This document shows positions 1-64,000 of a DNA stretch of 64,000 bases, piece after piece; within the stretch, counting starts at the first letter, position 1; each line of letters opens with the position of its first letter. The notes beneath the pieces were generated by a model. It saw only the letters and a program-made list of their open reading frames with translations. It did no database searches and was not told where the DNA came from. Source of the stretch: Haloferax marinisediminis. GTDB taxonomy: Archaea > Halobacteriota > Halobacteria > Halobacteriales > Haloferacaceae. The stretch covers positions 1,736,001 to 1,800,000 of the forward strand of contig NZ_WKJP01000001.1 of the NCBI RefSeq assembly GCF_009674585.1, read 5' to 3'. A program made the position numbers and the translations under genes.

Positions 1-1010
1 CCGGAGAGCATCGCCTCGGTTCCGGAGTTCCCGAGGCCGAGTCCCGTCGTAATCGACGGTTTGTGCCGCTCGTTCGGTGGTGGGTAGTGGACGAACTCCG
101 CGGGGAGCGAAACTGTCTTTCCTGTCGCGAGGTGCTCGCCTTCGACCCACTGAATCGGTTCGTTCGGGTCTGGGTCGCGGTACGAATCCGGTCTGACGAA
201 CCGACTCGGTGGGATAGCACTCGGACGGGAGGCCGCGGGTGCGACTGCGAACTCGCTCGACCGATAGACGCCGGCCGAGTAGCGTTCGAGCGCCTCGCCC
301 AGTGCCTTCATGTACGCCTCGTCCCACCCTGCTGCCGCACCACCGGCGAGTTCTGCTGCGCGAGTGTCAGAGTACACCGTCGTATCGGCAGTCTGTGCCA
401 TGTAGTACGGCAGCGGGAACGACTCGCGCTCGCCGACCTGTGTGATTATTCCGACGCGCTCGTCGACTGCCAACTCGGCCCGCGAGAGTGCGTCGTCTAA
501 CTCGACGGCGCGAAAGTCGCGGCGAACCGTCCGGTCACGGTCCGTCGGTGATGGTGTTGGGAGGAACGACCGTTCTCGACCGGGCACTTCGACGACAGTG
601 CCTGCGATGTCGTCACCAGAGAGCAGCGAGATGCCGCGCCGACCGGCGATTGCCCCGGCGAGGCGAACCGCGGCACGGTCACCCGATGGACGACCAGACG
701 ACTCGGTGGTGGATGCGACGCGGGCGCGGAGGTCCGAGAAGTTGGCGCCCGCGTCGTCGAACGCCGACACGGCGGCGTCGATGTCCGAGATGGCGTGCCC
801 GCCCACGCCACCAATTTCGACCGCAATCCAGCGCCCTGCGGCAGCGTCAGCCGCGTCGAACGCATCGTTTCCGACCGGTGCCACGACGAACCCGAGGTCG
901 AACCCATCGAGCGCTTCAGGGGCCGGTTCGGTTACTGTCGCGTCGATATCGGTACAGGCCGCGCGAATCGACTCGGCGGCGGGACCGCTCCCGACGAGTC
1001 CGATGTTCAT
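1..1010 (-). CDS. YcaO family protein (partial, C-terminus outside window)
   Basis: Runs off the left edge, so about 336 N-terminal residues are visible and the stop is missing. It begins with a Gly-rich, Rossmann-like stretch (MNIGLVGSG) of about 100 residues, followed by the YcaO core: MKALGEALERYS at residues 234-245 and a PSITTGLGLGNSG motif near residue 320. YcaO enzymes use ATP to activate peptide amide bonds, making azolines or thioamides, and some archaeal members act on methyl-CoM reductase. The substrate here is unknown. The start is the first ATG of a frame that stays open to the edge. The next gene, tbsP, lies upstream on the same strand. Family call is firm; function is not. Confidence 0.85.
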   Translation of the reverse strand, partial: MNIGLVGSGPAAESIRAACTDIDATVTEPAPEALDGFDLGFVVAPVGNDAFDAADAAAGRWIAVEIGGVGGHAISDIDAAVSAFDDAGANFSDLRARVASTTESSGRPSGDRAAVRLAGAIAGRRGISLLSGDDIAGTVVEVPGRERSFLPTPSPTDRDRTVRRDFRAVELDDALSRAELAVDERVGIITQVGERESFPLPYYMAQTADTTVYSDTRAAELAGGAAAGWDEAYMKALGEALERYSAGVYRSSEFAVAPAASRPSAIPPSRFVRPDSYRDPDPNEPIQWVEGEHLATGKTVSLPAEFVHYPPPNERHKPSITTGLGLGNSGTEAMLS

Positions 1011-1076
1011 GAGCGCGACGAGGAACGGCGAAACAAAAAACAGGGGGGTATCGGTGGTCGGTTGCCGTCGAACGAC

Positions 1077-1904
1077 TTACGCTTCGAGGAGACGCTGTGC
1101 GACGTCGGCGAGTTCGTCGACGTCGGCGTCGACGAGCTGGTCGTCGCCGAGCTTCAGACGGAGGCGCGGGCGACCCACGTCGATTGGCACCTTCTCGGTG
1201 TCGATGAGACCGAGTTCTTCGAGTTTCGTCTTCGTCCGCGAGAACGTCGCCTTGCTCGCGATGCCCACGTCTTCGCCCCACTTGGAGATGTCGTAGAGGA
1301 GGACTTCGTTCCGGGCGGCGACGAGAAGCGAGATGGTCACTTCGTCGAGGCCGTCGCCGTCACCACGCGCGGAGGTGAGCGACGCGAGCACTGCGTCGAA
1401 GTCGTCGAGCGTCGATTCGCCGATGTCTTCAGAGAGCGTCTCGCGGACACGGGAGAGCGCCGGCGTGCGGAGTTTGAACTCGGGTGCGTCTTCCCAGTGT
1501 GCGCGGTGTGCGTCGAGCGCCGTCTGGACGAAGTCGTCGTCGTCGGTGACGAGGCCAGCGACCTTTCCACCCGCGCCGACGAGGGCGACGACGGAGTTGG
1601 GTGTGACGAACAGTGTGTTCTCGACTTCGTCACGCGCGGTGCGCATCGAGAGGACGTCTTCAGCGACGAGGTTCGCTGCGTTGGCGGCGACGATGAAGTC
1701 GTCCATGACCTCTTTCAACACACCCTCTTCGGCGACGAGACGAATCTGCGGCAGTCCCGACCCGATCTCCGTCGCGACGGTCACCAGACCCTCGATTACT
1801 TCGGCGGTTGGGTTCGCGACTAAAACTTCGTCTTCGGTCGACGAGAGAACGGATTCGATGATATCCTCTACCCCCTCAGCGAGTAGATTAGAACGAATAG
1901 CCAT
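1077..1904 (-). CDS. tbsP: TbsP-like HTH transcriptional regulator (DUF5821)
   Basis: 275 aa. The N-terminal about 180 residues form an alpha/beta domain that I recognise from the haloarchaeal TbsP/DUF5821 family. The C-terminal third (about 185-260) reads as a winged helix: SISKWGEDVG-like recognition region, then FSRTKTKLEELGLIDTEK. TbsP of Haloferax has been described as a partner of TrmB in controlling the glyceraldehyde-3-phosphate dehydrogenase gene gapII. The ATG lies about 26 bp from a strong A/T-only promoter element, which fits a leaderless transcript. It could co-transcribe with the YcaO gene 66 bp downstream. The assignment rests on remembered family similarity. Confidence 0.75.
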   Translation of the reverse strand: MAIRSNLLAEGVEDIIESVLSSTEDEVLVANPTAEVIEGLVTVATEIGSGLPQIRLVAEEGVLKEVMDDFIVAANAANLVAEDVLSMRTARDEVENTLFVTPNSVVALVGAGGKVAGLVTDDDDFVQTALDAHRAHWEDAPEFKLRTPALSRVRETLSEDIGESTLDDFDAVLASLTSARGDGDGLDEVTISLLVAARNEVLLYDISKWGEDVGIASKATFSRTKTKLEELGLIDTEKVPIDVGRPRLRLKLGDDQLVDADVDELADVAQRLLEA

Positions 1905-1921
1905 GACTTGAATATCGCCAG

Positions 1922-1938
1922 TAATATATTTAATATTA
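1922..1938 (-). promoter_or_regulatory. TATA region of tbsP
   Basis: A 17-bp stretch of only A and T, centred 26 bp from the tbsP ATG. It is also a near dyad (TAATAT at one end, ATATTA at the other). Spacing fits an archaeal TATA box driving a leaderless mRNA. Confidence 0.6.
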
Positions 1939-2270
1939 ACGCAAGACGACTATCAGAACGTATCCGATATTGGGTTGTACCAACTGTTTTACGGGCGAAT
2001 TGAGCATCTCGTTTCAGAAATTTTACTCCTCAACAGTCGTGGGAAAACTGACTTCGAGGGCGGCTGAACTTCCGTCGGTGAAACAGAGACGTGCAGTGGG
2101 AGTCGCTGGTCACGTTCTGGAACGAGACACGTCAGTGTCGGACACTCTCTGCGCGTTCGTGCATTTGTCACCGCGTGTCACTCTCTGAGTATGCAATATC
2201 GTGCAACACAACACCGGCAGGCGTAGCCAAAGGGGACACATTTATGCCCTAATTGGGCAGGATACTACAC
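1939..2270. other. Intergenic region between tbsP and glyA
   Basis: About 330 bp between two divergent genes. It holds the tbsP promoter on the left edge and the glyA TATA element on the right. A 72-codon open frame on the plus strand (1970-2188) has unbalanced codon use and no family resemblance, so I see no gene here. Confidence 0.5.
2239..2247 (+). promoter_or_regulatory. TATA element of glyA
   Basis: CATTTATGC centred 28 bp before the ATG at 2271. It supports a leaderless start at 2271 and argues against the in-frame TTG at 2253. Confidence 0.6.
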
Positions 2271-3518
2271 ATGGACTACAGCCACGTCCGCGACGTCGAC
2301 CCCGCTGTGGCAGACGCCCTCGAAGGTGAGGTCGAACGCCAGCGCGACACGCTCGCGATGATTGCCTCGGAGAACCACGTCAGCGAAGCGGTCCTCGAAG
2401 CACAGGGGAGCGCGCTGACCAACAAGTACGCCGAAGGCTATCCCGGCAAGCGCTACTACGCTGGTTGTGAGTTCGCCGACGACGTAGAGACCCTCGCCAT
2501 CGACCGCGCCAAAGAACTTTGGGGCGCCGAACACGTCAACGTCCAGCCGCACTCCGGCACGCAGGCGAACATGGGCGTCTACCTCGCGATGCTCGAACCG
2601 GGCGACAAGATTCTCTCGCTCGACCTGACCCACGGTGGTCATCTGAGTCACGGTCACCCCGCGAACTTCACGGGGAAACTCTACGACGTCGAGCAGTACG
2701 AAGTCGACGCCGAGACTGGCTACATCGACTACGAGCAGTTGGCAGAGAAGGCCGAGTCGTTCGAACCGGACATCATCGTCTCCGGCTACTCCGCGTACCC
2801 ACGCGCCGTCGAGTGGGAGACGATTCAGGAGGTCGCCGACGCCGTCGATGCACTCCACCTCGCGGACATCGCTCACATCACGGGCCTCGTCGCCGCAGGT
2901 GTGCACCCGTCGCCGGTCGGCATCGCCGACTTCGTCACGGGGTCGACACACAAGACCGTCCGCGCTGGCCGCGGTGGCATCATCATGTGCAAAGAAGAGT
3001 ACGCCTCGAAAATCGACAGCGCCGTCTTCCCCGGCGCACAGGGCGGCCCCCTCATGCACAACATCGCCGGCAAGGCCGTCGGCTTCAAGGAGGCACTCCA
3101 GCCCGAGTTCAAGGAGTACGCCCAGCAGGTCGTCGACAACGCGAAAGCGCTCGCGGAGACGTTCCAAGAACACGGCCTCAGCGTCGTCTCTGGCGGCACC
3201 GACACCCACCTCATCCTCGTGGACCTTCGTGACTCGCACCCGGACCTCACCGGTGGCGAAGCCGAAGAGGCCCTCGAAGCGACGGGCATCGTCCTCAACG
3301 CGAACACCGTCCCCGGTGAGACGCGCTCGGCGTTCAACCCGAGTGGCATCCGCGCCGGCACGCCCGGCCTCACGACGCGTGGCTTCGGCGAAGACGAGAT
3401 GCGCGAAGTCGGCGAACTCATCGTGAAAGTCGTCAACAACCCCGAAGACGACGACGTGCTCGCAGACGTCTCTGACAGCGTTCAGGAACTCTGCGACGCA
3501 CACCCGCTGTACGAGTAA
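2271..3518 (+). CDS. glyA: Serine hydroxymethyltransferase
   Basis: 415 aa, the normal length for archaeal GlyA. A PLP enzyme that interconverts serine and glycine and charges tetrahydrofolate with a methylene group. The PLP lysine is visible as K228 in TGSTHKTVRAGRGG, and the N-terminal IASENHVS and EGYPGKRYY motifs are intact. The product feeds FolD (5256) and thymidylate synthase (58430) in the same window. Start chosen at ATG 2271 because a TATA element sits 28 bp upstream. It is followed by a hairpin with a T run. Confidence 0.97.
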   Translation: MDYSHVRDVDPAVADALEGEVERQRDTLAMIASENHVSEAVLEAQGSALTNKYAEGYPGKRYYAGCEFADDVETLAIDRAKELWGAEHVNVQPHSGTQANMGVYLAMLEPGDKILSLDLTHGGHLSHGHPANFTGKLYDVEQYEVDAETGYIDYEQLAEKAESFEPDIIVSGYSAYPRAVEWETIQEVADAVDALHLADIAHITGLVAAGVHPSPVGIADFVTGSTHKTVRAGRGGIIMCKEEYASKIDSAVFPGAQGGPLMHNIAGKAVGFKEALQPEFKEYAQQVVDNAKALAETFQEHGLSVVSGGTDTHLILVDLRDSHPDLTGGEAEEALEATGIVLNANTVPGETRSAFNPSGIRAGTPGLTTRGFGEDEMREVGELIVKVVNNPEDDDVLADVSDSVQELCDAHPLYE

Positions 3519-3519
3519 G

Positions 3520-3541
3520 CACACCCTCGTTCGGTGTTTTT
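3520..3541 (+). terminator. glyA terminator
   Basis: ACACC and GGTGT arms separated by 7 nt and followed by TTTT directly after the glyA stop codon. The stem is short but the U-run is typical of archaeal 3' ends. Confidence 0.5.
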
Positions 3542-3623
3542 CACACTCTCCTGTGAGCAGTGCGTCCGCGCCGACACAGCGACCCGCTTTTTTGTCGGTT
3601 CCAGTCGTATCTCTCCTATCTCG

Positions 3624-4214
3624 ATGCGCAGACGCACGCTTCTCGGCACGCTCTCGGTGTCACTCGCCGCCGTAGCGGGGTGTACGTCTCCGGGAGGCTC
3701 TGAACCCATGACTGACGAGACCGACACTGACACACCGACTCGGACGACCGACGAGTCGGGCACGCAACGCGAAACATCGACTACAGAAACGACCACGACG
3801 GCTACCGACGGAGGAGCAACTGATGGTGATGGCGACGATGAAGGCGACCTCGACCTCCGCGAGGCGAACGTGATGGCGGTCACCTTCGAACAGTCGGGCG
3901 ACGACTATCGATTCTCGGTGACGCTCCTCCACGACGACGATGGCGAAGACGGCTACGCGAACTGGTGGGTCGTCGAATCGCTCGACGGAACCGAACTCGG
4001 CAAACGTGAACTCCTGCACGCGCACGGGACACAGGAGTTCACCCGCTCAGCGACCATCTCGATTCCCGACGGAACGACGTGCGTCGTCGTCCGCGGCCAC
4101 GACCAGACGCACGGATACGGCGGACAAGCGATGCTCGTGAACCTCGAAACCGGCGAGACACGGGCCGAACGACAGGGGCCAGAACCGCAGTCGTTCGCCG
4201 ACGCGACGTGTTGA
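3624..4214 (+). CDS. Tat-type lipoprotein, unknown function
   Basis: 196 aa. The N-terminus MRRRTLLG has the twin-arginine motif, then a short hydrophobic stretch and a lipobox (AVAGC, Cys20), so it should be exported folded and lipid-anchored. Residues about 25-75 are a Thr/Glu/Asp-rich linker, typical of haloarchaeal surface lipoproteins. The C-terminal 120 residues form one globular domain, predicted beta-rich, that I cannot name. It ends in Cys. The in-frame upstream start at 3534 would bury the Tat signal, so ATG 3624 is preferred. Confidence 0.8.
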   Translation: MRRRTLLGTLSVSLAAVAGCTSPGGSEPMTDETDTDTPTRTTDESGTQRETSTTETTTTATDGGATDGDGDDEGDLDLREANVMAVTFEQSGDDYRFSVTLLHDDDGEDGYANWWVVESLDGTELGKRELLHAHGTQEFTRSATISIPDGTTCVVVRGHDQTHGYGGQAMLVNLETGETRAERQGPEPQSFADATC

Positions 4215-4278
4215 AGCCGAGTCGGAACACTTCTGCGAAGTAACACTATTACTCGTCGGGTCGTACACTCAGTAGAGT

Positions 4279-4578
4279 ATGCCACCGATTCGCCGTCTCG
4301 TCCTCGACGTGATGAAGCCACACGAACCGTCGACGGTCGAGTTCGCTCGGAAGGTCGCGGCCGCGGCCGGCGTCGACGGAGTGAACGCCTTGCTTCTCGA
4401 AACCGACCGTGAGGTGCAGAACATCAGACTCGTCGTCGAGGGGGACTCCATCGACGTGAACGAAGTCGAAAAGAGAATCACGAACCTCGGCGGGACCGTT
4501 CACTCCATCGACGAAGTGATCGCTGGCGACGAGATGGTCGAATCACGAGACGTGCCACAGGACTGGCTTCCGCCGTGA
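4279..4578 (+). CDS. DUF211 family protein
   Basis: 99 aa, full length for DUF211, a small archaeal family with a ferredoxin-like fold. Diagnostic features are the start MPPIRRLVLDVMKPH and the segment GVDGVNALLLETDREVQNI. No biochemical role is established. Its stop overlaps the GTG of the next gene (GTGA at 4575-4578), so the two are translationally coupled and probably act together at the membrane. Confidence 0.85.
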   Translation: MPPIRRLVLDVMKPHEPSTVEFARKVAAAAGVDGVNALLLETDREVQNIRLVVEGDSIDVNEVEKRITNLGGTVHSIDEVIAGDEMVESRDVPQDWLPP

Positions 4579-5150
4579 GCCCGCGCCGCGTCGTCGCGCT
4601 GCTCCAGCAAGACAGTGTTCGTGCTATCTCCCGTCGGTACCTCGTCTCGAACGGATTCGACGGCGCGTTGACCTGCATCGGTCTCGTCATCGGCGCGTTT
4701 CTCACCGGCGTCACCGACGGGACGACAGTGGTCAAAATCGGTGTCGGCGCTGCAATCGGTCTCACCACGTCTGGCGTCTGGAGCGTCTGGGAGATCGAAC
4801 GGGCCGAGAAGTTAGCCGAACTCGAACGTCTCGAAGCGGCGATGCTGACCGACCTGCACGGGACTGTCGTCGAACGCGACAAAGCCGCTGCGAGAGTCAT
4901 CAACGCCGCCGCGAGCGGACTCGGCCCACTCGTCAGCATCGTCGTTCCACTCCTCCCGTTTCTCGCCGTCGGGTCGCTGTTCACGATGCTGACCGCGACA
5001 GCCACTTCCGTCGCACTCGGGACGGCCATTTTGTTCGGATTCGGTTCGTACATGGGGTCAATCTCCGGCCAGCGATGGTACATCGCCGGCTTTCGCATGG
5101 CGCTCGCGGGCGTCGCCGTGGCCGCCGTGAATCTGTTGTTTGGTGGGTAG
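4575..5150 (+). CDS. VIT1/CCC1-like small membrane protein
   Basis: 191 aa with four or five membrane segments (about 28-50, 54-72, 112-135, 138-160, 168-190) and a charged, helical EIERAEKLAELERLEAAM segment between them. The layout resembles VIT1/CCC1-type metal transporters, though the metal-binding Glu cluster is not obvious. Starts with GTG overlapping the stop of the DUF211 gene. Function is inferred only from topology and family resemblance. Confidence 0.65.
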   Translation: MSPRRVVALLQQDSVRAISRRYLVSNGFDGALTCIGLVIGAFLTGVTDGTTVVKIGVGAAIGLTTSGVWSVWEIERAEKLAELERLEAAMLTDLHGTVVERDKAAARVINAAASGLGPLVSIVVPLLPFLAVGSLFTMLTATATSVALGTAILFGFGSYMGSISGQRWYIAGFRMALAGVAVAAVNLLFGG

Positions 5151-5167
5151 GTACTGCAGAAAATACT

Positions 5168-5177
5168 CACATATGTG
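5168..5177. promoter_or_regulatory. Palindrome CACATATGTG upstream of folD
   Basis: A perfect 10-bp palindrome followed directly by a T/A-rich CATATTTA element, in the 105-bp gap before folD. It could be an operator or part of the folD promoter. A single palindrome is weak evidence. Confidence 0.3.
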
Positions 5178-5255
5178 CATATTTACTCCAGTTTGAAACG
5201 GAGAATAGGCACGATTCCGAATCTTTGAAATGGTCGGGGCACGCTGTCTGAGCCA

Positions 5256-6149
5256 ATGACGACCATCATCGACGGGAACGCCGTCGCCGAGGAGATTCGG
5301 TCCGGCCTGACCGACGCCATCGACACCCTCGAAGACGCCGGCGTGAAGCCGGGACTCGCGACAGTGCTGATGAGCGACGACCCCGCCAGCCAGACGTACG
5401 TCTCGATGAAACAGCGCGACTGCGAAGAAGTCGGTATCGAGGCGTTCGACTACGAACTCGACCCCGAGACCCCCGCAGACGAACTCTACTCGCTCATCGA
5501 CGACCTGAACGCCGACGACGACGTACACGGCATCCTCGTCCAGATGCCGGTCCCGGACCACGTCGACGACCGAACCGTCCTCCGCCGTATCGACCCTGCC
5601 AAAGACGCAGACGGCTTCCACCCCGAGAACGTGGGTCGCCTCGTCGCCGGCGATGCACGCTTCAAGCCCTGCACGCCGCACGGAATCCAGAAGCTCCTCG
5701 CCGCCGCAGACGTCGAGACCGAGGGTGCCGACGTGGTCATCGTCGGTCGCTCGGACATCGTCGGCAAGCCGATGGCGAACCTCCTCGTCCAGAAGGCCGA
5801 CGACGGCAACGCCACGGTCACGGTGTGCCACTCTCGGACGAAAGACCTCGCCGCGAAGACCCGCCAAGCAGACGTCGTCATCGCCGCCGTTGGCGTCCCT
5901 GAACTCATCACGGGTGACATGCTCTCCGAAGGAGCGGTCGTCATCGACGTCGGTGTCAACCGCGTCGACGCAGACAACGAGAAGGGCTACAAACTCGTCG
6001 GCGACGTGGAGTTCGAGTCGGCGAAAGAGAAGGCGAGCGCAATCACGCCCGTCCCCGGCGGCGTCGGCCCGATGACGCGCGCGATGCTCCTCTGGAACAC
6101 GGTCAAAGCGGCCGCAGAAGCCGAAGGCGTGGACGTCGACCTCCCCTGA
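5256..6149 (+). CDS. folD: Methylenetetrahydrofolate dehydrogenase/cyclohydrolase
   Basis: 297 aa. The bifunctional enzyme oxidises 5,10-methylene-THF with NADP and hydrolyses the methenyl form to 10-formyl-THF. Visible signatures are [14 protein letters not shown] with the catalytic Lys, the loop [11 protein letters not shown], and the cofactor motif [14 protein letters not shown]. The C-terminal [15 protein letters not shown] is canonical. It acts directly downstream of GlyA. A nudix gene follows after 5 bp, so they likely share a transcript. Confidence 0.97.
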
Positions 6150-6154
6150 ACCGG

Positions 6155-6667
6155 ATGGAAAAACAGATGGGCACACCACCCGGCATCGATGGAGAGTGGA
6201 CCGTCGATAGCGACGGTGTCGTCCAGCGGCGTAACCGTCGGTCGCTCGACGCCGACACGTTCGAACGCATCGCCACGCGCATTCGCGACGGCCTCGACTG
6301 GGGTGTCGCCGGACTCTCCGAACGAGACGGTTCAGTCCTCCTCGTTCGACAGGATGGACGGTGGGTCTTGCCCGGTGGTGGTGTCGAGTCGGGAGAGACC
6401 AAGACAGAAGCACTCGTCCGCGAGATGCGAGAAGAGACCGGGCTCGACGCGACGGTCGGCCCGCTTCGCGTCGTCACGGAACAGACGTTCACCCACGAAG
6501 ACGACCACGCGACGTTCCACTTCGCCATCTACGACGTCGCCGTCGAAGGCGAACTCACCGACGACCCGGGGCTCGAAGACGAGACGGTGACGGACGTGTC
6601 GTGGGTCGAGACGCTCCCCGAGGACACACTCGACCGGGCGTTGCTTCGGTACCTCCTCGACCGCTGA
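6155..6667 (+). CDS. Nudix hydrolase
   Basis: 170 aa. The nudix box GGVESGE(x7)REMREETG lies at residues 75-96 with all metal-binding glutamates present. It hydrolyses a nucleoside diphosphate linked to some moiety; the substrate cannot be read from sequence. The first 45 residues are an extra N-terminal segment before the core. An ATG at 6167 (four codons in) is an equally possible start. It lies 5 bp after folD, so a link with folate or pterin phosphates is conceivable but unproven. Confidence 0.88.
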
Positions 6668-6697
6668 CGCAGTTCAATTCGTTCCCTCCCAACTCAC

Positions 6698-6729
6698 TTT
6701 TCTCCTCACCCAATTTTCTCCTCACCCAA
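6698..6729. repeat. Tandem duplicate of a 16-bp pyrimidine-rich unit
   Basis: TTTTCTCCTCACCCAA occurs twice head to tail (6698-6713, 6714-6729), and a partial third copy follows. It fills the gap between the convergent nudix and zinc-ribbon genes, so the T runs may end the nudix transcript. Confidence 0.85.
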
Positions 6730-6737
6730 TTCTCACC

Positions 6738-6971
6738 TCACTCGTGTGTCGCGATGAGCAGCCGCTCTTCTTCGCGGCGAACACAAAACCGCGTCCCGGC
6801 GTCGATGTCGAAACTGTGCGCCGGGCGCTCCGAGATGAGTAGTTGTGAGAAGGCGTCACCGCAGGCGGGACAGGCCACGTCCCTGCGGTTTTCGACGAGC
6901 ATCGTGTCCCCATCGTCGCGGAGCAGCTTCACACGGTGTCGAACCTCGTGGACGTCGAACCCGGCAGTCAT
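6738..6971 (-). CDS. Small haloarchaeal zinc-ribbon protein (DUF7385-like)
   Basis: 77 aa. Starts MTAGFDVHEVRHRVKLLRD and carries one CPAC pair in VACPACGDAF, with a later single Cys in FCVRREEERLL. Similar short proteins are widespread in haloarchaea and have sometimes been labelled flagella cluster proteins. No role is established. The ATG at 6971 is chosen over an in-frame TTG at 6998. Convergent with the nudix gene. Confidence 0.7.
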   Translation of the reverse strand: MTAGFDVHEVRHRVKLLRDDGDTMLVENRRDVACPACGDAFSQLLISERPAHSFDIDAGTRFCVRREEERLLIATHE

Positions 6972-7040
6972 CGTCGGCGAAGGGTCGTCGGAGGGCAAAA
7001 ACGTTCGGTGAACGGGCGACCGAAAGTCGGAGAGTCCCAG

Positions 7041-7751
7041 TCAGAAGAGCGCCGAGAGTTGGTCACGTGCCGAGGCGAGTGCGTCGAGGTCGTCGTCCGT
7101 GAGGTAGGTGTAGATGTCGCGAGCGACGCCGACGAGGGCTTCGGACTCGTTCAGCGAGATATCACCTTCGAGTGCATCGACTCGTTTGAGGTGGTTCGAG
7201 AGTGTTTCGAGCGTAGTTCGTGCCTCCGGGTCGGGGTGGTCGTCGAGCCACTTCGTCAGGTCGTCGTGGTACGCCTCGATTGCGTTCGCGTAGCCAAGTC
7301 CACGAGCGTCGGTGAGTGACTTCGGTACCTCCTTCATATCGGGGCGGATGCCCTCGTCGGCCTCACGAAGTAAGTCGAGGACGAAGAGCTGTTCGTCGTC
7401 GGTCGGTCGATTCGACCGTGCAACCACGTCGACGGCGTGAAGCAGTTCGTGGGCGGCGAGCGAGGTGTCGTCGAGCGGGAGGAGTTCGCCACCGTGGATG
7501 TACCCTGTCTTTCGAATGTACGCCCGGAGGTCTGATTTCAGCGCTGGTGCGGCGTCACGGAACGTCCCGTTTGCGACCGCTGCTCGATGTTCCGAGAGGT
7601 CCAGCACCGCCTGCCCAGCGGTGTGTCGTTCCCTGTCGCCGACACCGACGCTCCGGAGGCTTCCGCAGTACGGACACGAGACGCTCCCGGTCTCGTAGTA
7701 CGACCACTGCCGGCCACACTCCTTGCACTCTCGCTCGCCGCGTATCTCCAT
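7041..7751 (-). CDS. TFIIB-type zinc-ribbon protein, haloarchaeal
   Basis: 236 aa. An N-terminal zinc ribbon (CKECG near residue 10 and CPYCGSLRSVG near residue 27) is followed by an all-helical region of about 190 residues with no recognisable catalytic motif. I recognise the opening MEIRGERECKECGRQW from a conserved haloarchaeal family (DUF7117-like, from memory). The frame continues upstream to 7844, but those codons are rich in A/T at third positions, unlike the gene, so ATG 7751 is preferred. Function unknown. Confidence 0.75.
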   Translation of the reverse strand: MEIRGERECKECGRQWSYYETGSVSCPYCGSLRSVGVGDRERHTAGQAVLDLSEHRAAVANGTFRDAAPALKSDLRAYIRKTGYIHGGELLPLDDTSLAAHELLHAVDVVARSNRPTDDEQLFVLDLLREADEGIRPDMKEVPKSLTDARGLGYANAIEAYHDDLTKWLDDHPDPEARTTLETLSNHLKRVDALEGDISLNESEALVGVARDIYTYLTDDDLDALASARDQLSALF

Positions 7752-7860
7752 GCCGGGACGTTCGTTCCGCCGGCGCAAAAACGCGACGACCCATAGACGA
7801 AACGGACGAGGACGATATCGAGTCATCGAATCACCAGTAGACAATAGTTAGCCAATTTAC

Positions 7861-7867
7861 ATTTATG
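7861..7867 (+). promoter_or_regulatory. TATA-like element before the 48-aa gene
   Basis: ATTTATG lies about 41 bp before the ATG at 7905, giving a predicted leader of roughly 15 nt. It is the same ATTTATG-type element seen before glyA. Confidence 0.4.
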
Positions 7868-7904
7868 CCGAGTGTACATACGTCCAGGGGCCGAGAGGCG
7901 AGAC

Positions 7905-8051
7905 ATGCGCAGTGAATCGGAAGTCCGCGAGCAGTACGAGTTTCTGAAGGACGAACTCGAATCCGAAGATATGCGACACGAGGGCGTTCGAAAGCTCCTC
8001 ACGCACTACAGGCGAGCGCTCGGCTGGGTCCTCGAAGAAGAACACATATGA
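7905..8051 (+). CDS. Small acidic helical protein, 48 aa
   Basis: 48 codons opening MRSESEVREQYEFLKDELES and ending GWVLEEEHI. The sequence is highly charged and predicted to be a helical hairpin. It has normal haloarchaeal codon use and a TATA-like element upstream. I recall close relatives of this length in other haloarchaea, which supports a real gene. No function is known. It stands alone between the divergent zinc-ribbon gene and a long non-coding gap. Confidence 0.7.
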   Translation: MRSESEVREQYEFLKDELESEDMRHEGVRKLLTHYRRALGWVLEEEHI

Positions 8052-8163
8052 GTGCGTACAGACCGGTCACGGGGCGAGCGCACCACCAGAGTAAACGTTT
8101 CGTTCAGTTGTCAATGATTGTCACTCGTCGTTATCTTTAAGTAAAACCGAACGGTAGCCGGTA

Positions 8164-8192
8164 GTGACGCTTCGCTTTGGAGGGCCGAAGCG
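8164..8192. repeat. Inverted repeat 1
   Basis: GACGCTTCG pairs with CGAAGCGTC (9 of 9) around an 11-nt loop. It precedes a second hairpin about 30 bp away. Confidence 0.8.
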
Positions 8193-8219
8193 TCAGCGGG
8201 GACCAATTCAGGGCGGCAC

Positions 8220-8250
8220 GCCGTGCCGGAGATTTCCGGCACGGCATGCT
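8220..8250. repeat. Inverted repeat 2
   Basis: GCCGTGCCGGA pairs with TCCGGCACGGC (11 of 11) around a 4-nt loop (GATT). The flanks extend the symmetry partly (GGCACGCC before, ATGCTT after). It is the strongest short hairpin I found outside genes. Confidence 0.8.
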
Positions 8251-8534
8251 TTCCTTCTGTGTACTACTACCCACGTAGCCGTGCGTCTCTTCTGACCCGG
8301 GAGCGACTCCACTCGTCTTGGCGAGCCGCCGCTTCGACCAACCACGACCCGTGCCGAACAACCGACGCAAGAGCCATCCAGTTGTGGACATATCCAGTTC
8401 TCGAAACAGACATTCTGAGAAATTAGTAAAGCGAATAACACAAATTCAGAACTCATATTCTGGTGTTTGGGGCCGTACGAACTCAGAATCTCGGGCTGAT
8501 GCCGATATGTTTATTTGAATTAGACAATAACATA

Positions 8535-8562
8535 CAGGTCGAATTTACCGATGTACGACCTG
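8535..8562. promoter_or_regulatory. Inverted repeat over the PadR start codon
   Basis: CAGGTCG (8535-8541) and CGACCTG (8556-8562) are perfect inverted arms, 14 bp apart, spanning the start codon of the PadR gene. A GTTTATTT TATA-like element lies near 8510. Dimeric PadR proteins often bind such repeats in their own promoters, so this may be an autoregulatory operator. Confidence 0.4.
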
Positions 8563-8838
8563 ACAGGATTCCAGCGAGACCTTCTGTACGTCATCGCAGG
8601 GCTGGACGAACCACACGGACTCGCAATCAAAGAAGAACTCGAAGCGTATTACGAAAAAGAGATTCACCACGGTCGTCTCTACCCGAACCTCGACACGCTC
8701 GTCGAGAAAGGTCTCGTCGACAAGGGCCAGCGAGACCGACGAACCAACTACTACTCGTTGACGCGCCGCGGCCGCCGCGAAATCAAGGCACGCGACGAGT
8801 GGGAAGCAGAGTACATCACCGAAGATTTCGACGCCTGA
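8551..8838 (+). CDS. PadR family transcriptional regulator
   Basis: 95 aa, one winged-helix domain without the usual C-terminal dimerisation helix extension. PadR signatures are LTGFQRDLLYVIAGLD, GLAIKEELE, the HHGRLYPNLDTLVEKGLV recognition region, and NYYSLTRRGRREI. It should bind DNA as a dimer and repress its own or a neighbouring promoter; the ligand is unknown. A TATA-like element lies about 40 bp upstream and a 7+7 bp inverted repeat spans the start codon. It converges with the AI-2E-type gene, leaving 6 bp between stops. Confidence 0.92.
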   Translation: MYDLTGFQRDLLYVIAGLDEPHGLAIKEELEAYYEKEIHHGRLYPNLDTLVEKGLVDKGQRDRRTNYYSLTRRGRREIKARDEWEAEYITEDFDA

Positions 8839-8844
8839 GAACGG

Positions 8845-10146
8845 TCATCCGTCGGGGCTAACGTCCGGCGGAGACCGGGAGTCCCGACTCGGACGCTCGC
8901 CGTCTCGCTCCGGGAACGGTGGGACGTCGAACTCGTCTTCTTGCCCTTCTTGTCGCCCCTCCGGGCGGTCTGCATCACCCTGTGTGTCGACACCGTTTCC
9001 GTCTTGTTTGGCCGCTGGTCCATCGACGAGATACGCCGGGTCGACTGTGTACGGTCGTATCGGCTTGCCAGCCAGTAGCTCTGGAAGCACGAGTCGCGCG
9101 AAGTTCACGAGGAGCACGAGAATCATCGGCATGAGGAAGATGCCGTACCACCCGAACATCAGCGGGCCGAAGGTGTACGCAATCATCACGGCACCGACGT
9201 GGAGACTCCGACCGGAGACGTACGGTCTGAGGACGAGGTCGGGAATCGTATCCACGATGACGAACGAGACTGCTGCGAAGAGGAGGACGAACCACAGTGC
9301 CGGTGGGTTCGTGAGGAAGACCTGCCCACCCATGTATATCGCGACGGGAACGTAGACGAGTTTCATCCCGACCACCGGGATGAGACTCGCGGCACCGGCG
9401 AGGAGGCCGACCAGTGCCGGTGCAGGAATTGCCACACCTGCCGGCGCGAAGACGTTCAACATCGAGTACGCGATGACACCGATGGTACCGGTGAGAACCG
9501 CGTTGAGGATGTTGCCGAAGAAGATGTTGTTGAAATCACGATCGACGGCACGGAAGTACGATTCGAGGATGCCCTGGTCGTCAGCGAACATCGACCGGAC
9601 CCAGCGACTCAGCTTGTAGTCGTCACGAAGCAGGTAGAAGGCGAACGCAATCATGATGAACAGGTGGATTGCGCCGATACCGAGGAAGGTGAACGTACTG
9701 GCGGCGACGCTGAGCGAGTCCGACACAGACGAGACGGCACTCGGTGTGAGCAGTGTCGCGAAGTCGTACTCCAAGAGCGCCTGTGGAGTCGCGACGTCTC
9801 TGACAAACTCCGGGTCGATTCCGTACGCGCGGAGGTCAATCGGCGCCTCGTCAGCAGACACCCGATTGGCGTAACTCACGAATTCTCGGAGAGCAATCGT
9901 CGCAGCGTAGGCCATGAGGCCGAGCGCCGGCAGTGCAAGGGCGAACAGGGCGACAGTCGCAGCGAGACTCGGTGGGCGAACCCGTCGCCGGATGCGACGG
10001 TATATTGGCCGTGTCGCGTAGTAGATGAAGAGGCCAAAGACGAACGTCCCGATGAACGAGTAGATGACGTAGACGAACGCGCCGGCGAGAGCGGCTGCGA
10101 CGGCCCACCACATTGCACGAGAGCGCTGAATGTCACGGAGAGCCAT
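8845..10146 (-). CDS. AI-2E family transporter (DUF20)
   Basis: 433 aa. About eight membrane segments in the DUF20 pattern: an N-terminal pair, a soluble helical segment (about 90-140), then a core bundle ending near residue 370. The C-terminal about 70 residues are acidic and hydrophilic. Members are homo-oligomeric permeases; some act in autoinducer-2 export and others in ion/proton antiport, so the substrate is open. Start is ATG at 10146 with hydrophobic residues beginning at residue 13. Monocistronic by spacing. Confidence 0.88.
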   Translation of the reverse strand: MALRDIQRSRAMWWAVAAALAGAFVYVIYSFIGTFVFGLFIYYATRPIYRRIRRRVRPPSLAATVALFALALPALGLMAYAATIALREFVSYANRVSADEAPIDLRAYGIDPEFVRDVATPQALLEYDFATLLTPSAVSSVSDSLSVAASTFTFLGIGAIHLFIMIAFAFYLLRDDYKLSRWVRSMFADDQGILESYFRAVDRDFNNIFFGNILNAVLTGTIGVIAYSMLNVFAPAGVAIPAPALVGLLAGAASLIPVVGMKLVYVPVAIYMGGQVFLTNPPALWFVLLFAAVSFVIVDTIPDLVLRPYVSGRSLHVGAVMIAYTFGPLMFGWYGIFLMPMILVLLVNFARLVLPELLAGKPIRPYTVDPAYLVDGPAAKQDGNGVDTQGDADRPEGRQEGQEDEFDVPPFPERDGERPSRDSRSPPDVSPDG

Positions 10147-10298
10147 ACATAAAGACAGACAGTCAGGAGCAAAAGCCTATCGCGGGTTCGACAGGTTTGG
10201 ACACCAGTCCGTCACGACTTCGCGTCGTATCCGAACACGGAGATATCGAAATCGACAGACCTCGGCGCACTGCCGCTGATATTGCACCATTAATAACG

Positions 10299-10309
10299 AA
10301 TATCTTAAC
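10299..10309 (+). promoter_or_regulatory. TATA region of the aminotransferase gene
   Basis: AATATCTTAAC is centred about 30 bp before the ATG at 10334, in an A/T-rich stretch between divergent genes. Fits a leaderless or nearly leaderless mRNA. Confidence 0.45.
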
Positions 10310-10333
10310 ACATGGGTCTCCGTAGCGAGGCGC

Positions 10334-11686
10334 ATGGACCGAGAGACGGTGGTTCCCCACGTCGATTCGATGCCCGGCGAACGGGCCAAAGAGTGGGTCT
10401 CGTACCACCAGGAACACGCCGCACCGAGTACGTACGTCTACGATTTCGTCTGGGACATCACCAGCGAGGCCGAAGGACCGTTCTGTACTGACGTGGATGG
10501 CAACGTCCTCCTCGACTTCACCAGTCACGTCGCTGCCGCCCCCCTCGGTTACAACAACCCGAAGATTCTCGACCGGATGGCCGAGTTCGACCTCGTCGAC
10601 CCGACCAAAATCGCCGGACAGGACTTCTACGTCAGCGACGGGTCGGCACCCGGCGAAGAGCAGTTCCCCGGTCCCGCCGCGCTCATGGACAAACTGACGG
10701 ACCTCACGAGTCACTACGGGATGGATACGGTGTTCCTCTCGAACTCGGGTGCTGAGGCCGTCGAGAACGCCATCAAAATCTGCTACGACAACTCCGATGG
10801 CGGGAAGTACGGTATCACCTTCGAGGGTGCCTTCCACGGCCGGACACTCGGCGCGCTCTCGCTCAACCGCTCGAAGTCCGTCTATCGCCACAACTTCCCC
10901 GAACTCTCGGGCATCGTCGACGTCCCCTTCTGTGACGACCGGTCGTGTTCCCCCGAGACGTGTTCGTGTGGATTCTTCCCCGACCCCGAATCTGCTGCGT
11001 CGAAACTCCGGCAGAAACTCCACCCCAAGAAGGGCCACATCGACGCCTCCGACGTCGCCTACGTCATCGTCGAACCGATACAGGGCGAAGGTGGCTACCG
11101 CTTCCCCTCCGACGCCTTCTCCGAGGAACTCGCGGCCGTCGTCGACGACTACGACCTGACGCTCATCGCCGACGAGATTCAATCCGGCGTGGGCCGAACC
11201 GGCGAGATGTGGGGTGCAGACCACTACCCGATGGAACCTGACGTTATCACTGGTGCGAAGGGTCTCCGCGTCGGTGCGACCATCTCGAAGAAGGATATCT
11301 TCCCCGAAGAGAAGAGTCGCCTCTCGTCGACGTGGGGTGCCGGCGACATTCTGGCGTCGATGCAGGGTGTGTTCACCCTCGAAGCCATCGAGGACTACGA
11401 CCTGCTGGACAACGCCGTCGCCCGTGGCCGGCAGTTCACAGAGACGATGCGCGACGACGCCCCCGACACCGTCGTGGACGTGCGCGGGAAGGGTCTCCTC
11501 CTCGCCGTCGAGTTCGACACCAACGAACGCCGGAACGCCGTGCAGGAAGCAGCGCTCAAACGCGGCCTCCTCACGCTCTCGTGTGGCTACAAAGTCCTCC
11601 GTATCCTCCCACCGCTCGACGTGACCGAGCGAGAAATCGACATCGGCGCGAACATGCTCCTCGACGCCATCGAGGACGTGTCGTAA
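10334..11686 (+). CDS. gabT: Class III PLP aminotransferase (GabT-like)
   Basis: 450 aa. Fold-type I aminotransferase that moves the amino group of an omega-amino acid (GABA, ornithine or similar) to 2-oxoglutarate. The PLP lysine is K309 in DVITGAKGLRVGA; the substrate and cofactor motifs NSGAEAVENAIK, FHGRT and EPIQGEGG are intact. Residues 200-212 carry a Cys-rich insertion (C200, C205, C210, C212) not needed for catalysis in typical GabT. The exact substrate cannot be fixed from sequence. Confidence 0.9.
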   Translation: MDRETVVPHVDSMPGERAKEWVSYHQEHAAPSTYVYDFVWDITSEAEGPFCTDVDGNVLLDFTSHVAAAPLGYNNPKILDRMAEFDLVDPTKIAGQDFYVSDGSAPGEEQFPGPAALMDKLTDLTSHYGMDTVFLSNSGAEAVENAIKICYDNSDGGKYGITFEGAFHGRTLGALSLNRSKSVYRHNFPELSGIVDVPFCDDRSCSPETCSCGFFPDPESAASKLRQKLHPKKGHIDASDVAYVIVEPIQGEGGYRFPSDAFSEELAAVVDDYDLTLIADEIQSGVGRTGEMWGADHYPMEPDVITGAKGLRVGATISKKDIFPEEKSRLSSTWGAGDILASMQGVFTLEAIEDYDLLDNAVARGRQFTETMRDDAPDTVVDVRGKGLLLAVEFDTNERRNAVQEAALKRGLLTLSCGYKVLRILPPLDVTEREIDIGANMLLDAIEDVS

Positions 11687-11700
11687 GCCGACAGCCTAGT

Positions 11701-11802
11701 TCAGTTCTCTCCGCTGTTTTCGACCCGTTCGATTGGGTCCATCACGTCGCCGAGGAGTATCATCATCCCCGCGCCGACGAGGTAGTAGACGGAGGCTTCG
11801 AC
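11701..11802 (-). other. Coding-like 33-codon stretch behind fen1, no normal start
   Basis: Reading towards lower coordinates, 33 sense codons with typical haloarchaeal codon use encode one membrane helix (ASVYYLVGAGMMILLGDVMD) followed by a polar tail, then TGA. The frame is closed upstream by a stop inside the fen1 end, and no ATG, GTG or TTG precedes the helix. The first ATG (11766) would split it. It could be a small membrane protein with an odd start, or a decayed one. It lies between the convergent gabT and fen1 genes. Confidence 0.35.
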
Positions 11803-11812
11803 CCGCTCTCGC

Positions 11813-12793
11813 CTACGTCCAGCGGTCCAGTCCCGTCTGCGTCACGGATTCTTCGATACGCTCGAAACCTCGTTTGACCTCATCGGCGTCGACTTCCCAC
11901 GTCTCGGTGACGTACTCCCGAGCGGCGGCCACGTCGGGGTCGATGTCCGTGTCGTAGTCGTAGTCGTCGGTGACAGGCGGGGTGAAGAAGAACTCTCGGA
12001 CTCTGTCGGCGTTCGGAATCGTCTCGCCGCGTGCTTCGAGGACGGCCCAGAGGTCGCCGTGTTTCTTGACTTCTTTTACTGCTGTTTTCGGGCCGACGCC
12101 CGTGATACCCTCGTTGAAGTCGGTGCCGCAGAGCATGGCGATGTCCACGAGTTGCTCGTAGGTGATGTCGTGTTTCTCCAGCGTTCCCTCGAGGTCCATC
12201 AGTTCGGGGTTGCCTTTGCTCGTGAGTTGCCGAAGCGTGTACGGCGCGCCGAACAACAGGGTGTCGTAGTCTTCGCTGCCGACGTAGTCGGCGTCGCCCT
12301 TGCGGGCCATGTAGGATGCTTGCGCCTCGCCCTCGGCGGGTGCTTCGACCACCGGCACGTCGAGGAGACGGAGGAGTTCTCGACTCGTCTCCTGAATCGT
12401 GTCCGTGAGGCGCTGCGTGCGGGCTTCCATCCGAGCGGCCTCGACGGCGTCACCGGCTTCACGCGCTTCTTCGAGGCGTTCTTCGGCCTTCTCGCGCTGT
12501 TCGCGCCGCTTGGCCACCTCGTCGTCTTTCATGTCGGTGACGCCGCCGTCGAAGACGAACACGGGTGTCAGGTCGTGTTCGAAGAACTTGGGAAGCCCCT
12601 GGACGATTCCGATGAGGTTGGCGACTTCCTCGCCCTCGGTCGTCGTGTACTTCTCCGAACTCGTCCACTTGACCGTCGTCGTGAGATAGCGGTACAGCCA
12701 GTTGTGCGCGTCCACGGCGACGACGCTCCCGCTCACCTCGTCGAACGAGACGTCAGCGAGTGCCGCGAGCGTCCGCAAGTCTGCGTTTCCCAT
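11813..12793 (-). CDS. fen1: Flap endonuclease 1
   Basis: 326 aa, the usual archaeal size. It cuts 5' flaps during Okazaki-fragment maturation and long-patch repair. Metal ligands are visible as D28, D82 (VFDGG), E150/E154 (EAPAEGEAQ) and D175/D177 (SEDYDT). The helix-3-turn region GVGPKTA follows. The last eight residues QTGLDRWT match a PIP box, so it should dock on the PCNA clamp. Start MGNADLRTL is canonical because the N-terminal Gly must be near residue 2. Confidence 0.96.
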
Positions 12794-12847
12794 TTGCCGG
12801 CAGTTCGGGGGGCGAGGGTTTCAATGGTACGAGTGTCACTCGAACTC

Positions 12848-13456
12848 TCATCCACGCTCGACCGTGGGCGGGTCTGCGCCCTCACGGGCCGCGAGGAACG
12901 CCTGCTCTCTTTCACCGAGGTCGCGGGCACGATAGCGGTCGAGTCCCGACTGGTACGTCTCGCGTGAGACCGATGCTGGCGCTGCCGCCGGGCGTTCCAA
13001 GACGAGTTCGGCCATCCCCGTCTCCCGACCAGTGAACCCGAAGCCCGCTTTGTGGCACGCCTCGTACGCGAAGGGATTGTTCGTGGCGATTCGGACCGTC
13101 TCGTACCCCCGCGATGCGGCGGCCTCGGCGGTTCGTCGCAGGAGTTCCGGGCCGAGTCCCTCCCCTCGTCTGTCTCGTCTGACGGTGACGTATCTGAACC
13201 ACAGCGTCGTCGGGTCGGTCCGGTCTTCGTTGAACGCGACTGCCGCGACCACGTCCTCCGCCAGCGGGGGCAGTGAGTCGGGGCCACCCGTCGGTGGCGG
13301 TCGTTCGTCGTCCAACGGCGGGAGCGGTGTCTCGGTGTCGCGGAGGACCGTTTTCCCCGTCTGCGCCGTGACGAACTTCCCCGCGTAGGAAAACCGTCGA
13401 TAGTCGAGTCGGAGTCGCGGCCCCTCCTCCGGCCACCCGAGAAGGGCGAAGTCCAT
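12848..13456 (-). CDS. GNAT family N-acetyltransferase
   Basis: 202 aa. The acetyl-CoA signature RRDRRGEGLGPELL and the following EAAASRGYETVRIATNNPFAYEACHKAGF pattern are standard GNAT. The N-terminal about 90 residues are atypical and Pro-rich, and the last 40 residues form a charged tail. Substrate unknown. An in-frame ATG at 13507 would add 17 residues with poor codon bias, so 13456 is chosen. Divergent from the methyltransferase gene with 58 bp between them. Confidence 0.8.
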   Translation of the reverse strand: MDFALLGWPEEGPRLRLDYRRFSYAGKFVTAQTGKTVLRDTETPLPPLDDERPPPTGGPDSLPPLAEDVVAAVAFNEDRTDPTTLWFRYVTVRRDRRGEGLGPELLRRTAEAAASRGYETVRIATNNPFAYEACHKAGFGFTGRETGMAELVLERPAAAPASVSRETYQSGLDRYRARDLGEREQAFLAAREGADPPTVERG

Positions 13457-13514
13457 AGCTACCCAAGCGCCTCTCCGCGCAAGAACCTTCCCCGGTGGGC
13501 GCGTCAAAACGACT

Positions 13515-14096
13515 ATGCACGGCGTTGGCGACGTTCGATTCTTCGACCGAATCGCCCCACTCTACGACCTCGTAATGCCTCCTGCTGAAGCAGAGACGCT
13601 CAACGCCGCGCTCGCCCGCGCGGACCACCCCGTCGAGCGCGTCGTCGATATCGGCGGGGGGTCTGGTCGGGCGACGCTCGCGCTCGACGCGCCAGAAAAA
13701 GTCGTCCTCGATGTCTCAGCTGGGATGCTCCGTCGCGCACAGAACCGCGGCCTCGACTGCATCCGCGGAGACGCTCGTTCCCTCCCCTTCGCCGACGAGT
13801 CGGTCGATGCCGTGACCGTCGTCGACGCGTTCCATCACATGCCGAATCAGCGGACCGTCGCCGAGGAAGTGTATCGAATTCTCGAACCGGGTGGTGTGTT
13901 CGCTATCAGTGAGTTCGACCCCGAGACGCCGCTCGGTCGTGGACTCGTCGCCGCCGAGCGAGTCGTCAGATTCGGGTCGTCGTTCGCGTCACCGCGCGAA
14001 CTCACGCGCTTCCTCGAACGAGTCGGGTTCGAGCCGTCGATCGTGGACACGGGGTTCGAGTACACGGTGGCCGCGAAAAAGCGGGAGAGCCATTAG
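13515..14096 (+). CDS. Class I SAM-dependent methyltransferase
   Basis: 193 aa. SAM-binding motif I is VVDIGGGSGRATLAL; motif II DARSLPFADESVDAVTVVDAFHHM and the post-motif RILEPGGVFAISEFD are typical of UbiE-like methyltransferases. The small size leaves little room for a substrate domain. DUF3054 follows 21 bp later on the same strand, so they probably share an mRNA. Substrate unknown. Confidence 0.88.
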   Translation: MHGVGDVRFFDRIAPLYDLVMPPAEAETLNAALARADHPVERVVDIGGGSGRATLALDAPEKVVLDVSAGMLRRAQNRGLDCIRGDARSLPFADESVDAVTVVDAFHHMPNQRTVAEEVYRILEPGGVFAISEFDPETPLGRGLVAAERVVRFGSSFASPRELTRFLERVGFEPSIVDTGFEYTVAAKKRESH

Positions 14097-14117
14097 GGGG
14101 GCCACGAATTCACGGGT

Positions 14118-14534
14118 ATGGCAACTTCGACGTCCTTCCTGGAGGAGCGACTCGATGCCGGGGCGTTGCCGCTCGCCGTGGGCGACATCCTCGTCATCTT
14201 CCTCCTCGTGACCGTCGGCGTGATTCAACACAATGGCGTGTCGTACCTGTCGACCAACCCGGCGGGATGGGTGCTCACCGCGGTTCCGTTCCTCATCGCG
14301 TGGGCCCTCGTCGCGCCCGTATTCGGTGCGTACTCGCCGGGCGCTGCCGAATCGGCGAAGTCGGCCGTCCCGCTCGCGATTCGCTCGTGGCTCGTCGCCG
14401 CGATTCTCGGCGCCGTGATTCGCTGGACTCCCCTGTTCGAAGGCGGTGCAGACCCCGTGTTCATCGCGGTCATGCTCGTCCTCGGGTCGCTCGCGCTGGG
14501 CGTGTGGCGAACCCTGTACTTCCGAATCGTCTGA
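14118..14534 (+). CDS. DUF3054 membrane protein
   Basis: 138 aa with four hydrophobic segments (about 18-38, 52-72, 86-104, 114-134). Matches DUF3054, a four-helix membrane family common in haloarchaea and actinobacteria without known function; the PVFGAYSPGA and SWLVAAILGAVIRW motifs support the call. Converges with the MFS gene, whose stop lies in the loop of a shared terminator hairpin. Confidence 0.85.
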   Translation: MATSTSFLEERLDAGALPLAVGDILVIFLLVTVGVIQHNGVSYLSTNPAGWVLTAVPFLIAWALVAPVFGAYSPGAAESAKSAVPLAIRSWLVAAILGAVIRWTPLFEGGADPVFIAVMLVLGSLALGVWRTLYFRIV

Positions 14535-14549
14535 AAACGAATTCTCCGT

Positions 14550-14580
14550 GTCCGTCCTCCCGTTCAGGCGGGAGACGGAC
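14550..14580. terminator. Shared hairpin between DUF3054 and MFS genes
   Basis: GTCCGTCCTCCCG (14550-14562) pairs with CGGGAGACGGAC (14569-14580) with one bulged base and a 6-nt loop. It sits at the convergent junction and overlaps the last MFS codons; the MFS stop is in the loop. No long T run follows on either side. Confidence 0.55.
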
Positions 14581-15907
14581 GGTTCCGTAACAACGTCACA
14601 CCGAGGAGCGCAGCGACCGCCGCGAACCCGGCGAGGACGAAGAACAGCGTCGTCGAATCCGCGACGTCGAGGATGTAGCCAGCGATTGCACCACCGAGTG
14701 CACCCACGCCGAACACGCCGAGGTAGGTGAAGCCGTACGACAGGCCACGGAGGCCAGCGGGCGTGTATTCGGCGACAGTCGCCTGATAGAATGGCTGGAC
14801 CGAGAAGAGGAAGAAGCCGAGGAGTGCACAGATTGCCAGCAGTGGCACGACACCGAGAGAGGCGACGGGCAAGAACGCGACTGCGACGACTGCGAGCGCA
14901 GTGAACCCGACGACGAGGCCGCGTTCGGTTGGAATCCGGTCGGTGAGTTTTCCGCCGACGTACTGGCCAGCGACGCCGACGGTGAGGAGACCGGCGTACA
15001 CGAACAGTTCAACGTTGAGGGTGGGTGACGAAGCAGCAGACCCCGGAGCGAGCGCAGCGGGGAGGAGCGTCGCAACTGCGACCGGTTCGATGCCGATGAC
15101 GCTGCCGATGAGGTCGGGAAGGAACGTCGTGACGCCCCGGTAGTACAGTCCAGAGAACATCACGATGGCGAAGACGAGAGCGAACCCGCCTGCGAAGAGG
15201 GCTTTCGACTCGGAAACGAACTCACCGAACGACGAGACGCCCGTGGAGGCTTTGCTGTCGCCGGCTCCCCCACTGCCGTCCGCTGCTGCGACGGCGGCCT
15301 GTTCTTCGAAGTTGGCACGCGTCGCGAATACGGCAGCGACGAGTGCTGGAATCGCGAGGACGCCAGCGACGACGTGCCAGTCGAAAAAGAGCAACAAGAG
15401 TGCCGTGAGGAACGGGCCGAACCCGATACCGAGGTTGCCAGCGATTCCGTGGTACGCGAACCCAGTCCCGCGTTCTTCGACCCCCGTACTGATGAGGCTG
15501 AGACCCGCGGGGTGGTAGACACTCGCTGCGGCACCCCAGACGACGAGGGCGAGAGCGACCACGACGAGATTCGGTGCTGCAGCGAGGAGGATGAACGACC
15601 CGGACATCCCGACGAGACAGGCGACGATGAGTCGTTTCGAGCCGATACGGTCGACGAGGATGCCGCCGGGAAGCGCGCCGAGGCCGAACAACGCGAACCC
15701 GAGTCCGACCATCACGCCCAACGACGCGGTCGTGACGGCGAACGTCGAGAGACCGAGGTCGATGGTGGTATACTCACGTAACCAGATAGAGACGAAGATT
15801 GGAATCGACAGTTCGTAGGTGTGGACCATCCCGTGGGCGACCATCACCAGAGCAACGATTGACCGGTCGTTACGATTCACGTGGAGTCGCACGAGTCCAA
15901 CATGCAT
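14564..15907 (-). CDS. MFS transporter
   Basis: 447 aa with about 12 membrane helices. The motif ALPGGILVDRIGSKR between helices 2 and 3 is MFS motif A. A hydrophilic loop of about 35 residues, rich in Ser, Gly and Ala, separates the halves near residue 210. The substrate cannot be read. ATG 15907 is chosen because it gives MHVGLVRLHVNRND before helix 1; the in-frame 16024 start adds about 39 residues that look like leader. A 7-bp inverted repeat sits just upstream of the start. Confidence 0.85.
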   Translation of the reverse strand: MHVGLVRLHVNRNDRSIVALVMVAHGMVHTYELSIPIFVSIWLREYTTIDLGLSTFAVTTASLGVMVGLGFALFGLGALPGGILVDRIGSKRLIVACLVGMSGSFILLAAAPNLVVVALALVVWGAAASVYHPAGLSLISTGVEERGTGFAYHGIAGNLGIGFGPFLTALLLLFFDWHVVAGVLAIPALVAAVFATRANFEEQAAVAAADGSGGAGDSKASTGVSSFGEFVSESKALFAGGFALVFAIVMFSGLYYRGVTTFLPDLIGSVIGIEPVAVATLLPAALAPGSAASSPTLNVELFVYAGLLTVGVAGQYVGGKLTDRIPTERGLVVGFTALAVVAVAFLPVASLGVVPLLAICALLGFFLFSVQPFYQATVAEYTPAGLRGLSYGFTYLGVFGVGALGGAIAGYILDVADSTTLFFVLAGFAAVAALLGVTLLRNRPSPA

Positions 15908-15920
15908 AACCGTGTGGAGT

Positions 15921-15936
15921 CGCGGCAGATGCCGCG
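15921..15936. promoter_or_regulatory. Hairpin in the MFS leader
   Basis: CGCGGCA (15921-15927) and TGCCGCG (15930-15936) form perfect arms with a 2-nt spacer, 14 bp upstream of the MFS start codon and downstream of its A/T-rich promoter. Either a repressor operator or an RNA hairpin near the start. Confidence 0.4.
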
Positions 15937-16139
15937 CACGAGAAGTGTGTACTGAATGTTCAAACGACACAATACAGATTTTTTCATCTTCGTGATTATC
16001 ATTATTTTTTATAATACCGCTCACGTCTGGCGGTTTTAATTCTATAAGTTATGAGAATAGAATACAGAAGTAATGGGGAGAATATCAGTCATCTATGGGA
16101 AAGAACTATACCAGTTACAGTCGTATAATAATACATATT

Positions 16140-16388
16140 ATGACCGGATATTACGACTACATTCTTGGGCTCATCCCGCTCGCACTCATCGGAATCACTG
16201 GCACACTCGTCCTTGCCGGGTTGCAGTTGACCACAGCTGTCCCGATGGCCGCCGGCGTGTCCGCACTCCTCACCGGCCACGCCCTCTTCGTGAACGGCCC
16301 ATCGACGCCCACGCCAGTCCACCGACGAACCGAGCACTCCGGTCCCGTCGACGCCGCACCTGCACCGTCCGTTCTCGACGCCGACTAA
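16140..16388 (+). CDS. Small membrane protein, haloarchaeal
   Basis: 82 aa. Two membrane helices (about 4-26 and 30-52) after the opening MTGYYDYILGLIPLALIG, then a polar tail. Similar short proteins occur in other haloarchaea by my recollection; function unknown. ATG 16140 is preferred over 16095 because the 15 upstream residues come from a very A/T-rich non-coding stretch. Divergent from the MFS gene across a 230-bp A/T-rich region that must hold both promoters. Confidence 0.65.
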   Translation: MTGYYDYILGLIPLALIGITGTLVLAGLQLTTAVPMAAGVSALLTGHALFVNGPSTPTPVHRRTEHSGPVDAAPAPSVLDAD

Positions 16389-16460
16389 TTTCACTCACTG
16401 CGCCGACCGACCGCCGGTTCGGCCCGCAGGGTTTTGACCGCAGGTCACGTGTTTTCGCCC

Positions 16461-17459
16461 ATGACAGAGACATTGTTCCTCACGAGCGACGACGTGAGTG
16501 GCTTGGCGACAGTCGCCGACTACGTCGATGCCGTCCGCGAGGGCTACAGACAACGCGGTAACGGGGCACCTGCGGAACCGCGGACGAAACTCCTCAACCG
16601 AGAGCCTCCGGGGATGTTCACCACCTACGCGGCCGTCCTCCCCGAGACGGGGGCCATGGGCGGATACATGTACTCTGCTGGCTTCGGCGAGACGGACGCG
16701 TGGTTCATGACGCCGCTCTTCGACGCCGAGTCGGGCAAGCCCCTCGCGCTCCTCGACGGCGCGAGTATGAACCCGTTCAAGACCGGCGCAGCAGGTGGCG
16801 TCGCCGTCGACGTCCTCGCTCGGGAAGACGCATCGACCGTCGCGGTCATCGGGAGTGGGGCACAGGCGAAGGGCCAACTTCGCGCAATCGACGCGGTTCG
16901 TGACCTCGAGACGGTCTGGGTCTACTCCCCGACGAAAGCAAACCGTGAACAGTTCGCCGGAGAGATGGACCGCGTCCTCGACGCGAGCGTCGCGGCCGTC
17001 GCCTCCAGTGCCGCTGCAGTCGAAGGGGCAGATATCGTCGTGACGGCGACAACCGCAGCAGAACCGGTGTTCGACGGCGACTTGCTCGAACCGGGTACCC
17101 ACGTCACTGCGATGGGGCAGTACCACCCGAAGAAGCGAGAACTCGACACGACGGCCATCGAGCGCGCGAAGTACGTTCCCGACTTGCGCGAGCGCGCAAC
17201 CATGGACGCCGGGTCGTTCCTCGCCGCCCTCGAAGCGGGTGTCGTCGACGAAGACCACATCTACGCCGAACTCGGTGACATCGTCGCCGGCGCGGTTCCC
17301 GGCCGCGAAGACGACGAGGAGATTACCGTCTTCGACAGCGGTGGCACGGGTATCGAAACGGTCGCTGCGGCGTACATGCTGTACGAGAAAGCCCGTGACG
17401 AGGGACTCGGGACGACCATCGACTTCTCACCCGCGAGCGAGTCGCTGACTGGGGAGTAG
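16461..17459 (+). CDS. Ornithine cyclodeaminase / mu-crystallin family dehydrogenase
   Basis: 332 aa. An NAD(P)-binding Rossmann motif VAVIGSGAQAKGQLRAI sits near residue 125, after the GGASM-type substrate region LLDGASMNPFKTGAAGGVAVD. The family includes ornithine cyclodeaminase and archaeal alanine dehydrogenase; the catalytic Lys and Asp positions look present (RTKLL, PDLRERATMD). Which reaction it runs cannot be settled by eye. Starts MTETLFLTSDDV at 16461; the earlier in-frame start overlaps the upstream intergenic region. Confidence 0.85.
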   Translation: MTETLFLTSDDVSGLATVADYVDAVREGYRQRGNGAPAEPRTKLLNREPPGMFTTYAAVLPETGAMGGYMYSAGFGETDAWFMTPLFDAESGKPLALLDGASMNPFKTGAAGGVAVDVLAREDASTVAVIGSGAQAKGQLRAIDAVRDLETVWVYSPTKANREQFAGEMDRVLDASVAAVASSAAAVEGADIVVTATTAAEPVFDGDLLEPGTHVTAMGQYHPKKRELDTTAIERAKYVPDLRERATMDAGSFLAALEAGVVDEDHIYAELGDIVAGAVPGREDDEEITVFDSGGTGIETVAAAYMLYEKARDEGLGTTIDFSPASESLTGE

Positions 17460-17520
17460 GCAGCGCCTGAGCAGTCTCCAGAGTTCACAAAAATAGCCCA
17501 CCGCGGGCGTCAGTACTGTT

Positions 17521-18072
17521 TCAGAACGTGTTTGGCCACGGCCGGGGGAAGTCTTCCGGAAGTTCGGTGGTTCCGGGTGCATCCGCAACACGTTCCGGGA
17601 CGATGGGGCACAGGACCACGGTTCCGGGCTTCGTAATCGTGACCAGACCTGCGACTTCCGCGTCTCGGATATCTTCGACGTCGTCGAAGAGCGCCTCCGG
17701 ATAGTGGGCCGAGACGTACGGCGAGTTTGCTATGTCTGTCACGTACTTCCCCGGTGCCGTTTTGACGAGGTTGACGTTCCAGTGCGGCGAATAGCCGGAT
17801 TCGCCGGGGATGAATTCCACGACTTGCGCCTGCCACTCTCGGTCACCACCGATGAGGAAGATGTCGTTCTCACCGCGTTCTGTCACCCCTTTTTCTACTC
17901 CCTTGGCGATGTAGTAGATTTCCTCTCCTTCGTACCATCCGTTCGCGACCTCGACTCTCGCTGCTGCGGTACCGGTCGCACCGACGCCGAGGGCGAGTCC
18001 CCCGACAACCAGTCCTGATGTTCGCAGGAACCGGCGACGCGTCGGTCTACTGTTCTGTGTCTCGTTGGTCAT
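17521..18072 (-). CDS. Tat-secreted single-domain protein (DUF7482-like)
   Basis: 183 aa. A Tat signal (TRRRFLRTSG then a hydrophobic run ending in TAAA) has no lipobox Cys, so the mature protein is released outside the membrane. The remaining about 140 residues form one domain with IPGESGYSPHWNVNLV in the middle and a conserved CPIVPE near the end. The same motifs occur twice in the lipoprotein at 35373. I recall this as a haloarchaeal domain of unknown function. Convergent with the cyclodeaminase-family gene. Confidence 0.7.
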   Translation of the reverse strand: MTNETQNSRPTRRRFLRTSGLVVGGLALGVGATGTAAARVEVANGWYEGEEIYYIAKGVEKGVTERGENDIFLIGGDREWQAQVVEFIPGESGYSPHWNVNLVKTAPGKYVTDIANSPYVSAHYPEALFDDVEDIRDAEVAGLVTITKPGTVVLCPIVPERVADAPGTTELPEDFPRPWPNTF

Positions 18073-18324
18073 TGTCGTTCACCAATCCGCTCGACGAGTC
18101 GGGCGAGAGCGTTTCTGCCCACCTGTCGAGTAAGTGAATCAGCGACGGATGAAGTGATAGCTGTTTTTCAAGATTACACAACAGTCTGTTCTGGTTCTCT
18201 TCCAAATCAGGAGCAAGTGTGGTCTCAACAGTCCGTATCGAGTGAATTACTGGTGGTGCGTTTCGGTGCGAGACTCTCGACAACGGCCCAGAAGTCGTCG
18301 ACAGCACGAACGAATCGCGGCCTG

Positions 18325-18735
18325 TCACACCGTCAGTCGCGCAACCCGCTCGACTGCCTCGACGACGAACGGGAGGAGGGCCAACGCGCCGGTGACGACG
18401 ACTGCAGGGACGATGACGCCCGCCCAGAACCATCCGAAGTGGACCTGTGCTGCGGCACCGAGCAGTGAGGTGCCACCGACGACGAGACTGTAGTACGCAG
18501 AGCGAACGGGAAGCGTCGGCAGATGCCCGGGACGAGGCCACGAGCCAGTCGAGACGTACTCACCGCGGTAGGTTCCGACGGCCGCAGCGCTCACAGTGAG
18601 TGCCGTGAGGCCAGACAACGACACCGCTTCCGGTGGCGTCGCGGCCAAGAGCATCCAGAGTATCGGGATGGCGAGCACCGACACCTCCCACGCGGCGAAG
18701 AACACCTGGTCGAGCCATCGGTCGACCCGCTTCAT
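18325..18735 (-). CDS. Membrane protein, unknown
   Basis: 136 aa with four hydrophobic segments (about 12-32, 38-55, 76-94, 98-122) after the opening MKRVDRWLDQVFFAAWEVS. No family motif recognised. ATG 18735 is chosen because it sits directly before the first helix; the open frame upstream to 18822 has irregular codon use. A 250-bp gap without genes follows up to the secreted protein. The pelota stop is 145 bp upstream on the same strand. Confidence 0.6.
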   Translation of the reverse strand: MKRVDRWLDQVFFAAWEVSVLAIPILWMLLAATPPEAVSLSGLTALTVSAAAVGTYRGEYVSTGSWPRPGHLPTLPVRSAYYSLVVGGTSLLGAAAQVHFGWFWAGVIVPAVVVTGALALLPFVVEAVERVARLTV

Positions 18736-18880
18736 GGTCTTCGGTAACGCACCTAGAGACACACTGTACTGTTGGTGTCGGGAAGCTAAACGGTTGCTCC
18801 GAGTAGACGCAGCTGTACCCAACCGAGAACGAACGACGACTTCGAATTTGTGGCCTGCCGGCGGTGAACACCGGGAATTC

Positions 18881-19951
18881 TTACTGCAGGCGGTACCGGA
18901 GAATCGCGGCGATGCCGCCGAGGTTCTTCAACTGCTCACCGGGTTGGAACTCCGCAGAGAAGACGGTCACCTCACCGCCTTTCTGTTCGACCGAGTCGAT
19001 GATGTCGTTCACGTCGATGTCCCAGTCGCCCTCGCCCTGGCGCTCTGCACGGAGTCGAGAGTCGAGCAGAAGCAGGTTCTCGATTGCGCCGTAGTCGGCC
19101 GCTTCGGCCACCTGTTGGACGCCGTAGGCGGCCTTCGCGCCGGTCGAGATGTTCTCCATCAACTCGTCGATGAGGTTCGCTTCCTCGGCGATACGTGTCT
19201 GCTTCTGTACGTCGTCGACGGCGCCGCGTTTGAGCACCTCGTGGACGCCGCGGTCACCCACACCGGCAGTGTCGACGGTGGTGACGATGTTCTCGGCCAC
19301 GTCCGCGTAGTTCTCTTCGAGGTAGTCCATCGCGTCGTTCTTCGTAAAGCCCGGTCCGGCGAGGATGATCGCGTCGACGTCGAGGTGCGAGAGCGCCGAC
19401 CCGAGTTCGTCGAACAGTTCCGAGCGCGGGCGAGCGTACTCGCCCTTCCCGGTTGGTTTCGTGAGCGACGCGTACTCTTCGGTGCCGTACTGAGCGACCG
19501 TGTGAATGTAGGCTGCACCTTCTTCGACCGTCGCGATAGCTACGTCGGGGTTCTCGGCCGCCTCCTCGGCCGTCTCGATGCGGTCGATTTGGTCTGCCTT
19601 GAAGTGTTTCTCGATGGTTATCTCGGCGCGTTCTTCGACGTTGATCGTGTGGTGGTGACCGAGTTGGTCCTCGCGGGAACACGAGACGATGACGCCACCG
19701 ACGCGGAGTCGGTTGGCGAAGCGAGCGAACTCGATATCGTCGACTTCGATGGTGACGTGGAGGTGTTCGCGCTCGCCGCCAGTGTCTCGCATCTGGTCGT
19801 CGTCGCGTTGGATACGACGAGTCGTGTCACCGGAGACGAGGTCACCCGGTTCGAGTACGTACGAGAGGTGCCAGAGGTCGTCGACGTTCTCGGGGACGAG
19901 CGTGATTCGCTCGCGCCCCTCTTCGCCCCGACCGCGGCTAGAGATGCGCAT
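18881..19951 (-). CDS. pelA: mRNA surveillance protein pelota (Dom34)
   Basis: 356 aa, three domains. The N-terminal Sm-like domain (about 1-130) carries the [13 protein letters not shown] region; the central domain (about 135-260) has [16 protein letters not shown]; the C-terminal eL30-like domain (about 265-356) ends [25 protein letters not shown]. It splits stalled ribosomes with the aEF1A/ABCE1 system. It lacks the GGQ of release factor aRF1, as expected. The ribosome-rescue gene rqcH lies 1.7 kb away on the same strand. Confidence 0.96.
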
Positions 19952-19996
19952 ATACGTCCGGTCGTCGCGGAACGGAAAAGAGTCCTGCTATCGTGG

Positions 19997-20692
19997 CTAC
20001 CAGCTCGCCTGTTTGCCGGCACCGTCGGCGTAGCCTCGTGCCCACAGATAGTACGTCGTTACCTGCACGTAGAACAGGACGAAGACACCGACGAGGATAA
20101 TCGAGAGGAGCCCACCGACGGTCCCGAGGACGACGGCGACCACGATTGCCAGCAGCCACGCGATGGCGTACTCACCCGTGAAGGCACCGCTGACGATGGT
20201 CCGGACGTCGAAGCCAGCACTGAGGGTTCCCTCGATTGCGAAGTTCGCTCCTGCGGCAGGGACGAGGTAGCCAACGAGGAGCGAGAGGGCGAACACGAGC
20301 AGTCCACCGACCGCCGTGAGGAGGAGGAGACCGATGTTGAGGCTTGGTTCCGGTGCTGGCACAGACCCCGGTTGTGAGGTTACCTCTGCGACGGTGAACG
20401 TCCCGAACGCGAAGACGACGGCAAAGATGACCGACGGGACGATGGCGATGAGCGACCAGACGAGCGTCACGACGAACAGTTTCAGTCCATCGACGATGAG
20501 GCCGCCCCAGTCAGTGAACGACGGTGCTGCGTCCTCACCCCGTGCAGCGGCCCGCATGGCCCTGACGAAGTAGCCCTGCAAGATAATCGCCGGGAGGATG
20601 AGCACAGAGAGCAGCGAGAGAACACCGCCGATAATCGTAGTCGCAACCCAGTCGTCGCTTCGCGTGAGGAACTGCAGTGCGTCGGAGAGCAT
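19997..20692 (-). CDS. DUF4013 membrane protein (copy 1)
   Basis: 231 aa with about five or six membrane helices. The opening MLSDALQFLTRSDDWVATTIIGGVLSLLS and the following GYFVRAMRAAARGEDAAPSFTDWGGL match DUF4013. It is a paralogue of the next gene upstream (20760-21470), sharing the same opening pattern. Function unknown. Head-to-tail tandem arrangement, 67 bp apart. Confidence 0.85.
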   Translation of the reverse strand: MLSDALQFLTRSDDWVATTIIGGVLSLLSVLILPAIILQGYFVRAMRAAARGEDAAPSFTDWGGLIVDGLKLFVVTLVWSLIAIVPSVIFAVVFAFGTFTVAEVTSQPGSVPAPEPSLNIGLLLLTAVGGLLVFALSLLVGYLVPAAGANFAIEGTLSAGFDVRTIVSGAFTGEYAIAWLLAIVVAVVLGTVGGLLSIILVGVFVLFYVQVTTYYLWARGYADGAGKQASW

Positions 20693-20759
20693 CGTGAGAA
20701 TGTGTCGCTCCGCTAGTGGCTTAGATATACCGTCGAAAATTCGATTTTTGACTGACAGC

Positions 20760-21470
20760 TCAGACGGCGGGTTGTTCGCCCGGCATCTCGCCTTCGTCCA
20801 TCATCTCGATGTCGTGGAGTTCGCCCCACGTCGTGCCGATGATGTAGTAGGCAGCGACAGCAGCGTAGAACGTCACGAACGCGCCGACGACGAAGCCGAG
20901 CAGCGGGATGATGTTCAGGATGCCGACGATGAGGGACGCCGCGAACAGCACGACGAACGCCGTGAGCCACGCAGTCGCGTACTTACCCGAGGTCAGGATG
21001 GGACGGAGTTCACCGAACTCGAACGCCGCACCCATGCGGTCGGTCTCTGCGTAGTTCGCGAGGGCCGCCGGGATGAGGTACGCGGCGAGGATGCCGAGGA
21101 CGAACGCCACGAGGAGACCGAGGAGGCCGACGAGGCCACCAAAGACACCAGCAGCGTCAGAGCCGCCACCTGCGACCGCGCCAAGGGCGCCGATGAAGGC
21201 GAACGCGATGAAGATGGCTAACGGGATGAGGGCATACACGAACATGATCGCGAAGCCTTTCAGCCCGTCTATCAACATGTCGCCCCAGTCGTCGAATTCG
21301 GGCGGTCGTTCGTCACCACGCATCGTCGTCCGGACGACCCGCAGGAGGTAGCCGATGACGATGAACGAGGGGATGATGAGGAAGCTCAACAGGCCGAGTA
21401 CACCGCCGATGAGGACTGTCTTTACCCAGTCTTCTCCATTGCGGAGGTAATTGATTGATTCTGAAAGCAT
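20760..21470 (-). CDS. DUF4013 membrane protein (copy 2)
   Basis: 236 aa. Same architecture as the neighbouring copy: MLSESINYLRNGEDWVKTVLIGGV, then GYLLRVVRTTMRGDERPPEFDDWGDML, then repeated hydrophobic helices. The central loop contains a Gly/Ala-rich run. The acidic tail (DIEMMDEGEMPGEQPAV) is unique to this copy. The pair probably arose by tandem duplication. Upstream lie 214 bp without genes and then rqcH. Confidence 0.85.
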   Translation of the reverse strand: MLSESINYLRNGEDWVKTVLIGGVLGLLSFLIIPSFIVIGYLLRVVRTTMRGDERPPEFDDWGDMLIDGLKGFAIMFVYALIPLAIFIAFAFIGALGAVAGGGSDAAGVFGGLVGLLGLLVAFVLGILAAYLIPAALANYAETDRMGAAFEFGELRPILTSGKYATAWLTAFVVLFAASLIVGILNIIPLLGFVVGAFVTFYAAVAAYYIIGTTWGELHDIEMMDEGEMPGEQPAV

Positions 21471-21684
21471 CGGAATTCACCGAGCGCCGCAACCCGACCA
21501 TTGAGGCATCGAGCCAACTGGTCACAAGTAGGTAATACGCATGCGCTCGAGAATCATTACGGTGAGAAAGTATATAATCTTGCACCAAAGGTTCTCGAAT
21601 AATGGACAGTTAATCCATCATTCTGGTGAAATTCGGAGTCAAGTGGTGAACTGACTGTTCGGTTATCGAACGCCCTCGGCGAGA

Positions 21685-23790
21685 TTACTCGTCGAGGATG
21701 TCACTCCCACCCGGTGGGAGGAACTCCTGAATCTGGTCGGGTGATGCGATTTTTCTGACGAACGATTTGTCTTTGAATCGCTCGCGGAGGCGACGGTAAC
21801 AGAGTTTTGCGGCGTCGTTTTGGGCATACTGGCCGGGCGTGAGCGTGAGCATCGTCTCCGTGCGCGTCTCGATTGCCGACGGTGGCCCTCCGACGACGCG
21901 CGTCTCGTCTTCACACTGGATGCCGACCGCGACCTTGGCCGGGATGTCGTCGAAGTAGCGCCGGTCGCCCCGAATGACGAAGCTCCCTTTCTCTATGTAC
22001 TCGCCCGATTCGGGCGTCTTCGACACCTGCGAAGGCTCGACCATGTAGGCGTCGTCGGCGAATCGTCCCTCTTTCCAGATGGAGGAGTACGACACGGCGA
22101 ACTGTGCGGCCTCCCGAAGCGTCTCTTCGGAGAAGTCCACTTTCTCGGCGGGTTCGCTCGGCCCGGTGGCTTTCAGGAGGGTGACGGGACCACCGTGTGC
22201 CTGCGTGTGGAAGAAGCGGTCGTACTTGCTCATGTACTTCTTCACCAACTCCTCGTTCTGGTCTGCGTTGCGGCCGCCCACGACGAGGTAGCCGTCGGAC
22301 GTGTGGAACCAGCGGAAGCGCTCGAACCAGTGTTCCGTGGACTTGACCGGGACCGAACTGAGCGAGAGCCAATCGGTCTCTTCGGGTTCCTCGTCTTCCG
22401 TCTCGTCCGTATCTGAATCCTCGGCCTCCCACTCGTCGCGACGGCGTTTTGCTGCCTCTAACTCCTCGCGAGTGTCTTCGATAGCCGCGAGCGCACCCTC
22501 TTTCTTCTCTTGGATGCGCTTGGCCTCGGTGTACAGGCGGTTGGCGTTCTTCTCGACACCCATCGAGACGTCGACGGTGACCGTGGTGTCGTCGAGGGCG
22601 ATGGTGACCGTCCCGTTCGCCCCATCGACGTTCGTGACTGCTTCGGCCGCTGGAATCCCTTGCTCGGCGCCGTCTTCGAGTTTCGTGGCGATGTCGTCCC
22701 ATGGAACGCCCTGTTCACGGGCACCCCGAACGGTCGAGATGACGTCGTCCACCAAGTCGTAGTTGGCGTAGAGGAGTTCGGCGCGCTGTCGTTCTTCCTG
22801 TGCCTGTTCGTCGAAGCCTTCGATCGCCTGTTCTTGCTGTTCGATGATGCGCTCTTGTTTGGCGATTTGCGCTTCGAAGTCGGGGCGGTTGGAGGCCGCC
22901 TCTTGCTCGTCAGCGGTCAAATCGAGGCGGAAGAAGTACTCGTCGAGCGCCTCGTTGAACGTGTCGTAGGCCTCTTCGTCGTAGCCCTCGTTCTGGTGTT
23001 CTTGCAGTGGGAAGGGAGTCACGTCGACGACTGCCTCGTCGTCGTCGAGGTAGATTCGTGGGTCGAACTCGCCGGACCGAACCTGGTGGCGGAGTTCGAC
23101 GATGGCGTCGTAGATGGCGTCGTAGTCCTCGTCCGTCGCGTCGGCGATGTCGAGGGTCTTGTCTACACCCGCACGGGTGCACACTTCCTCGGCGTAGAGG
23201 CCACCGAGATTCAGTTGCGTCGCGATGGTGCGGACGACGTCGGTGTCCGACTGTTCCATGTGGCGGCCGAGGGCGTCGCGACTGATGGTCAGTGGGTCGA
23301 GGCGAGAAGAGGGATACTCGTACTGCGACCCTGGTGCGACGGTCCGCGACTTGAGACGGACTGTCTCCAGACTGCGGACGACGTCCCCCGTCTCGTCGAG
23401 GATGGCGATGTTTCCTTGCCCAAAGAGTTCGACGACGATTTTCGTGTTCTCGTCGCCGCGTTCGAACGAGAACGTGAGGATGCGGTCGAACTCGTACTGC
23501 TCGACGCCGGCGAAGTCGGCCCCGCTGAGTCGGTTGCGGAGCATCATCGCGAAGTTCGGCGGTCGGCCGGGGGCGTCCGGAACGTGCTCTTGTGCAGCGA
23601 GGTGTGCGCGTTTGATGTCGCCGACTTCCAAGAGGAGTTCGAGACGGCCACGGTCGAAGTCCCGCATCTTGAGGCGAAGCAGGTCGTCGCCGTAGAGGTA
23701 CGCCTTGTCGACCTTCGCACCCTCGTACCGGTTCAACTCGGTGACGAGAGCCGCGAGGTCGACGCTCGTGAGTTCCCGCTTCGGGTCCAT
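21685..23790 (-). CDS. rqcH: Ribosome rescue protein RqcH (NEMF homologue)
   Basis: 701 aa. NFACT-N domain (about 1-190) with the functional DR pair at residues 102-103 (FDRIL), helix-hairpin-helix and coiled-coil region (about 330-480), and NFACT-R domain (about 505-640) containing HWFERFRWFHTSDGYLVVGGRNA. In bacteria and archaea RqcH recruits tRNA-Ala to tag stalled nascent chains. ATG 23790 is used because upstream in-frame residues (to 24045) lie over the start of the divergent gene and have no NFACT features. Confidence 0.95.
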   Translation of the reverse strand: MDPKRELTSVDLAALVTELNRYEGAKVDKAYLYGDDLLRLKMRDFDRGRLELLLEVGDIKRAHLAAQEHVPDAPGRPPNFAMMLRNRLSGADFAGVEQYEFDRILTFSFERGDENTKIVVELFGQGNIAILDETGDVVRSLETVRLKSRTVAPGSQYEYPSSRLDPLTISRDALGRHMEQSDTDVVRTIATQLNLGGLYAEEVCTRAGVDKTLDIADATDEDYDAIYDAIVELRHQVRSGEFDPRIYLDDDEAVVDVTPFPLQEHQNEGYDEEAYDTFNEALDEYFFRLDLTADEQEAASNRPDFEAQIAKQERIIEQQEQAIEGFDEQAQEERQRAELLYANYDLVDDVISTVRGAREQGVPWDDIATKLEDGAEQGIPAAEAVTNVDGANGTVTIALDDTTVTVDVSMGVEKNANRLYTEAKRIQEKKEGALAAIEDTREELEAAKRRRDEWEAEDSDTDETEDEEPEETDWLSLSSVPVKSTEHWFERFRWFHTSDGYLVVGGRNADQNEELVKKYMSKYDRFFHTQAHGGPVTLLKATGPSEPAEKVDFSEETLREAAQFAVSYSSIWKEGRFADDAYMVEPSQVSKTPESGEYIEKGSFVIRGDRRYFDDIPAKVAVGIQCEDETRVVGGPPSAIETRTETMLTLTPGQYAQNDAAKLCYRRLRERFKDKSFVRKIASPDQIQEFLPPGGSDILDE

Positions 23791-23887
23791 GGACTCGCTT
23801 TTTGTCGGCGAAGGAAAAGGGGTGTCGTTTCGGCAGGTCGGTTCGCGGGAGAAGACACTTACCACCGTGTCTAGATGTGTCGGATAG

Positions 23888-25249
23888 ATGACTGCCCGCA
23901 CTGTTCTCTTCGCCCTCCTCCTCGTCGCGGCCGTGTTCCCGGCCGCGATGGGACCGGCAGCGGCCAGTTCGCCGCCAGAACCAGTCTGTGGCGTCTGTAG
24001 CGGCCCGTTCGAGAGCGCCGCACGCGACGCAGGTATCGACCTCACCGTCGAATCCAGCCATCTCCACGTCTCGGTCGGTGACGACGGAACGGGTCAGTGG
24101 ACTGCCCTCGTCACCGTCGACGAACAGTCCGCTGCAACCTTCCACGAGAATCCCGACCAACTCGAGCGGGCGGTTCGACAGACGTTCGAGAGCCATCGCG
24201 TGTTCGTCGACGACCCACAGAACCTCGACAGCCGAATCCACGACCGAACCGTCATCGTCACCTTCGAGGTTCCGGAGATGACGACACAGGCCTACGGCGA
24301 CGTACTCCTCATCGACTACTTCAACGCCGATGGCAACACGCGGTCCGTCTACGTCGACACCGACGAATTCACCGTCCAGGGTCCCGACGGGACCGTGCTC
24401 GTCAACGACCCGCCGAGACTGCATACTGGCTTCGAGAAGTCAGTGACGTGGGTCACCGGACCGGAAGACAACCTGTACATCGACGACGAAACCTACCTCG
24501 CGTTCGCCCCCGACCACAGCATCTCGACCCAGATTGCTGCCGATGTGAGTATCGCCGCCGACTCGTCTTCGTATCTGCTTCCGGATCTCGTCGGTGCCGC
24601 GCTGTTCCCGACGCTGTTGATGGCACTCGGTGTCGCTGGCGTTCGGTACCTCACGCGACGACTCTCCACAGATACAGAATCGGTGCAGGCACTCGGCTAC
24701 CTCGTCTCGGGGCTTGGTATGGCGTGGATGGTCGCGCTCGTCGCGCTCGGGATGGTCTCCGGTGGACTCAGCGTGATTGCGTTGACACTCGGCGTACAGT
24801 TCGTTTTCGTCGGTCTCGTCGCTGCCAGACGACCAGCGTCGCTCACCTTCTGGCGACTCGTCGCCGTTGCCGTGGTCCCACCCATCGCGGTCGCCACCTT
24901 CGTCTCGCTCTTCACGAACACGTCTCAACTGTGGGGCGTTCCGAGCGCGCTTTCGCTCGGCGCGACCGTCGCACTCTTTCTGCCGTTCGGCTACGCCACC
25001 CGACGAGAGTTGGACTGGCGTCCATTCGCCGTCGCCATCGTCGCCGCGCCGGTCGTCTTCACTATCCCGACACTGCCCATCGGTGGGTTCGGTCCTGCGT
25101 TCATGGCGATGCTGCTCGTCGGGTGGACGCTTCTCACCCTCGCTGCAGGGACGCTCGTGTACCGGCTTGGGTGGGCACTCGGTGGGGAGTCGAACGCGCG
25201 GCCTGCTCCGCAATCGTCAGGTAGTCGCCCGCAAAACCACGGGACATGA
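23888..25249 (+). CDS. Exported multi-pass membrane protein, haloarchaeal
   Basis: 453 aa. A cleavable-looking signal (about 1-27, ending AAASS) precedes an external domain of about 190 residues with a CGVCSG motif, then seven or eight helices (about 230-435). The external part is predicted beta-rich. I cannot name the family. Its stop overlaps the start of a GNAT gene (ATGA at 25246-25249), so expression is coupled. Possibly a sensor or assembly factor, but no direct evidence. Confidence 0.7.
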   Translation: MTARTVLFALLLVAAVFPAAMGPAAASSPPEPVCGVCSGPFESAARDAGIDLTVESSHLHVSVGDDGTGQWTALVTVDEQSAATFHENPDQLERAVRQTFESHRVFVDDPQNLDSRIHDRTVIVTFEVPEMTTQAYGDVLLIDYFNADGNTRSVYVDTDEFTVQGPDGTVLVNDPPRLHTGFEKSVTWVTGPEDNLYIDDETYLAFAPDHSISTQIAADVSIAADSSSYLLPDLVGAALFPTLLMALGVAGVRYLTRRLSTDTESVQALGYLVSGLGMAWMVALVALGMVSGGLSVIALTLGVQFVFVGLVAARRPASLTFWRLVAVAVVPPIAVATFVSLFTNTSQLWGVPSALSLGATVALFLPFGYATRRELDWRPFAVAIVAAPVVFTIPTLPIGGFGPAFMAMLLVGWTLLTLAAGTLVYRLGWALGGESNARPAPQSSGSRPQNHGT

Positions 25250-25689
25250 CCGAAACCGAAGTCCGTGTCGTCACGACCGACGCGGAGCGGGAAGACGCAT
25301 TCGCCGTCCGGAAGGCCGTGTTCGTGGACGAACAGGGTGTCGACGAAGAAATCGAGTGGGACGAGTTCGACGAACCCGACGCCGACGCCGTTCACTTCGT
25401 CGCCTATCAGGACGACGAGGCCATCGGCGCGGCCCGACTCCGGGAGTACGAACCCGGTGTTGGAAAAGTCGAACGCGTCGCAGTCCTCGAATCTGCTCGT
25501 GGAGCGGGATGGGGCCGTCGACTCATGGAGACGCTAGAATCCGAAGCAGGAACACGGGGATTCGACACGCTCGTACTCCACGGACAGACCTCTGCGGAAG
25601 GGTTCTACCACGGACTCGACTACGAGACGACGAGCGACGTGTTCGACGAAGCGGGCATTCCGCACGTGAAGATGGAGAAGTCGTTGTAG
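25246..25689 (+). CDS. GNAT acetyltransferase (YjcF-like)
   Basis: 147 aa. Signatures are FVDEQGVDEEIEWDEFD near the N-terminus, VERVAVLESARGAGWGRRLM (acetyl-CoA loop), and the C-terminal AGIPHVKMEKSL, all typical of YjcF-type GNAT proteins. Usually a single-domain enzyme with unknown acceptor. Start overlaps the stop of the preceding membrane protein gene, giving a two-gene operon. Converges with the MscS gene. Confidence 0.9.
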   Translation: MTETEVRVVTTDAEREDAFAVRKAVFVDEQGVDEEIEWDEFDEPDADAVHFVAYQDDEAIGAARLREYEPGVGKVERVAVLESARGAGWGRRLMETLESEAGTRGFDTLVLHGQTSAEGFYHGLDYETTSDVFDEAGIPHVKMEKSL

Positions 25690-25726
25690 GCGACGAAGAG
25701 GCCCGAAACGGAGGGCAGTCGCGTCG

Positions 25727-26917
25727 TCAGTCTTCGTTCGACACAGACCGTTTGACTGGCTGACTCCGGCGTTCGTTCCGAAGTTGGAACCCATCGGCTT
25801 CCTCGCGGGCGAGCAGTTCGCGCTGTGGGAAGGGAATCTTGATTCCTTCACGGTCGAACGCCGTCTTGACGCTACGGAGTGCCTCCGCTTTCGCGCGCAT
25901 TCGCCGCGGTGCCGAGGGGTTCGTAATCCAGAACAGTAACTGGAGGCCGATCGACGAGTCGCCGAACGTCGTCGGCATCACCTGTGGCTCTGGAACGCTC
26001 TCGACGAATTCGAGGTCGGAGAGTGCCTCCCGTGCGACTTCTTCTGCGTGGGTGATGTCGGCGTCGTAGTCGATTCCCACGTCCAACCGAAGCCGAAGAC
26101 GGTTGCGTTTCGTTCGGTTGGTAATCTTGGCGTTCGTCACCCGGTCGTTCGGGAAGACGACCGTCTCACCGTCGGCGTTGCTCAATCGCGTGTTGATGAT
26201 GGTGATGTCGGTGACGATTCCCTCTGCGTCGTCGATTTGTACCCAGTCGCCGAGTTCGAACGGGCGGGAGAACATCAGGACGAAGCCAGCAATCAGCGAA
26301 CCAAGTGTCTGTCTCGCAGCCATACCGACCACGATACCGAGGAACCCGGCACCGACGAGGAGACCACCGATTTGGAACTGCCAGACCGTGAGCGTCGCCA
26401 TCGTGACCGACAGGAGGACGACGACCTGCAGGACGCGGAAGGCGATTCCCTGCTGGTGGGCGTTGATGTTGTCGGAGTTCTTCGCGTACTTCTCCAACTG
26501 TTCTTCGAGGATGTTCGTCCCCGCAATCGACCCTGCGAAGAGGACGACTGTCACTCCGATTTTCGCGAGGTTCGGAATCGCAATCGTGAGGATGGAGGCG
26601 ACATCGTCGGCGAGTCCATTGAATCCCCACAGCAACAGCAACGACAGGCCAACACCGACGAAGACGCCGACCTGAAGCGTTCGCACGACGACTGTGGCCG
26701 GGAACATCCACGTCACGTCGGAGACGGCGTCGGGTACTTTCCGATGTTCGAGGACTCGGTTGTGGAACTCTCTCCGCAAGCTTGAGACGAGTCGCGGCGC
26801 GAGAAAGAGCGCCGTCCCGAGTGCGAGTGCCACTAGCGCCGCAGAGATGCCGATTCGCTCTTCTGTCGAGACGAACTGCGCGAGTGTCGAACGAAGGTCG
26901 TCTACCCACACCTGCAT
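25727..26917 (-). CDS. Small-conductance mechanosensitive channel (MscS family)
   Basis: 396 aa. An N-terminal region with two extra helices (about 20-110), the pore helix region (about 150-220) with GFLGIVVGMAARQTLGSLIAGF, then the beta domain FELGDWVQIDDAEGIVTDITIINTRL and a C-terminal alpha/beta domain. Opens on membrane tension to release osmolytes after osmotic downshock. ATG 26917 (MQVWVDDLRS) is chosen; an in-frame upstream start at 26971 adds a Gly/Arg stretch without helix character. Confidence 0.93.
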   Translation of the reverse strand: MQVWVDDLRSTLAQFVSTEERIGISAALVALALGTALFLAPRLVSSLRREFHNRVLEHRKVPDAVSDVTWMFPATVVVRTLQVGVFVGVGLSLLLLWGFNGLADDVASILTIAIPNLAKIGVTVVLFAGSIAGTNILEEQLEKYAKNSDNINAHQQGIAFRVLQVVVLLSVTMATLTVWQFQIGGLLVGAGFLGIVVGMAARQTLGSLIAGFVLMFSRPFELGDWVQIDDAEGIVTDITIINTRLSNADGETVVFPNDRVTNAKITNRTKRNRLRLRLDVGIDYDADITHAEEVAREALSDLEFVESVPEPQVMPTTFGDSSIGLQLLFWITNPSAPRRMRAKAEALRSVKTAFDREGIKIPFPQRELLAREEADGFQLRNERRSQPVKRSVSNED

Positions 26918-27015
26918 CACTCTTCGCGTCCCCCCTGTTCTTCCATCATACCAGTCAGTCGAGTGAGACAACTAAAACGTGGCGGAGCGTGTATCAGGAG
27001 TGAAAATCCACACAC

Positions 27016-27228
27016 TCACCGCTCTTTCAGACCGTCTTCGAGGAGGGAGAGCACCCAGAAAACACACCCAACGAGTATTCCGAGACTGACCAGACCGAGC
27101 GCGTACTTCCCCGAACCGAGCGCGTGAAACGTCGACCCGAACGCGAGGAGTCCGAGTATGGCCAAGAGACCACCGAGAACCGCCCGGTGGACCGCGGACG
27201 CAAGTTGGTCACTGTGTGACGGAGACAT
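27016..27228 (-). CDS. Two-helix membrane protein, 70 aa
   Basis: 70 aa: MSPSHSDQLASAVHRAVLGG, then helices at about 17-33 and 43-62 and a charged tail LEDGLKER. No family recognised. Codon use is normal. The start at 27228 is supported by polar residues before the first helix; upstream in-frame codons look non-coding. It sits between mscS and elp3 on the same strand with gaps of about 100 bp each side. Confidence 0.6.
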   Translation of the reverse strand: MSPSHSDQLASAVHRAVLGGLLAILGLLAFGSTFHALGSGKYALGLVSLGILVGCVFWVLSLLEDGLKER

Positions 27229-27337
27229 TCTCCCCAAATGGTTGTCGAATTGATAAATAGATTCGTGTTGCGGGCTCGCTTCGCTCACCTCACAAAACCT
27301 TGGGAAAAGCACCACCCCCAACGACGAGACGACCGCA

Positions 27338-28984
27338 CTACAATCGCTTCGACACGTATGGGCCGTCCTGATAGTACCCGAGTTTCTCCTTGTAGTACTG
27401 CCGGACGCCGATACCCGAGATGACCGAAATCTTGTCGTATCCAGCGTCGCGGGAGAGTTCTTCGGCGTGCGCGAGAAGTTTCTTCCCGAACCCCTTGTGC
27501 TGCCAGTCGCCCTGGTCGCCGATTCCGACCTCGGACCCGTAGACGTGGAGTTCACGCACGAGTGCCGAGTTCTGGAGTTCGTTTCGGACGGGGTTACCGG
27601 GGAACCGCAGTCGACAGAACCCGATGAGCAGGTCTTCGACGGGGTCTTCGAACGAGATGAAGTGTTCCGTGCCGCCAGCGGCCTCGTAGGTCATCACGTC
27701 GAGTTCGACGCGGTCCATGTCCGGGTTGGCCTCGTTCATACCAACCTCGCGGGCGCGGATGTCGCGCGGGACGATTCCCTTCTCTTCGGCTCGTTGTTCG
27801 GCGAGTTGCCGAAGGTTGGACTTCCAGACGCCGGCGTCGATGAAGTCCGCGGGGATGTCGCGCTGGACGCGCTGGAGTCTGGTGTACTTCGGAATCATGC
27901 CCATCACTTCGCCGACGATGTCCGCGGCCTCCTCGTTGTTCAGCGGTTCGTACTCACCGCGGCGCCACATGTCGTAGGTGATGGTGTCGCGGACGATGAG
28001 CGTCGGGTAGATTTTGAGGTAGTCCGGCCGCCAATCGCTGTTCTCGAACAGTTGGCGGAAGTCCTCCAGACACATCTCACGGGTCATTCCGGGTTGCCCC
28101 GGCATCATGTGGAACCCGACCTTGAACGCCGAGTCGCGGAGGCGGCGGTTGGCGTCGATAGAGGCCTGTACGCCGTGGCCACGGTGCATCTCGCGGTTGA
28201 TGCGCTCGTAGGTCGTCTGGACGCCGACTTCGACCTTCGTCGCGCCCAAATCGAGCATCCGGTCTATCTGTTCGGGGTCACACCAGTCGGGTTTGGTCTC
28301 GAACGTCGTCCCGATGTTGCGGATGTCGTTCGTCTCGTTCTCCGCGATGACGTCTTCGATGTACTTGAACTCGACATCCTCCGGGTCGGGTTTGAACGAC
28401 TGGTTCTCTTTGGGTGCTGGCTCTTTCGAGAGGTCGTAGTCGTTCATCGCTTCGAGGGCACGCTTGACGAACCACTCCTGATAGTCGTGGCTCCGGGCGG
28501 TCATCGTCCCGCCCATCAAGATGAGTTCGACCTTGTCGACCGGGTGTCCGATGTGCCGGAGTTGTTCGAGTCGGAGTGTGACCTGTCCGTACGGGTCGTA
28601 GTCGTTCTGGACGCCACGGGCGGCAGCGGGCTCGTGACCGGTGTACGACTGCGACGAGGAGAACTCACTCGCCGGGCCGCCGGGACAGTAGAGACACTTC
28701 CCGTGGGGACACATATGCGGCGAGGTCATGATGGCGACCGGAGAGACACCAGAGGCGGTGCGAACAGGCTTGCGCCGGACGACCTCTTTGACCTCTTCGC
28801 GGCGGTCTTTCGGCGCGTACTGCAGAATCTCGGTGTTCTTCGGCACCTTCGGCGAGGAGTGTTCCGAACAGGCGTCGAGTTTGGCTGATTCGAGGTCGTC
28901 GCGGTCGACTTCGCCCGCGAGGATGCGCTCGACGAGCGCTTCGCAGGTCCGCTCGAACGCCTCGGACTCGGTGTCGGCGCTCAC
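27338..28984 (-). CDS. elp3: Elp3-type tRNA U34 radical SAM/acetyltransferase
   Basis: 548 aa. Radical SAM domain with the 4Fe-4S ligands C92, C97 and C100 in MCPHGKCLYCPGG, followed by a GNAT domain at the C-terminus (GDQGDWQHKGFGKKLLAHAEELS near 490). It builds the cm5U modification at wobble U34 of tRNAs from acetyl-CoA. In archaea Elp3 acts without Elp1/Elp2, consistent with no partner genes here. Full length for the family. Confidence 0.96.
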   Translation of the reverse strand: MSADTESEAFERTCEALVERILAGEVDRDDLESAKLDACSEHSSPKVPKNTEILQYAPKDRREEVKEVVRRKPVRTASGVSPVAIMTSPHMCPHGKCLYCPGGPASEFSSSQSYTGHEPAAARGVQNDYDPYGQVTLRLEQLRHIGHPVDKVELILMGGTMTARSHDYQEWFVKRALEAMNDYDLSKEPAPKENQSFKPDPEDVEFKYIEDVIAENETNDIRNIGTTFETKPDWCDPEQIDRMLDLGATKVEVGVQTTYERINREMHRGHGVQASIDANRRLRDSAFKVGFHMMPGQPGMTREMCLEDFRQLFENSDWRPDYLKIYPTLIVRDTITYDMWRRGEYEPLNNEEAADIVGEVMGMIPKYTRLQRVQRDIPADFIDAGVWKSNLRQLAEQRAEEKGIVPRDIRAREVGMNEANPDMDRVELDVMTYEAAGGTEHFISFEDPVEDLLIGFCRLRFPGNPVRNELQNSALVRELHVYGSEVGIGDQGDWQHKGFGKKLLAHAEELSRDAGYDKISVISGIGVRQYYKEKLGYYQDGPYVSKRL

Positions 28985-29068
28985 GGACTCACCTCCCGGG
29001 TGGCGACGTGGTGACGGCTCATAGGCCCGAATCGGGTCGTTTCGTGGATAAGCGTGTCGCTCGGGAGT

Positions 29069-29755
29069 CTACAGTTCGACCCGTCGAATCACGTCGACGT
29101 CGTCAGGGGTGTACGCTGTGAGCGGGAGCGAGACGAATTCGAACGCCGATATCGTCGTTTTCGGGAGCCGAATCTCTCGGTTGTTCTGTACCCACGACAG
29201 CGCTCGCTCTAACCCATCACCCGTCTCGAAATGTGCGAGCGAGACGTGCGGAACGTAGTCGTCGCCCTCGTACTGGAACGTCGGCACGTCGTCGAGCGAC
29301 CGAATTCGGTCGTGGATGGTCCTGAATCGACCGCCCGCGTGTGGTTCTGCGAAGACGACAGACGGGAAGGCGTTGAGTCGCCGAATGGAGACCTCGAACG
29401 GGTCGATGTCTGCTGTCGCGGCTTCGATGTCGTCTGCGATGCTGTCGAGTGTCTCGGCAGTGATTTCGTCGGGTTCGTCACCCGACTCACTCGGCCCGAA
29501 CCCAACGAGTTTGAGCGTCACGTGGAGGGTGTCTTCGTCGTCGAGCGAGACGCCCGGAATCGACCCAAGTTCACTACGAATCGGAGAGAGTCCATCGAGA
29601 ACAGCATCGTCGTCGATTCGCACCCAACAGACGTACTCCTCGGAGAAACCTCGCGCACGCTGGTCGGCAAAGCTACCGCTCTGGAGGATGGGGTCGCTCG
29701 CCTGTGTCCGCGACCAGACGGCGTCGTAGTCGGAAGAAGACGAATCCTCGGTCAT
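29069..29755 (-). CDS. 2H phosphoesterase (2'-5' RNA ligase family)
   Basis: 228 aa. Two HxS/T motifs are present: LHVTLKLVGFG near residue 80 and PHVSLAHFETG near residue 180, as required for this fold. Members hydrolyse 2',3'-cyclic phosphates or join RNA ends in vitro; the natural substrate is unclear. ATG 29755 begins MTEDSSSSDY; further upstream the frame overlaps the recJ-like gene. Likely monocistronic, 55 bp after the recJ-like stop. Confidence 0.85.
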   Translation of the reverse strand: MTEDSSSSDYDAVWSRTQASDPILQSGSFADQRARGFSEEYVCWVRIDDDAVLDGLSPIRSELGSIPGVSLDDEDTLHVTLKLVGFGPSESGDEPDEITAETLDSIADDIEAATADIDPFEVSIRRLNAFPSVVFAEPHAGGRFRTIHDRIRSLDDVPTFQYEGDDYVPHVSLAHFETGDGLERALSWVQNNREIRLPKTTISAFEFVSLPLTAYTPDDVDVIRRVEL

Positions 29756-29810
29756 CCTCGGGGAGAGGCCCCGAACGTGCAAAAAGATGAGGAGGAGTCT
29801 GGATTGTCGC

Positions 29811-31931
29811 TTAGAACTGCTCGGCAGCGGCGTCGAGGACGGCTTCGAGCGCTTCGTCGCGTGCGCCCGAGAGGAACTCGATGCGGCCCTCACGGATGCC
29901 GGCAGCGGCGAGACCGGCTGACGGAGCCTTTTCGGCCGCCGATTCGACGACCGCGTGAACGTCGAGGTCGCCCGTGCTGCGCAGGTACAGTTCGTCGGTT
30001 CCGAGGGAGACGGTCACGAATTGGTCGCCCTCGCGAGTGCGGCGGTGCAGTTCGTCGACGAGGAGCGCCGTCGGCGGGAAGTCGAAGCGGTGACTGTAGG
30101 CGTCGGAGTCGAGGACTGCGACGGAGACACCTTCGACTTCGCGGCGTTCGAGGTTCGCCTGTGCCGTCTCGATTTCGGCTTCGAGCTTGATGCGGAACTG
30201 CTCGGAGACGTGTCCGGCGAGTGCCTCGTCGGCGTCGAACAGGAGGTCAGCGATGAGTTCGCGCTTGTCCTGGTACGACTGGTAGTAGGCTTCCAGTGCG
30301 ATTGCCTCGCGGAGTTCGCGGACGAGGTCGGCGTCGAAGCCGTGGTCCGCAGCGAGGTCGAGGTACTGCTGTGGGCAGTTCTCCCAGTAGCTGACTGCCG
30401 GGAGGTGCGAGACGTCGTCGCGGACGTCGTCGTTGACGGCGACGGCGAGCGTCGCGGTCAGCGCACCAACCGAGAGGTCGCTCGCGTCGGCACCCTCACG
30501 GGCGGGGTTGACGAGCACGTCGACTTCCTCGTCGACTTCCTCGTCGGCGGGCGCGGCGTCGACGACGACGCGCTCAGAGCCGTAGACACCGAGCAGGCCG
30601 AGGCCGTCGAGCGATTCGGCGGTCGAACCCGCACCGAGGAGAAGCACGAGCGGGAGCTTCTCGTCGTGGCGGTCGCGGTCTTCGAGCATCCGCGTCACGT
30701 CGTTCGTGGCGGCGTCCATGCCGTAGACGGCCTCTTCGAGCGGACGGCGGGTGAAGTAGTGGTACTCGGCGTCGTCGCGTGGGTGTTCCGCGCGGATGAG
30801 CGGGAGCACAGCACGCTCGACAGCGGCGCCGGCGACGTAGCCGTCGGCCGTCGCGGTGTGACGAACGACGATTGGGCGCGATTCGAGGACAGCACGGCGA
30901 ATTGCCTCGGCAGCGTCGAGCAGCGACTTGCCGACGGCAGCGACCGGTTCGTGGGCCGCGAGCGGTGCGATAGCCTCGGGACGTGCCTCGTCGGAGAGCG
31001 CGTCAGCGAGACGCTGCGAGACGGTCTCGGCGTCGTCGCCGTCGAGAATCGTCAGTTCCTCGGTCTCGATTTGGAGTTCGCCGCGGCGGCGTTCGACCTC
31101 ACCGTCGATGCGGACGTAGTCGCCCACTTCGACTTCGGGGTACGCACGGACGCCTGCTTCGACGAAGGCAGCACAGTCGACGACTGCCGTCTCGTCACGA
31201 AGTTCGAAGACGGTTGGCCCGCCAGTCTGACGAACGCTGGCAATCTCGCCTTCGACGCGAACGTCGTCGCCGACGTTGTTCTCGAGGTCGGCAATCGTCA
31301 CGCGTTCGGGTGCTTCGCCCGCTTCTTCGACGGGTTCTTCTTCGGCCGCCTCGGGTTCGGCCTCCTCGGTCGTCTCCGCGATGTCGTCGACGACGTCTTT
31401 CGCGGTCGGTGCGCGGTCTTCGTCGGCCTCGGTGGTCTGCTCAGACTGCTGTTCTGGTTCCGGTTCCGGTTCCGGTTCCGACTCCTGCTCGACGGACTTC
31501 GTCACCGCGCCGGCGGGTTTCTTCTTCTTGCCCGAGACTGGCTTCGTCTTGATGACTGCCGAGCCACCACGGCCACCCTCTTTCTCGATGGGTTCGCCGT
31601 CGTGGTCGCCGTCGGGGTCGTGGATGCGGGCGCCACGGAACTCGGACTCGGTCTCTCGAATCGACCACCCGAGGTCGACGTTTCCGTTGTCGCGGACGTT
31701 CTTGACCTGGACGAACACGTCGTCGCCGGGTTCCCATTCGAGGGTCTCTAAGCGGCGGTCGAGTTCGCTTCGGTGCAGTAAACCAGTCACGTTGGGTGCG
31801 AGGTCCACGAAGACACCGAAGTCGGCGTACCCGTCGACGGTGCCTTTGTAGAAACGGCCGGGGACGAGTTGGTGGGGACTATTGCCCCGGAACTCGAACC
31901 AGACGTCCTCCTCGTGCGTAATCCAATCCAT
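29811..31931 (-). CDS. S1-OB-DHH-like protein (RecJ-like, degraded motifs)
   Basis: 706 aa. S1 RNA-binding domain (about 24-92), acidic EP-rich linker (about 145-210), an OB-fold (about 211-297), then a RecJ/DHH-like phosphoesterase region (about 330-640). The family's motif I, HxDxDG, reads RHTATADGY (357-365), keeping only the last Asp-Gly, and I find no DHH motif. This suggests a nucleic-acid-binding protein with lost or changed catalysis. Start at 31931 is supported by a TATA element 25 bp upstream. Confidence 0.85.
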   Translation of the reverse strand: MDWITHEEDVWFEFRGNSPHQLVPGRFYKGTVDGYADFGVFVDLAPNVTGLLHRSELDRRLETLEWEPGDDVFVQVKNVRDNGNVDLGWSIRETESEFRGARIHDPDGDHDGEPIEKEGGRGGSAVIKTKPVSGKKKKPAGAVTKSVEQESEPEPEPEPEQQSEQTTEADEDRAPTAKDVVDDIAETTEEAEPEAAEEEPVEEAGEAPERVTIADLENNVGDDVRVEGEIASVRQTGGPTVFELRDETAVVDCAAFVEAGVRAYPEVEVGDYVRIDGEVERRRGELQIETEELTILDGDDAETVSQRLADALSDEARPEAIAPLAAHEPVAAVGKSLLDAAEAIRRAVLESRPIVVRHTATADGYVAGAAVERAVLPLIRAEHPRDDAEYHYFTRRPLEEAVYGMDAATNDVTRMLEDRDRHDEKLPLVLLLGAGSTAESLDGLGLLGVYGSERVVVDAAPADEEVDEEVDVLVNPAREGADASDLSVGALTATLAVAVNDDVRDDVSHLPAVSYWENCPQQYLDLAADHGFDADLVRELREAIALEAYYQSYQDKRELIADLLFDADEALAGHVSEQFRIKLEAEIETAQANLERREVEGVSVAVLDSDAYSHRFDFPPTALLVDELHRRTREGDQFVTVSLGTDELYLRSTGDLDVHAVVESAAEKAPSAGLAAAGIREGRIEFLSGARDEALEAVLDAAAEQF
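31456..31479. repeat. Hexanucleotide repeat GGTTCC x4
   Basis: Four perfect GGTTCC units encoding the EPEPEPEP run in the linker of the S1-OB-DHH protein on the minus strand. Copy changes would keep the frame. Confidence 0.9.
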
Positions 31932-31950
31932 TGGATTTAGCAAACAACCC

Positions 31951-31960
31951 CTAACTAAAA
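31951..31960 (-). promoter_or_regulatory. TATA element of the S1-OB-DHH gene
   Basis: TTTTAGTTAG on the minus strand, centred 25 bp from the ATG at 31931. A short palindrome (AATCCA/TGGATT, 31925-31937) overlaps the start codon. Confidence 0.45.
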
Positions 31961-32032
31961 CGATTGTCGAAAAGCGCTCAGTATAGAGTTGCGCGCGTAC
32001 GAGCGATTTTCCCCCGATTCGAGCGGTTAAAT

Positions 32033-32635
32033 TTACACCAGCGAGAGTGTCGCCGCGAGCGAAGAAACCGCCTCAAACCCGCCGAAGGCGTAGCCAAAGA
32101 CGACTCCTGCGGGAACCGCAGATGCCAGCGCCGCCTTCGCGAGCGAAGTCTGATGGACCTCACTGATGCCGATTGCGAGGAGTATGGCACCGTATACCGC
32201 ACAGAGTGCTCGGAGACCCGGGATGGGAATGCTCGCGAGTGCACACGGTGCGGCGGCGTACGCGATGACCTGCACCGTCTCGCTCACCCCGGCACGGCGC
32301 GAGAGAAGTGGAATGAGCAGCGCCGTCTGTATCGCCGCGGTCAAGTGAAGCAGTGCCGGCGCGACGAACAGCGCGATGACCAGCAGTGCAACCACTGCAG
32401 AGACGACTGGTCCGCCCTCGATTGCGGGAATCGTCGCTGGAGCAAACGCGTACTGGAGGCTCTGATACACGAGCGCAACCGCAATGGCGAACAGGAGTCC
32501 GGGTGCCTGGTCGCCGGGAGCGACGCCGTCACGGAAGAACTGACGGGGGCGAACGAGAACCGCAATCCACGCACGAAAGATGCCGGTAACGCCGCGGTCA
32601 CGGCCTTCCCGTGGAGTCTCGACCCAAGTAGTCAC
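32033..32635 (-). CDS. YIP1 family membrane protein
   Basis: 200 aa from a GTG start (VTTWVETPREGRDRG). Five or so helices, with the family-typical RPRQFFRDGVAPGDQAPGLLFA near the N-terminus. YIP1-like proteins in haloarchaea have no known role. The GTG at 32635 lies 9 bp after the tdk stop, avoiding a 34-bp overlap that an ATG at 32677 would need, so these two genes form an operon. Confidence 0.78.
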   Translation of the reverse strand: MTTWVETPREGRDRGVTGIFRAWIAVLVRPRQFFRDGVAPGDQAPGLLFAIAVALVYQSLQYAFAPATIPAIEGGPVVSAVVALLVIALFVAPALLHLTAAIQTALLIPLLSRRAGVSETVQVIAYAAAPCALASIPIPGLRALCAVYGAILLAIGISEVHQTSLAKAALASAVPAGVVFGYAFGGFEAVSSLAATLSLV

Positions 32636-32643
32636 GCTAGCCT

Positions 32644-33231
32644 CTAGTCGCGCCGGAGTGTATGACAGTTCCGGCATCGGGCCTCGTAGGACTCCTCGGC
32701 ACCGACGAGAATCGTCGGGTCGTCGACGTGAGCGGGTTCGCCGTCGATGAGGCGCTGGTTCCGCGACGCCGGTTCTCCGCAGATAGTACAGATTGCCTGC
32801 AGTTTGTCCACGTACTCGGCGAGTGCCATCAGTTGCGGAAGTGGTTCGAAGGGTTCGGCGCGGAACGTCTGGTCGGTCCCAGAGACGACGACGCGTTTTC
32901 CGTCGGCCGCTAGTTGCTCGCAGACGTCGACCAACTCAGCAGAGAAGAAGTTCGCCTCGTCGATGGCGACGACGTCCTCACCGTTGAGTTCCTCGACGAT
33001 TTGCCAGACGTCCTCTCCTTCGGACGGCACGATACTGGCCTCCCACGAGCGCCCTGCGTGCGACCCAACCGTCGTCTCACCGTATCGGTCGTCAAGCGAG
33101 GGTTTGAATACAGCAATCTCCTGCCCGGCGATTTCGGCGCGTCGGAGGCGTCGAAGTAACTCTTCTGTCTTCCCCGAGAACATAGAGCCAGAGATGACCT
33201 CGACCCAGCCACTCTGCGTGATGGCGTGCAT
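32644..33231 (-). CDS. tdk: Thymidine kinase
   Basis: 195 aa. Type II thymidine kinase: Walker [13 protein letters not shown], the Walker B-like DEANFF, the lasso-loop [19 protein letters not shown], and a zinc site from CTICG and CRNCH. It phosphorylates thymidine to dTMP for salvage, complementing de novo synthesis by thymidylate synthase at 58430. Full length for the family. Followed by the YIP1 gene. Confidence 0.96.
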
Positions 33232-33320
33232 ATCTCAACAGGGGAACGAGGAGGGTCAAAACGATTGTTCATCTGCGCCGATAGTCACGAAGCGATGACA
33301 GTCCCAGAGACGGTTGAACG

Positions 33321-33899
33321 TCAGTCGTCGGCACCGACGTTCTCGTCGCTCTCGAACGTCGATGGTTCGGGTTCGATGTTGGCGTACACGACAGCGTCAC
33401 GACCGAGTCGTTCGACGCGTTCGCGGAGCCCGTCGTCGACGAGTTCCTCACCCTCGAACGCCGAAGACACTCGGGGAATCACGGCCTGGTGTGGGAGCAC
33501 CCACGCGTTCAGCGACCGACAGACAGACCGCAAGTGTTCGAGCGCCGTGACCGGGAACGACCCGCCGGCGACGCCGAGCAGGCCGACGGTCTTGTGACCG
33601 AACTCGTCGAAGCCACAGTAGTCGAGGGCGTTCTTGAGGACGCCCGAATACGACCCGTGATACACCGGTGTCCCGAGGATGACTGCGTCAGCATTGTCGA
33701 TGATGCGGGTGAGTTTGGCCGAGTCGCCCTGCTCGTCGTAGTCGGGGTTCAGCGGCGGCAGGTCGAACTCGCGGAGATCCACGAGTTCGGTCGTCGCACC
33801 GGCGGCCTCGGCACCATCGAGGGCGTACTGGAGCGCCAACCGAGTGTAACTGTGGTCGCGGAGACTCCCGACGATGGCGACCACGTGCGTCTGTTCCAT
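33321..33899 (-). CDS. NADPH-dependent FMN reductase family protein
   Basis: 192 aa. Flavodoxin-like fold with the GSLRDHSYTR phosphate loop near the N-terminus and TPVYHGSYSGVLKNALDYCGFDEF contacting the flavin. Members reduce FMN, quinones, azo dyes or chromate; the natural substrate is unknown. Starts MEQTHVVAIVGSLR at 33899; the open frame upstream overlaps the neighbouring promoter. Divergent from the DsrE-like gene. Confidence 0.88.
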   Translation of the reverse strand: MEQTHVVAIVGSLRDHSYTRLALQYALDGAEAAGATTELVDLREFDLPPLNPDYDEQGDSAKLTRIIDNADAVILGTPVYHGSYSGVLKNALDYCGFDEFGHKTVGLLGVAGGSFPVTALEHLRSVCRSLNAWVLPHQAVIPRVSSAFEGEELVDDGLRERVERLGRDAVVYANIEPEPSTFESDENVGADD

Positions 33900-33996
33900 A
33901 CGCTTCCCATCGGGTCGGTGGTAAAAACACCGTCGGCCAACTGTGTAACCGCCGCACGGGCGCAAGAGACACGGACCCCGCCTTCGAAGGGAGGTC

Positions 33997-34338
33997 ATGA
34001 ACGCCGTCTTCCACGTAACCAGCGGAACCGTCGACGAGGTTCGACACGCCATCAGCAACGTCGAAAACCTCCTCGCCGACGACACAGTCGACACCGAATC
34101 GGTCACCCTTCTCGCCAACGGTGACGCCGTCTACTTCCTCCTCGACTCGTCTCCACTCGCACCCCGTGTCGAGTCGCTCGTCGCAGACGGTGTCCGCTGT
34201 CGTGTCTGCAGTAACTCGCTCGATGGCCGCGACCTCGACGTCGATGCGTTCGTCGACGGCGTCGAAGCGGTCCCATCCGGCGTCGGTGAACTCGTGAAGC
34301 GACAGTCTGCGGGCGACGCGTATCTGAAAGTTCCGTAG
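33997..34338 (+). CDS. DsrE family protein
   Basis: 113 aa, whole-gene match to the DsrE/F fold: an N-terminal TSGTVDEVRHAISNVENLL, the VRCRVCSNSLDGRDLD loop with two Cys, and the C-terminal VPSGVGELVKRQSAGDAYLKVP. Such proteins relay sulfur in some bacteria; in haloarchaea many single copies have unknown roles. No partner Tus/Dsr genes are nearby. The stop codon lies in the first copy of a duplicated 15-bp motif. Confidence 0.82.
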   Translation: MNAVFHVTSGTVDEVRHAISNVENLLADDTVDTESVTLLANGDAVYFLLDSSPLAPRVESLVADGVRCRVCSNSLDGRDLDVDAFVDGVEAVPSGVGELVKRQSAGDAYLKVP

Positions 34339-34368
34339 AACGCTCTCTTTCTCCCGTAGAACGCTCTC
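34333..34368. repeat. Direct repeat of a 15-bp motif, period 21 bp
   Basis: CCGTAGAACGCTCTC appears at 34333-34347 and again at 34354-34368, covering the 3' end of the DsrE gene and the gap before the convergent mutY stop. T-rich runs follow each copy, so both may act in ending transcription. Confidence 0.85.
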
Positions 34369-34376
34369 CTTCGTCT

Positions 34377-35294
34377 TTATCTGGCGAGCGAGACGCGAAC
34401 CTCGTCTTCGTCGTCGTCGACTGTGACGAGACCATCAGTCGCCAAATCGTCGACGAGTCCACGAAGCCACTCTCGACCGTTTTCACCACCGTAATCGACT
34501 CGAACACGAGGACCGAGTTCGTCGAGGCCTAACTCGTCGTACTCGCCCAAGATTCGAACGACGCGACCGCGCATCTGCCGTCTACTCCCCTCGAATTTCG
34601 GTTGCGTGGGGACGTCCGGCGCGGTGAAGTCACCCGTCTCGTAGGCGTGGCAGAACTGCCGCCACGGACACCCGGATTCGTCACACGATGGCGTCTTTCC
34701 GCAGGCGACGCCGCCGAGTTCCATGATGGCGTTGTTCCAGACTCGTGACTTGCCTTCTGGCATGAGTTCCGACGCCGCCGTCTCGAACACCGAATCGTCG
34801 TCGGGAACGGCGAACGCGCGGTGGAGGACGCGCTTGACGTTAGTATCGACGACAGCGTCGCCGTTGTTGAAGGCGAAAGAAGCGACTGCGTTGGCGGTGT
34901 ACGGCCCGACGCCCATGAGTTCCGAGAGGCCGTCGGGTGTCTGTGGATACTCGCCGTCGTGGTCCTCTACGACCTGCTGTGCGGCCTCGTGGAGGTACTT
35001 CGCCCGGTTGTTGTAGCCGAGACTGTGACTGGTCCAGAAGGCGACCACGTCCGCTCTGTCGGCGGCGGCGAGGTCAGAAACGGTTGGCCACTCGTCGAGG
35101 AACGCCTCCCACGCGTCGACCACGCGTCCGAGTTGCGTCTGTTGGCTCATCACCTCCGAGACGAGAATCTCGTAGGGGTCGTCGGTACGCCGCCACGGGA
35201 AGTCCCGATGGTCGGCTTCGTACCACTCGACCAGCGCCGTTTGGACTGCGTTGCGGTCGAGGTCGGAGGGGAGTGCAGACTCCGCGTCGCTCAT
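34377..35294 (-). CDS. mutY: A/G-specific adenine glycosylase
   Basis: 305 aa. Removes adenine opposite 8-oxoguanine. Catalytic E47 in SEVMSQQTQ, D150 in VVDTNVKRVL, the helix-hairpin-helix LMGVGPYTANAV near 127-137, and a Cys cluster C198, C204, C209, C215 for the 4Fe-4S site. The C-terminus lacks an obvious nudix-like 8-oxoG-recognition domain. Converges with the DsrE gene. Together with Fen1 and photolyase it makes three repair genes in the window. Confidence 0.93.
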   Translation of the reverse strand: MSDAESALPSDLDRNAVQTALVEWYEADHRDFPWRRTDDPYEILVSEVMSQQTQLGRVVDAWEAFLDEWPTVSDLAAADRADVVAFWTSHSLGYNNRAKYLHEAAQQVVEDHDGEYPQTPDGLSELMGVGPYTANAVASFAFNNGDAVVDTNVKRVLHRAFAVPDDDSVFETAASELMPEGKSRVWNNAIMELGGVACGKTPSCDESGCPWRQFCHAYETGDFTAPDVPTQPKFEGSRRQMRGRVVRILGEYDELGLDELGPRVRVDYGGENGREWLRGLVDDLATDGLVTVDDDEDEVRVSLAR

Positions 35295-35372
35295 CGCCCG
35301 GGCTTAGGACGGGGCGCGTTTAGCCGTGGCGATGCGGGCCGATATTCGGTGGTCGCACGCCGAAGTCACCCA

Positions 35373-36389
35373 TCACTCGACAGAGACGACGGGGCAGTTG
35401 ACGTTCGCCACGCCAGCTGCGAGTGACTCTGCGCTGGTCGCCGAACTGAGGTCCGAGACACTGTCGAATTCGGCGTTGTCGTAGATGCTCACGAACCACA
35501 GTGGTGAGTAGCCAGTGTCGCCCGGGAGCGTGGCGACGACGTTGTGGGTCTGCTCGCTTCCGTCTTCGGTCATGAATCCGGACGCAGGTCCACCACCGTC
35601 CTCGCCGGGGTTCACGTTGAACGTGACGTAGATGGGCGAGAGCGGGACGCTATCTCCACTCAGTTTGAGGGGTGCTTCGGTGAACTGGAAGTACGACACG
35701 ACCATACCCTGATACCAGCCTTCGACGAGGCTGGCGTCGCCGTCGTCGTAGCGCATCGAGGCAGTCGACCCATCCGGAACGACTGGGCAGTTCACGAGTA
35801 TATCGGTCGCTTCCATCGCGTAGCCTGCGTCTTCGATATCTGCGAGACTGGTCACCGTGTTGGCCTCGTAGTCCTCTGGGACCGTCACCTTGTGGACGTG
35901 CCAGAAGTCGTTGTAGCCGTCGTCACCCGGAATCGTGTCTATGACGTTAAGCTGGCCGTCCACGGGCGTGTCTTCGCCCTCGTAGAAGAGTGCGTAGATG
36001 GGTGCTGGCGTCGTCGACTGCACGTCGAAGTTGTAGTAGCGAACGACGTCGCCCTCTGGGCCGAGACCCTGCGTGATGAAGGGACCCTGGTCGAAATCGA
36101 CCGCCTCGTTTGGGCCGGGGAGGCCGTTTTCGTCGGTGCGAACCATCAGCGTGCCCGCTGCCTCGCTGAACCGGTCTATCGTAGCCCGTGGTGCCGACGC
36201 GGGGTCGACCGGCGTTGCACCGCCCATCGAACCGCTCTGGGTCGTCTGTTCGGTGGTCGTCTCCGTGGTCGTTTCAGTCGTGGTGTCACCGGTTCCACCG
36301 CCAGTCGAACCAGTACAGCCTGCGAGGAGCGTCGTGCCTGCCAATCCTGCGACGACGAGGAAGCGTCGCCGAGTCGTCTGTTGTGACAT
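35373..36389 (-). CDS. Tat lipoprotein with two DUF7482-like domains
   Basis: 338 aa. Tat motif TRRRFL, lipobox LLAGC with Cys25, then a Thr-rich linker (about 27-50). Two related domains follow, each with a PGDxGY motif, an aromatic FWHVH/LWFVS patch and a terminal NCPVV: about 60-205 and 210-338. The secreted protein at 17521 has one such domain. The ligand is unknown. Starts MSQQTTRRRF at 36389; an upstream in-frame ATG would disrupt the signal. Confidence 0.8.
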   Translation of the reverse strand: MSQQTTRRRFLVVAGLAGTTLLAGCTGSTGGGTGDTTTETTTETTTEQTTQSGSMGGATPVDPASAPRATIDRFSEAAGTLMVRTDENGLPGPNEAVDFDQGPFITQGLGPEGDVVRYYNFDVQSTTPAPIYALFYEGEDTPVDGQLNVIDTIPGDDGYNDFWHVHKVTVPEDYEANTVTSLADIEDAGYAMEATDILVNCPVVPDGSTASMRYDDGDASLVEGWYQGMVVSYFQFTEAPLKLSGDSVPLSPIYVTFNVNPGEDGGGPASGFMTEDGSEQTHNVVATLPGDTGYSPLWFVSIYDNAEFDSVSDLSSATSAESLAAGVANVNCPVVSVE

Positions 36390-36576
36390 CTTCGAAAGAG
36401 AGGAGTTCACCACGGGGTATAGCGATTTTTTCACTTCTGACCGTACTCCGGACAGAATCGGTACTCACTCTCTTTCGACTCTCTACCAAATTGGCTCCGG
36501 GAACCCCTCGAACGACACACGGCCGGACACCGCGCGGTCGAAACGCGTATCCCCCTGACGACCCCATCGCCGGGCG

Positions 36577-36900
36577 ATGACACTCGACGAACTTTCGGAC
36601 GACGTCCAAGCCGCGTACAGTGACCTCGGCGACGACCTCGACGTCTCGCTGGACCGCGAGACGCGCCACGAACTCGCCATGCTGGTCGCCCTCTACGACA
36701 CCGACGACGTGAGTGAACTCGTCCGACGCGGGATTCACGCGCTCTTCCAGTCGGAACTCGACCGCGGCAAACTCGACTTCCACATCCGGCAGGGCTACGA
36801 CGTCACCTACGACGAGTACCTCGCGGGGATGACCTACGACGAGATGACCGGCCAGTCGCAGGCACCGCCGCGAGACGACGTTCGCCGCTACCAGATGTGA
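36577..36900 (+). CDS. Small haloarchaeal protein, unknown
   Basis: 107 aa, acidic and mostly helical: SLDRETRHELAMLVALYDTDDVSELVRRGIHALF in its centre resembles a helix-turn-helix-like segment but is not a clear DNA-binding motif. No family recognised. Good codon bias and clean start support a real gene. Divergent from the lipoprotein gene across about 190 bp. Convergent with the hypothetical gene at 36944. Confidence 0.6.
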   Translation: MTLDELSDDVQAAYSDLGDDLDVSLDRETRHELAMLVALYDTDDVSELVRRGIHALFQSELDRGKLDFHIRQGYDVTYDEYLAGMTYDEMTGQSQAPPRDDVRRYQM

Positions 36901-36943
36901 GCGTCGGGCGGGGACAGTCGGCGTGTTGGCTACGGTTGCCGAC

Positions 36944-37375
36944 TCAGCGCACCTCGATTTCGACCGACACGTCACCCGTTCTGACGTAGCGCGCTGACTC
37001 GTCAGCGGCGACGTCGAACGTTCGCAAGAGTATCACCAACCGTTCTTCGCCGGTCGTCGCGCGCAACACGACACCCTCGGCAGTCACGACGACGTACGGC
37101 GGGGCGGCGACGGGTGGCGCAGGCATCGGACGCCCGGTCGCAGTCACCGCGTCCGCAAGCGCACGAGGGAGCCGTGAGAGTGCCCCCGACCCGTCGAGGG
37201 CGTGGGCGAACGGTGGAACGACCCGGTCACGGTCTGCGACCGAGTCGCCGTCCCACTCGGCCGCGACGGCGTCTGCACACTGTCCAACGACGGTCAGCAG
37301 TCGGTCGTGTTTCTCGCGGAGCACTCGTTCCGCCTCGTCGAGGGTCGCCGAGAGTGGTGTCGTCCCGTCTGTCAC
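36944..37375 (-). CDS. Haloarchaeal protein of unknown function
   Basis: 143 aa from GTG at 37375. An N-terminal helical segment (EAERVLREKHDRLLTVVGQC) leads to a Pro/Ala-rich middle and a beta-rich C-terminus ending SVEIEVR. No motif recognised. The GTG start is chosen because a TTTATA box lies 25-30 bp upstream, which suggests a leaderless transcript; the ATG 24 bp further upstream is out of frame. Confidence 0.55.
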   Translation of the reverse strand: MTDGTTPLSATLDEAERVLREKHDRLLTVVGQCADAVAAEWDGDSVADRDRVVPPFAHALDGSGALSRLPRALADAVTATGRPMPAPPVAAPPYVVVTAEGVVLRATTGEERLVILLRTFDVAADESARYVRTGDVSVEIEVR

Positions 37376-37399
37376 AGGTCGGGGTGAGTCGGCATGAGG

Positions 37400-37405
37400 T
37401 ATAAA
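37400..37405 (-). promoter_or_regulatory. TATA box before the 143-aa gene
   Basis: TTTATA on the minus strand, about 28 bp from the GTG start at 37375; it decides the start choice. Confidence 0.5.
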
Positions 37406-37492
37406 CCTCCGCAGAGCGCAGGGCGAGCCATTCACCATCCCCCCGGTGTCGTTCCCGGACGATTTTTCCCGTCGCACACCCCGAGTACGCAC

Positions 37493-37756
37493 ATGGATAT
37501 CGCTGACATCGAGGCACTCATCGAATCGCACATCGAAGACGCCGACGCGACCGTTTCGCGCCCCCGGTCGTACGACGAGAACCACGAAGACGACCACTAC
37601 GCCGCGCTCGTCATCTCGCCCGCCTTCGAGGGCAAGTCGCTCGTCCAGCAGCACCAACTCGTCTACGACGCCCTCGGCGACCACATGACGACGGACATCC
37701 ACGCGATGGAACTCAAGACGTACACGCCCGAAGAGTACGAGACGCTCGACGAGTAG
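37493..37756 (+). CDS. BolA family protein
   Basis: 87 aa, one BolA domain: MDIADIEALIESHIEDADATV, then HYAALVISPAFEGKSLVQQHQLVYDALGDHM, and HAMELKTYTPEEY, which carries the family-type helix-turn-helix-like end. BolA proteins partner with monothiol glutaredoxins in Fe-S trafficking elsewhere; no glutaredoxin is adjacent. The earlier in-frame start at 37394 lies in promoter DNA. Confidence 0.88.
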   Translation: MDIADIEALIESHIEDADATVSRPRSYDENHEDDHYAALVISPAFEGKSLVQQHQLVYDALGDHMTTDIHAMELKTYTPEEYETLDE

Positions 37757-37761
37757 TCAAA

Positions 37762-37786
37762 AAAGTACTGTCGCGTCCGAGGACGC
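37762..37786 (-). terminator. Terminator of the sugar ABC operon
   Basis: On the minus strand, a 6-bp stem (GCGTCC/GGACGC, 37773-37786, 2-nt loop) is followed by GACAGTAC and TTTTTT. It lies directly after the ATPase gene stop and before the BolA stop. Shape matches a U-run terminator. Confidence 0.55.
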
Positions 37787-37792
37787 CCGACC

Positions 37793-38935
37793 TCAGACCT
37801 GCGGTTCGGGTTCCGAGAGCGCTTCTGCTTCGAGCGAGCGGTTCTGAAGCGCGTCACCGGACTGGGCGTCGAACAGGTGAATCGCGTCTTCGGGGATGCG
37901 AGCGGCGACGGATTGTCCGCCTTCGACGCGACGCATCCCGCCGACGGTTGCCACGAACGTGGTGTGGTCGGCACCGAATTCGAGGTAGACCGCGTTCTCG
38001 TTGCCCATCGGTTCGACCACGTCGACGGCGGTCTGGTAGGTGTGGTCGCCGTCGGCGTCCGAGACGAGTTCGACGTCCTCGGGCCGAACGCCGAGCGTCA
38101 CGCGGTCGCTCTCTGCGACTGCCTCCTGCGTCTCCGCCGACAGTCGATACGAGAAGGTGTCGTTGACGAGGGTGTCACCGCGAACGTCCATCTCGAAGAA
38201 GTTCATCGACGGTTCGCCGATGAACCCCGCGACGAAGCGGTTCGCCGGGCGGTGGTACGCCTCAAGCGGGGTCGCTACTTGCTGGAGTTCGCCGTCGTTG
38301 AGGATGGCGATTCGGTCACCCATCGTCATCGCTTCCGTCTGGTCGTGGGTGACGTAGACGGTGGTGACACCGAGTTCTTCCTGTAGTCGCTGGAGTTCCG
38401 TCCGCATCTGCGAGCGGAGTTTGGCGTCGAGATTGGACAACGGTTCGTCCATTAGGAACACTTCGGGGTCGCGGACGATGGCGCGGCCGAGAGCGACGCG
38501 TTGTTGCTGGCCGCCGGAGAGTTCGCCGGGTTTGCGTCCGAGCAGGTCGGCGATACCGAGCATCTCGGCCGTCTCTTCGACGACGTCGTCGATGGTTTCG
38601 TCCGCCATGTCGGTCGACTCTTCGAGGCCGAATCGCATGTTCCCGCGGACGGTCATGTGCGGGTAGAGTGCGTACGACTGGAACACCATCGCGATGTCAC
38701 GGTCGCGGGGCGGTCGGTTGTCCATCCGGTCGTCGCCGAGGCGAATCTCGCCTTCGGAGACGGTCTCTAAGCCGGCAATCATCCGGAGTGTCGTCGATTT
38801 TCCGCACCCGGAGGGACCGACGAGGACGAGGAATTCCCCGTCGTCGATGTTCACGGAGGCTTCGTCGACGGCGACGACGCGTGAGCCATCGTCGTCGAAG
38901 AACTTCGATACGCGGTCGAGTGTGAGGTCAGCCAT
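37793..38935 (-). CDS. ABC transporter ATPase (MalK/UgpC type)
   Basis: 380 aa. Walker A GPSGCGKSTTLRMIAGLE, Q-loop, signature LSGGQQQRVALGRAIVRDPE, Walker B VFLMDEPLSNLDAKLR and the H-loop are present. The C-terminal about 130 residues carry the OB/TOBE regulatory domain of sugar-type ATPases. It energises uptake by the two permeases encoded just upstream. Last gene of a four-gene operon that ends at a T-run terminator. Confidence 0.95.
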   Translation of the reverse strand: MADLTLDRVSKFFDDDGSRVVAVDEASVNIDDGEFLVLVGPSGCGKSTTLRMIAGLETVSEGEIRLGDDRMDNRPPRDRDIAMVFQSYALYPHMTVRGNMRFGLEESTDMADETIDDVVEETAEMLGIADLLGRKPGELSGGQQQRVALGRAIVRDPEVFLMDEPLSNLDAKLRSQMRTELQRLQEELGVTTVYVTHDQTEAMTMGDRIAILNDGELQQVATPLEAYHRPANRFVAGFIGEPSMNFFEMDVRGDTLVNDTFSYRLSAETQEAVAESDRVTLGVRPEDVELVSDADGDHTYQTAVDVVEPMGNENAVYLEFGADHTTFVATVGGMRRVEGGQSVAARIPEDAIHLFDAQSGDALQNRSLEAEALSEPEPQV

Positions 38936-38998
38936 GGGTCTGTGTTGGTGTCGTGGTGGTCGAAAGCGATGCAGCGCTGTGAGGGGACGACTGACGGG

Positions 38999-39958
38999 TC
39001 ATGTGCCGCCTGCGACCCCCTTGGCGAACTTGTCCCCGAAGAGGACGTAGACGAGCAACGTCGGCAGGGCGGCGACGAACGCGCCGGCCATCTGCGTGTT
39101 GAACGTCTGGATGATGCCGCCAGTCAGTTCGTTGAGTGCGATGGTCGCCACGGCCGCAGGGCCGGACCCCGACGGGATGATGACCAGCGCGAACAGCAGG
39201 TCGTTCCAAATCTGCGTGAACTGGTAGATGAGCGTCACCGCGAACATCGGCGTCGACAGCGGGAGCACGATACGGCGGTAGACCGTGAACGCGCTCGCAC
39301 CGTCGAGACGGGCGGCCTCCAGCATCTCCGTCGAGAGCTTCTTGTAGTAACTCCGGAACAGGAGCGTCGTGATGGGGATGCCGTACGCCGCGTGGGTGAT
39401 GATGAGGTTGATGATGCTCGCGTAGTGCGGGTGGGTCGCCAGTTCGACCGTCCCGAGGATGGGCACCTGCACCGAAAACACCGTGATGTCGAGAATCGGT
39501 GCGAGCAACTCCTTCGTGTTCACGATTGCCCAGAGTCGGGACAGCGGAATCAACACGGCCTGATACGGGATGAAGATACCCGCGATGAACAGCGTGACGA
39601 CGCCGAGTTGGCCGCGCCACTCGAAGTTCGTGAGGCCGTAGGCCGCGAAACTGCCGAGGAGCGCCGACAGAATCGTCGCCGGCACGGCCAGCATGATGCT
39701 GTTCAGGATGGCCGACGAGAGCGTGTCGATGGCGACCCCGAACGGTTCGAGCGTGAAGCCATCGACCGTCGGCGGCGCGAAGGGCGGCGACGTGGCGAAC
39801 TCCGCTTCCGTCTTCAGGGCCGTCATGAGGCCCGACTCCAGCGGTGAGAGGTAGAAGCCGATGAGCCCTACGAGCACCGCGTAGAGGACGACCCGCGTGG
39901 GGTCGATTTCTTCGACGTCGAACTCGAAGCGGTCGGCCAATTCGTCGCGGACGCTCAT
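38999..39958 (-). CDS. Carbohydrate ABC permease (MalG type)
   Basis: 319 aa with six helices. The EAA loop reads EAARLDGASAFTVYRRIVLPLSTPM near residue 210, the contact for the ATPase. The N-terminal 30 residues are hydrophilic. Its start overlaps the stop of the MalF-type gene (ATGA, 39955-39958), giving strict coupling of the two permease subunits. Substrate set by the binding protein at 41035. Confidence 0.94.
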   Translation of the reverse strand: MSVRDELADRFEFDVEEIDPTRVVLYAVLVGLIGFYLSPLESGLMTALKTEAEFATSPPFAPPTVDGFTLEPFGVAIDTLSSAILNSIMLAVPATILSALLGSFAAYGLTNFEWRGQLGVVTLFIAGIFIPYQAVLIPLSRLWAIVNTKELLAPILDITVFSVQVPILGTVELATHPHYASIINLIITHAAYGIPITTLLFRSYYKKLSTEMLEAARLDGASAFTVYRRIVLPLSTPMFAVTLIYQFTQIWNDLLFALVIIPSGSGPAAVATIALNELTGGIIQTFNTQMAGAFVAALPTLLVYVLFGDKFAKGVAGGT

Positions 39959-41010
39959 AGTTCACCCCGGCGGTACTCGCCGTACAGATACGGTGCAACC
40001 ACTGCCAGCGCGACGAGGAACAAGACGACGGCAATAGCCGACCCGTACGCCCACTCGTTGGCGGCGAACGCCTGTCGGTACATCATCGTCGAGAGGATGT
40101 CAGCCGTGGGGCCGGGGTTGTTCCCGAACATAACGTACAGGAAGTCGAACGCCTTGAGCGCGAACACCATCAGGACGACGGCGGCACTCACCGTCGACGC
40201 GCGGAGTTGTGGCAGGATGACCCGCCAGTACATCCGAATGGTGGACGCACCGTCGACGCGGGCCGCCTCGTACTGGTCGTTCGGAATCGCACGAAGGCCA
40301 GCGAGGTAGACGACCATCGCGTACCCGCTGAACTGCCAGAGGAGCGCGAAGATGACGGCGAACAGTTTGAACTGGAGTACCTCCGGAACGAGTGGGAGTC
40401 CTCCGAGGACGCCGAGGTCGACGCCGCCCGAGAGCCACTTCGACGCGAGGAAGTCGAGGCCGAGTCCCCGCAAGACGACGTTGATGACGCCCGAGTCGAA
40501 GTTGTACATCCACCGCCAGAACACCGCCGTCACGACGAACGACAGGCTGAACGGCAGGAGGTAGATGGTCCGGAACCAGTTCTCGAAGCGAATTCCTCGA
40601 TCGACGAGGATGGCGAGTCCGAGGCCGCCGGCGAGCGAGAGCGCCGTGAACGATGCGAGCAGGACGAACGTGTTCCGCGTCGCGAGCCAGAACTGTTGGT
40701 CAGAGAGGGCGCGCCGGTACATCTCCAGGTCGAACGCCGCAGGGTCGTAAGTCGGCAGCGTGAGGCCTGCGAAGTCGGTGAAGGAGATGATGACGTTCCA
40801 GCCGATTGCGCCGTAGACGAAAAAGCCCATCAGCAGGAACGGCGGCAGCCAAAACGGCGCGGAGCGAACCGCGTCGCTATCGCGAAGCGACGACAGAGTT
40901 GCGCCGAGGTCGAACCCCTTGGAGGACGCCGTCCCTCCATCGGTTCGCACTGCTCGGCCGTCGTCACTCCGGTCACGGCCTAGGAGTCGCTTGAGGATGT
41001 GTAATGACAT
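39955..41010 (-). CDS. Carbohydrate ABC permease (MalF type)
   Basis: 351 aa. An unusually long hydrophilic N-terminus (about 45 residues) precedes six to seven helices. The EAA loop AARVDGASTIRMYWRVILPQL is near residue 250. Forms the heterodimeric channel with the MalG-type subunit, whose gene overlaps its stop. Lies 24 bp downstream of the binding-protein gene. Confidence 0.94.
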   Translation of the reverse strand: MSLHILKRLLGRDRSDDGRAVRTDGGTASSKGFDLGATLSSLRDSDAVRSAPFWLPPFLLMGFFVYGAIGWNVIISFTDFAGLTLPTYDPAAFDLEMYRRALSDQQFWLATRNTFVLLASFTALSLAGGLGLAILVDRGIRFENWFRTIYLLPFSLSFVVTAVFWRWMYNFDSGVINVVLRGLGLDFLASKWLSGGVDLGVLGGLPLVPEVLQFKLFAVIFALLWQFSGYAMVVYLAGLRAIPNDQYEAARVDGASTIRMYWRVILPQLRASTVSAAVVLMVFALKAFDFLYVMFGNNPGPTADILSTMMYRQAFAANEWAYGSAIAVVLFLVALAVVAPYLYGEYRRGEL

Positions 41011-41034
41011 AATCGAAAGATGTAACGAGTGGCG

Positions 41035-42402
41035 TTACTCGAACGCCGCTTTCACGTCGGCGTAGGCCGCTTCGACGTCGTACCCGGAGATGAACGAGGA
41101 CATCGCGTCGCCGAAGCCAGTGAGCGCGTCGGGGGCGACGGCGAGGCCGTGTTGAATCGACAGCGGTTGTGCCTCGGAGTTGGCGAAGTCGTCCATCTGG
41201 TTCTGCAGGAACGGTCCGAAGGCGTCCTTCGGCACGTCAGTCCGCGGCGGGATAGAGCCCTTCTTCGGGTTGAATCGCTTCTGGGCGTCGACAGACCCGA
41301 CGTACTGGAGGAACTTCTTCGTCGCTTCCGGCGACGGGTTGTTCGACGGCATCGGGAACGAGTCCATGTTGAGCGCGTAGATGCCGTCCGTCCCAGGGAA
41401 CGGAACCTGATTCCAGTGCGTCTCGTACTCGAAGCCGTCCTGTCCGCGGTACATCCCAGCGGCCCAGTCGCCCTGGTGGAAGAACGCCGCTTTGCCCTCG
41501 ATAATCTTCGAGTTGGCGTCCTGCCACGAGATGGACCCGGCGTCGTTGGGGTAGTACTCGGAGTACTGTTTCACGATGTCGAGCGCGCCTTTGACCGCGT
41601 CGGCGTTGGCTTCGACGTTGCCGGCGGTGACGTCGGCGTACACGTCCGGGCCGTACTCGCCGAGGAGCACCTGTGCCCAGAGTTGGCCAGTCGACCACGC
41701 GGACTTCGTCTGTTGGGCCATCCCGACGTAGCCTGCCTCTTCGACTTTCGCCATCGCGTCGACGAGGGCGCTCGGCGAGTCGATACTGGACGGGTCGACA
41801 CCCGCGTCTTCGACGACTTCCACGTTGTAGAAGAGGTTGTTCAGGCGGTGGATGTTGAGCGGAACGGAGACGAAGGTGCCCGCCGGTTGGGCCGCTTGCT
41901 TCGGCCCGTCGAGGTAGGCGTCCTTCATGCCGTTCTTGCTCCAGACAGACTCCTCGATGTCCTCGAGTTTGTCCGCGTCAGTGTACGGCGTGAGGTTCGC
42001 ACCGGGCCACGCTTGCCACGAACTCGGCGGGTCGTTGTTGAGGATGCGTTTCTTGATGACCGCGTGGAGGTTCTGACCGGCACCACCCGCGACCGGATTC
42101 TCGGTGAGTTCGATGTCCGGGTGCTTCTCTTTGAAGCCCTCGAAGAGCGCCTGGATTGCAGCGCCGCCGTCGCCGCCAGTCCACCAGTGCTGGACTTCGA
42201 GCGCGTTGTACTCGGACCCGGAGTCGTCGCCGGACGATTCGGTCGTCTCCGAGTCACCGGACCCACTATCGGTCGAGTCGTCGGTCGAGTCGCTTCCGCT
42301 CCCACCGGTACAGCCGGCGAGAAGCGTCGCAGTTCCTGCACCACCGGCGAGTTTCAGATACGTCCGTCGAGAGACGTCGTCAGAGTTTGGGCTATTGCTC
42401 AT
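41035..42402 (-). CDS. Sugar-binding lipoprotein, glucose-type
   Basis: 455 aa. Tat motif SRRTYLK, lipobox LLAGC with Cys31, then an Asp/Ser-rich linker to about residue 65. The mature domain opens LEVQHWWTGGDGGAAIQALFEGF and has IKKRILNNDPPSSWQAWPG, VPLNIHRLNNLFYN, EGKAAFFHQGDWAAGMY and FNPKKGSIPPR, which resemble glucose/galactose/mannose-binding proteins of the Thermus type as I remember them. Substrate is inferred from that likeness, not shown. First gene of the operon; a T/A-rich promoter lies about 48 bp upstream. Confidence 0.92.
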   Translation of the reverse strand: MSNSPNSDDVSRRTYLKLAGGAGTATLLAGCTGGSGSDSTDDSTDSGSGDSETTESSGDDSGSEYNALEVQHWWTGGDGGAAIQALFEGFKEKHPDIELTENPVAGGAGQNLHAVIKKRILNNDPPSSWQAWPGANLTPYTDADKLEDIEESVWSKNGMKDAYLDGPKQAAQPAGTFVSVPLNIHRLNNLFYNVEVVEDAGVDPSSIDSPSALVDAMAKVEEAGYVGMAQQTKSAWSTGQLWAQVLLGEYGPDVYADVTAGNVEANADAVKGALDIVKQYSEYYPNDAGSISWQDANSKIIEGKAAFFHQGDWAAGMYRGQDGFEYETHWNQVPFPGTDGIYALNMDSFPMPSNNPSPEATKKFLQYVGSVDAQKRFNPKKGSIPPRTDVPKDAFGPFLQNQMDDFANSEAQPLSIQHGLAVAPDALTGFGDAMSSFISGYDVEAAYADVKAAFE

Positions 42403-42445
42403 AATTGTTGAACCGTGACAGGTCTATGCAAACGATTTTACACGA

Positions 42446-42454
42446 TTTACTTAA
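42446..42454 (-). promoter_or_regulatory. Promoter of the sugar ABC operon
   Basis: TTTAAGTAA on the minus strand, about 48 bp from the start codon, so the leader would be about 20 nt. The surrounding 60 bp are A/T-rich. Confidence 0.4.
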
Positions 42455-42615
42455 ACCTTTTTGAATTGGTAATTCATTTCCGAGTGAATTTAGACGTATA
42501 GGCAGAGTTAGCTCACGAAACCGATAGACTGCGACCACGTACAGCTTCCATAAATAATGATTCAGACACGAGTGAATATCTATCGAACCGGCGCACAAAC
42601 TGGCGTGGACCAATG

Positions 42616-42624
42616 GATTTTACC
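42616..42624 (+). promoter_or_regulatory. TATA element of fumC
   Basis: GATTTTACC centred 29 bp before ATG 42649; it favours that start over the upstream in-frame ATG at 42613. A similar TTTTTTAC precedes gatE at the same spacing. Confidence 0.45.
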
Positions 42625-42648
42625 TCACACCACGACGACGCCCAAATC

Positions 42649-44058
42649 ATGGGAGACGATGATTACCGAATCGAGCGGGACAGTCTCGGAGAGATGGAGG
42701 TTCCTGTGGACGCCTACTGGGGCGCACAGACCCAGCGAGCGGTCGAGAACTTCCCCATCTCGGGTATCACTTTCGGCCGGCGCTTCGTGCGCGCTCTTGG
42801 TGTCGTAAAGAAGGCCGCTGCACAGGCGAACCGTGACCTCGGCATGATCGACGACGATGTCGCCGATGCCATCGTCGAGGCCGCAGACGAGGTCATCGCC
42901 GGCGACCTCGACGACCAGTTCCCAGTCGACGTCTTCCAGACCGGTTCCGGCACCTCCTCCAACATGAACGCGAACGAGGTCATCGCCAACCGCGCCGCCG
43001 AACTCATGGGTAAGGAAATCGGCGACCGGACGGTACACCCGAACGACCACGTCAACTTCGGGCAGTCTTCGAACGACGTCATCCCGACCGCGATGCACGT
43101 CTCCGCACTCGAGGCAGTCGAGAAGGACCTCCTCCCCGCGCTGAAGACGCTCGCCGACGCGCTCGGCGACAAGGAAGAAGAGTTCGACGGCGTCGTCAAA
43201 ACCGGCCGCACGCACCTGCAGGACGCCACGCCCGTCCGTCTCGGACAGGAGTTCGGTGGCTACCGGACGCAGGTCGAGAAAGGCATCCGCCGCGTCGAGA
43301 ACGTTCGCGAGCACCTCGGTGAACTCGCCCTCGGTGGCACCGCCGTCGGGACGGGCCTCAACACCCACCCCGAGTTCCCCGCGAAGGCGGCCGAGTACAT
43401 GACCGAAGAGACCGGCGTCGAGTTCCGCGAGGCCGACAACCACTTCGAAGCACAGGCCGCCCACGACGCGATGGCCGAGGCGCACGGCGCGCTCCGCACC
43501 GTCGCTGGCTCTCTCAACAAGATTGCGAACGACCTCCGACTGCTCGCGTCCGGTCCGCGCAACGGACTCGGCGAACTCGAACAACCCGAGAACCAGCCCG
43601 GTTCCTCGATTATGCCCGGCAAAATCAACCCGGTCGTGGCCGAGGCAGTCAATCAGGTCCACAAGCAGGTCGTCGGGAACGACGCCGCTGTCGCCGCGGG
43701 CGCTGCAGAGGGGCAAATCGACCTCAACCTCTACAAGCCCGTCCTCGCACACAACTTCCTCGAATCGGCGAAACTCCTCTCGAACTCCTCCGAAGTGTTC
43801 GCCGAGCGCTTCGTCGCCAAACTCGAAGCCAACGAAGACCACTGTGCCGAACAGGTCGAACAGTCGATGGCGCTGGCGACGGCGCTCAACCCGGCTATCG
43901 GCTACGACAAGGCGTCGAAAGTCGCCAAGAAGGCGCTCGCCGACGGCAAGACGGTCCGACAGGTCGCCGTCGACGAAGGCTACCTCACCGAAGAAGAGGC
44001 CGACGAAGTCCTCGACCCCGAGAAGATGACCCACCGCGGTATCCTCGGCGACGACTGA
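42649..44058 (+). CDS. fumC: Class II fumarate hydratase
   Basis: 469 aa, normal for class II fumarase. Interconverts fumarate and malate in the TCA cycle. Family signatures: GTSSNMNANEVIANRA, TGRTHLQDATPVRLGQEF and the SS-loop GSSIMPGKINPV. It does not need a 4Fe-4S cluster, unlike class I enzymes. Start 42649 (MGDDDYRIERDSLGEM) is supported by a TATA element 29 bp upstream. Confidence 0.96.
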   Translation: MGDDDYRIERDSLGEMEVPVDAYWGAQTQRAVENFPISGITFGRRFVRALGVVKKAAAQANRDLGMIDDDVADAIVEAADEVIAGDLDDQFPVDVFQTGSGTSSNMNANEVIANRAAELMGKEIGDRTVHPNDHVNFGQSSNDVIPTAMHVSALEAVEKDLLPALKTLADALGDKEEEFDGVVKTGRTHLQDATPVRLGQEFGGYRTQVEKGIRRVENVREHLGELALGGTAVGTGLNTHPEFPAKAAEYMTEETGVEFREADNHFEAQAAHDAMAEAHGALRTVAGSLNKIANDLRLLASGPRNGLGELEQPENQPGSSIMPGKINPVVAEAVNQVHKQVVGNDAAVAAGAAEGQIDLNLYKPVLAHNFLESAKLLSNSSEVFAERFVAKLEANEDHCAEQVEQSMALATALNPAIGYDKASKVAKKALADGKTVRQVAVDEGYLTEEEADEVLDPEKMTHRGILGDD

Positions 44059-44292
44059 GCGAGCGACGACTACCAACAACTTCTTGTCATTTTTCGCTGC
44101 GCGAGCGAATCGGCACCTCGCTGGTTTCTGACTGGTCTCGGAACTGCTTCACACAGTCGACGTGTTAGTTTTACTCGTGAAACGGTAGCAATCGACACCC
44201 GGCTCTGCCGTGCTACTCTTGACCGAGGCGTGAACTATCACGAAATCTCGAAAATCGGTATTTTGAAGCTTGATTTTGACGATTATACGAGT

Positions 44293-44457
44293 ATGGCCGG
44301 ACTGCAAGAGCAGCGGGCCCGCGGGCGAGACATGTTGGAATGTCGAGGTTGTGGGGCCGTATTCCCGGAGGGGCGAGCGACGAACGATGGGTGGACGTAC
44401 GTCTGTCCCGAGTGTGAACAGGTGGAAGGCATCGGCGAAGGTCTCCGCAGACTCTGA
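44293..44457 (+). CDS. HVO_2901-type zinc finger protein, 54 aa
   Basis: 54 aa with two CxxC pairs: LECRGCGAVFPEG and YVCPECEQV. I recall it as a short haloarchaeal zinc finger family named after a Haloferax locus. Usually encoded next to gatE, as here (47 bp upstream of it). Role unknown. The frame is open further upstream, but the first ATG next to normal codon use is 44293. Confidence 0.75.
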   Translation: MAGLQEQRARGRDMLECRGCGAVFPEGRATNDGWTYVCPECEQVEGIGEGLRRL

Positions 44458-44504
44458 CTGCAGACTGAATCCTTTTTTACTCCCCCCGAACCGAAGGGGT
44501 ACCA

Positions 44505-46373
44505 ATGAGCGAGTACGACTACGAGGACCTCGGTCTCGTCGCGGGACTGGAGATCCACCAGCAACTCGACACCGCGACGAAGCTGTTCTGTGGGTGTCCC
44601 ACGGAACTCCGAGAGCCTGACGACGCGGCACGGACGTTCACGCGCTTCTTGCACCCGACGAAGAGTGAACTGGGCGAACTCGACGACGCCGCCCTCGAAG
44701 AGAGTCGCGTCGACCGCGAGTTCGAGTACCTCGCCTACGACACGACCTGTCTGGTCGAAGAGGACGACGAACCGCCGCACCGCCTCGACGACGAAGCGCG
44801 GACCGTCGTGATGCAAATCGCGTCGCTCCTCGACATGAACCCCGTCGACCAGGCGCACGTGATGCGCAAACTCGTCATCGACGGCTCGAACACCTCTGGC
44901 TTCCAGCGCACGACGCTCATCGCCCAAGAAGGTGAGATTCAGACGAGCGAGGGTCCCGTCTCTATCGTGGACCTCATGCTCGAAGAGGAATCCGCACAGC
45001 GTGTCGAAGAACGCGGCGACGACGTGCTCTTCAGTCTCGACCGCCTCGGCATTCCGCTCGTCGAAATCGGAACCGGCCCGGACATCTCGTCGCCCGAACA
45101 GGCGCGCGAAGCGGCCGAGACCATCGGCATGCTCCTGCGCTCTACGGGCAAGGTCAAACGCGGCCTCGGCACCATCCGACAGGACGTGAACGTCTCCATC
45201 GCGGAGGGTGCGCGCGTCGAAATCAAGGGTGTGCAGGCGCTCGACCAAATCGACGAAATCGTCCGCTTCGAAGTCGGTCGGCAGGCCGAACTCGTCGAGA
45301 TTCGCGACGAACTCCAGTCCAGAGACGCGTCTGTCGGCGACGTGACCGACGTGACCGACGTCTTCGAAGACAGCGAATCGGGCGTCATTCGCGGCGCACT
45401 CGATTCGGGTGGGAAAGTCATGGGCGTCAAACTCGCAGGCTTCGACGGCCTCGTCGGCCGCGAACTCCAGCCTGACCGTCGTCTCGGAACCGAGTTCTCC
45501 GACCACGCAAAGCGTCACGGAGCAGGCGGCATCTTCCACACGGACGAACTGCCGGCCTACGGCGTCACCGAAGACGAAGTCGAGGCGCTCCGTGAGGCAG
45601 TCGACGCAGGCCCCGAGGACGCCGTCGCTATCGTCGCCGACGACCCCGAAACTGCTGACCTCGCCATCGACGCCGTCGCCGACCGCGCCGCCGTCGCCAT
45701 CGAGGAAGTCCCCGAAGAGACGCGCGGTGCCAACGACGACGGCACGACGCGCTACCTTCGCCCGCTCCCCGGCGCGGCACGCATGTACCCCGAGACGGAC
45801 GTTCTCCCCGTCGACCTCGACCCGAGCGACGTCGAGACGCCGGAACTGCTCACCGAGAAGGAAGAGCGCTACCAGTCCGAGTTCGGCCTCGACGCCGGCC
45901 TCGCCGAGCAAGTCGCCTACGGCCGCAAGATGCCCCTGTTCGAGCAAGCAGTCGACGAGGGCATCGACTCGACGTTCGCTGCTGGTCTCCTCGAATCGAC
46001 GCTCACCGAACTCCGCCGTGACGACGTCGCCGTCGAGAACCTCTCGGACGACCACCTCCTCGCCGTCATGCACCTCGTCGAAGACGGCGACCTCGCGAAA
46101 GAGGGTGTCAACGACGTGCTCTCGACCATCGCCGAGAACCCGGACCTCTCGGCCGAAGAAGCGGTCGAAGAAGCAGGACTCTCCGGCGTCTCCGACGACG
46201 AAGTCCGCGAGGCAATCGCGGAAGTCGTCGAACGCAATGCCGAACAGGTCGAAGAACAAGGTATGGGCGCGTTCTCCGCGCTCATGGGTGAAGCGATGGG
46301 CGCACTCCGTGGTAAGGCCGACGGCGGCGTCGTGAGCGACGTGCTCCGCGAAGAGATTCAGAAGCGGGCCTGA
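44505..46373 (+). CDS. gatE: Glu-tRNA(Gln) amidotransferase subunit E
   Basis: 622 aa, archaeal GatE. It binds tRNA-Gln and phosphorylates the Glu, working with GatD, the glutaminase, which is not in this window. Signatures are GLEIHQQLDTATKLFCGC (with zinc-type Cys), FQRTTLIAQEGEIQT, and GTIRQDVNVSIAEGARVEIKGVQALDQI. An AspRS-like insertion and C-terminal helical tail are present. A TTTTTTAC element 28 bp upstream supports a leaderless start at 44505. Confidence 0.96.
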   Translation: MSEYDYEDLGLVAGLEIHQQLDTATKLFCGCPTELREPDDAARTFTRFLHPTKSELGELDDAALEESRVDREFEYLAYDTTCLVEEDDEPPHRLDDEARTVVMQIASLLDMNPVDQAHVMRKLVIDGSNTSGFQRTTLIAQEGEIQTSEGPVSIVDLMLEEESAQRVEERGDDVLFSLDRLGIPLVEIGTGPDISSPEQAREAAETIGMLLRSTGKVKRGLGTIRQDVNVSIAEGARVEIKGVQALDQIDEIVRFEVGRQAELVEIRDELQSRDASVGDVTDVTDVFEDSESGVIRGALDSGGKVMGVKLAGFDGLVGRELQPDRRLGTEFSDHAKRHGAGGIFHTDELPAYGVTEDEVEALREAVDAGPEDAVAIVADDPETADLAIDAVADRAAVAIEEVPEETRGANDDGTTRYLRPLPGAARMYPETDVLPVDLDPSDVETPELLTEKEERYQSEFGLDAGLAEQVAYGRKMPLFEQAVDEGIDSTFAAGLLESTLTELRRDDVAVENLSDDHLLAVMHLVEDGDLAKEGVNDVLSTIAENPDLSAEEAVEEAGLSGVSDDEVREAIAEVVERNAEQVEEQGMGAFSALMGEAMGALRGKADGGVVSDVLREEIQKRA

Positions 46374-46545
46374 GTACTCGGCACGTTCGACGGGGCGAGT
46401 CGTTTTCGGCCGCTATAATGTGGCCGATTTTGACAATTCAAGCGGTAGTTAGCATCTTCTTGTCCAGACATTCCTGACTGTCAGATATTTCGTGACAGGT
46501 CTATAATTCCTCGTCTCGCCTATCAGGTTCCGGGAAATTGGTACT

Positions 46546-47151
46546 ATGACTACTCCAGAAATCACCCGACGAGCAGCGCTGCGGCTAACTGGCGGACTCT
46601 TCGCACTCGGTGCGATGAGTGGGACAGCGGCCGCGAGAGACCACCACTACGGGAACGGAAACGGCATCGGGGCGTTCCTGAACGCGAAAGCACAGGCTAA
46701 AGACAGCCCGATCTGGACCTCCGGCGTCGCGAACATGAAGCGCAAAGACGTGGTCGAAGTCGACGTGGGGGTGATGACCTCTCTCAACTTCCCAGACGAC
46801 TTCCTCCCACCGGGTGTCGAAGGTCCTGACGAGGGACCGTTCAAATTCGGACCCGAAGCGGTTCTGGTCTCAGCGGGAACGACTGTCAGGTGGGTGTGGA
46901 CTGAAAACCCGTTTGCGTTCTTCGACCCGAACAACCCGTGGGCCCACGATGTGAGGTCACTCGAAATGGACAACGGGAATCCACTGTTCCAAAGCCCGTT
47001 CCAGGGGACTGGCACCTACGAATACACCTTCGACGAACCCGGCACCTACCTCTACTACTGTTCCCCACACGGCTACCCGTACGAGGACAATAGCGGGTTC
47101 GACCTCAACCTCGTCGGAATGCGCGGGGCAGTTATCGTGACTCGCCGGTAA
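46546..47151 (+). CDS. Tat-secreted blue copper (halocyanin-like) protein
   Basis: 201 aa. Tat signal TRRAALRLTGG and an AAA-type cleavage region, no lipobox. The plastocyanin-like domain (about 65-201) has the copper ligands His in NPWAHDVRS, Cys and His in YYCSPHG, and Met in VGMRGAV. A short region of about 60 residues before the domain is unusual for halocyanin. Presumably an electron carrier outside the membrane. Its last 20 bp overlap the convergent gene. Confidence 0.9.
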   Translation: MTTPEITRRAALRLTGGLFALGAMSGTAAARDHHYGNGNGIGAFLNAKAQAKDSPIWTSGVANMKRKDVVEVDVGVMTSLNFPDDFLPPGVEGPDEGPFKFGPEAVLVSAGTTVRWVWTENPFAFFDPNNPWAHDVRSLEMDNGNPLFQSPFQGTGTYEYTFDEPGTYLYYCSPHGYPYEDNSGFDLNLVGMRGAVIVTRR

Positions 47152-47611
47152 TCTCCGGTCTCTTCTTTTGCCCACGTCCGGGCCACATGCGCTGGGCGAC
47201 GTACTCGATTCCCGTGACCAGCAGGACGACGGCTACGAACATCGGCCCGAAGAAGACGAACATCCCCAGCGCATCGGACTCGCCGCGGACGTGGAGGAAC
47301 GCCCACCAGACGAGTTCGGTCACGAGAAAGAGACCGACGAGTGGAACGACGAGGCCGCGGCGGCCGAACAACCGCGCAGTACCGTAGACGAACCCAGTCA
47401 AGACGAGGGACGAAAAGACGAGAACTCCGACCACGGCAGTCGGATTTTCGGTGACCGCCGGCGGGAACGTGTCAGTGACGGCTCTGGCGGCGTACCAGAC
47501 GGCGAGTGTCGCGGTCGCGTAGACGACGCCGACGAGAACGAGCCCAACAGCAGACGCAACCACGTGGGTCGCAAGCTGACTTCCGAGCACTGGGTCGGGC
47601 GTTCCGGGCAT
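47132..47611 (-). CDS. Membrane protein, unknown, 159 aa
   Basis: 159 aa with four hydrophobic helices (about 18-40, 57-78, 84-100, 113-135) and a basic tail. No motif recognised. Begins MPGTPDPVLGSQLATH at 47611, one base after the stop of the HtpX gene, so the two are one transcriptional unit. The 3' end overlaps the convergent copper-protein gene by 20 bp. Could be a partner of the protease. Confidence 0.65.
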   Translation of the reverse strand: MPGTPDPVLGSQLATHVVASAVGLVLVGVVYATATLAVWYAARAVTDTFPPAVTENPTAVVGVLVFSSLVLTGFVYGTARLFGRRGLVVPLVGLFLVTELVWWAFLHVRGESDALGMFVFFGPMFVAVVLLVTGIEYVAQRMWPGRGQKKRPEITGESR

Positions 47612-47612
47612 C

Positions 47613-48566
47613 TCACTGCACCTCGATTCTCGTCGCCGACTCGTCGGCAATCGCGGCCAGTCGCTCGACGCGTTCGTCGGTCGACGGGTGTGTCGAGAGT
47701 AACTCCGAGATGGGGTCTTCCATCCCGACTTCACCGTAGACCCACAGCGGCGACATCCCCCAGCGCGGTTGCGCCGCCCGCTCTAACTTCCTGAGCGCTG
47801 ACGCGAGTGCCAGTGGTTTTCCCGTCACTGCCGCGGCCCGTGCGTCGGCAGCGAACTCCCGTTTGCGGGACTGTGAGCGGATGAAGACAGTGAATCCGAA
47901 GCCAAAGACGCCGACGAACGTGTCGAGTGCGAGGCGAACCCGGCCCGGAACCGTCCGGTGCCACTCTCGTGGTCGACCCTGTATCCACGCCGTGCCGAGC
48001 GCGACACCAGTCGCCAGGAACGTCACCGGTGAGACCGCGAGGTAGCCGACGCCGACGAGCGTCTGTCCGATACTCGCCACGAGTGACTGTGTGAGGCCGT
48101 CTTTTCGTTCGAGGTGTGCGAGTTCGTGCGCGAGGAGTGCCTCGAACTCGTCCACGTCGAGGAGGCGAAACAGCGCAACGTCGAGGACGACGACGTCGCG
48201 GCCGAGTGGGTCGAGTGCCATCGCGTTCGGGGCCGAAAAGCTCGCCACCTTCAACGAGGGTGGAGAGATGCCCATCTCGTCGGAGAGTCGGTCGAGGAGG
48301 CGGTGGATTGCTGGCGACTCCGCGGGCGACATGTCACGCGCGTCGAGTTGGCTGAGCAGTTGGACCGTGCCAAAGCGAAAACTCACGTATCCGAGGACCA
48401 CGGCGACGCTCACGCCCACGATGGCGGCCGTCACCGGGTCGGGCCGGAGTCGCCACAGCGTCAGCACTGCAAAGGCGCTGACTGCGCTGAGGAGGAGGTA
48501 AACCACCAAGATGACGACACCGACAAATATCATCGGCAGTCGTGAGACGCGCGAGGACGAGACCAT
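47613..48566 (-). CDS. htpX: M48 family zinc metalloprotease (HtpX-like)
   Basis: 317 aa. Zinc-protease motif LLAHELAHLERKDG near 135-150, with a downstream Glu in RKREFAADARA as third ligand. Two N-terminal helices (about 12-55) and two near 165-205 place it in the membrane, as for HtpX, which degrades misfolded membrane proteins. ATG 48533 (MIFVGVV) is an equally good start. Operon with the following membrane protein. Confidence 0.9.
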   Translation of the reverse strand: MVSSSRVSRLPMIFVGVVILVVYLLLSAVSAFAVLTLWRLRPDPVTAAIVGVSVAVVLGYVSFRFGTVQLLSQLDARDMSPAESPAIHRLLDRLSDEMGISPPSLKVASFSAPNAMALDPLGRDVVVLDVALFRLLDVDEFEALLAHELAHLERKDGLTQSLVASIGQTLVGVGYLAVSPVTFLATGVALGTAWIQGRPREWHRTVPGRVRLALDTFVGVFGFGFTVFIRSQSRKREFAADARAAAVTGKPLALASALRKLERAAQPRWGMSPLWVYGEVGMEDPISELLSTHPSTDERVERLAAIADESATRIEVQ

Positions 48567-48666
48567 TCACGTACTGGTACGCTGTCGAGTCGCAAAAACA
48601 CTCGTCTGGGACGGTACCGCAGCACACACCGGTACGTTCTCGATACCCCCGTTCGAAGCGGGACAC

Positions 48667-49122
48667 ATGCGATTCTTCGAAGACCTCTCGGTCGGCGACA
48701 TCTACGAGTACGGTGACTACACGGTCTCTGAATCTGAGATTCTCGAATTTGCCGAGCAGTACGACCCGCAGTGGTTCCACACCGACCCCGAGCGAGCGAA
48801 GTCGGAGTCGATGTATGGCGGCGTCATCGCGAGTGGGTGGCACACGACGGCGATGACGATGCGCATGAACGTCGATGGGTTCCTCGGCGACGCGGTGGCA
48901 CTCGGCGCGAAGGGCGTCGACGAACTGCGCTGGTGGAAACCGGTCTACCCCGGCGACACCCTCCGTATCGAAAACGAGGTGCTGGAGAAGACGGTCGAAA
49001 CTGACGACCGTGGACTCGCAGAGATCAAGACGACGACCTATGCAGAACGCGAGTCTGGTGAAGTCGAGGTGGTCTGTTCGTTCATCGGGCTCGTGATGTT
49101 CGCGCGACGACCCGAGGAGTGA
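48667..49122 (+). CDS. MaoC family dehydratase
   Basis: 151 aa hot-dog fold. The hydratase motif region YDPQWFHTDPERAKSESMYGGVIASGWHT carries the Asp and His of R-specific enoyl hydratases. The protein opens MRFFEDLSVGDIYEYGDYTVSE. Converts 2-enoyl-CoA to 3-hydroxyacyl-CoA in family members; the substrate here is unknown. The upstream frame to 48511 overlaps the htpX promoter. Divergent from htpX. Confidence 0.9.
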   Translation: MRFFEDLSVGDIYEYGDYTVSESEILEFAEQYDPQWFHTDPERAKSESMYGGVIASGWHTTAMTMRMNVDGFLGDAVALGAKGVDELRWWKPVYPGDTLRIENEVLEKTVETDDRGLAEIKTTTYAERESGEVEVVCSFIGLVMFARRPEE

Positions 49123-49197
49123 ATTCGGAGGAGAGACGGAGGGAGAGAGTCTGAAGGGGCGAGTCCGAAGAGCGTCCCTGCCGGAGACGACAGTCAG

Positions 49198-49971
49198 TCA
49201 GTTGTCGTCGTCGCGGAACCGCTCGGGGTGACGAGCCCGTTCTGCGGCCCGGCGGAGGACGCCAGTGAGTGTTGCTGCCTCGCGTTCTGTCGGGTGGGCC
49301 CGGCCGATGAGACGGCGCATCATCCGTGACGTCTTCTTTCGTTTGTGTTCACGGTAGTCGATGGCGTCGAGCAAGTCGTCGAAGAAGTGGTAGATGACGT
49401 CGATTTCGGCCTCTGAAGCGCGTTCTCGCTCCACGTCGGGGAGTTGCGTCTCTTCGACGGTGAACCGGCGCAGTTCGTACATGAGGATGGTCGCCGCCTG
49501 TCCGAGGTTGAGCACGGGATAGCGACCGTCTGCAGGGATGCAGCACACCTCGTCGAGCATGGCAATCTCCTCGTTGTCGAGGCCCGTCCCTTCACGGCCG
49601 AAGACGAGTGCTGTCTTGGTCTTCACTGTCTCCAACGAGTCGGCGATTTCGACCGGCGTCTTGAACGGATAGCGGATGTGTCGCGTCGAGTCCTCGTGCG
49701 AAATCGCCGTCGTGCCGATGGTGTGGAACTCCTCGACGACCTCTTCGAGTGTCGTCTCTGTCGCGTTCGGGAGGACGTCCTCACGGGCGTGGCCGGCGAA
49801 GCCGTACGCCTCACCATCCGGGTCCAGCGGCGGCGGATTGACGAGACGGAGGTCGTAGATGCCGAAGTTCTTCATCGCCCGGGCGATGGTGCCGACGTTC
49901 CCCGGTGTCTCGGGTTCGACGACGACGACGACGAACTCGTGGTCGGCGTCCGAGTCGTGTTCGTCGCTCAT
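49198..49971 (-). CDS. trmJ: tRNA (2'-O) methyltransferase TrmJ-like
   Basis: 257 aa. SPOUT fold: motif 1 VVVVVEPETPGNVGTIARAMKNFG, motif 2 ALVFGREGTGLDNEE, motif 3 YPVLNLGQAATILMYELRR forming the SAM knot. TrmJ methylates the ribose at position 32 of tRNAs. The C-terminal 90 residues are helical and basic. Its ATG overlaps the stop of the upstream gene (ATGA at 49968-49971). Confidence 0.94.
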   Translation of the reverse strand: MSDEHDSDADHEFVVVVVEPETPGNVGTIARAMKNFGIYDLRLVNPPPLDPDGEAYGFAGHAREDVLPNATETTLEEVVEEFHTIGTTAISHEDSTRHIRYPFKTPVEIADSLETVKTKTALVFGREGTGLDNEEIAMLDEVCCIPADGRYPVLNLGQAATILMYELRRFTVEETQLPDVERERASEAEIDVIYHFFDDLLDAIDYREHKRKKTSRMMRRLIGRAHPTEREAATLTGVLRRAAERARHPERFRDDDN

Positions 49972-50543
49972 TTCGTCGGATAGTCCGTTCCGAGGTCGAC
50001 GCCGTCGAGGTCGTCTTCTTCGAGTGGTGTAGAGCCGTCATCGGGACCGTAGTCTCGAAGGTTGATGCGCTCTCCTTCGAAGCCCTCGACGAGTCGTGCT
50101 TGAATCTCTTCGGCGTCCGGCGGCGACGGGAGTTCGTCTGGGTCGGTGTCGACGTACTCCAGTCCAGCGTAGCCCTCGGGCGCGCGCTCGCCACCCGCGA
50201 ACCACTCGTGGAACGCGTCGGCAAACACGGCGTCGCCGACGAGGTCACGGCCGTCCTGTTCGCGGAACCAGTAGAGGAAGTCGGGTTCGTGCTGGTCACA
50301 CAGGAGTACCTCTTCTCCGGGTTCTCCGTAGACGATTCTCGCCTGACGGCACTGTTGAATCTCCTCGTCGCCGTGAACGAGATAGCACGCATCGCACGGT
50401 TCTTCGACGAGCGTGATGAGTCGGACGAGGCGTTTACGGGCGTCCTCGGGGATGTCGTCGAGTGGTTTGAACTCACCCTCCTCGGTGAATATCTCGGACT
50501 CCTCGAATCGCCATCCACGAAGTCCGACGCTGACCTTCGCCAT
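49968..50543 (-). CDS. Haloarchaeal protein of unknown function, 191 aa
   Basis: 191 aa. Opens MAKVSVGLRGWRFEESEIF and contains a CDACYLVHG ... LLCDQHEPDF pattern, three or four Cys/His that could bind metal. I recognise it as conserved in haloarchaea but cannot assign a function. Its stop overlaps the start of trmJ, suggesting a shared role in tRNA metabolism. The frame is open much further upstream (to 51728), but that overlaps folP in antisense. Confidence 0.75.
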   Translation of the reverse strand: MAKVSVGLRGWRFEESEIFTEEGEFKPLDDIPEDARKRLVRLITLVEEPCDACYLVHGDEEIQQCRQARIVYGEPGEEVLLCDQHEPDFLYWFREQDGRDLVGDAVFADAFHEWFAGGERAPEGYAGLEYVDTDPDELPSPPDAEEIQARLVEGFEGERINLRDYGPDDGSTPLEEDDLDGVDLGTDYPTK

Positions 50544-50663
50544 AGGTCGAGGTAACCGAGGAGCGGATAAAAATGGCGTGATGCCGGGTAACCGTTCGAA
50601 CCGCTCACCCCCAGACGGTTCCGGGACCGGTCCGCCTATGTTCGTGTGGACCAACCGACGGGT

Positions 50664-51803
50664 ATGCGAACCGTCGATGCGGCAGGACTCAAAATCGGCG
50701 ACGACCACCCGCCCCGAATCATGGGCGTGCTGAACGTCTCCAAGGAGTCGCCGTACAAGCCGAGCGTGTTCAACGACCCGAGTGAGGCCGCCGAATACGT
50801 CGACCGCGAACTCATCGACGAGGGCGCCGACATCGTCGATATCGGCCTCGAATCGGCGAACAAACGGCTCGACGTTCTCTCGGCCGAAGACGAACTCGAA
50901 CGCCTCGACACGGCGCTTTCGGTCCTCGACCACGTCTCTGGCGACGCTGTGTTCTCCATCGAGACGCGGTACCACGAAGTCGCAGATGCTGCGCTCGCCA
51001 ACGGATTCGACATGGTGAACGACATCTGCGGGTTCGCCGACCCGAAGATGCCCGACGTCTGCGAGGAACACGACGCCGCCGTCGCCAAGATGGCGAGCCC
51101 GCCAGACCTCACTCGCCCCGGTGCAATCGAGGAAGTCGACGACATCTACGACGCACTCGAACTCAACGGCTTCACCGACAAGACCATCGTCGACCCGGCG
51201 TTCGGTGGGTGGTCGGAGGCGAAGACGCTCGAACACGACCGAGAGACGTTCGACCGTCTCCGCGAGTTCCGCGGCTACGGCTACCCCATCCTCGTCTCCA
51301 TCAACCGGAAGAACTTCCTCCGCGACGTGGCCGGTCGGTCGACCGAAGATGCCCTCCCCGTGAGTCTCGCAGCAACCTCGATGGCCGTCGAACGCGGCGC
51401 CCACATCATCCGAACCCACGACGTGAAAGAGACGCGTGATGCCGCACTCATCGGCCACGAGTTCGCGCGTCGACGCGTCCGCGAACCCGGAGACGTGTCG
51501 GTCGAAGAACTCGACGTGACGACCACGGGAGACGCGGCGCGACACCTCGACCGAATCGGAGCACCACGGGACGTCGCCACCGAGAGTGTCACGCGCGTCT
51601 TCGAACTCGAAGGACTCGGAGACGACGACAGAGAGATACTCACTGCTGCTGCGGCAGACGCAGGTGCCATCTTCGCTGGTGGCGACTCCGGTGGGCTCCT
51701 CGTTGGGACGCCCGCCGCACTTGGCCACATTTCTGACATCACCAGAGATGGTTCAGATGCCCTCGAAGGGGCGTTAGCGACCATCGAGCGCTCAGTCCAG
51801 TAG
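50664..51803 (+). CDS. folP: Dihydropteroate synthase-like protein
   Basis: 379 aa. DHPS core with IMGVLNVSKESPYKPSVF, NDICGFADPKMP, VDPAFGGW and the C-terminal SLAATSMAVERGAHIIRTHD. The pABA loop reads DIGLESANKR instead of the bacterial GGESTRP pattern, and about 100 extra residues follow the core. It should join pABA (or an analogue) to the pterin diphosphate made by MptE, encoded 240 bp downstream. ATG 50664 is preferred over 50646. Confidence 0.85.
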   Translation: MRTVDAAGLKIGDDHPPRIMGVLNVSKESPYKPSVFNDPSEAAEYVDRELIDEGADIVDIGLESANKRLDVLSAEDELERLDTALSVLDHVSGDAVFSIETRYHEVADAALANGFDMVNDICGFADPKMPDVCEEHDAAVAKMASPPDLTRPGAIEEVDDIYDALELNGFTDKTIVDPAFGGWSEAKTLEHDRETFDRLREFRGYGYPILVSINRKNFLRDVAGRSTEDALPVSLAATSMAVERGAHIIRTHDVKETRDAALIGHEFARRRVREPGDVSVEELDVTTTGDAARHLDRIGAPRDVATESVTRVFELEGLGDDDREILTAAAADAGAIFAGGDSGGLLVGTPAALGHISDITRDGSDALEGALATIERSVQ

Positions 51804-51922
51804 TCAGGGACGAAACTACGCGACTGAAACGACCTCATCGCCCGTGAAGCGGCTAGTTGGGTACCCAAACCCGTCGTGTCGTCTGACGTTCGGCAGACGC
51901 TGACCGTTCGACTAAGAGAAAA

Positions 51923-51932
51923 CTTATACCAT
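51923..51932 (+). promoter_or_regulatory. TATA element upstream of the mptE leader
   Basis: CTTATACCAT, centred about 26 bp before the expected start of a structured RNA near 51950. The distance to the mptE ATG at 52046 is about 120 bp, far more than for leaderless genes in this window. Confidence 0.5.
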
Positions 51933-51950
51933 CCGACTCTAAAACGGTCC

Positions 51951-52027
51951 TGTGGACGCCGGAAGGGCACGCGGGTAGGGGTACACGAGTGCCATTCCGG
52001 CCCATACAGTTACACTCCTGAGCCACA
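51951..52027 (+). ncRNA. Structured RNA or 5' leader upstream of mptE
   Basis: Expected transcription start near 51950. A 12-bp stem interrupted by one mismatch (51958-51970 with 51989-52001) has an 18-nt loop. TGTGG (51951-51955) can pair with CCACA (52023-52027), closing the structure. An ACA triplet at 52025-52027 fits an H/ACA guide tail, but the hairpin's 5' pocket arm is only 2 nt, so an H/ACA identity is not secured. It could equally be a long mptE leader. Confidence 0.4.
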
Positions 52028-52045
52028 GCAATCTGAGTGACAGCT

Positions 52046-52723
52046 ATGCGATTTACCGAGTGGGAACCCGTCTACACACAGATTCTCGACAGCTTTGGGT
52101 TCGACCGCGCGGGCGACGAGGCCGCCCGGGACGTCCTCGCGTCGCTCGTCACGCCGTTCGACCGCTCGCGCCTCGCGTGGGACGGCCAGACAGTCGCAAT
52201 CTGTGGTGCAGCCCCGTCGCTCGCTGACGAACTCTCTCTCCTCGACGACGCCGACGTGGTCGTCGCCGCTTCGACGGCCGCAGACGTCGTCCGCGACGCA
52301 GGCTACGACCTCGATATGATGGTGACCGACCTGGACAAGAACCCCGAGACAGCGGTCGAACTGACTGCGTCGGGAATCCCCGTCGCCGCGGCGGCGCACG
52401 GTGACAACGTCCCTGCGATTCGGGAGTGGGTTCCGCAGTTCGAAAGCGAACACGTCCTCGGGACCACGCAGGCGGCCCCTGTCGGCCCAGTGGTCAACTG
52501 GGGTGGATTCACCGACGGTGACCGAGCGGCGTTCATCGCAGACGAACTCGGCGCAGAGAGCCTCGTCTTCGTCGGATGGGACTTCGACGACCCCGCAGTC
52601 GACGAGATGAAAGCGCACAAACTCGCGTGGGCGGAGCGTCTCGTTCGGTGGCTCGAACAGCGCCGAAACGAAGAGTACGCGATTCTCGATGGGCGGCGAG
52701 ACGACATCGAACCGCTTCCCTAG
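52046..52723 (+). CDS. mptE: 6-hydroxymethyl-7,8-dihydropterin diphosphokinase (MptE)
   Basis: 225 aa, archaeal DUF115-type MptE. Signatures: AICGAAPSLADELSLLDDADVVVAAS, then MVTDLDKNP and LVFVGWDFDDPAVDEMKAHKLAWAE. It puts a diphosphate on 6-hydroxymethyl-dihydropterin, the substrate of DHPS (folP lies just upstream on the same strand). Starts MRFTEWEPVYTQILDSF at 52046. Has a long structured leader, unlike most neighbours. Confidence 0.92.
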   Translation: MRFTEWEPVYTQILDSFGFDRAGDEAARDVLASLVTPFDRSRLAWDGQTVAICGAAPSLADELSLLDDADVVVAASTAADVVRDAGYDLDMMVTDLDKNPETAVELTASGIPVAAAAHGDNVPAIREWVPQFESEHVLGTTQAAPVGPVVNWGGFTDGDRAAFIADELGAESLVFVGWDFDDPAVDEMKAHKLAWAERLVRWLEQRRNEEYAILDGRRDDIEPLP

Positions 52724-52840
52724 ACGCTCCGACGGGACAGGACCGGCCTAACGTTCGAAAAACAGATTCCGTCGTGACGTGATACGGTTCCTAACGAACA
52801 GACATCGAGAAAGAGTGTCGCTGTATTTTTCCGGCAGTCG

Positions 52841-53668
52841 TTACCGAGTGCTTCGGGGGTGCGTTCCGGTCTCTGTGTCTGTGTTGGACGCCGCAGCACG
52901 TTCCTCGTCGACGACTGCGTCGAAGATGCCTGCGTTACACCCACGGCACGTCGCCATGACGTGTTTCTTGCCGTCCTCACCCTCGTCGACTCGCTCGGTG
53001 TCGATGCCGACGGACCCATCGCAGGTTGGGCACGTGTGGAGGCTCAACCGAAGCGCGCCGAGCACGCGGTTTCGGTCTGCCGTCGTGAGTTGCCACCAAT
53101 CGGGGTAGTAGCGTCGGAACACCATGACTGCCGTGAGGTCTGCCACGAAGGCGGCCCGTGACATCCATCGGCCGATGTCGTTGTCGTCGAGGCGGGCGAA
53201 CAGACCGTGTTCGTCCCATCCCATCTCGATGCGAGCGTCGTCGACGCCGAGTAACTTCGCGAGGACGTCCTCGTCGCGGTCTCGCCCCTCCATCGCGACC
53301 ATTCGCCCACGCCAGTCACTGTCGAACTCGTTCGAGAGGGCGAGTCTGTTCGATTCGTCTTCCGTGAAGATACCCGCCGTGTACAACGCGGAGACGAGGT
53401 CGACCCGTCCGTCGAGTGCGAGTGGAGGTGATGGGCCTGGCTGCCTCGGTGGAGGAAGTTGCGGAAGGCTTCGACCACGGAGTTCGACCACGGCGAATCC
53501 GAAGACGACTGCAGGAGGAAGTACACCGAGGACGACACCGTACGGTGTCCACACGAGCCACCCGAGTGTTCCACAGACGAATGTCAGGAATATGAGTGGA
53601 ACGGAGATGGAACGTTCTAGAAGCGGCTGTTGCATCTCGAGGTCAAGAGAGATTCGGCGCCCAGACAT
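52841..53668 (-). CDS. Haloarchaeal membrane protein with zinc-ribbon tail
   Basis: 275 aa. Two helices (about 22-40 and 44-62) lead to a soluble region, with CPTCDG near residue 212 and CRGCNAG near 240 as a four-Cys site. An acidic tail follows. No family name can be given. Codon use is good and the start MSGRRISLDLEMQQPLLERS precedes the helices. Faces mptE convergently and has a 280-bp gap upstream before the photolyase. Confidence 0.65.
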   Translation of the reverse strand: MSGRRISLDLEMQQPLLERSISVPLIFLTFVCGTLGWLVWTPYGVVLGVLPPAVVFGFAVVELRGRSLPQLPPPRQPGPSPPLALDGRVDLVSALYTAGIFTEDESNRLALSNEFDSDWRGRMVAMEGRDRDEDVLAKLLGVDDARIEMGWDEHGLFARLDDNDIGRWMSRAAFVADLTAVMVFRRYYPDWWQLTTADRNRVLGALRLSLHTCPTCDGSVGIDTERVDEGEDGKKHVMATCRGCNAGIFDAVVDEERAAASNTDTETGTHPRSTR

Positions 53669-53916
53669 ACTCCATACAAGGCCTTCCCGGCGTATAGGTA
53701 TGGACAGGGTACATCAGATAGTAAGAATGTAAACGTGTGGACTTATCTGAAATCGGTTAATAACGTCATATTACCGAAGAACGTTCACGGTGTGGGTGTG
53801 TCCCGCCCGCACTGACTCGGGTCCGTCTGGGAAGTTGGGATGGAATACTGGGCAGTTATTCCAGAGTAGCCTGACCTTTGTTGCTGTTTTACACCTACTA
53901 AGCGTGTTTCCGCCGC

Positions 53917-53924
53917 TACATTAA
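53917..53924 (+). promoter_or_regulatory. TATA element of the photolyase gene
   Basis: TACATTAA centred about 30 bp before ATG 53951, supporting a leaderless or nearly leaderless start. Confidence 0.45.
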
Positions 53925-53950
53925 CGGTCACTCCGTCCTGAGGCGCGGAT

Positions 53951-55387
53951 ATGCAACTGCACTGGCATCGACGCGACTTGCGAGTCGCCGACAACAGGGG
54001 ACTGACGACTGCCGCGAGCGACGGCCCCGTCGCACCCGTCTTCGTGTTCGACGACGACGTTCTCGAACACGCGGGAGCGCCTCGCGTCCGATACATGCTC
54101 GATGCTCTTGCCGAACTTCGGGCGTCGTATCGTGCCCTCGGAAGCGACCTCCTCGTCGGGCGTGGTGACCCGAGAACCCTCCTTCCGACCCTCGCAGCAG
54201 AACTCGGTGCCGAGCGAGTCGTCTGGAACGAAGATTACTCCGGGTTAGCCCGTGAGCGTGACGCAGACGTCCGATTAGCACTCGACGATGCCGGCGTCGC
54301 TCGCGAGTCGGTTCACGATGCCATATTCCACCCGCCGGGTTCGATTACCACGAATGCAGGCGACCCCTACTCGGTGTACACCTACTTCTGGAAGAAGTGG
54401 CGTGACCGCGATAAGCCCGGCCCATATCCCGAACCCGACGCAGACTCACTCGTCGACGCCGAGACGCTCGAATCAGTCGCCCAGTCGGTGCCAGCTGTCG
54501 ATGTCGGTACGCTTCCATCGCTCTCGTCGCTCGGGTTCGAAGAACCAGCGGCCGACGTCGTTTCCGCAGGGACCGATGCAGCACGCGAGCGCCTCGAAAC
54601 CTTCTGTGACGATGCCATCTATCGCTACGCCGAGGACCGCGATTACCCCACACGGGACGGTACGTCGAAACTCTCGACGGACCTGAAGTTCGGAACCATC
54701 GGGATTCGGGAAGTGTACGCTGCAACTGTTGCAGCGCGTGAAACTGTCGGTGGACAACGAGACGAATCCGTCGAGGAGTTCCAATCACAACTGGCGTGGC
54801 GTGAGTTCTACGCCCACGTCCTCCGGTTCAACCCGAGCGTCGTCTCCGAGAACTACAAAGCGTACGAACACGACATCCAGTGGCGTGACGACCCCGACGA
54901 ACTGGCCGCGTGGAAGGAGGGTCGAACCGGCTATCCAATCGTCGACGCTGGGATGCGCCAACTGAAACAGGAGGCGTACATGCACAATCGCGTCCGTATG
55001 ATCGTCGCGTCGTTCCTGACGAAGGACTTGTTGTGCGACTGGCGACACGGCTACGCGCACTTCCGGGAGTTCCTGTCTGACCACGACACGGCCAACGACA
55101 ACGGTGGATGGCAGTGGGCGGCCTCGACCGGGACCGACGCTCAACCGTACTTCCGCATCTTCAATCCGATGACGCAGGGCGAACGCTACGACCCCGACGC
55201 CGACTACATCAAGACGTACGTCCCGGAACTTCGAGACGTGACGGCGAACACCATCCACGACTGGCACGAGATGAGCGACATGGAACGCGAACGCGTCGCG
55301 CCAGACTATCCAGCACCAATCGTGGACCACTCCAAACGCCGGGAGATGGCACTCTCGATGTTCGAGGCCGCCCGCGGCGACGACTGA
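53951..55387 (+). CDS. phr2: Deoxyribodipyrimidine photolyase (Phr2-like)
   Basis: 478 aa. Class I photolyase/cryptochrome layout: N-terminal chromophore-binding domain MQLHWHRRDLRVADNRGL, then the FAD domain with WREFYAHVLRFNP, GYPIVDAGMRQL, NRVRMIVASFLTKDL and WQWAASTGTDAQPYFRIFNP. The W residues needed for electron transfer sit in the last motifs. It uses light to split cyclobutane dimers, an asset for a surface brine organism. Full length. Confidence 0.96.
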   Translation: MQLHWHRRDLRVADNRGLTTAASDGPVAPVFVFDDDVLEHAGAPRVRYMLDALAELRASYRALGSDLLVGRGDPRTLLPTLAAELGAERVVWNEDYSGLARERDADVRLALDDAGVARESVHDAIFHPPGSITTNAGDPYSVYTYFWKKWRDRDKPGPYPEPDADSLVDAETLESVAQSVPAVDVGTLPSLSSLGFEEPAADVVSAGTDAARERLETFCDDAIYRYAEDRDYPTRDGTSKLSTDLKFGTIGIREVYAATVAARETVGGQRDESVEEFQSQLAWREFYAHVLRFNPSVVSENYKAYEHDIQWRDDPDELAAWKEGRTGYPIVDAGMRQLKQEAYMHNRVRMIVASFLTKDLLCDWRHGYAHFREFLSDHDTANDNGGWQWAASTGTDAQPYFRIFNPMTQGERYDPDADYIKTYVPELRDVTANTIHDWHEMSDMERERVAPDYPAPIVDHSKRREMALSMFEAARGDD

Positions 55388-55465
55388 GCGGGTGACAGCG
55401 GCATCGGTGACGGATGGCGAGACACGGAGCGAAACGCTATCTCTCCGGCCCACGAGATGCCATCC

Positions 55466-56071
55466 ATGCACGTCGCGATTCTCCTGTACGACGGGTTCGA
55501 CGAACTCGATGCCGTCGCTCCCTTCGAAGTGTTTCAGAACGCTGGTGCGTACGGTGCAGACTGTACCGCCGAGTTCGTCACCCTCGACGAGCGTGACTTC
55601 GTGACTGCGAGTCACGGCATGCGCGTCGGTGTCGACGGCGTCCTCGACCCACAGACCGACCGACCAGACCTGCTCGTCGTCCCCGGCGGCGGGTGGAACT
55701 CTCGGGCCGAACAAAGTGCGTGGACAGAGGCCCAGAAAGGCGACGTTCCCGACGCGATATCGGCGCTTTACGAGGCAGGAACCGTGGTCGCAGGCGTCTG
55801 TACAGGTGGGATGCTCCTCTCGCGGGCGGGCATCCTCGACGGTCGGCCAGCAGTCACTCACGGAAGCGCACTGGACGACCTCCGCGAGACGGACGCCGAT
55901 GTGGTCTCCGCCCGCGTCGTCGACGACGGCGACGTTCTCACCGCCGGTGGCGTCACGTCTGGCCTCGACCTCTCGTTGCACATCGTCGAACGCGAGTTCG
56001 GTGCAACGGTGGCCGACCGGATCGCGAGCGAGATAGAGTACGAACGACGGACGACCCCGTTCGAAGGCTGA
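55466..56071 (+). CDS. DJ-1/PfpI family protein
   Basis: 201 aa from MHVAILLYDGFDELD (an ATG at 55457 adds MPS). The nucleophile Cys is in GVCTGGMLLSRAG near residue 113; the Glu/Asp partner region is DELDAVAPFEVF. The family includes amidases, deglycases and GATase-like regulators; no extra domain is present. Lies between photolyase and superoxide dismutase on the same strand, hinting at a stress role. Confidence 0.85.
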   Translation: MHVAILLYDGFDELDAVAPFEVFQNAGAYGADCTAEFVTLDERDFVTASHGMRVGVDGVLDPQTDRPDLLVVPGGGWNSRAEQSAWTEAQKGDVPDAISALYEAGTVVAGVCTGGMLLSRAGILDGRPAVTHGSALDDLRETDADVVSARVVDDGDVLTAGGVTSGLDLSLHIVEREFGATVADRIASEIEYERRTTPFEG

Positions 56072-56164
56072 CAAGACGGCAGATTCGTGCCACCCCTAAG
56101 GCATCGAAATCGCCGGACAGTGGCCCGAGAACGCTTGTTCTGTGTTACCATGCCTCTCCTCAAG

Positions 56165-56201
56165 TTTTAACAGGATTCCGCCCGACCCTCAATACGGAGG
56201 T
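56165..56201 (+). promoter_or_regulatory. sod promoter and ribosome binding site
   Basis: TTTTAAC (56165-56171) fits a TATA element, and GGAGG (56196-56200) lies 8 nt before the ATG at 56209. A leader with a Shine-Dalgarno sequence contrasts with the leaderless genes around it and may give strong, tunable translation. Confidence 0.55.
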
Positions 56202-56208
56202 TTACATT

Positions 56209-56808
56209 ATGAGCTACGAACTTGACCCGCTTCCGTACGACTACGACGCTCTCGAACCGCACCTCTCCGAACAAGTCCTGACGTGGCACCACGACACGCA
56301 CCACCAGGGCTACGTGAACGGATGGAACGCGGCCGATGAGACGCTCGCCGAGAACCGCGAAGCAGGCGAGTTCGGTTCGTCCGGCGGTGCACTCCGCAAC
56401 GTCACCCACAACGGCTCCGGTCACATCCTGCACGACCTCTTCTGGCAGAACATGTCGCCACAGGGTGGCGACGAGCCTGAGGGTGCGCTCGCAGACCGCA
56501 TCGCGGAAGACTTCGGTTCCTACGAAGCCTGGAAGGGCGAGTTCGAAGCCGCAGCAGGCGCTGCCGGCGGCTGGGCACTTCTCGTCTACGACTCGTTCTC
56601 GAACCAGCTTCGCAACGTCGTCGTCGACAAACACGACCAGGGTGCACTCTGGGGCTCCCACCCCATCCTCGCGCTCGACGTCTGGGAACACTCCTACTAC
56701 CACGACTACGGCCCGGCCCGCGGTGACTTCATCTCCGCGTTCTTCGAGGTCGTCGACTGGGAAGAGCCGTCGGCCCGCTACGAGCAGGCCGTCGAACTCT
56801 TCGAGTAG
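56209..56808 (+). CDS. sod: Superoxide dismutase (Mn/Fe)
   Basis: 199 aa. Metal ligands are visible as His in LTWHHDTHHQGYVNGWN, His in ILHDLFWQNMSP, and Asp/His in LDVWEHSYYHDYGP. The GGDEPEGALADRI and AAAGAAGGWALL segments are typical of haloarchaeal Mn-type enzymes. It converts superoxide to peroxide in the cytoplasm. Translation probably starts via the GGAGG site 8 nt upstream. Confidence 0.96.
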   Translation: MSYELDPLPYDYDALEPHLSEQVLTWHHDTHHQGYVNGWNAADETLAENREAGEFGSSGGALRNVTHNGSGHILHDLFWQNMSPQGGDEPEGALADRIAEDFGSYEAWKGEFEAAAGAAGGWALLVYDSFSNQLRNVVVDKHDQGALWGSHPILALDVWEHSYYHDYGPARGDFISAFFEVVDWEEPSARYEQAVELFE

Positions 56809-56902
56809 ACCCTCACATCCTGACAATTCTTTTGGACACGACACCCGAGAGCAGCAGCGCTCTCTGTCAGAACGAGCAGAACCGAACAGTACCGAATCTC
56901 GG

Positions 56903-57319
56903 TTAGTCGACTGCTGTATCCACAGCGAGAAGAGACGAGACGTCGAATTCAGCCTCGATTTCTTGGAGACTGTCGTTCAGTGCCGCGAAGTCCCGTCCGT
57001 TTGCTCCGCGGTCGAACCCAGCGAGTACCCCGATTGGCTGGTCACCAAGGAACGTTCGGAACTGTTCGAACGAATCGAAGCCGCGGACAGTGTATCCGTA
57101 GTCAGCGTAGTAGAGTGCCTCGTACGTGTCTCTCGTCACGTAGCCGAACCGTTCGTTGTCGATTAATCTGGACACGTCGACCGAGTCGATGGCGTCGGCG
57201 ACGTCGTCTCTCAAGTATAGATGTTCGCATCCACGACGGTCGAAAACCCACAAGTCTCGAAGCGCGTCCCCACCAAACGTGTGGAAGGTTTCGACGAGAC
57301 GTGAGGTGGCATCACTCAT
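56903..57319 (-). CDS. Haloarchaeal DUF7522-like protein
   Basis: 138 aa: MSDATSRLVETFHTFGGDALRDL, DRRGCEHLYLRDDVAD, LIDNERFGYVTRDTYEALYYADYGYTVRGF. These are the usual pieces of a small haloarchaeal family that I recall as DUF7522. No function known. Start 57319 is chosen because an ACTTATCAAT element sits 27 bp upstream on this strand; 57358 is also in frame. Divergent from the DUF5827 gene. Confidence 0.7.
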   Translation of the reverse strand: MSDATSRLVETFHTFGGDALRDLWVFDRRGCEHLYLRDDVADAIDSVDVSRLIDNERFGYVTRDTYEALYYADYGYTVRGFDSFEQFRTFLGDQPIGVLAGFDRGANGRDFAALNDSLQEIEAEFDVSSLLAVDTAVD

Positions 57320-57340
57320 CGCTCTGGTGTCCCACTCGCC

Positions 57341-57350
57341 ATTGATAAGT
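57341..57350 (-). promoter_or_regulatory. TATA element of the DUF7522-like gene
   Basis: ACTTATCAAT on the minus strand, centred 27 bp from the start codon at 57319. Confidence 0.45.
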
Positions 57351-57422
57351 ATTGTCATGGCAAGCGACAGTTTTCGGTGACGGGTCGCCGGGGTTTTGCC
57401 AATCGGCGGAGAACTGGTGGGT

Positions 57423-57713
57423 ATGCCCAAGCCGAAAGACGAGTTCGACACGCTCTATGGATACTTGTTGTACGAACCGGCTGACGTGCTCCACGACGAC
57501 TACATGTACACTGTCGAAGAGATTGCGCGGATGTTGCAGGGCCTCGACCCGACGACGGAACTCGACGAGGAGACCGAAGACCGCCTCATCGAGTGGACCA
57601 TCCCGTGGATTATCGTCAATCAGGAAGACTTCGTCATCAACGACCCCCGTGGCGACGACCCGGGATACTACGGCCTCCACCCGGACGTCGTTTCGGACGA
57701 CGACGAAGAGTAA
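57423..57713 (+). CDS. DUF5827 family protein
   Basis: 96 aa, acidic. Opens MPKPKDEFDTLYGYLLYEPADVLHDDYMYTVEE and includes EWTIPWIIVNQEDFVINDPRGDDPGYYGLHP, matching a small haloarchaeal family (DUF5827, from memory). Its fold and role are not known. ATG 57423 is chosen over the in-frame ATG at 57396, which lies in the promoter region. Converges with the MBL gene. Confidence 0.75.
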   Translation: MPKPKDEFDTLYGYLLYEPADVLHDDYMYTVEEIARMLQGLDPTTELDEETEDRLIEWTIPWIIVNQEDFVINDPRGDDPGYYGLHPDVVSDDDEE

Positions 57714-57746
57714 GCAGGACTGACTCCGACTGTTTCGATACCTAAC

Positions 57747-58328
57747 TCAGCGATTCACTCTGGCCGCACGAGCAGCGAGTTCGAGGTCGTCCTGCGGCCG
57801 TGTGACGACACTCGGCCCGTGACCCACGTGTATCTCGGTCACCTCGTCGCCGGTCGCCTCGCGGAGGCGGTCGATGCTCTCGATGAGCACCTCACGGTCA
57901 CCCTCTGGCAGGTCGGTTCGGCCGAAGCCGCCGTTCGCGAAGACGAGGTCACCGGCGAAGCAGACGCCCGACCCGCGTGAGAAGAAACAGAGATGGTCGT
58001 CTTTGTGTCCGGGTGTGTGGATGGCCTCGTACACGTCGTCACCGATTTGGATGCGTTCGCCGTCCTCGATACGATTGTCGACGGCGAGGTTTCCAGCGTC
58101 GTAGCCCCACGTTTGTACGTCGAACGCCTCGCGGATGGCGTCGACGTTTCCGATGTGGTCTGGATGTGTGTGCGTGAGGTAGACGGCGTCGAGGTGGTCT
58201 GTCACCTCGCGAACCTTCGGGACGACGTCGAAGTTCGCCCCGGCGTCCACGAGGGCGGTGGTCTCTCCGTCGACGAGAAACACGTTGCTCGTGAAGGCAC
58301 GAATCCCCTGCGCGAGGTTGCGAATCAT
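57747..58328 (-). CDS. MBL-fold metallohydrolase
   Basis: 193 aa. The metal motif YLTHTHPDHIGNVDAIREAF (HxHxDH) is complete, followed by HTPGHKDDHLCFF and a later AGDLVFANGGFGR and HVGHGPSVVT. This layout matches glyoxalase II-like or quorum-lactonase-like hydrolases; substrate unknown. Starts MIRNLAQGIRAFTSN at 58328. Divergent from thymidylate synthase with about 100 bp between. Confidence 0.9.
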   Translation of the reverse strand: MIRNLAQGIRAFTSNVFLVDGETTALVDAGANFDVVPKVREVTDHLDAVYLTHTHPDHIGNVDAIREAFDVQTWGYDAGNLAVDNRIEDGERIQIGDDVYEAIHTPGHKDDHLCFFSRGSGVCFAGDLVFANGGFGRTDLPEGDREVLIESIDRLREATGDEVTEIHVGHGPSVVTRPQDDLELAARAARVNR

Positions 58329-58429
58329 GGCAAGTGGTACGGCGAGTGGGGTCTTTCCTGTTGTGGGGCGTGGAGCGAACAGATTTAGTAGTCGCAACCA
58401 AGACCAAGAACCGACTCTGGGGACCCCAC

Positions 58430-59428
58430 ATGCGCCAATACCTCGACCTCGTCACGGACGTTCTCGGTACCGGTCAGTACAAGCCCAACCGAACGGGTGT
58501 AGACACCATCTCTGGCTTCTCGAAGCACTACGAAGTCGACCTGCAGGAGGGCTTCCCACTGCTCACCACGAAGGACCTCTCGGGCTTCCGCTGGAACTCG
58601 CTCATCCACGAACTCCTCTGGTACCTCTCGGGCGAAGAGCACATCAAGAACCTCCGCGAGGAGACGGGCATCTGGAATGCGTGGGCCGACGACGAAGGAC
58701 ATCTCGACACGGCCTACGGTCGGTTCTGGCGACGGTATCCCGTCCCCGAAGACGGACTGCCGGGTGAAGCGTGGCCCGAAGACGGCCACCGCTGGATGAA
58801 CGACGAAGGAACGTTCGACCAACTCGCGTACGTCCTCGACACGCTCGAAGAGAACCCCAACTCCCGTCGGATGGTCATCAACGCGTGGCATCCCGCCAAC
58901 GCCGCCGTCTCGACGCTTCCGCCGTGTCACTACACGTTCGTCTTCAACGTACAGGGCGACAAACTCAACCTCCACTTGACCCAGCGCTCGGGCGACATCG
59001 CACTCGGCGTTCCGTTCAACCTCGCGGCGTACGCCATCCTCGCGCAGGTCGTCGCCCAGCAGACCGGGTTCGAACTCGGAAAGTTCGCACACACCATCGT
59101 CGACGCCCACGTCTACTGCGGAACCGGTGACCGCGGCGCGTGGTACGGCGATAACCTCGACGAACTCCAGCGCCGCCTCGCCGACGTCGAGACGAACGAA
59201 GACTACCTCGGCGTGCGCGACTGGCTCCTCGAAGCGGCACCCGAAGAGGCCGAGGGCGAAGAGGACTACGACCACGTCCCCGGCCTGCTCTTACAGGCTG
59301 CTCGTGAGCCCCGTGAGCGCCCGACGCTCGACGTCGCAGACGTTCCCCTCTCGGACCTCACCTTCGACGATATCGTCCTCCGCGACTACGACCCCGCCGA
59401 GGGGATTCGCTTCGCGGTGGCCGAATGA
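58430..59428 (+). CDS. hts: Thymidylate synthase
   Basis: 332 aa. ThyA-type: NRTGVDTISGFSKHYEVDLQEGFPLLTTK near the start, catalytic Cys in LPPCHYTFVFNVQ, and QRSGDIALGVPFNLAAYAILAQ. About 60 residues longer than bacterial ThyA owing to acidic insertions. It methylates dUMP using methylene-THF, producing DHF, which the overlapping hdrB product reduces. Starts MRQYLDLVTDVLGTG at 58430. Confidence 0.97.
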   Translation: MRQYLDLVTDVLGTGQYKPNRTGVDTISGFSKHYEVDLQEGFPLLTTKDLSGFRWNSLIHELLWYLSGEEHIKNLREETGIWNAWADDEGHLDTAYGRFWRRYPVPEDGLPGEAWPEDGHRWMNDEGTFDQLAYVLDTLEENPNSRRMVINAWHPANAAVSTLPPCHYTFVFNVQGDKLNLHLTQRSGDIALGVPFNLAAYAILAQVVAQQTGFELGKFAHTIVDAHVYCGTGDRGAWYGDNLDELQRRLADVETNEDYLGVRDWLLEAAPEEAEGEEDYDHVPGLLLQAAREPRERPTLDVADVPLSDLTFDDIVLRDYDPAEGIRFAVAE

Positions 59429-59979
59429 GCGGCCAAGACATCGACCAGACGACGGCCGATGGCCACGACTCGGTTCGGTTCGTCCTCGTCGCCGCCGTCG
59501 CCGACAACGGGGTCATCGGCCGCGACGGCGACATGCCGTGGCACCTGCCAGAAGACCTCGCGCACTTCAAAGAGACGACGATGGGTCACCCCGTCGTCAT
59601 GGGCCGAAAGACGTACGAGAGCATCGCCCGCCATCTCGATGGACCGCTCCCGGGTCGGCACAGCGTCGTCCTCACGAGTCGTGACCTCGACCTCCCCGAG
59701 GGTGCAGAGACCGCCGCCTCGATTGCCGAGGCAGTCGCCGCCAGCGAGGCCGCCGCTGCTGAGATGGGCGTCGAGACGGTGTACGTCGTCGGTGGTGCAA
59801 CCGTGTACGAGCAGTTCTTAGACCGGGCGTCGGGGATGGTCCTCACCGAGATTGCTGACGCCTTCGACGGTGACACGCGATTCCCCGACTGGGACCACGA
59901 CGAGTGGAGCGAGACCGACCGCGACAGTCGAGATGGCTTCTCGTTCGTCGTCTACGAGCGACGTGAGACACAGTCGTGA
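59425..59979 (+). CDS. hdrB: Dihydrofolate reductase
   Basis: 184 aa. DHFR signatures: VIGRDGDMPWHLPEDLAHFKETT, the GRKTYESI cofactor contact, and VYVVGGATVYEQFLD. It regenerates THF from the DHF made by thymidylate synthase; its ATG overlaps the hts stop (ATGA at 59425-59428), so the pair is coupled. The acidic N-terminal 14 residues are halophile-specific. I recognise it as the HdrB type of Haloferax. Confidence 0.96.
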   Translation: MSGQDIDQTTADGHDSVRFVLVAAVADNGVIGRDGDMPWHLPEDLAHFKETTMGHPVVMGRKTYESIARHLDGPLPGRHSVVLTSRDLDLPEGAETAASIAEAVAASEAAAAEMGVETVYVVGGATVYEQFLDRASGMVLTEIADAFDGDTRFPDWDHDEWSETDRDSRDGFSFVVYERRETQS

Positions 59980-60185
59980 CTGACGCACACGACACTCGCT
60001 GGGAGTACAAAATCGTCCGAACGACAGATGGCGGCCTCTTCAGCGGCGACACTGCGCCGATGGAAGACGCCCTCAACTCACTCGGCGGTGAGGGGTGGGA
60101 ACTCGTCGATACGATTGCGGACTCACGTGGGGCAGGTGCGGGGAGCGGACAGACGGCGCTCGTGTTCAAGCGACCAATCGAGTAA
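59976..60185 (+). CDS. DUF4177 family protein
   Basis: 69 aa starting with GTG overlapping the hdrB stop (GTGA at 59976-59979). The core RWEYKIVRTTDGGLF, ALNSLGGEGWELVDTIADS and ALVFKRPIE fits DUF4177, a short beta-rich family of unknown role. As third gene of the hts-hdrB-DUF4177 operon it is translated with the DHFR and may act in the same pathway or as a chaperone. Converges with sufB. Confidence 0.85.
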   Translation: MTDAHDTRWEYKIVRTTDGGLFSGDTAPMEDALNSLGGEGWELVDTIADSRGAGAGSGQTALVFKRPIE

Positions 60186-60224
60186 CGCTGAGAAGTCGGT
60201 GAGAGGCGAGTCGGTGCCGCGGTG

Positions 60225-61658
60225 TCAGCCGAGACTGCCCTCCATCTCCAACTCGACGAGTCGGTTGAGTTCGACTGCGTACTCGATTGGGAGTTCTTTC
60301 GTGATGGGTTCGATGAAGCCCGAGACGATGAGCTGCTTCGCTTCGTCGTCGCCGAGACCGCGTGACTGGAGATAGAACACGTCTTCGTCCCCAATCTTCC
60401 CGACAGTCGCTTCGTGCGCGACGTCGACCTTGTTCTCGTGAATCTCGATGTGGGGCATCGTGTCCGAGGTGGAGTCGTTGTCGAACATCAGCGCGTCACA
60501 CTCGACGGAACACGAGGAGTCGGTCGCGCCGTGTGCGATGCGGACCAAGCCACGGTAGTTGGTGCGGCCGCCACCCCGTGAGATGGATTTAGAGACGATG
60601 GTCGACTTCGTCTCGGGGGCGTTGTGGTAGACCTTCGCGCCGGTGTCGATGTTCTGGCCTTCGCTGGCGAAGGCGATGGTGATGTGGTTGTCAGAGGCAC
60701 CACGACCGTTGAGAATCGTCGCGGGGTAGAGCATCGTCGCCTTCGAGCCCATGGAGCCAGAAATCCACTCCATACGTCCGTTTTTGCCGACGATCGCGCG
60801 CTTGGTGTTCAGATTATAGGTGTTCTTCGACCAGTTCTGGACGGTCGAATACTGCACGTGGGCACCCTCCTTGACGAACACCTCGACACATCCAGAGTGG
60901 AGGTTGAACGCCGAGTACTTGGGTGCGGAACAGCCCTCGATGTAGTGGACCTCGGAGTTCTTCTCGGCGATGATGAGCGTGTGCTCGAACTGCCCCATCC
61001 CGGCGGAATTCATCCGGAAGTACGCCTGCATCGGCATGTCGACGGTGACACCTTCCGGCACGTAGACGAACGACCCACCGGACCAGATTGCACCGTGGAG
61101 TGCGGCGAACTTGTTGTCGCTCGGCGGGACACACTTCGTCATGAAGTACTCCTCGACCAGGTCGGGGTGTTCACGGACGGCTTTGTCCATGTCCATGAAG
61201 ATGACACCCGCGTTCTCCCACTCCTCGCGCATGTTCTGGTAGACGATTTCGGACTCGTACTGGGCGCCGACGCCGGAGAGGGCGTTCTTCTCGGCTTCCG
61301 GGATACCCAGTTTGTCGAACGTGTCTTTGATCTCCTCGGGGAGGTCGTTCCAGTCGCGGACGCCCCCACGGACTTCCACGTCGGGGCGGATGTACGGGAC
61401 GATGAGGTCAACGTCGACCTCGGAGAGGTCCGGTTGGCCGGGCCAGCCAGTCGGCATCGGCATCTGTTGGAACATCCGAAGTGCGCGGAGGCGGCGCTCC
61501 AGCATCCACTCCGGTTCCCCCTTGTCCTCGGAGATGACCCGAACGGTCTCTTCGGTGAGACCCTTCTCTGCTGCGAACGCGGTCTTCTGTTCCTTCTTGA
61601 AGTCGAACCGGTTCTGAACGTCCGCCTCCTCGAAGTGCTTCTCTTGACGAGTACTCAT
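60225..61658 (-). CDS. sufB: SufB-type Fe-S assembly scaffold protein
   Basis: 477 aa. SufB/D beta-helix core: GSFVYVPEGVTVDMPMQAYFRMN, the strands around IIAEKNSEVHYIEGCSAPKYS, and the C-terminal LPIEYAVELNRLVELEMEGSLG. It keeps the Cys in EGCSAPKYS and the SCSVECDALMF segment used in cluster assembly. Normally one of sufC-sufB-sufD, but neither sufC nor sufD is next to it. Starts MSTRQEKHFEEADVQN at 61658; an AGGTG-like site lies just upstream. Confidence 0.93.
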   Translation of the reverse strand: MSTRQEKHFEEADVQNRFDFKKEQKTAFAAEKGLTEETVRVISEDKGEPEWMLERRLRALRMFQQMPMPTGWPGQPDLSEVDVDLIVPYIRPDVEVRGGVRDWNDLPEEIKDTFDKLGIPEAEKNALSGVGAQYESEIVYQNMREEWENAGVIFMDMDKAVREHPDLVEEYFMTKCVPPSDNKFAALHGAIWSGGSFVYVPEGVTVDMPMQAYFRMNSAGMGQFEHTLIIAEKNSEVHYIEGCSAPKYSAFNLHSGCVEVFVKEGAHVQYSTVQNWSKNTYNLNTKRAIVGKNGRMEWISGSMGSKATMLYPATILNGRGASDNHITIAFASEGQNIDTGAKVYHNAPETKSTIVSKSISRGGGRTNYRGLVRIAHGATDSSCSVECDALMFDNDSTSDTMPHIEIHENKVDVAHEATVGKIGDEDVFYLQSRGLGDDEAKQLIVSGFIEPITKELPIEYAVELNRLVELEMEGSLG

Positions 61659-62029
61659 AACACCTAGAGAGGGGTTCTCAGCGGATATGAGGATGCCTGC
61701 AAGAGATGGAGCGTGAGACACTCAGATTCCGCAGATAACCGGTGAGACATGATGGTTCGAAAGACGACGTAGAATCCGATATCCGTCGCCGCTGTGACTG
61801 GATACAGTCACCACGGAACCGACTAACAATTTCTCGGTTCCGTCAGTGGAGAACTACTATCAATTGAAAGACACATACACACTAACCTTCACTTAATTTC
61901 AATTAACTTGCATATACTAACACTACATACTGGTAAAATATCCTCTATGGGCGTCTGAAACCCATCGAGAGGGATTAGGGGCGGGATAGAACCCGTAGTG
62001 GGAGCACTGTCAAAATTAAGACAACAAGG
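61659..62029. other. A/T-rich gap between sufB and the Cys-rich gene
   Basis: About 370 bp without a gene. The middle (61850-61960) is strongly A/T-rich and holds an 8-bp inverted repeat. It must contain promoters for the divergent sufB and the Cys-rich protein gene. Confidence 0.6.
61862..61904. repeat. A/T-rich inverted repeat upstream of the Cys-rich gene
   Basis: AATTGAAA (61862-61869) and TTTCAATT (61897-61904) are perfect arms, 27 bp apart. Possible operator. Base composition alone makes such repeats likely, so confidence is modest. Confidence 0.5.
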
Positions 62030-63508
62030 ATGAAATTCGATACTACCGATACAAACGAGACCGACGAAGAGACGCGAACGAGACTCTTTCCGATAACACG
62101 GCGACGCGTGATGCAGTCGCTCGGTGCCGCCGGTGTGCTGGGCGGCATTACTGGAACTGCGACGGCGACGAACGGAGACTGTACGTGCGAAGGACTGGGC
62201 GGCCAAGGAAGTCGGTGTTTCTTACCCGACGAAGACTGTTCGTTCTGTAAAATCGACGATAGCGACCTCTCGGTGGGCGAGACGTGTACCGTCCCCGAGA
62301 CGAGTATCACCGTCACGCGTGAGAGCCTCGACTGTATCAGTTGGACCGACCCAGCTGGTGAACTCGAAGATATCGCACTCAAAGCAGGGAACATAGCTGA
62401 GGAGAATTACGACAATCCTGTCGACGACGTTGCCTGTACGCTGTACTCCGAATTCGGCGTCGACTCCAACGGCCAACTGTGCACGGAGGATGGCAAAGAC
62501 ATCAGCCACATCACTGTCAAACACAGTTGCGGTGACGGGAACGGCGGCGGAAACGGTGGAACCTGTGACCCAACGCTCAGCTCTTCGGCAGACTGTGAGG
62601 ACGTGACTGTCGAGGCGAGCGGTCTCGACTACTGCTCGATTACGGCGATGGTGTCCTTCGATAACTGCGGTTCAGAGACGTACCCGATTTCGAACGGGAC
62701 CAACACGCTCGCAGTGCCGTGTTACTGCACGCCGTCGAGTATCTCGTTCACCGACAGCAACGGTGCTGACCTGAGCGGGTTCGACGAGACCTTCAGCGTC
62801 GCTGACTGCACACCGACCTTCGAAGCGGAGTTCTCGTGCGACGAAGTTGAGGTCTCAGGGACGGGGCTCCTCGACAGTTGCCCAGTCACGGCGAAGTTGT
62901 ACACGAAGGCAGACTCGGAAGGTTACCCAGGATTCAATCCGTCGTGTGGCGGTCCATACACGCACTCCCTGACGAAGGGCAGTCCATCGTACACCTTCAG
63001 CCTGCCATGTGGCTGTGAAGCCGACAAGGTCGAATTCGAATACGATGGAACCGTGCTCGACACGAAAACTGCATCGGACCTCAACTGCATCTGCAACCAA
63101 ATCGAGGACGCGTGCAAGTTCGAGTGGTACGACGACGAGCAGAATGAAATCGTGTTCGACCAGTGGCTCGACTGCAATGGTGGGCAAATCAAGTTCACTA
63201 ACCCGACGTACAAAGAGGGTGAAGAAGGCGAACTCGTCTGCTTCGACTTCGAGTCAGACTTCCCCGTCTTCGAAGTGTTCGTGAAGGGCGGTGGCGGCAA
63301 GGACGCCGGCAACACCTACACGTGGTTGTGTGGGACGACTGGGTCCGGCACGGCCCCGTCGCTGGTCGAGGGACCGCAGGGTGCCACGTGGGGTGGAAGC
63401 CTCTGTGCGAACAAGCACCCGAAGAACGGGAAGCAGACCGCGGTCAGCCACGTGGTCTTCCGCGTCTGTACTGAGGAGGGCTTCGGTACCGCACCGACCA
63501 ACGGATAG
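62030..63508 (+). CDS. Large Tat-secreted cysteine-rich protein with repeated modules
   Basis: 492 aa. After a Tat signal (ITRRRVMQS, residues 22-30) the mature protein has about 30 cysteines, many in CxC or CxxxxC patterns. Two modules of about 90 residues share Cys spacing: one near residues 188-262 ending LAVPCYCTPSSIS, one near 268-350 ending TFSLPCGCEADKV. A Gly-rich linker precedes them. The C-terminal 130 residues end in a different Cys-containing domain. Function unknown; disulfides outside the cell are likely. A possible surface or adhesive protein. Confidence 0.75.
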   Translation: MKFDTTDTNETDEETRTRLFPITRRRVMQSLGAAGVLGGITGTATATNGDCTCEGLGGQGSRCFLPDEDCSFCKIDDSDLSVGETCTVPETSITVTRESLDCISWTDPAGELEDIALKAGNIAEENYDNPVDDVACTLYSEFGVDSNGQLCTEDGKDISHITVKHSCGDGNGGGNGGTCDPTLSSSADCEDVTVEASGLDYCSITAMVSFDNCGSETYPISNGTNTLAVPCYCTPSSISFTDSNGADLSGFDETFSVADCTPTFEAEFSCDEVEVSGTGLLDSCPVTAKLYTKADSEGYPGFNPSCGGPYTHSLTKGSPSYTFSLPCGCEADKVEFEYDGTVLDTKTASDLNCICNQIEDACKFEWYDDEQNEIVFDQWLDCNGGQIKFTNPTYKEGEEGELVCFDFESDFPVFEVFVKGGGGKDAGNTYTWLCGTTGSGTAPSLVEGPQGATWGGSLCANKHPKNGKQTAVSHVVFRVCTEEGFGTAPTNG

Positions 63509-63604
63509 TCAGTCGAACGAGCGCGGGACCACACGCAGTGGCCCGTACGCATCTTTATGCAGCCAAACGTCGTCATAGAACGACACTTAACACAAGTAGT
63601 TATC

Positions 63605-64000
63605 ATGACACCCTCGACACTCGTCGACCGGATTCGCCAACCCGAATACACCGGTGAGAATCGGTGTACGCCCTGTACCGTCGTGAACGTCGTCATCGCG
63701 GCCATCGCGAGCCTCGTCCTCGGCATCGTGTGGGCACCGCTCGCCATCGCCTCGTTCGCCCTCTTCGTAGGCGTCATCTACACTCGTGGCTATCTCGTGC
63801 CGGGGACGCCGACGCTCACGAAGACGTACCTTCCAGACCGTGTGCTCCGCTGGTTCGACAAAGAACCAGCACCCGGATACGAAGTCGGCACCGACAGTGG
63901 TGCAGCACTCGACGTCGAAGCGGTGTTACAGGGTGCACAGGTGCTCGAAGAATGCGAAGACGAAGACGACCTGTGTCTGACCGCTGACTTCGAAGCCGCG
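63605..64000 (+). CDS. Membrane protein, partial at the right edge
   Basis: Opens MTPSTLVDRIRQPEYTGENR with CTPC, then two helices (about 26-57), a polar region with LVPGTPTLTKTYLPDRVLRWF, and continues past the window. About 132 codons visible, no stop. I recall similar haloarchaeal membrane proteins of about 300 aa. The end of the gene, and so its class, cannot be seen. Confidence 0.65.
   Translation, partial: MTPSTLVDRIRQPEYTGENRCTPCTVVNVVIAAIASLVLGIVWAPLAIASFALFVGVIYTRGYLVPGTPTLTKTYLPDRVLRWFDKEPAPGYEVGTDSGAALDVEAVLQGAQVLEECEDEDDLCLTADFEAA

Follow-up and report, generated by a model that had tools for sequence, protein, structure and literature searches.

The window, which is the whole stretch of 64,000 nucleotides analysed and belongs to the Haloferax-like genome G000, contains a stretch (51923-52045) flanked by a dihydropteroate synthase-like gene (50646-51803) and by the start codon of mptE at 52046. 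The name mptE is that of the first-pass annotation, and the NCBIfam models give no match to 52046-52723. The following features are located here:

51913-51930, plus strand: promoter of the putative small RNA (BRE and TATA box, TAAGAGAAAACTTATACC), near-invariant in 84 distinct haloarchaeal sequences
51951-51954, plus strand: predicted transcription start at the hairpin base, 28-31 nt 3' of the TATA box
51953-52004, plus strand: conserved hairpin of the putative small RNA, with covariation; covariance model match at 51950-52005
51973-51984, plus strand: invariant apical loop GGGUAGGGGUAC, the proposed seed, near-unchanged in haloarchaea, common to independent RNA genes with other stems and complementary to the 5' ends of the csg-family and gltX mRNAs
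52008-52015, plus strand: position of a TATA-like box possibly serving mptE elsewhere, weak in Haloferax (CAGTTACA), with a presumed role there
52046-52723, plus strand: mptE-like gene, adjoining the small RNA in almost all haloarchaea

In the 84 distinct haloarchaeal sequences, the promoter columns hold a mean of 1.42 bits, compared with 0.26 upstream. The upstream element TAAGAGAAARCTTATRCC is near-invariant, and the distance from the TATA box to the loop is 49-50 nt in 94 of 100. Owing to this fixed spacing of BRE/TATA and loop, the start is placed at the hairpin base, in agreement with the first-pass annotation, which had named a TATA-like box (CTTATA, present at 51923-51928) and a start near 51950.

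From its base, the hairpin opens with the UGG/CCA pairs and a bulge of 2 nt; two stems, of 7 bp and then 5 bp, follow with a G/A mismatch between them, and the apical region measures 18 nt. The 12-bp stem with one mismatch described earlier is recovered (51958-51970 with 51989-52001, the mismatch being G/A), with the comparison among genomes as the decisive evidence. Conservation does not extend to the closing helix TGTGG/CCACA (51951-51955 with 52023-52027) that had been drawn around it; relatives instead share closing pairs between UGG (51953-51955) and CCA (52002-52004). A GUA/UAC mini-stem within the apical loop is left out of the model: covariation does not support it, and one variant locus (L100) breaks the pairing.

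Conservation and covariation of the hairpin

A DNA match is found in 131 of the 148 genomes of the family and 25 of its 28 genera, with a core at 51952-52010. The same hairpin exists at the mptE loci of Natrialbaceae, Haloarcula, Halorientalis, Halorussus and Haloquadratum, which were fetched by mptE. Of 391 haloarchaeal genomes, all of which have mptE, the covariance model detects the RNA in 324, almost always as a single copy; where the mptE upstream region of Halobacterium-family genomes without a model match was inspected, the hairpin is present in most. An additional copy of the mptE type, on the minus strand of G020:C2 (L164), carries its own AAGCTTATACC promoter and does not adjoin mptE.

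The folding energy of the hairpin by itself is unremarkable (z -1.8); it is the comparison across genomes that decides that the hairpin at 51953-52004 is real. The covariation in other haloarchaea, proposed in the first-pass annotation as a check, is observed. In a structure-guided alignment of 71 distinct sequences, which was thus fitted to the structure, both partners change in 12 of the 15 pairs, and 95.3% of the cells are paired, compared with at most 47.6% when the pairing is slid. Double changes occupy 135 cells, against 45.5 after shuffling, and the covariation exceeds that of all 500 shuffles. In an unfitted alignment of 20 sequences, both-sided changes are found in 8 of the 15 pairs, and 96.3% are paired. 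The RNAalifold structure on a MAFFT alignment, in which the upper stem is misaligned, was discarded in favor of the structure-guided alignment.

Copies of the loop and complementary sites in mRNA leaders

The loop sequence was searched across the family, and 40 further places were then inspected. The matches outnumber those of the reversed control, and the loop recurs in RNA genes with unrelated stems, with promoters such as ACACAAGACTTTTA and often with T-run ends (L166, L167, L189, L192, L198-L201, L203, L204, L206, L207, L209 and L212-L214). Two genomes in which the model finds no mptE-linked copy (G224 and G365) contain several loop matches each (L168, L175-L179), mostly in a short hairpin CCUCGGGUAGGGGUACACGAGG with a TATA-like box upstream; in G365, the mptE upstream sequence itself shows that the linked copy is absent. 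Since the same loop is carried by unrelated stems at unlinked loci, the part that is kept is the loop, rather than the stem or the neighborhood of mptE. The promoters of the independent copies resemble that of csg itself (ACACAA/CACAAAG plus TTTATA/TTTTA), a resemblance of sequence that would fit co-expression with the target.

The second RNA gene of the Halobellus type (L166, L167, L203, L204, L206, L207, L209, L212-L214) combines the ACACAAGACTTTTA promoter, a long hairpin with the same loop and a terminator-like GGACATTTTTCG. Another version (L189, L192, L198, L199) is situated beside an aldo/keto reductase-like gene (MLQNESDTFDIGGELTVHRLG...) on the opposite strand. The loop-sense matches L184 (YPYP of LeuRS), L187 and L188 are regarded as chance coding sequence.

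On the opposite strand, matches occur right after promoters: GTACCCCTACCC is located at the predicted 5' end of gltX, encoding glutamyl-tRNA synthetase (L190, L191, L216, L217, L219), and also at that of S-layer glycoprotein genes (L169, L205, L208). Leaders were gathered by protein search (gltX and the csg-like N-terminus), independently of the motif except at the loci found first, and the targets were examined in Haloferacaceae and one other family, mainly in one family. In most Haloferacaceae, the csg-family (S-layer glycoprotein) mRNAs carry the loop complement GUACCCCU(A/G)C(C/U)C where the mRNA is predicted to begin, about 28 nt downstream of the TATA box. The csg-family site is present in 55 of 65 loci, which amount to about 48 distinct genes once repeat fetches are dropped, and always about 28 nt after TATA. 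In gltX, the site, with A or G in the middle, exists in roughly half of the leaders read and is absent from the other half.

With duplicates included, the 9-nt core of the csg site is CCCCTACCC in 45 cases, CCCCTACCT in 3, CCCCTGCCC, CCCCTACTC and CCCCTATCC in 2 each, and CCCCTACCA in 1. The variants CCCCTACTC, CCCCTACCT, CCCCTATCC and CCCCTGCCC can still pair via G-U, and CCCCTACCA does not keep the pairing. Beyond the pairing site, the csg leaders (e.g., L251, L262, L272) are conserved as CCCCTACCCATGGTGGCA...GAGTATC, and a further element may exist in the remainder of the S-layer leader. In the gltX leaders (e.g., L225, L230, L233), a conserved AATCCGGGCCTGTTTTTA block precedes the gltX start by about 30 nt and may be a second promoter or another element.

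In G000, the pattern GTACCCCTRCYC gives six matches and its reversed control none. One match is the RNA itself. Three fall in csg-family leaders, namely those of csg (GTACCCCTACTC), of a second csg-like gene and of a near-copy of the latter on contig C3 (both GTACCCCTGCCC); the fifth lies at gltX (GTACCCCTGCCCGCG, with an unbroken run of 15 pairs that includes one G-U), and one other remains. This sixth GTACCCCTGCTC match (L289, G000:C4:267290) has no evident start or leader context and is probably due to chance. The two S-layer-like leaders (L284 at C1:1357671 and L288 at C3:16487) are near-identical on the two contigs, and on C3 the gene seems to be frameshifted or truncated. The exact 10-nt complement TACCCCTACC finds no target in G000, since wobble changes are present in the Haloferax sites, which the degenerate pattern does match. 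The duplex energy of the gltX site (-28.4) is not reached by any non-self 60-nt segment among the 4264 of the window, and that of the csg site (-23.8) is equalled or bettered by 9 of the 4264, two of them self-antisense, which places it in the top 0.3%.

Loop and site are also lost together. In three genomes (G001, G029, G008), the loop occurs nowhere on either strand, and none of the five csg and gltX upstream regions fetched from them contains the site; these three genomes belong to two genera and represent few independent events. In G011, the loop reads GGAUAGGGG and the csg site CCCCUAUCC, a G-C to A-U exchange across the two molecules and the single compensatory pair found; gltX and the second csg-like gene of G011 have no site. 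The Salinibaculum loop is GGGCAGGGGAAG, with no compensated target found in a genome whose csg leader and 5' end were not identified. Variant loops are observed as AGGUAGGGG (L048, and L317 in G090), GGACAGGGG (L091) and GGGCAGGGGAAG (L100).

Alternative readings of the locus

The RNA is located on the same strand just upstream of mptE in all 100 loci examined, even in Haloarcula, where folP is not upstream, and this linkage, taken alone, would fit a cis-acting leader (riboswitch-like or an attenuator), with the hairpin as the mptE 5' UTR controlling mptE expression. Such a leader would also suit the four genomes in which mptE directly follows folP and the linked RNA is absent, as well as Halorussus, in which a gap of only 14-16 nt to the mptE start codon leaves no room for a second promoter; read-through into mptE is possible, above all in this genus. 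However, the gap ranges from 14 to 306 nt, and a second, separate TATA-like box intervenes between the RNA and mptE in many lineages, the aligned position in Haloarcula and Halorientalis, some 30 nt upstream of the mptE ATG, reading TTTATC/TTTATATA. Furthermore, hairpins with this loop are not confined to the region upstream of a regulated gene, occurring also as isolated genes with unrelated stems, and the loop has complements in other mRNAs, so that a cis-acting leader is unlikely. Where the first-pass annotation had left a choice between a small RNA and a long mptE leader, the own promoter, the covariation and the independent copies thus speak for the small RNA, and the leader half of the proposal mostly falls away. 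An untranscribed element, either a conserved promoter or a regulatory palindrome in the DNA, would account for the strong promoter within the region, but hardly for stem covariation around a loop of 17-20 nt, for the constant spacing from a promoter suited to transcribing the hairpin or for the T-run terminators after the sister copies, and is very improbable.

An H/ACA pseudouridine guide (sR-h45 or a relative) is suggested by the stem-loop, the ACA near it in Haloferax and 6 nt (AGUUAC) complementary to 23S helix 69. Guides of this kind need a pocket, a K-turn and an ANA box (PMC4652768, PMC2584109), the ANA (ACA) box being placed 14-16 nt 3' of the closing pair of the upper stem (PMC4652768). 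The hairpin was compared with this model by its pocket, with rRNA antisense elements of 5-8 and 5-6 nt, and by a K-turn or K-loop with tandem G-A pairs. Neither AGUUAC nor the ACA near 52026, to which the first-pass annotation had pointed, is conserved in relatives; instead of a 5-8 nt pocket, the conserved stem is interrupted by no more than a bulge of 2 nt and a single mismatch; the K-turn is absent, and GGGUAGGGGUAC contains no G-A tandem. The complementarity of the loop to the rRNA operon is no better than that of shuffles, no Rfam family reaches its gathering score for the hairpin region, and the sR-h45 pattern is not found within the window. On these features, a guide is rejected as extremely improbable, and the earlier doubt about a simple H/ACA guide is borne out; the known Haloferax guide (HP1/HP2; PMC2584109, PMC4652768) is likewise a stem-loop small RNA, with the pocket, K-turn, ACA and rRNA complement that are lacking here. 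A fixed loop on variable stems is also typical of protein-binding or sponge RNAs, and the loop might be the recognition site of an RNA-binding protein (a sponge or scaffold), the csg and gltX elements having another role. In favor of this, and against a base-pairing sRNA, the csg block extends past the pairing region (AUGGUGGCA), an extension that loop pairing leaves unexplained. Nevertheless, the exact 12-nt complement at predicted 5' ends of two gene families across genera, the site changes that preserve pairing, the compensatory change and the joint loss all argue for pairing, and the protein-site explanation is improbable.

Proposed function and comparison with known RNAs

The feature is probably a small non-coding RNA gene with its own strong promoter, whose apical loop would pair in trans with the 5' ends of the S-layer and gltX mRNAs. 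The conserved promoter here, and the promoters and frequent T-runs of the unlinked copies, predict an independent transcription unit. The support, all drawn from sequence, comprises the conservation and covariation of the RNA, its promoter, the loop on unrelated stems, the sites at predicted target 5' ends, the joint loss and the one compensatory pair. A conserved putative seed complementary to conserved target sites is what would be expected of a trans-acting base-pairing sRNA, and pairing in cells that changes mRNA stability or translation is what we infer.

In the proposed mechanism, the transcript would begin at the base of the hairpin, and GGGUAGGGGUAC would serve as a seed for trans pairing with long-leader mRNAs over their first 10-15 nucleotides. 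The proposed targets are csg and its paralogues, which make up the S-layer glycoprotein family, and also gltX in many genera, Haloferax among them. By occupying the extreme 5' end, the RNA could prevent ribosomes from entering or recruit the decay machinery; such down-regulation of the very abundant S-layer message is preferred, at about even chances, by analogy with bacterial envelope sRNAs. Alternatively, pairing could shield the mRNA 5' end and stabilize the message, which is the main alternative sign and a tentative one.

The bacterial envelope sRNAs RybB, MicA and OmrA/B act in trans through a short conserved seed near the 5' end of the most abundant surface-protein mRNAs. Compared with these, the present RNA is archaeal, its putative seed is the apical loop instead of the 5' end, the pairing would take place at the predicted extreme 5' terminus, and the second target is a tRNA synthetase. 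In Haloferax volcanii, s194, Hts4 and IG1.7 are abundant ribosome-associated intergenic RNAs of 72-97 nt, and s194 is reported to act on cstA (PMC6104027). These are also haloarchaeal intergenic RNAs, compared here by description, as the text gives neither sequence nor locus; judged in this way, Hts4 (72 nt, plus strand; PMC6104027) may be the same RNA. Haloferax sRNA132 is likewise an intergenic trans-acting sRNA, with a different target, a phosphate transporter operon, and its abstract mentions neither class-wide conservation nor a loop seed (PMC6560208). Methanosarcina mazei sRNA162 (PMC3510493) is an archaeal trans sRNA with mRNA targets as well, in another lineage and with other targets. 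In the open-access full-text literature, neither the RNA sequence, the loop as text nor the csg/gltX target pair was found, and a search there for S-layer and sRNA gave nothing relevant.

We consider it likely that this is a class-wide archaeal sRNA family, in which an invariant loop seed directed at the extreme 5' termini of the S-layer and GluRS mRNAs would control surface construction and translation capacity, and in which lineages would repeatedly evolve extra copies with the same loop, new stems and S-layer-type promoters. Few archaeal sRNAs have a conserved, sequence-defined target set, and here a single-copy RNA of nearly all haloarchaea would be linked to their dominant surface protein. 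Haloarchaeal mRNAs are mostly leaderless, and the unusually long csg and gltX leaders would gain a possible purpose. Meanwhile, the design of variable stem and fixed loop may offer a route to finding more members.
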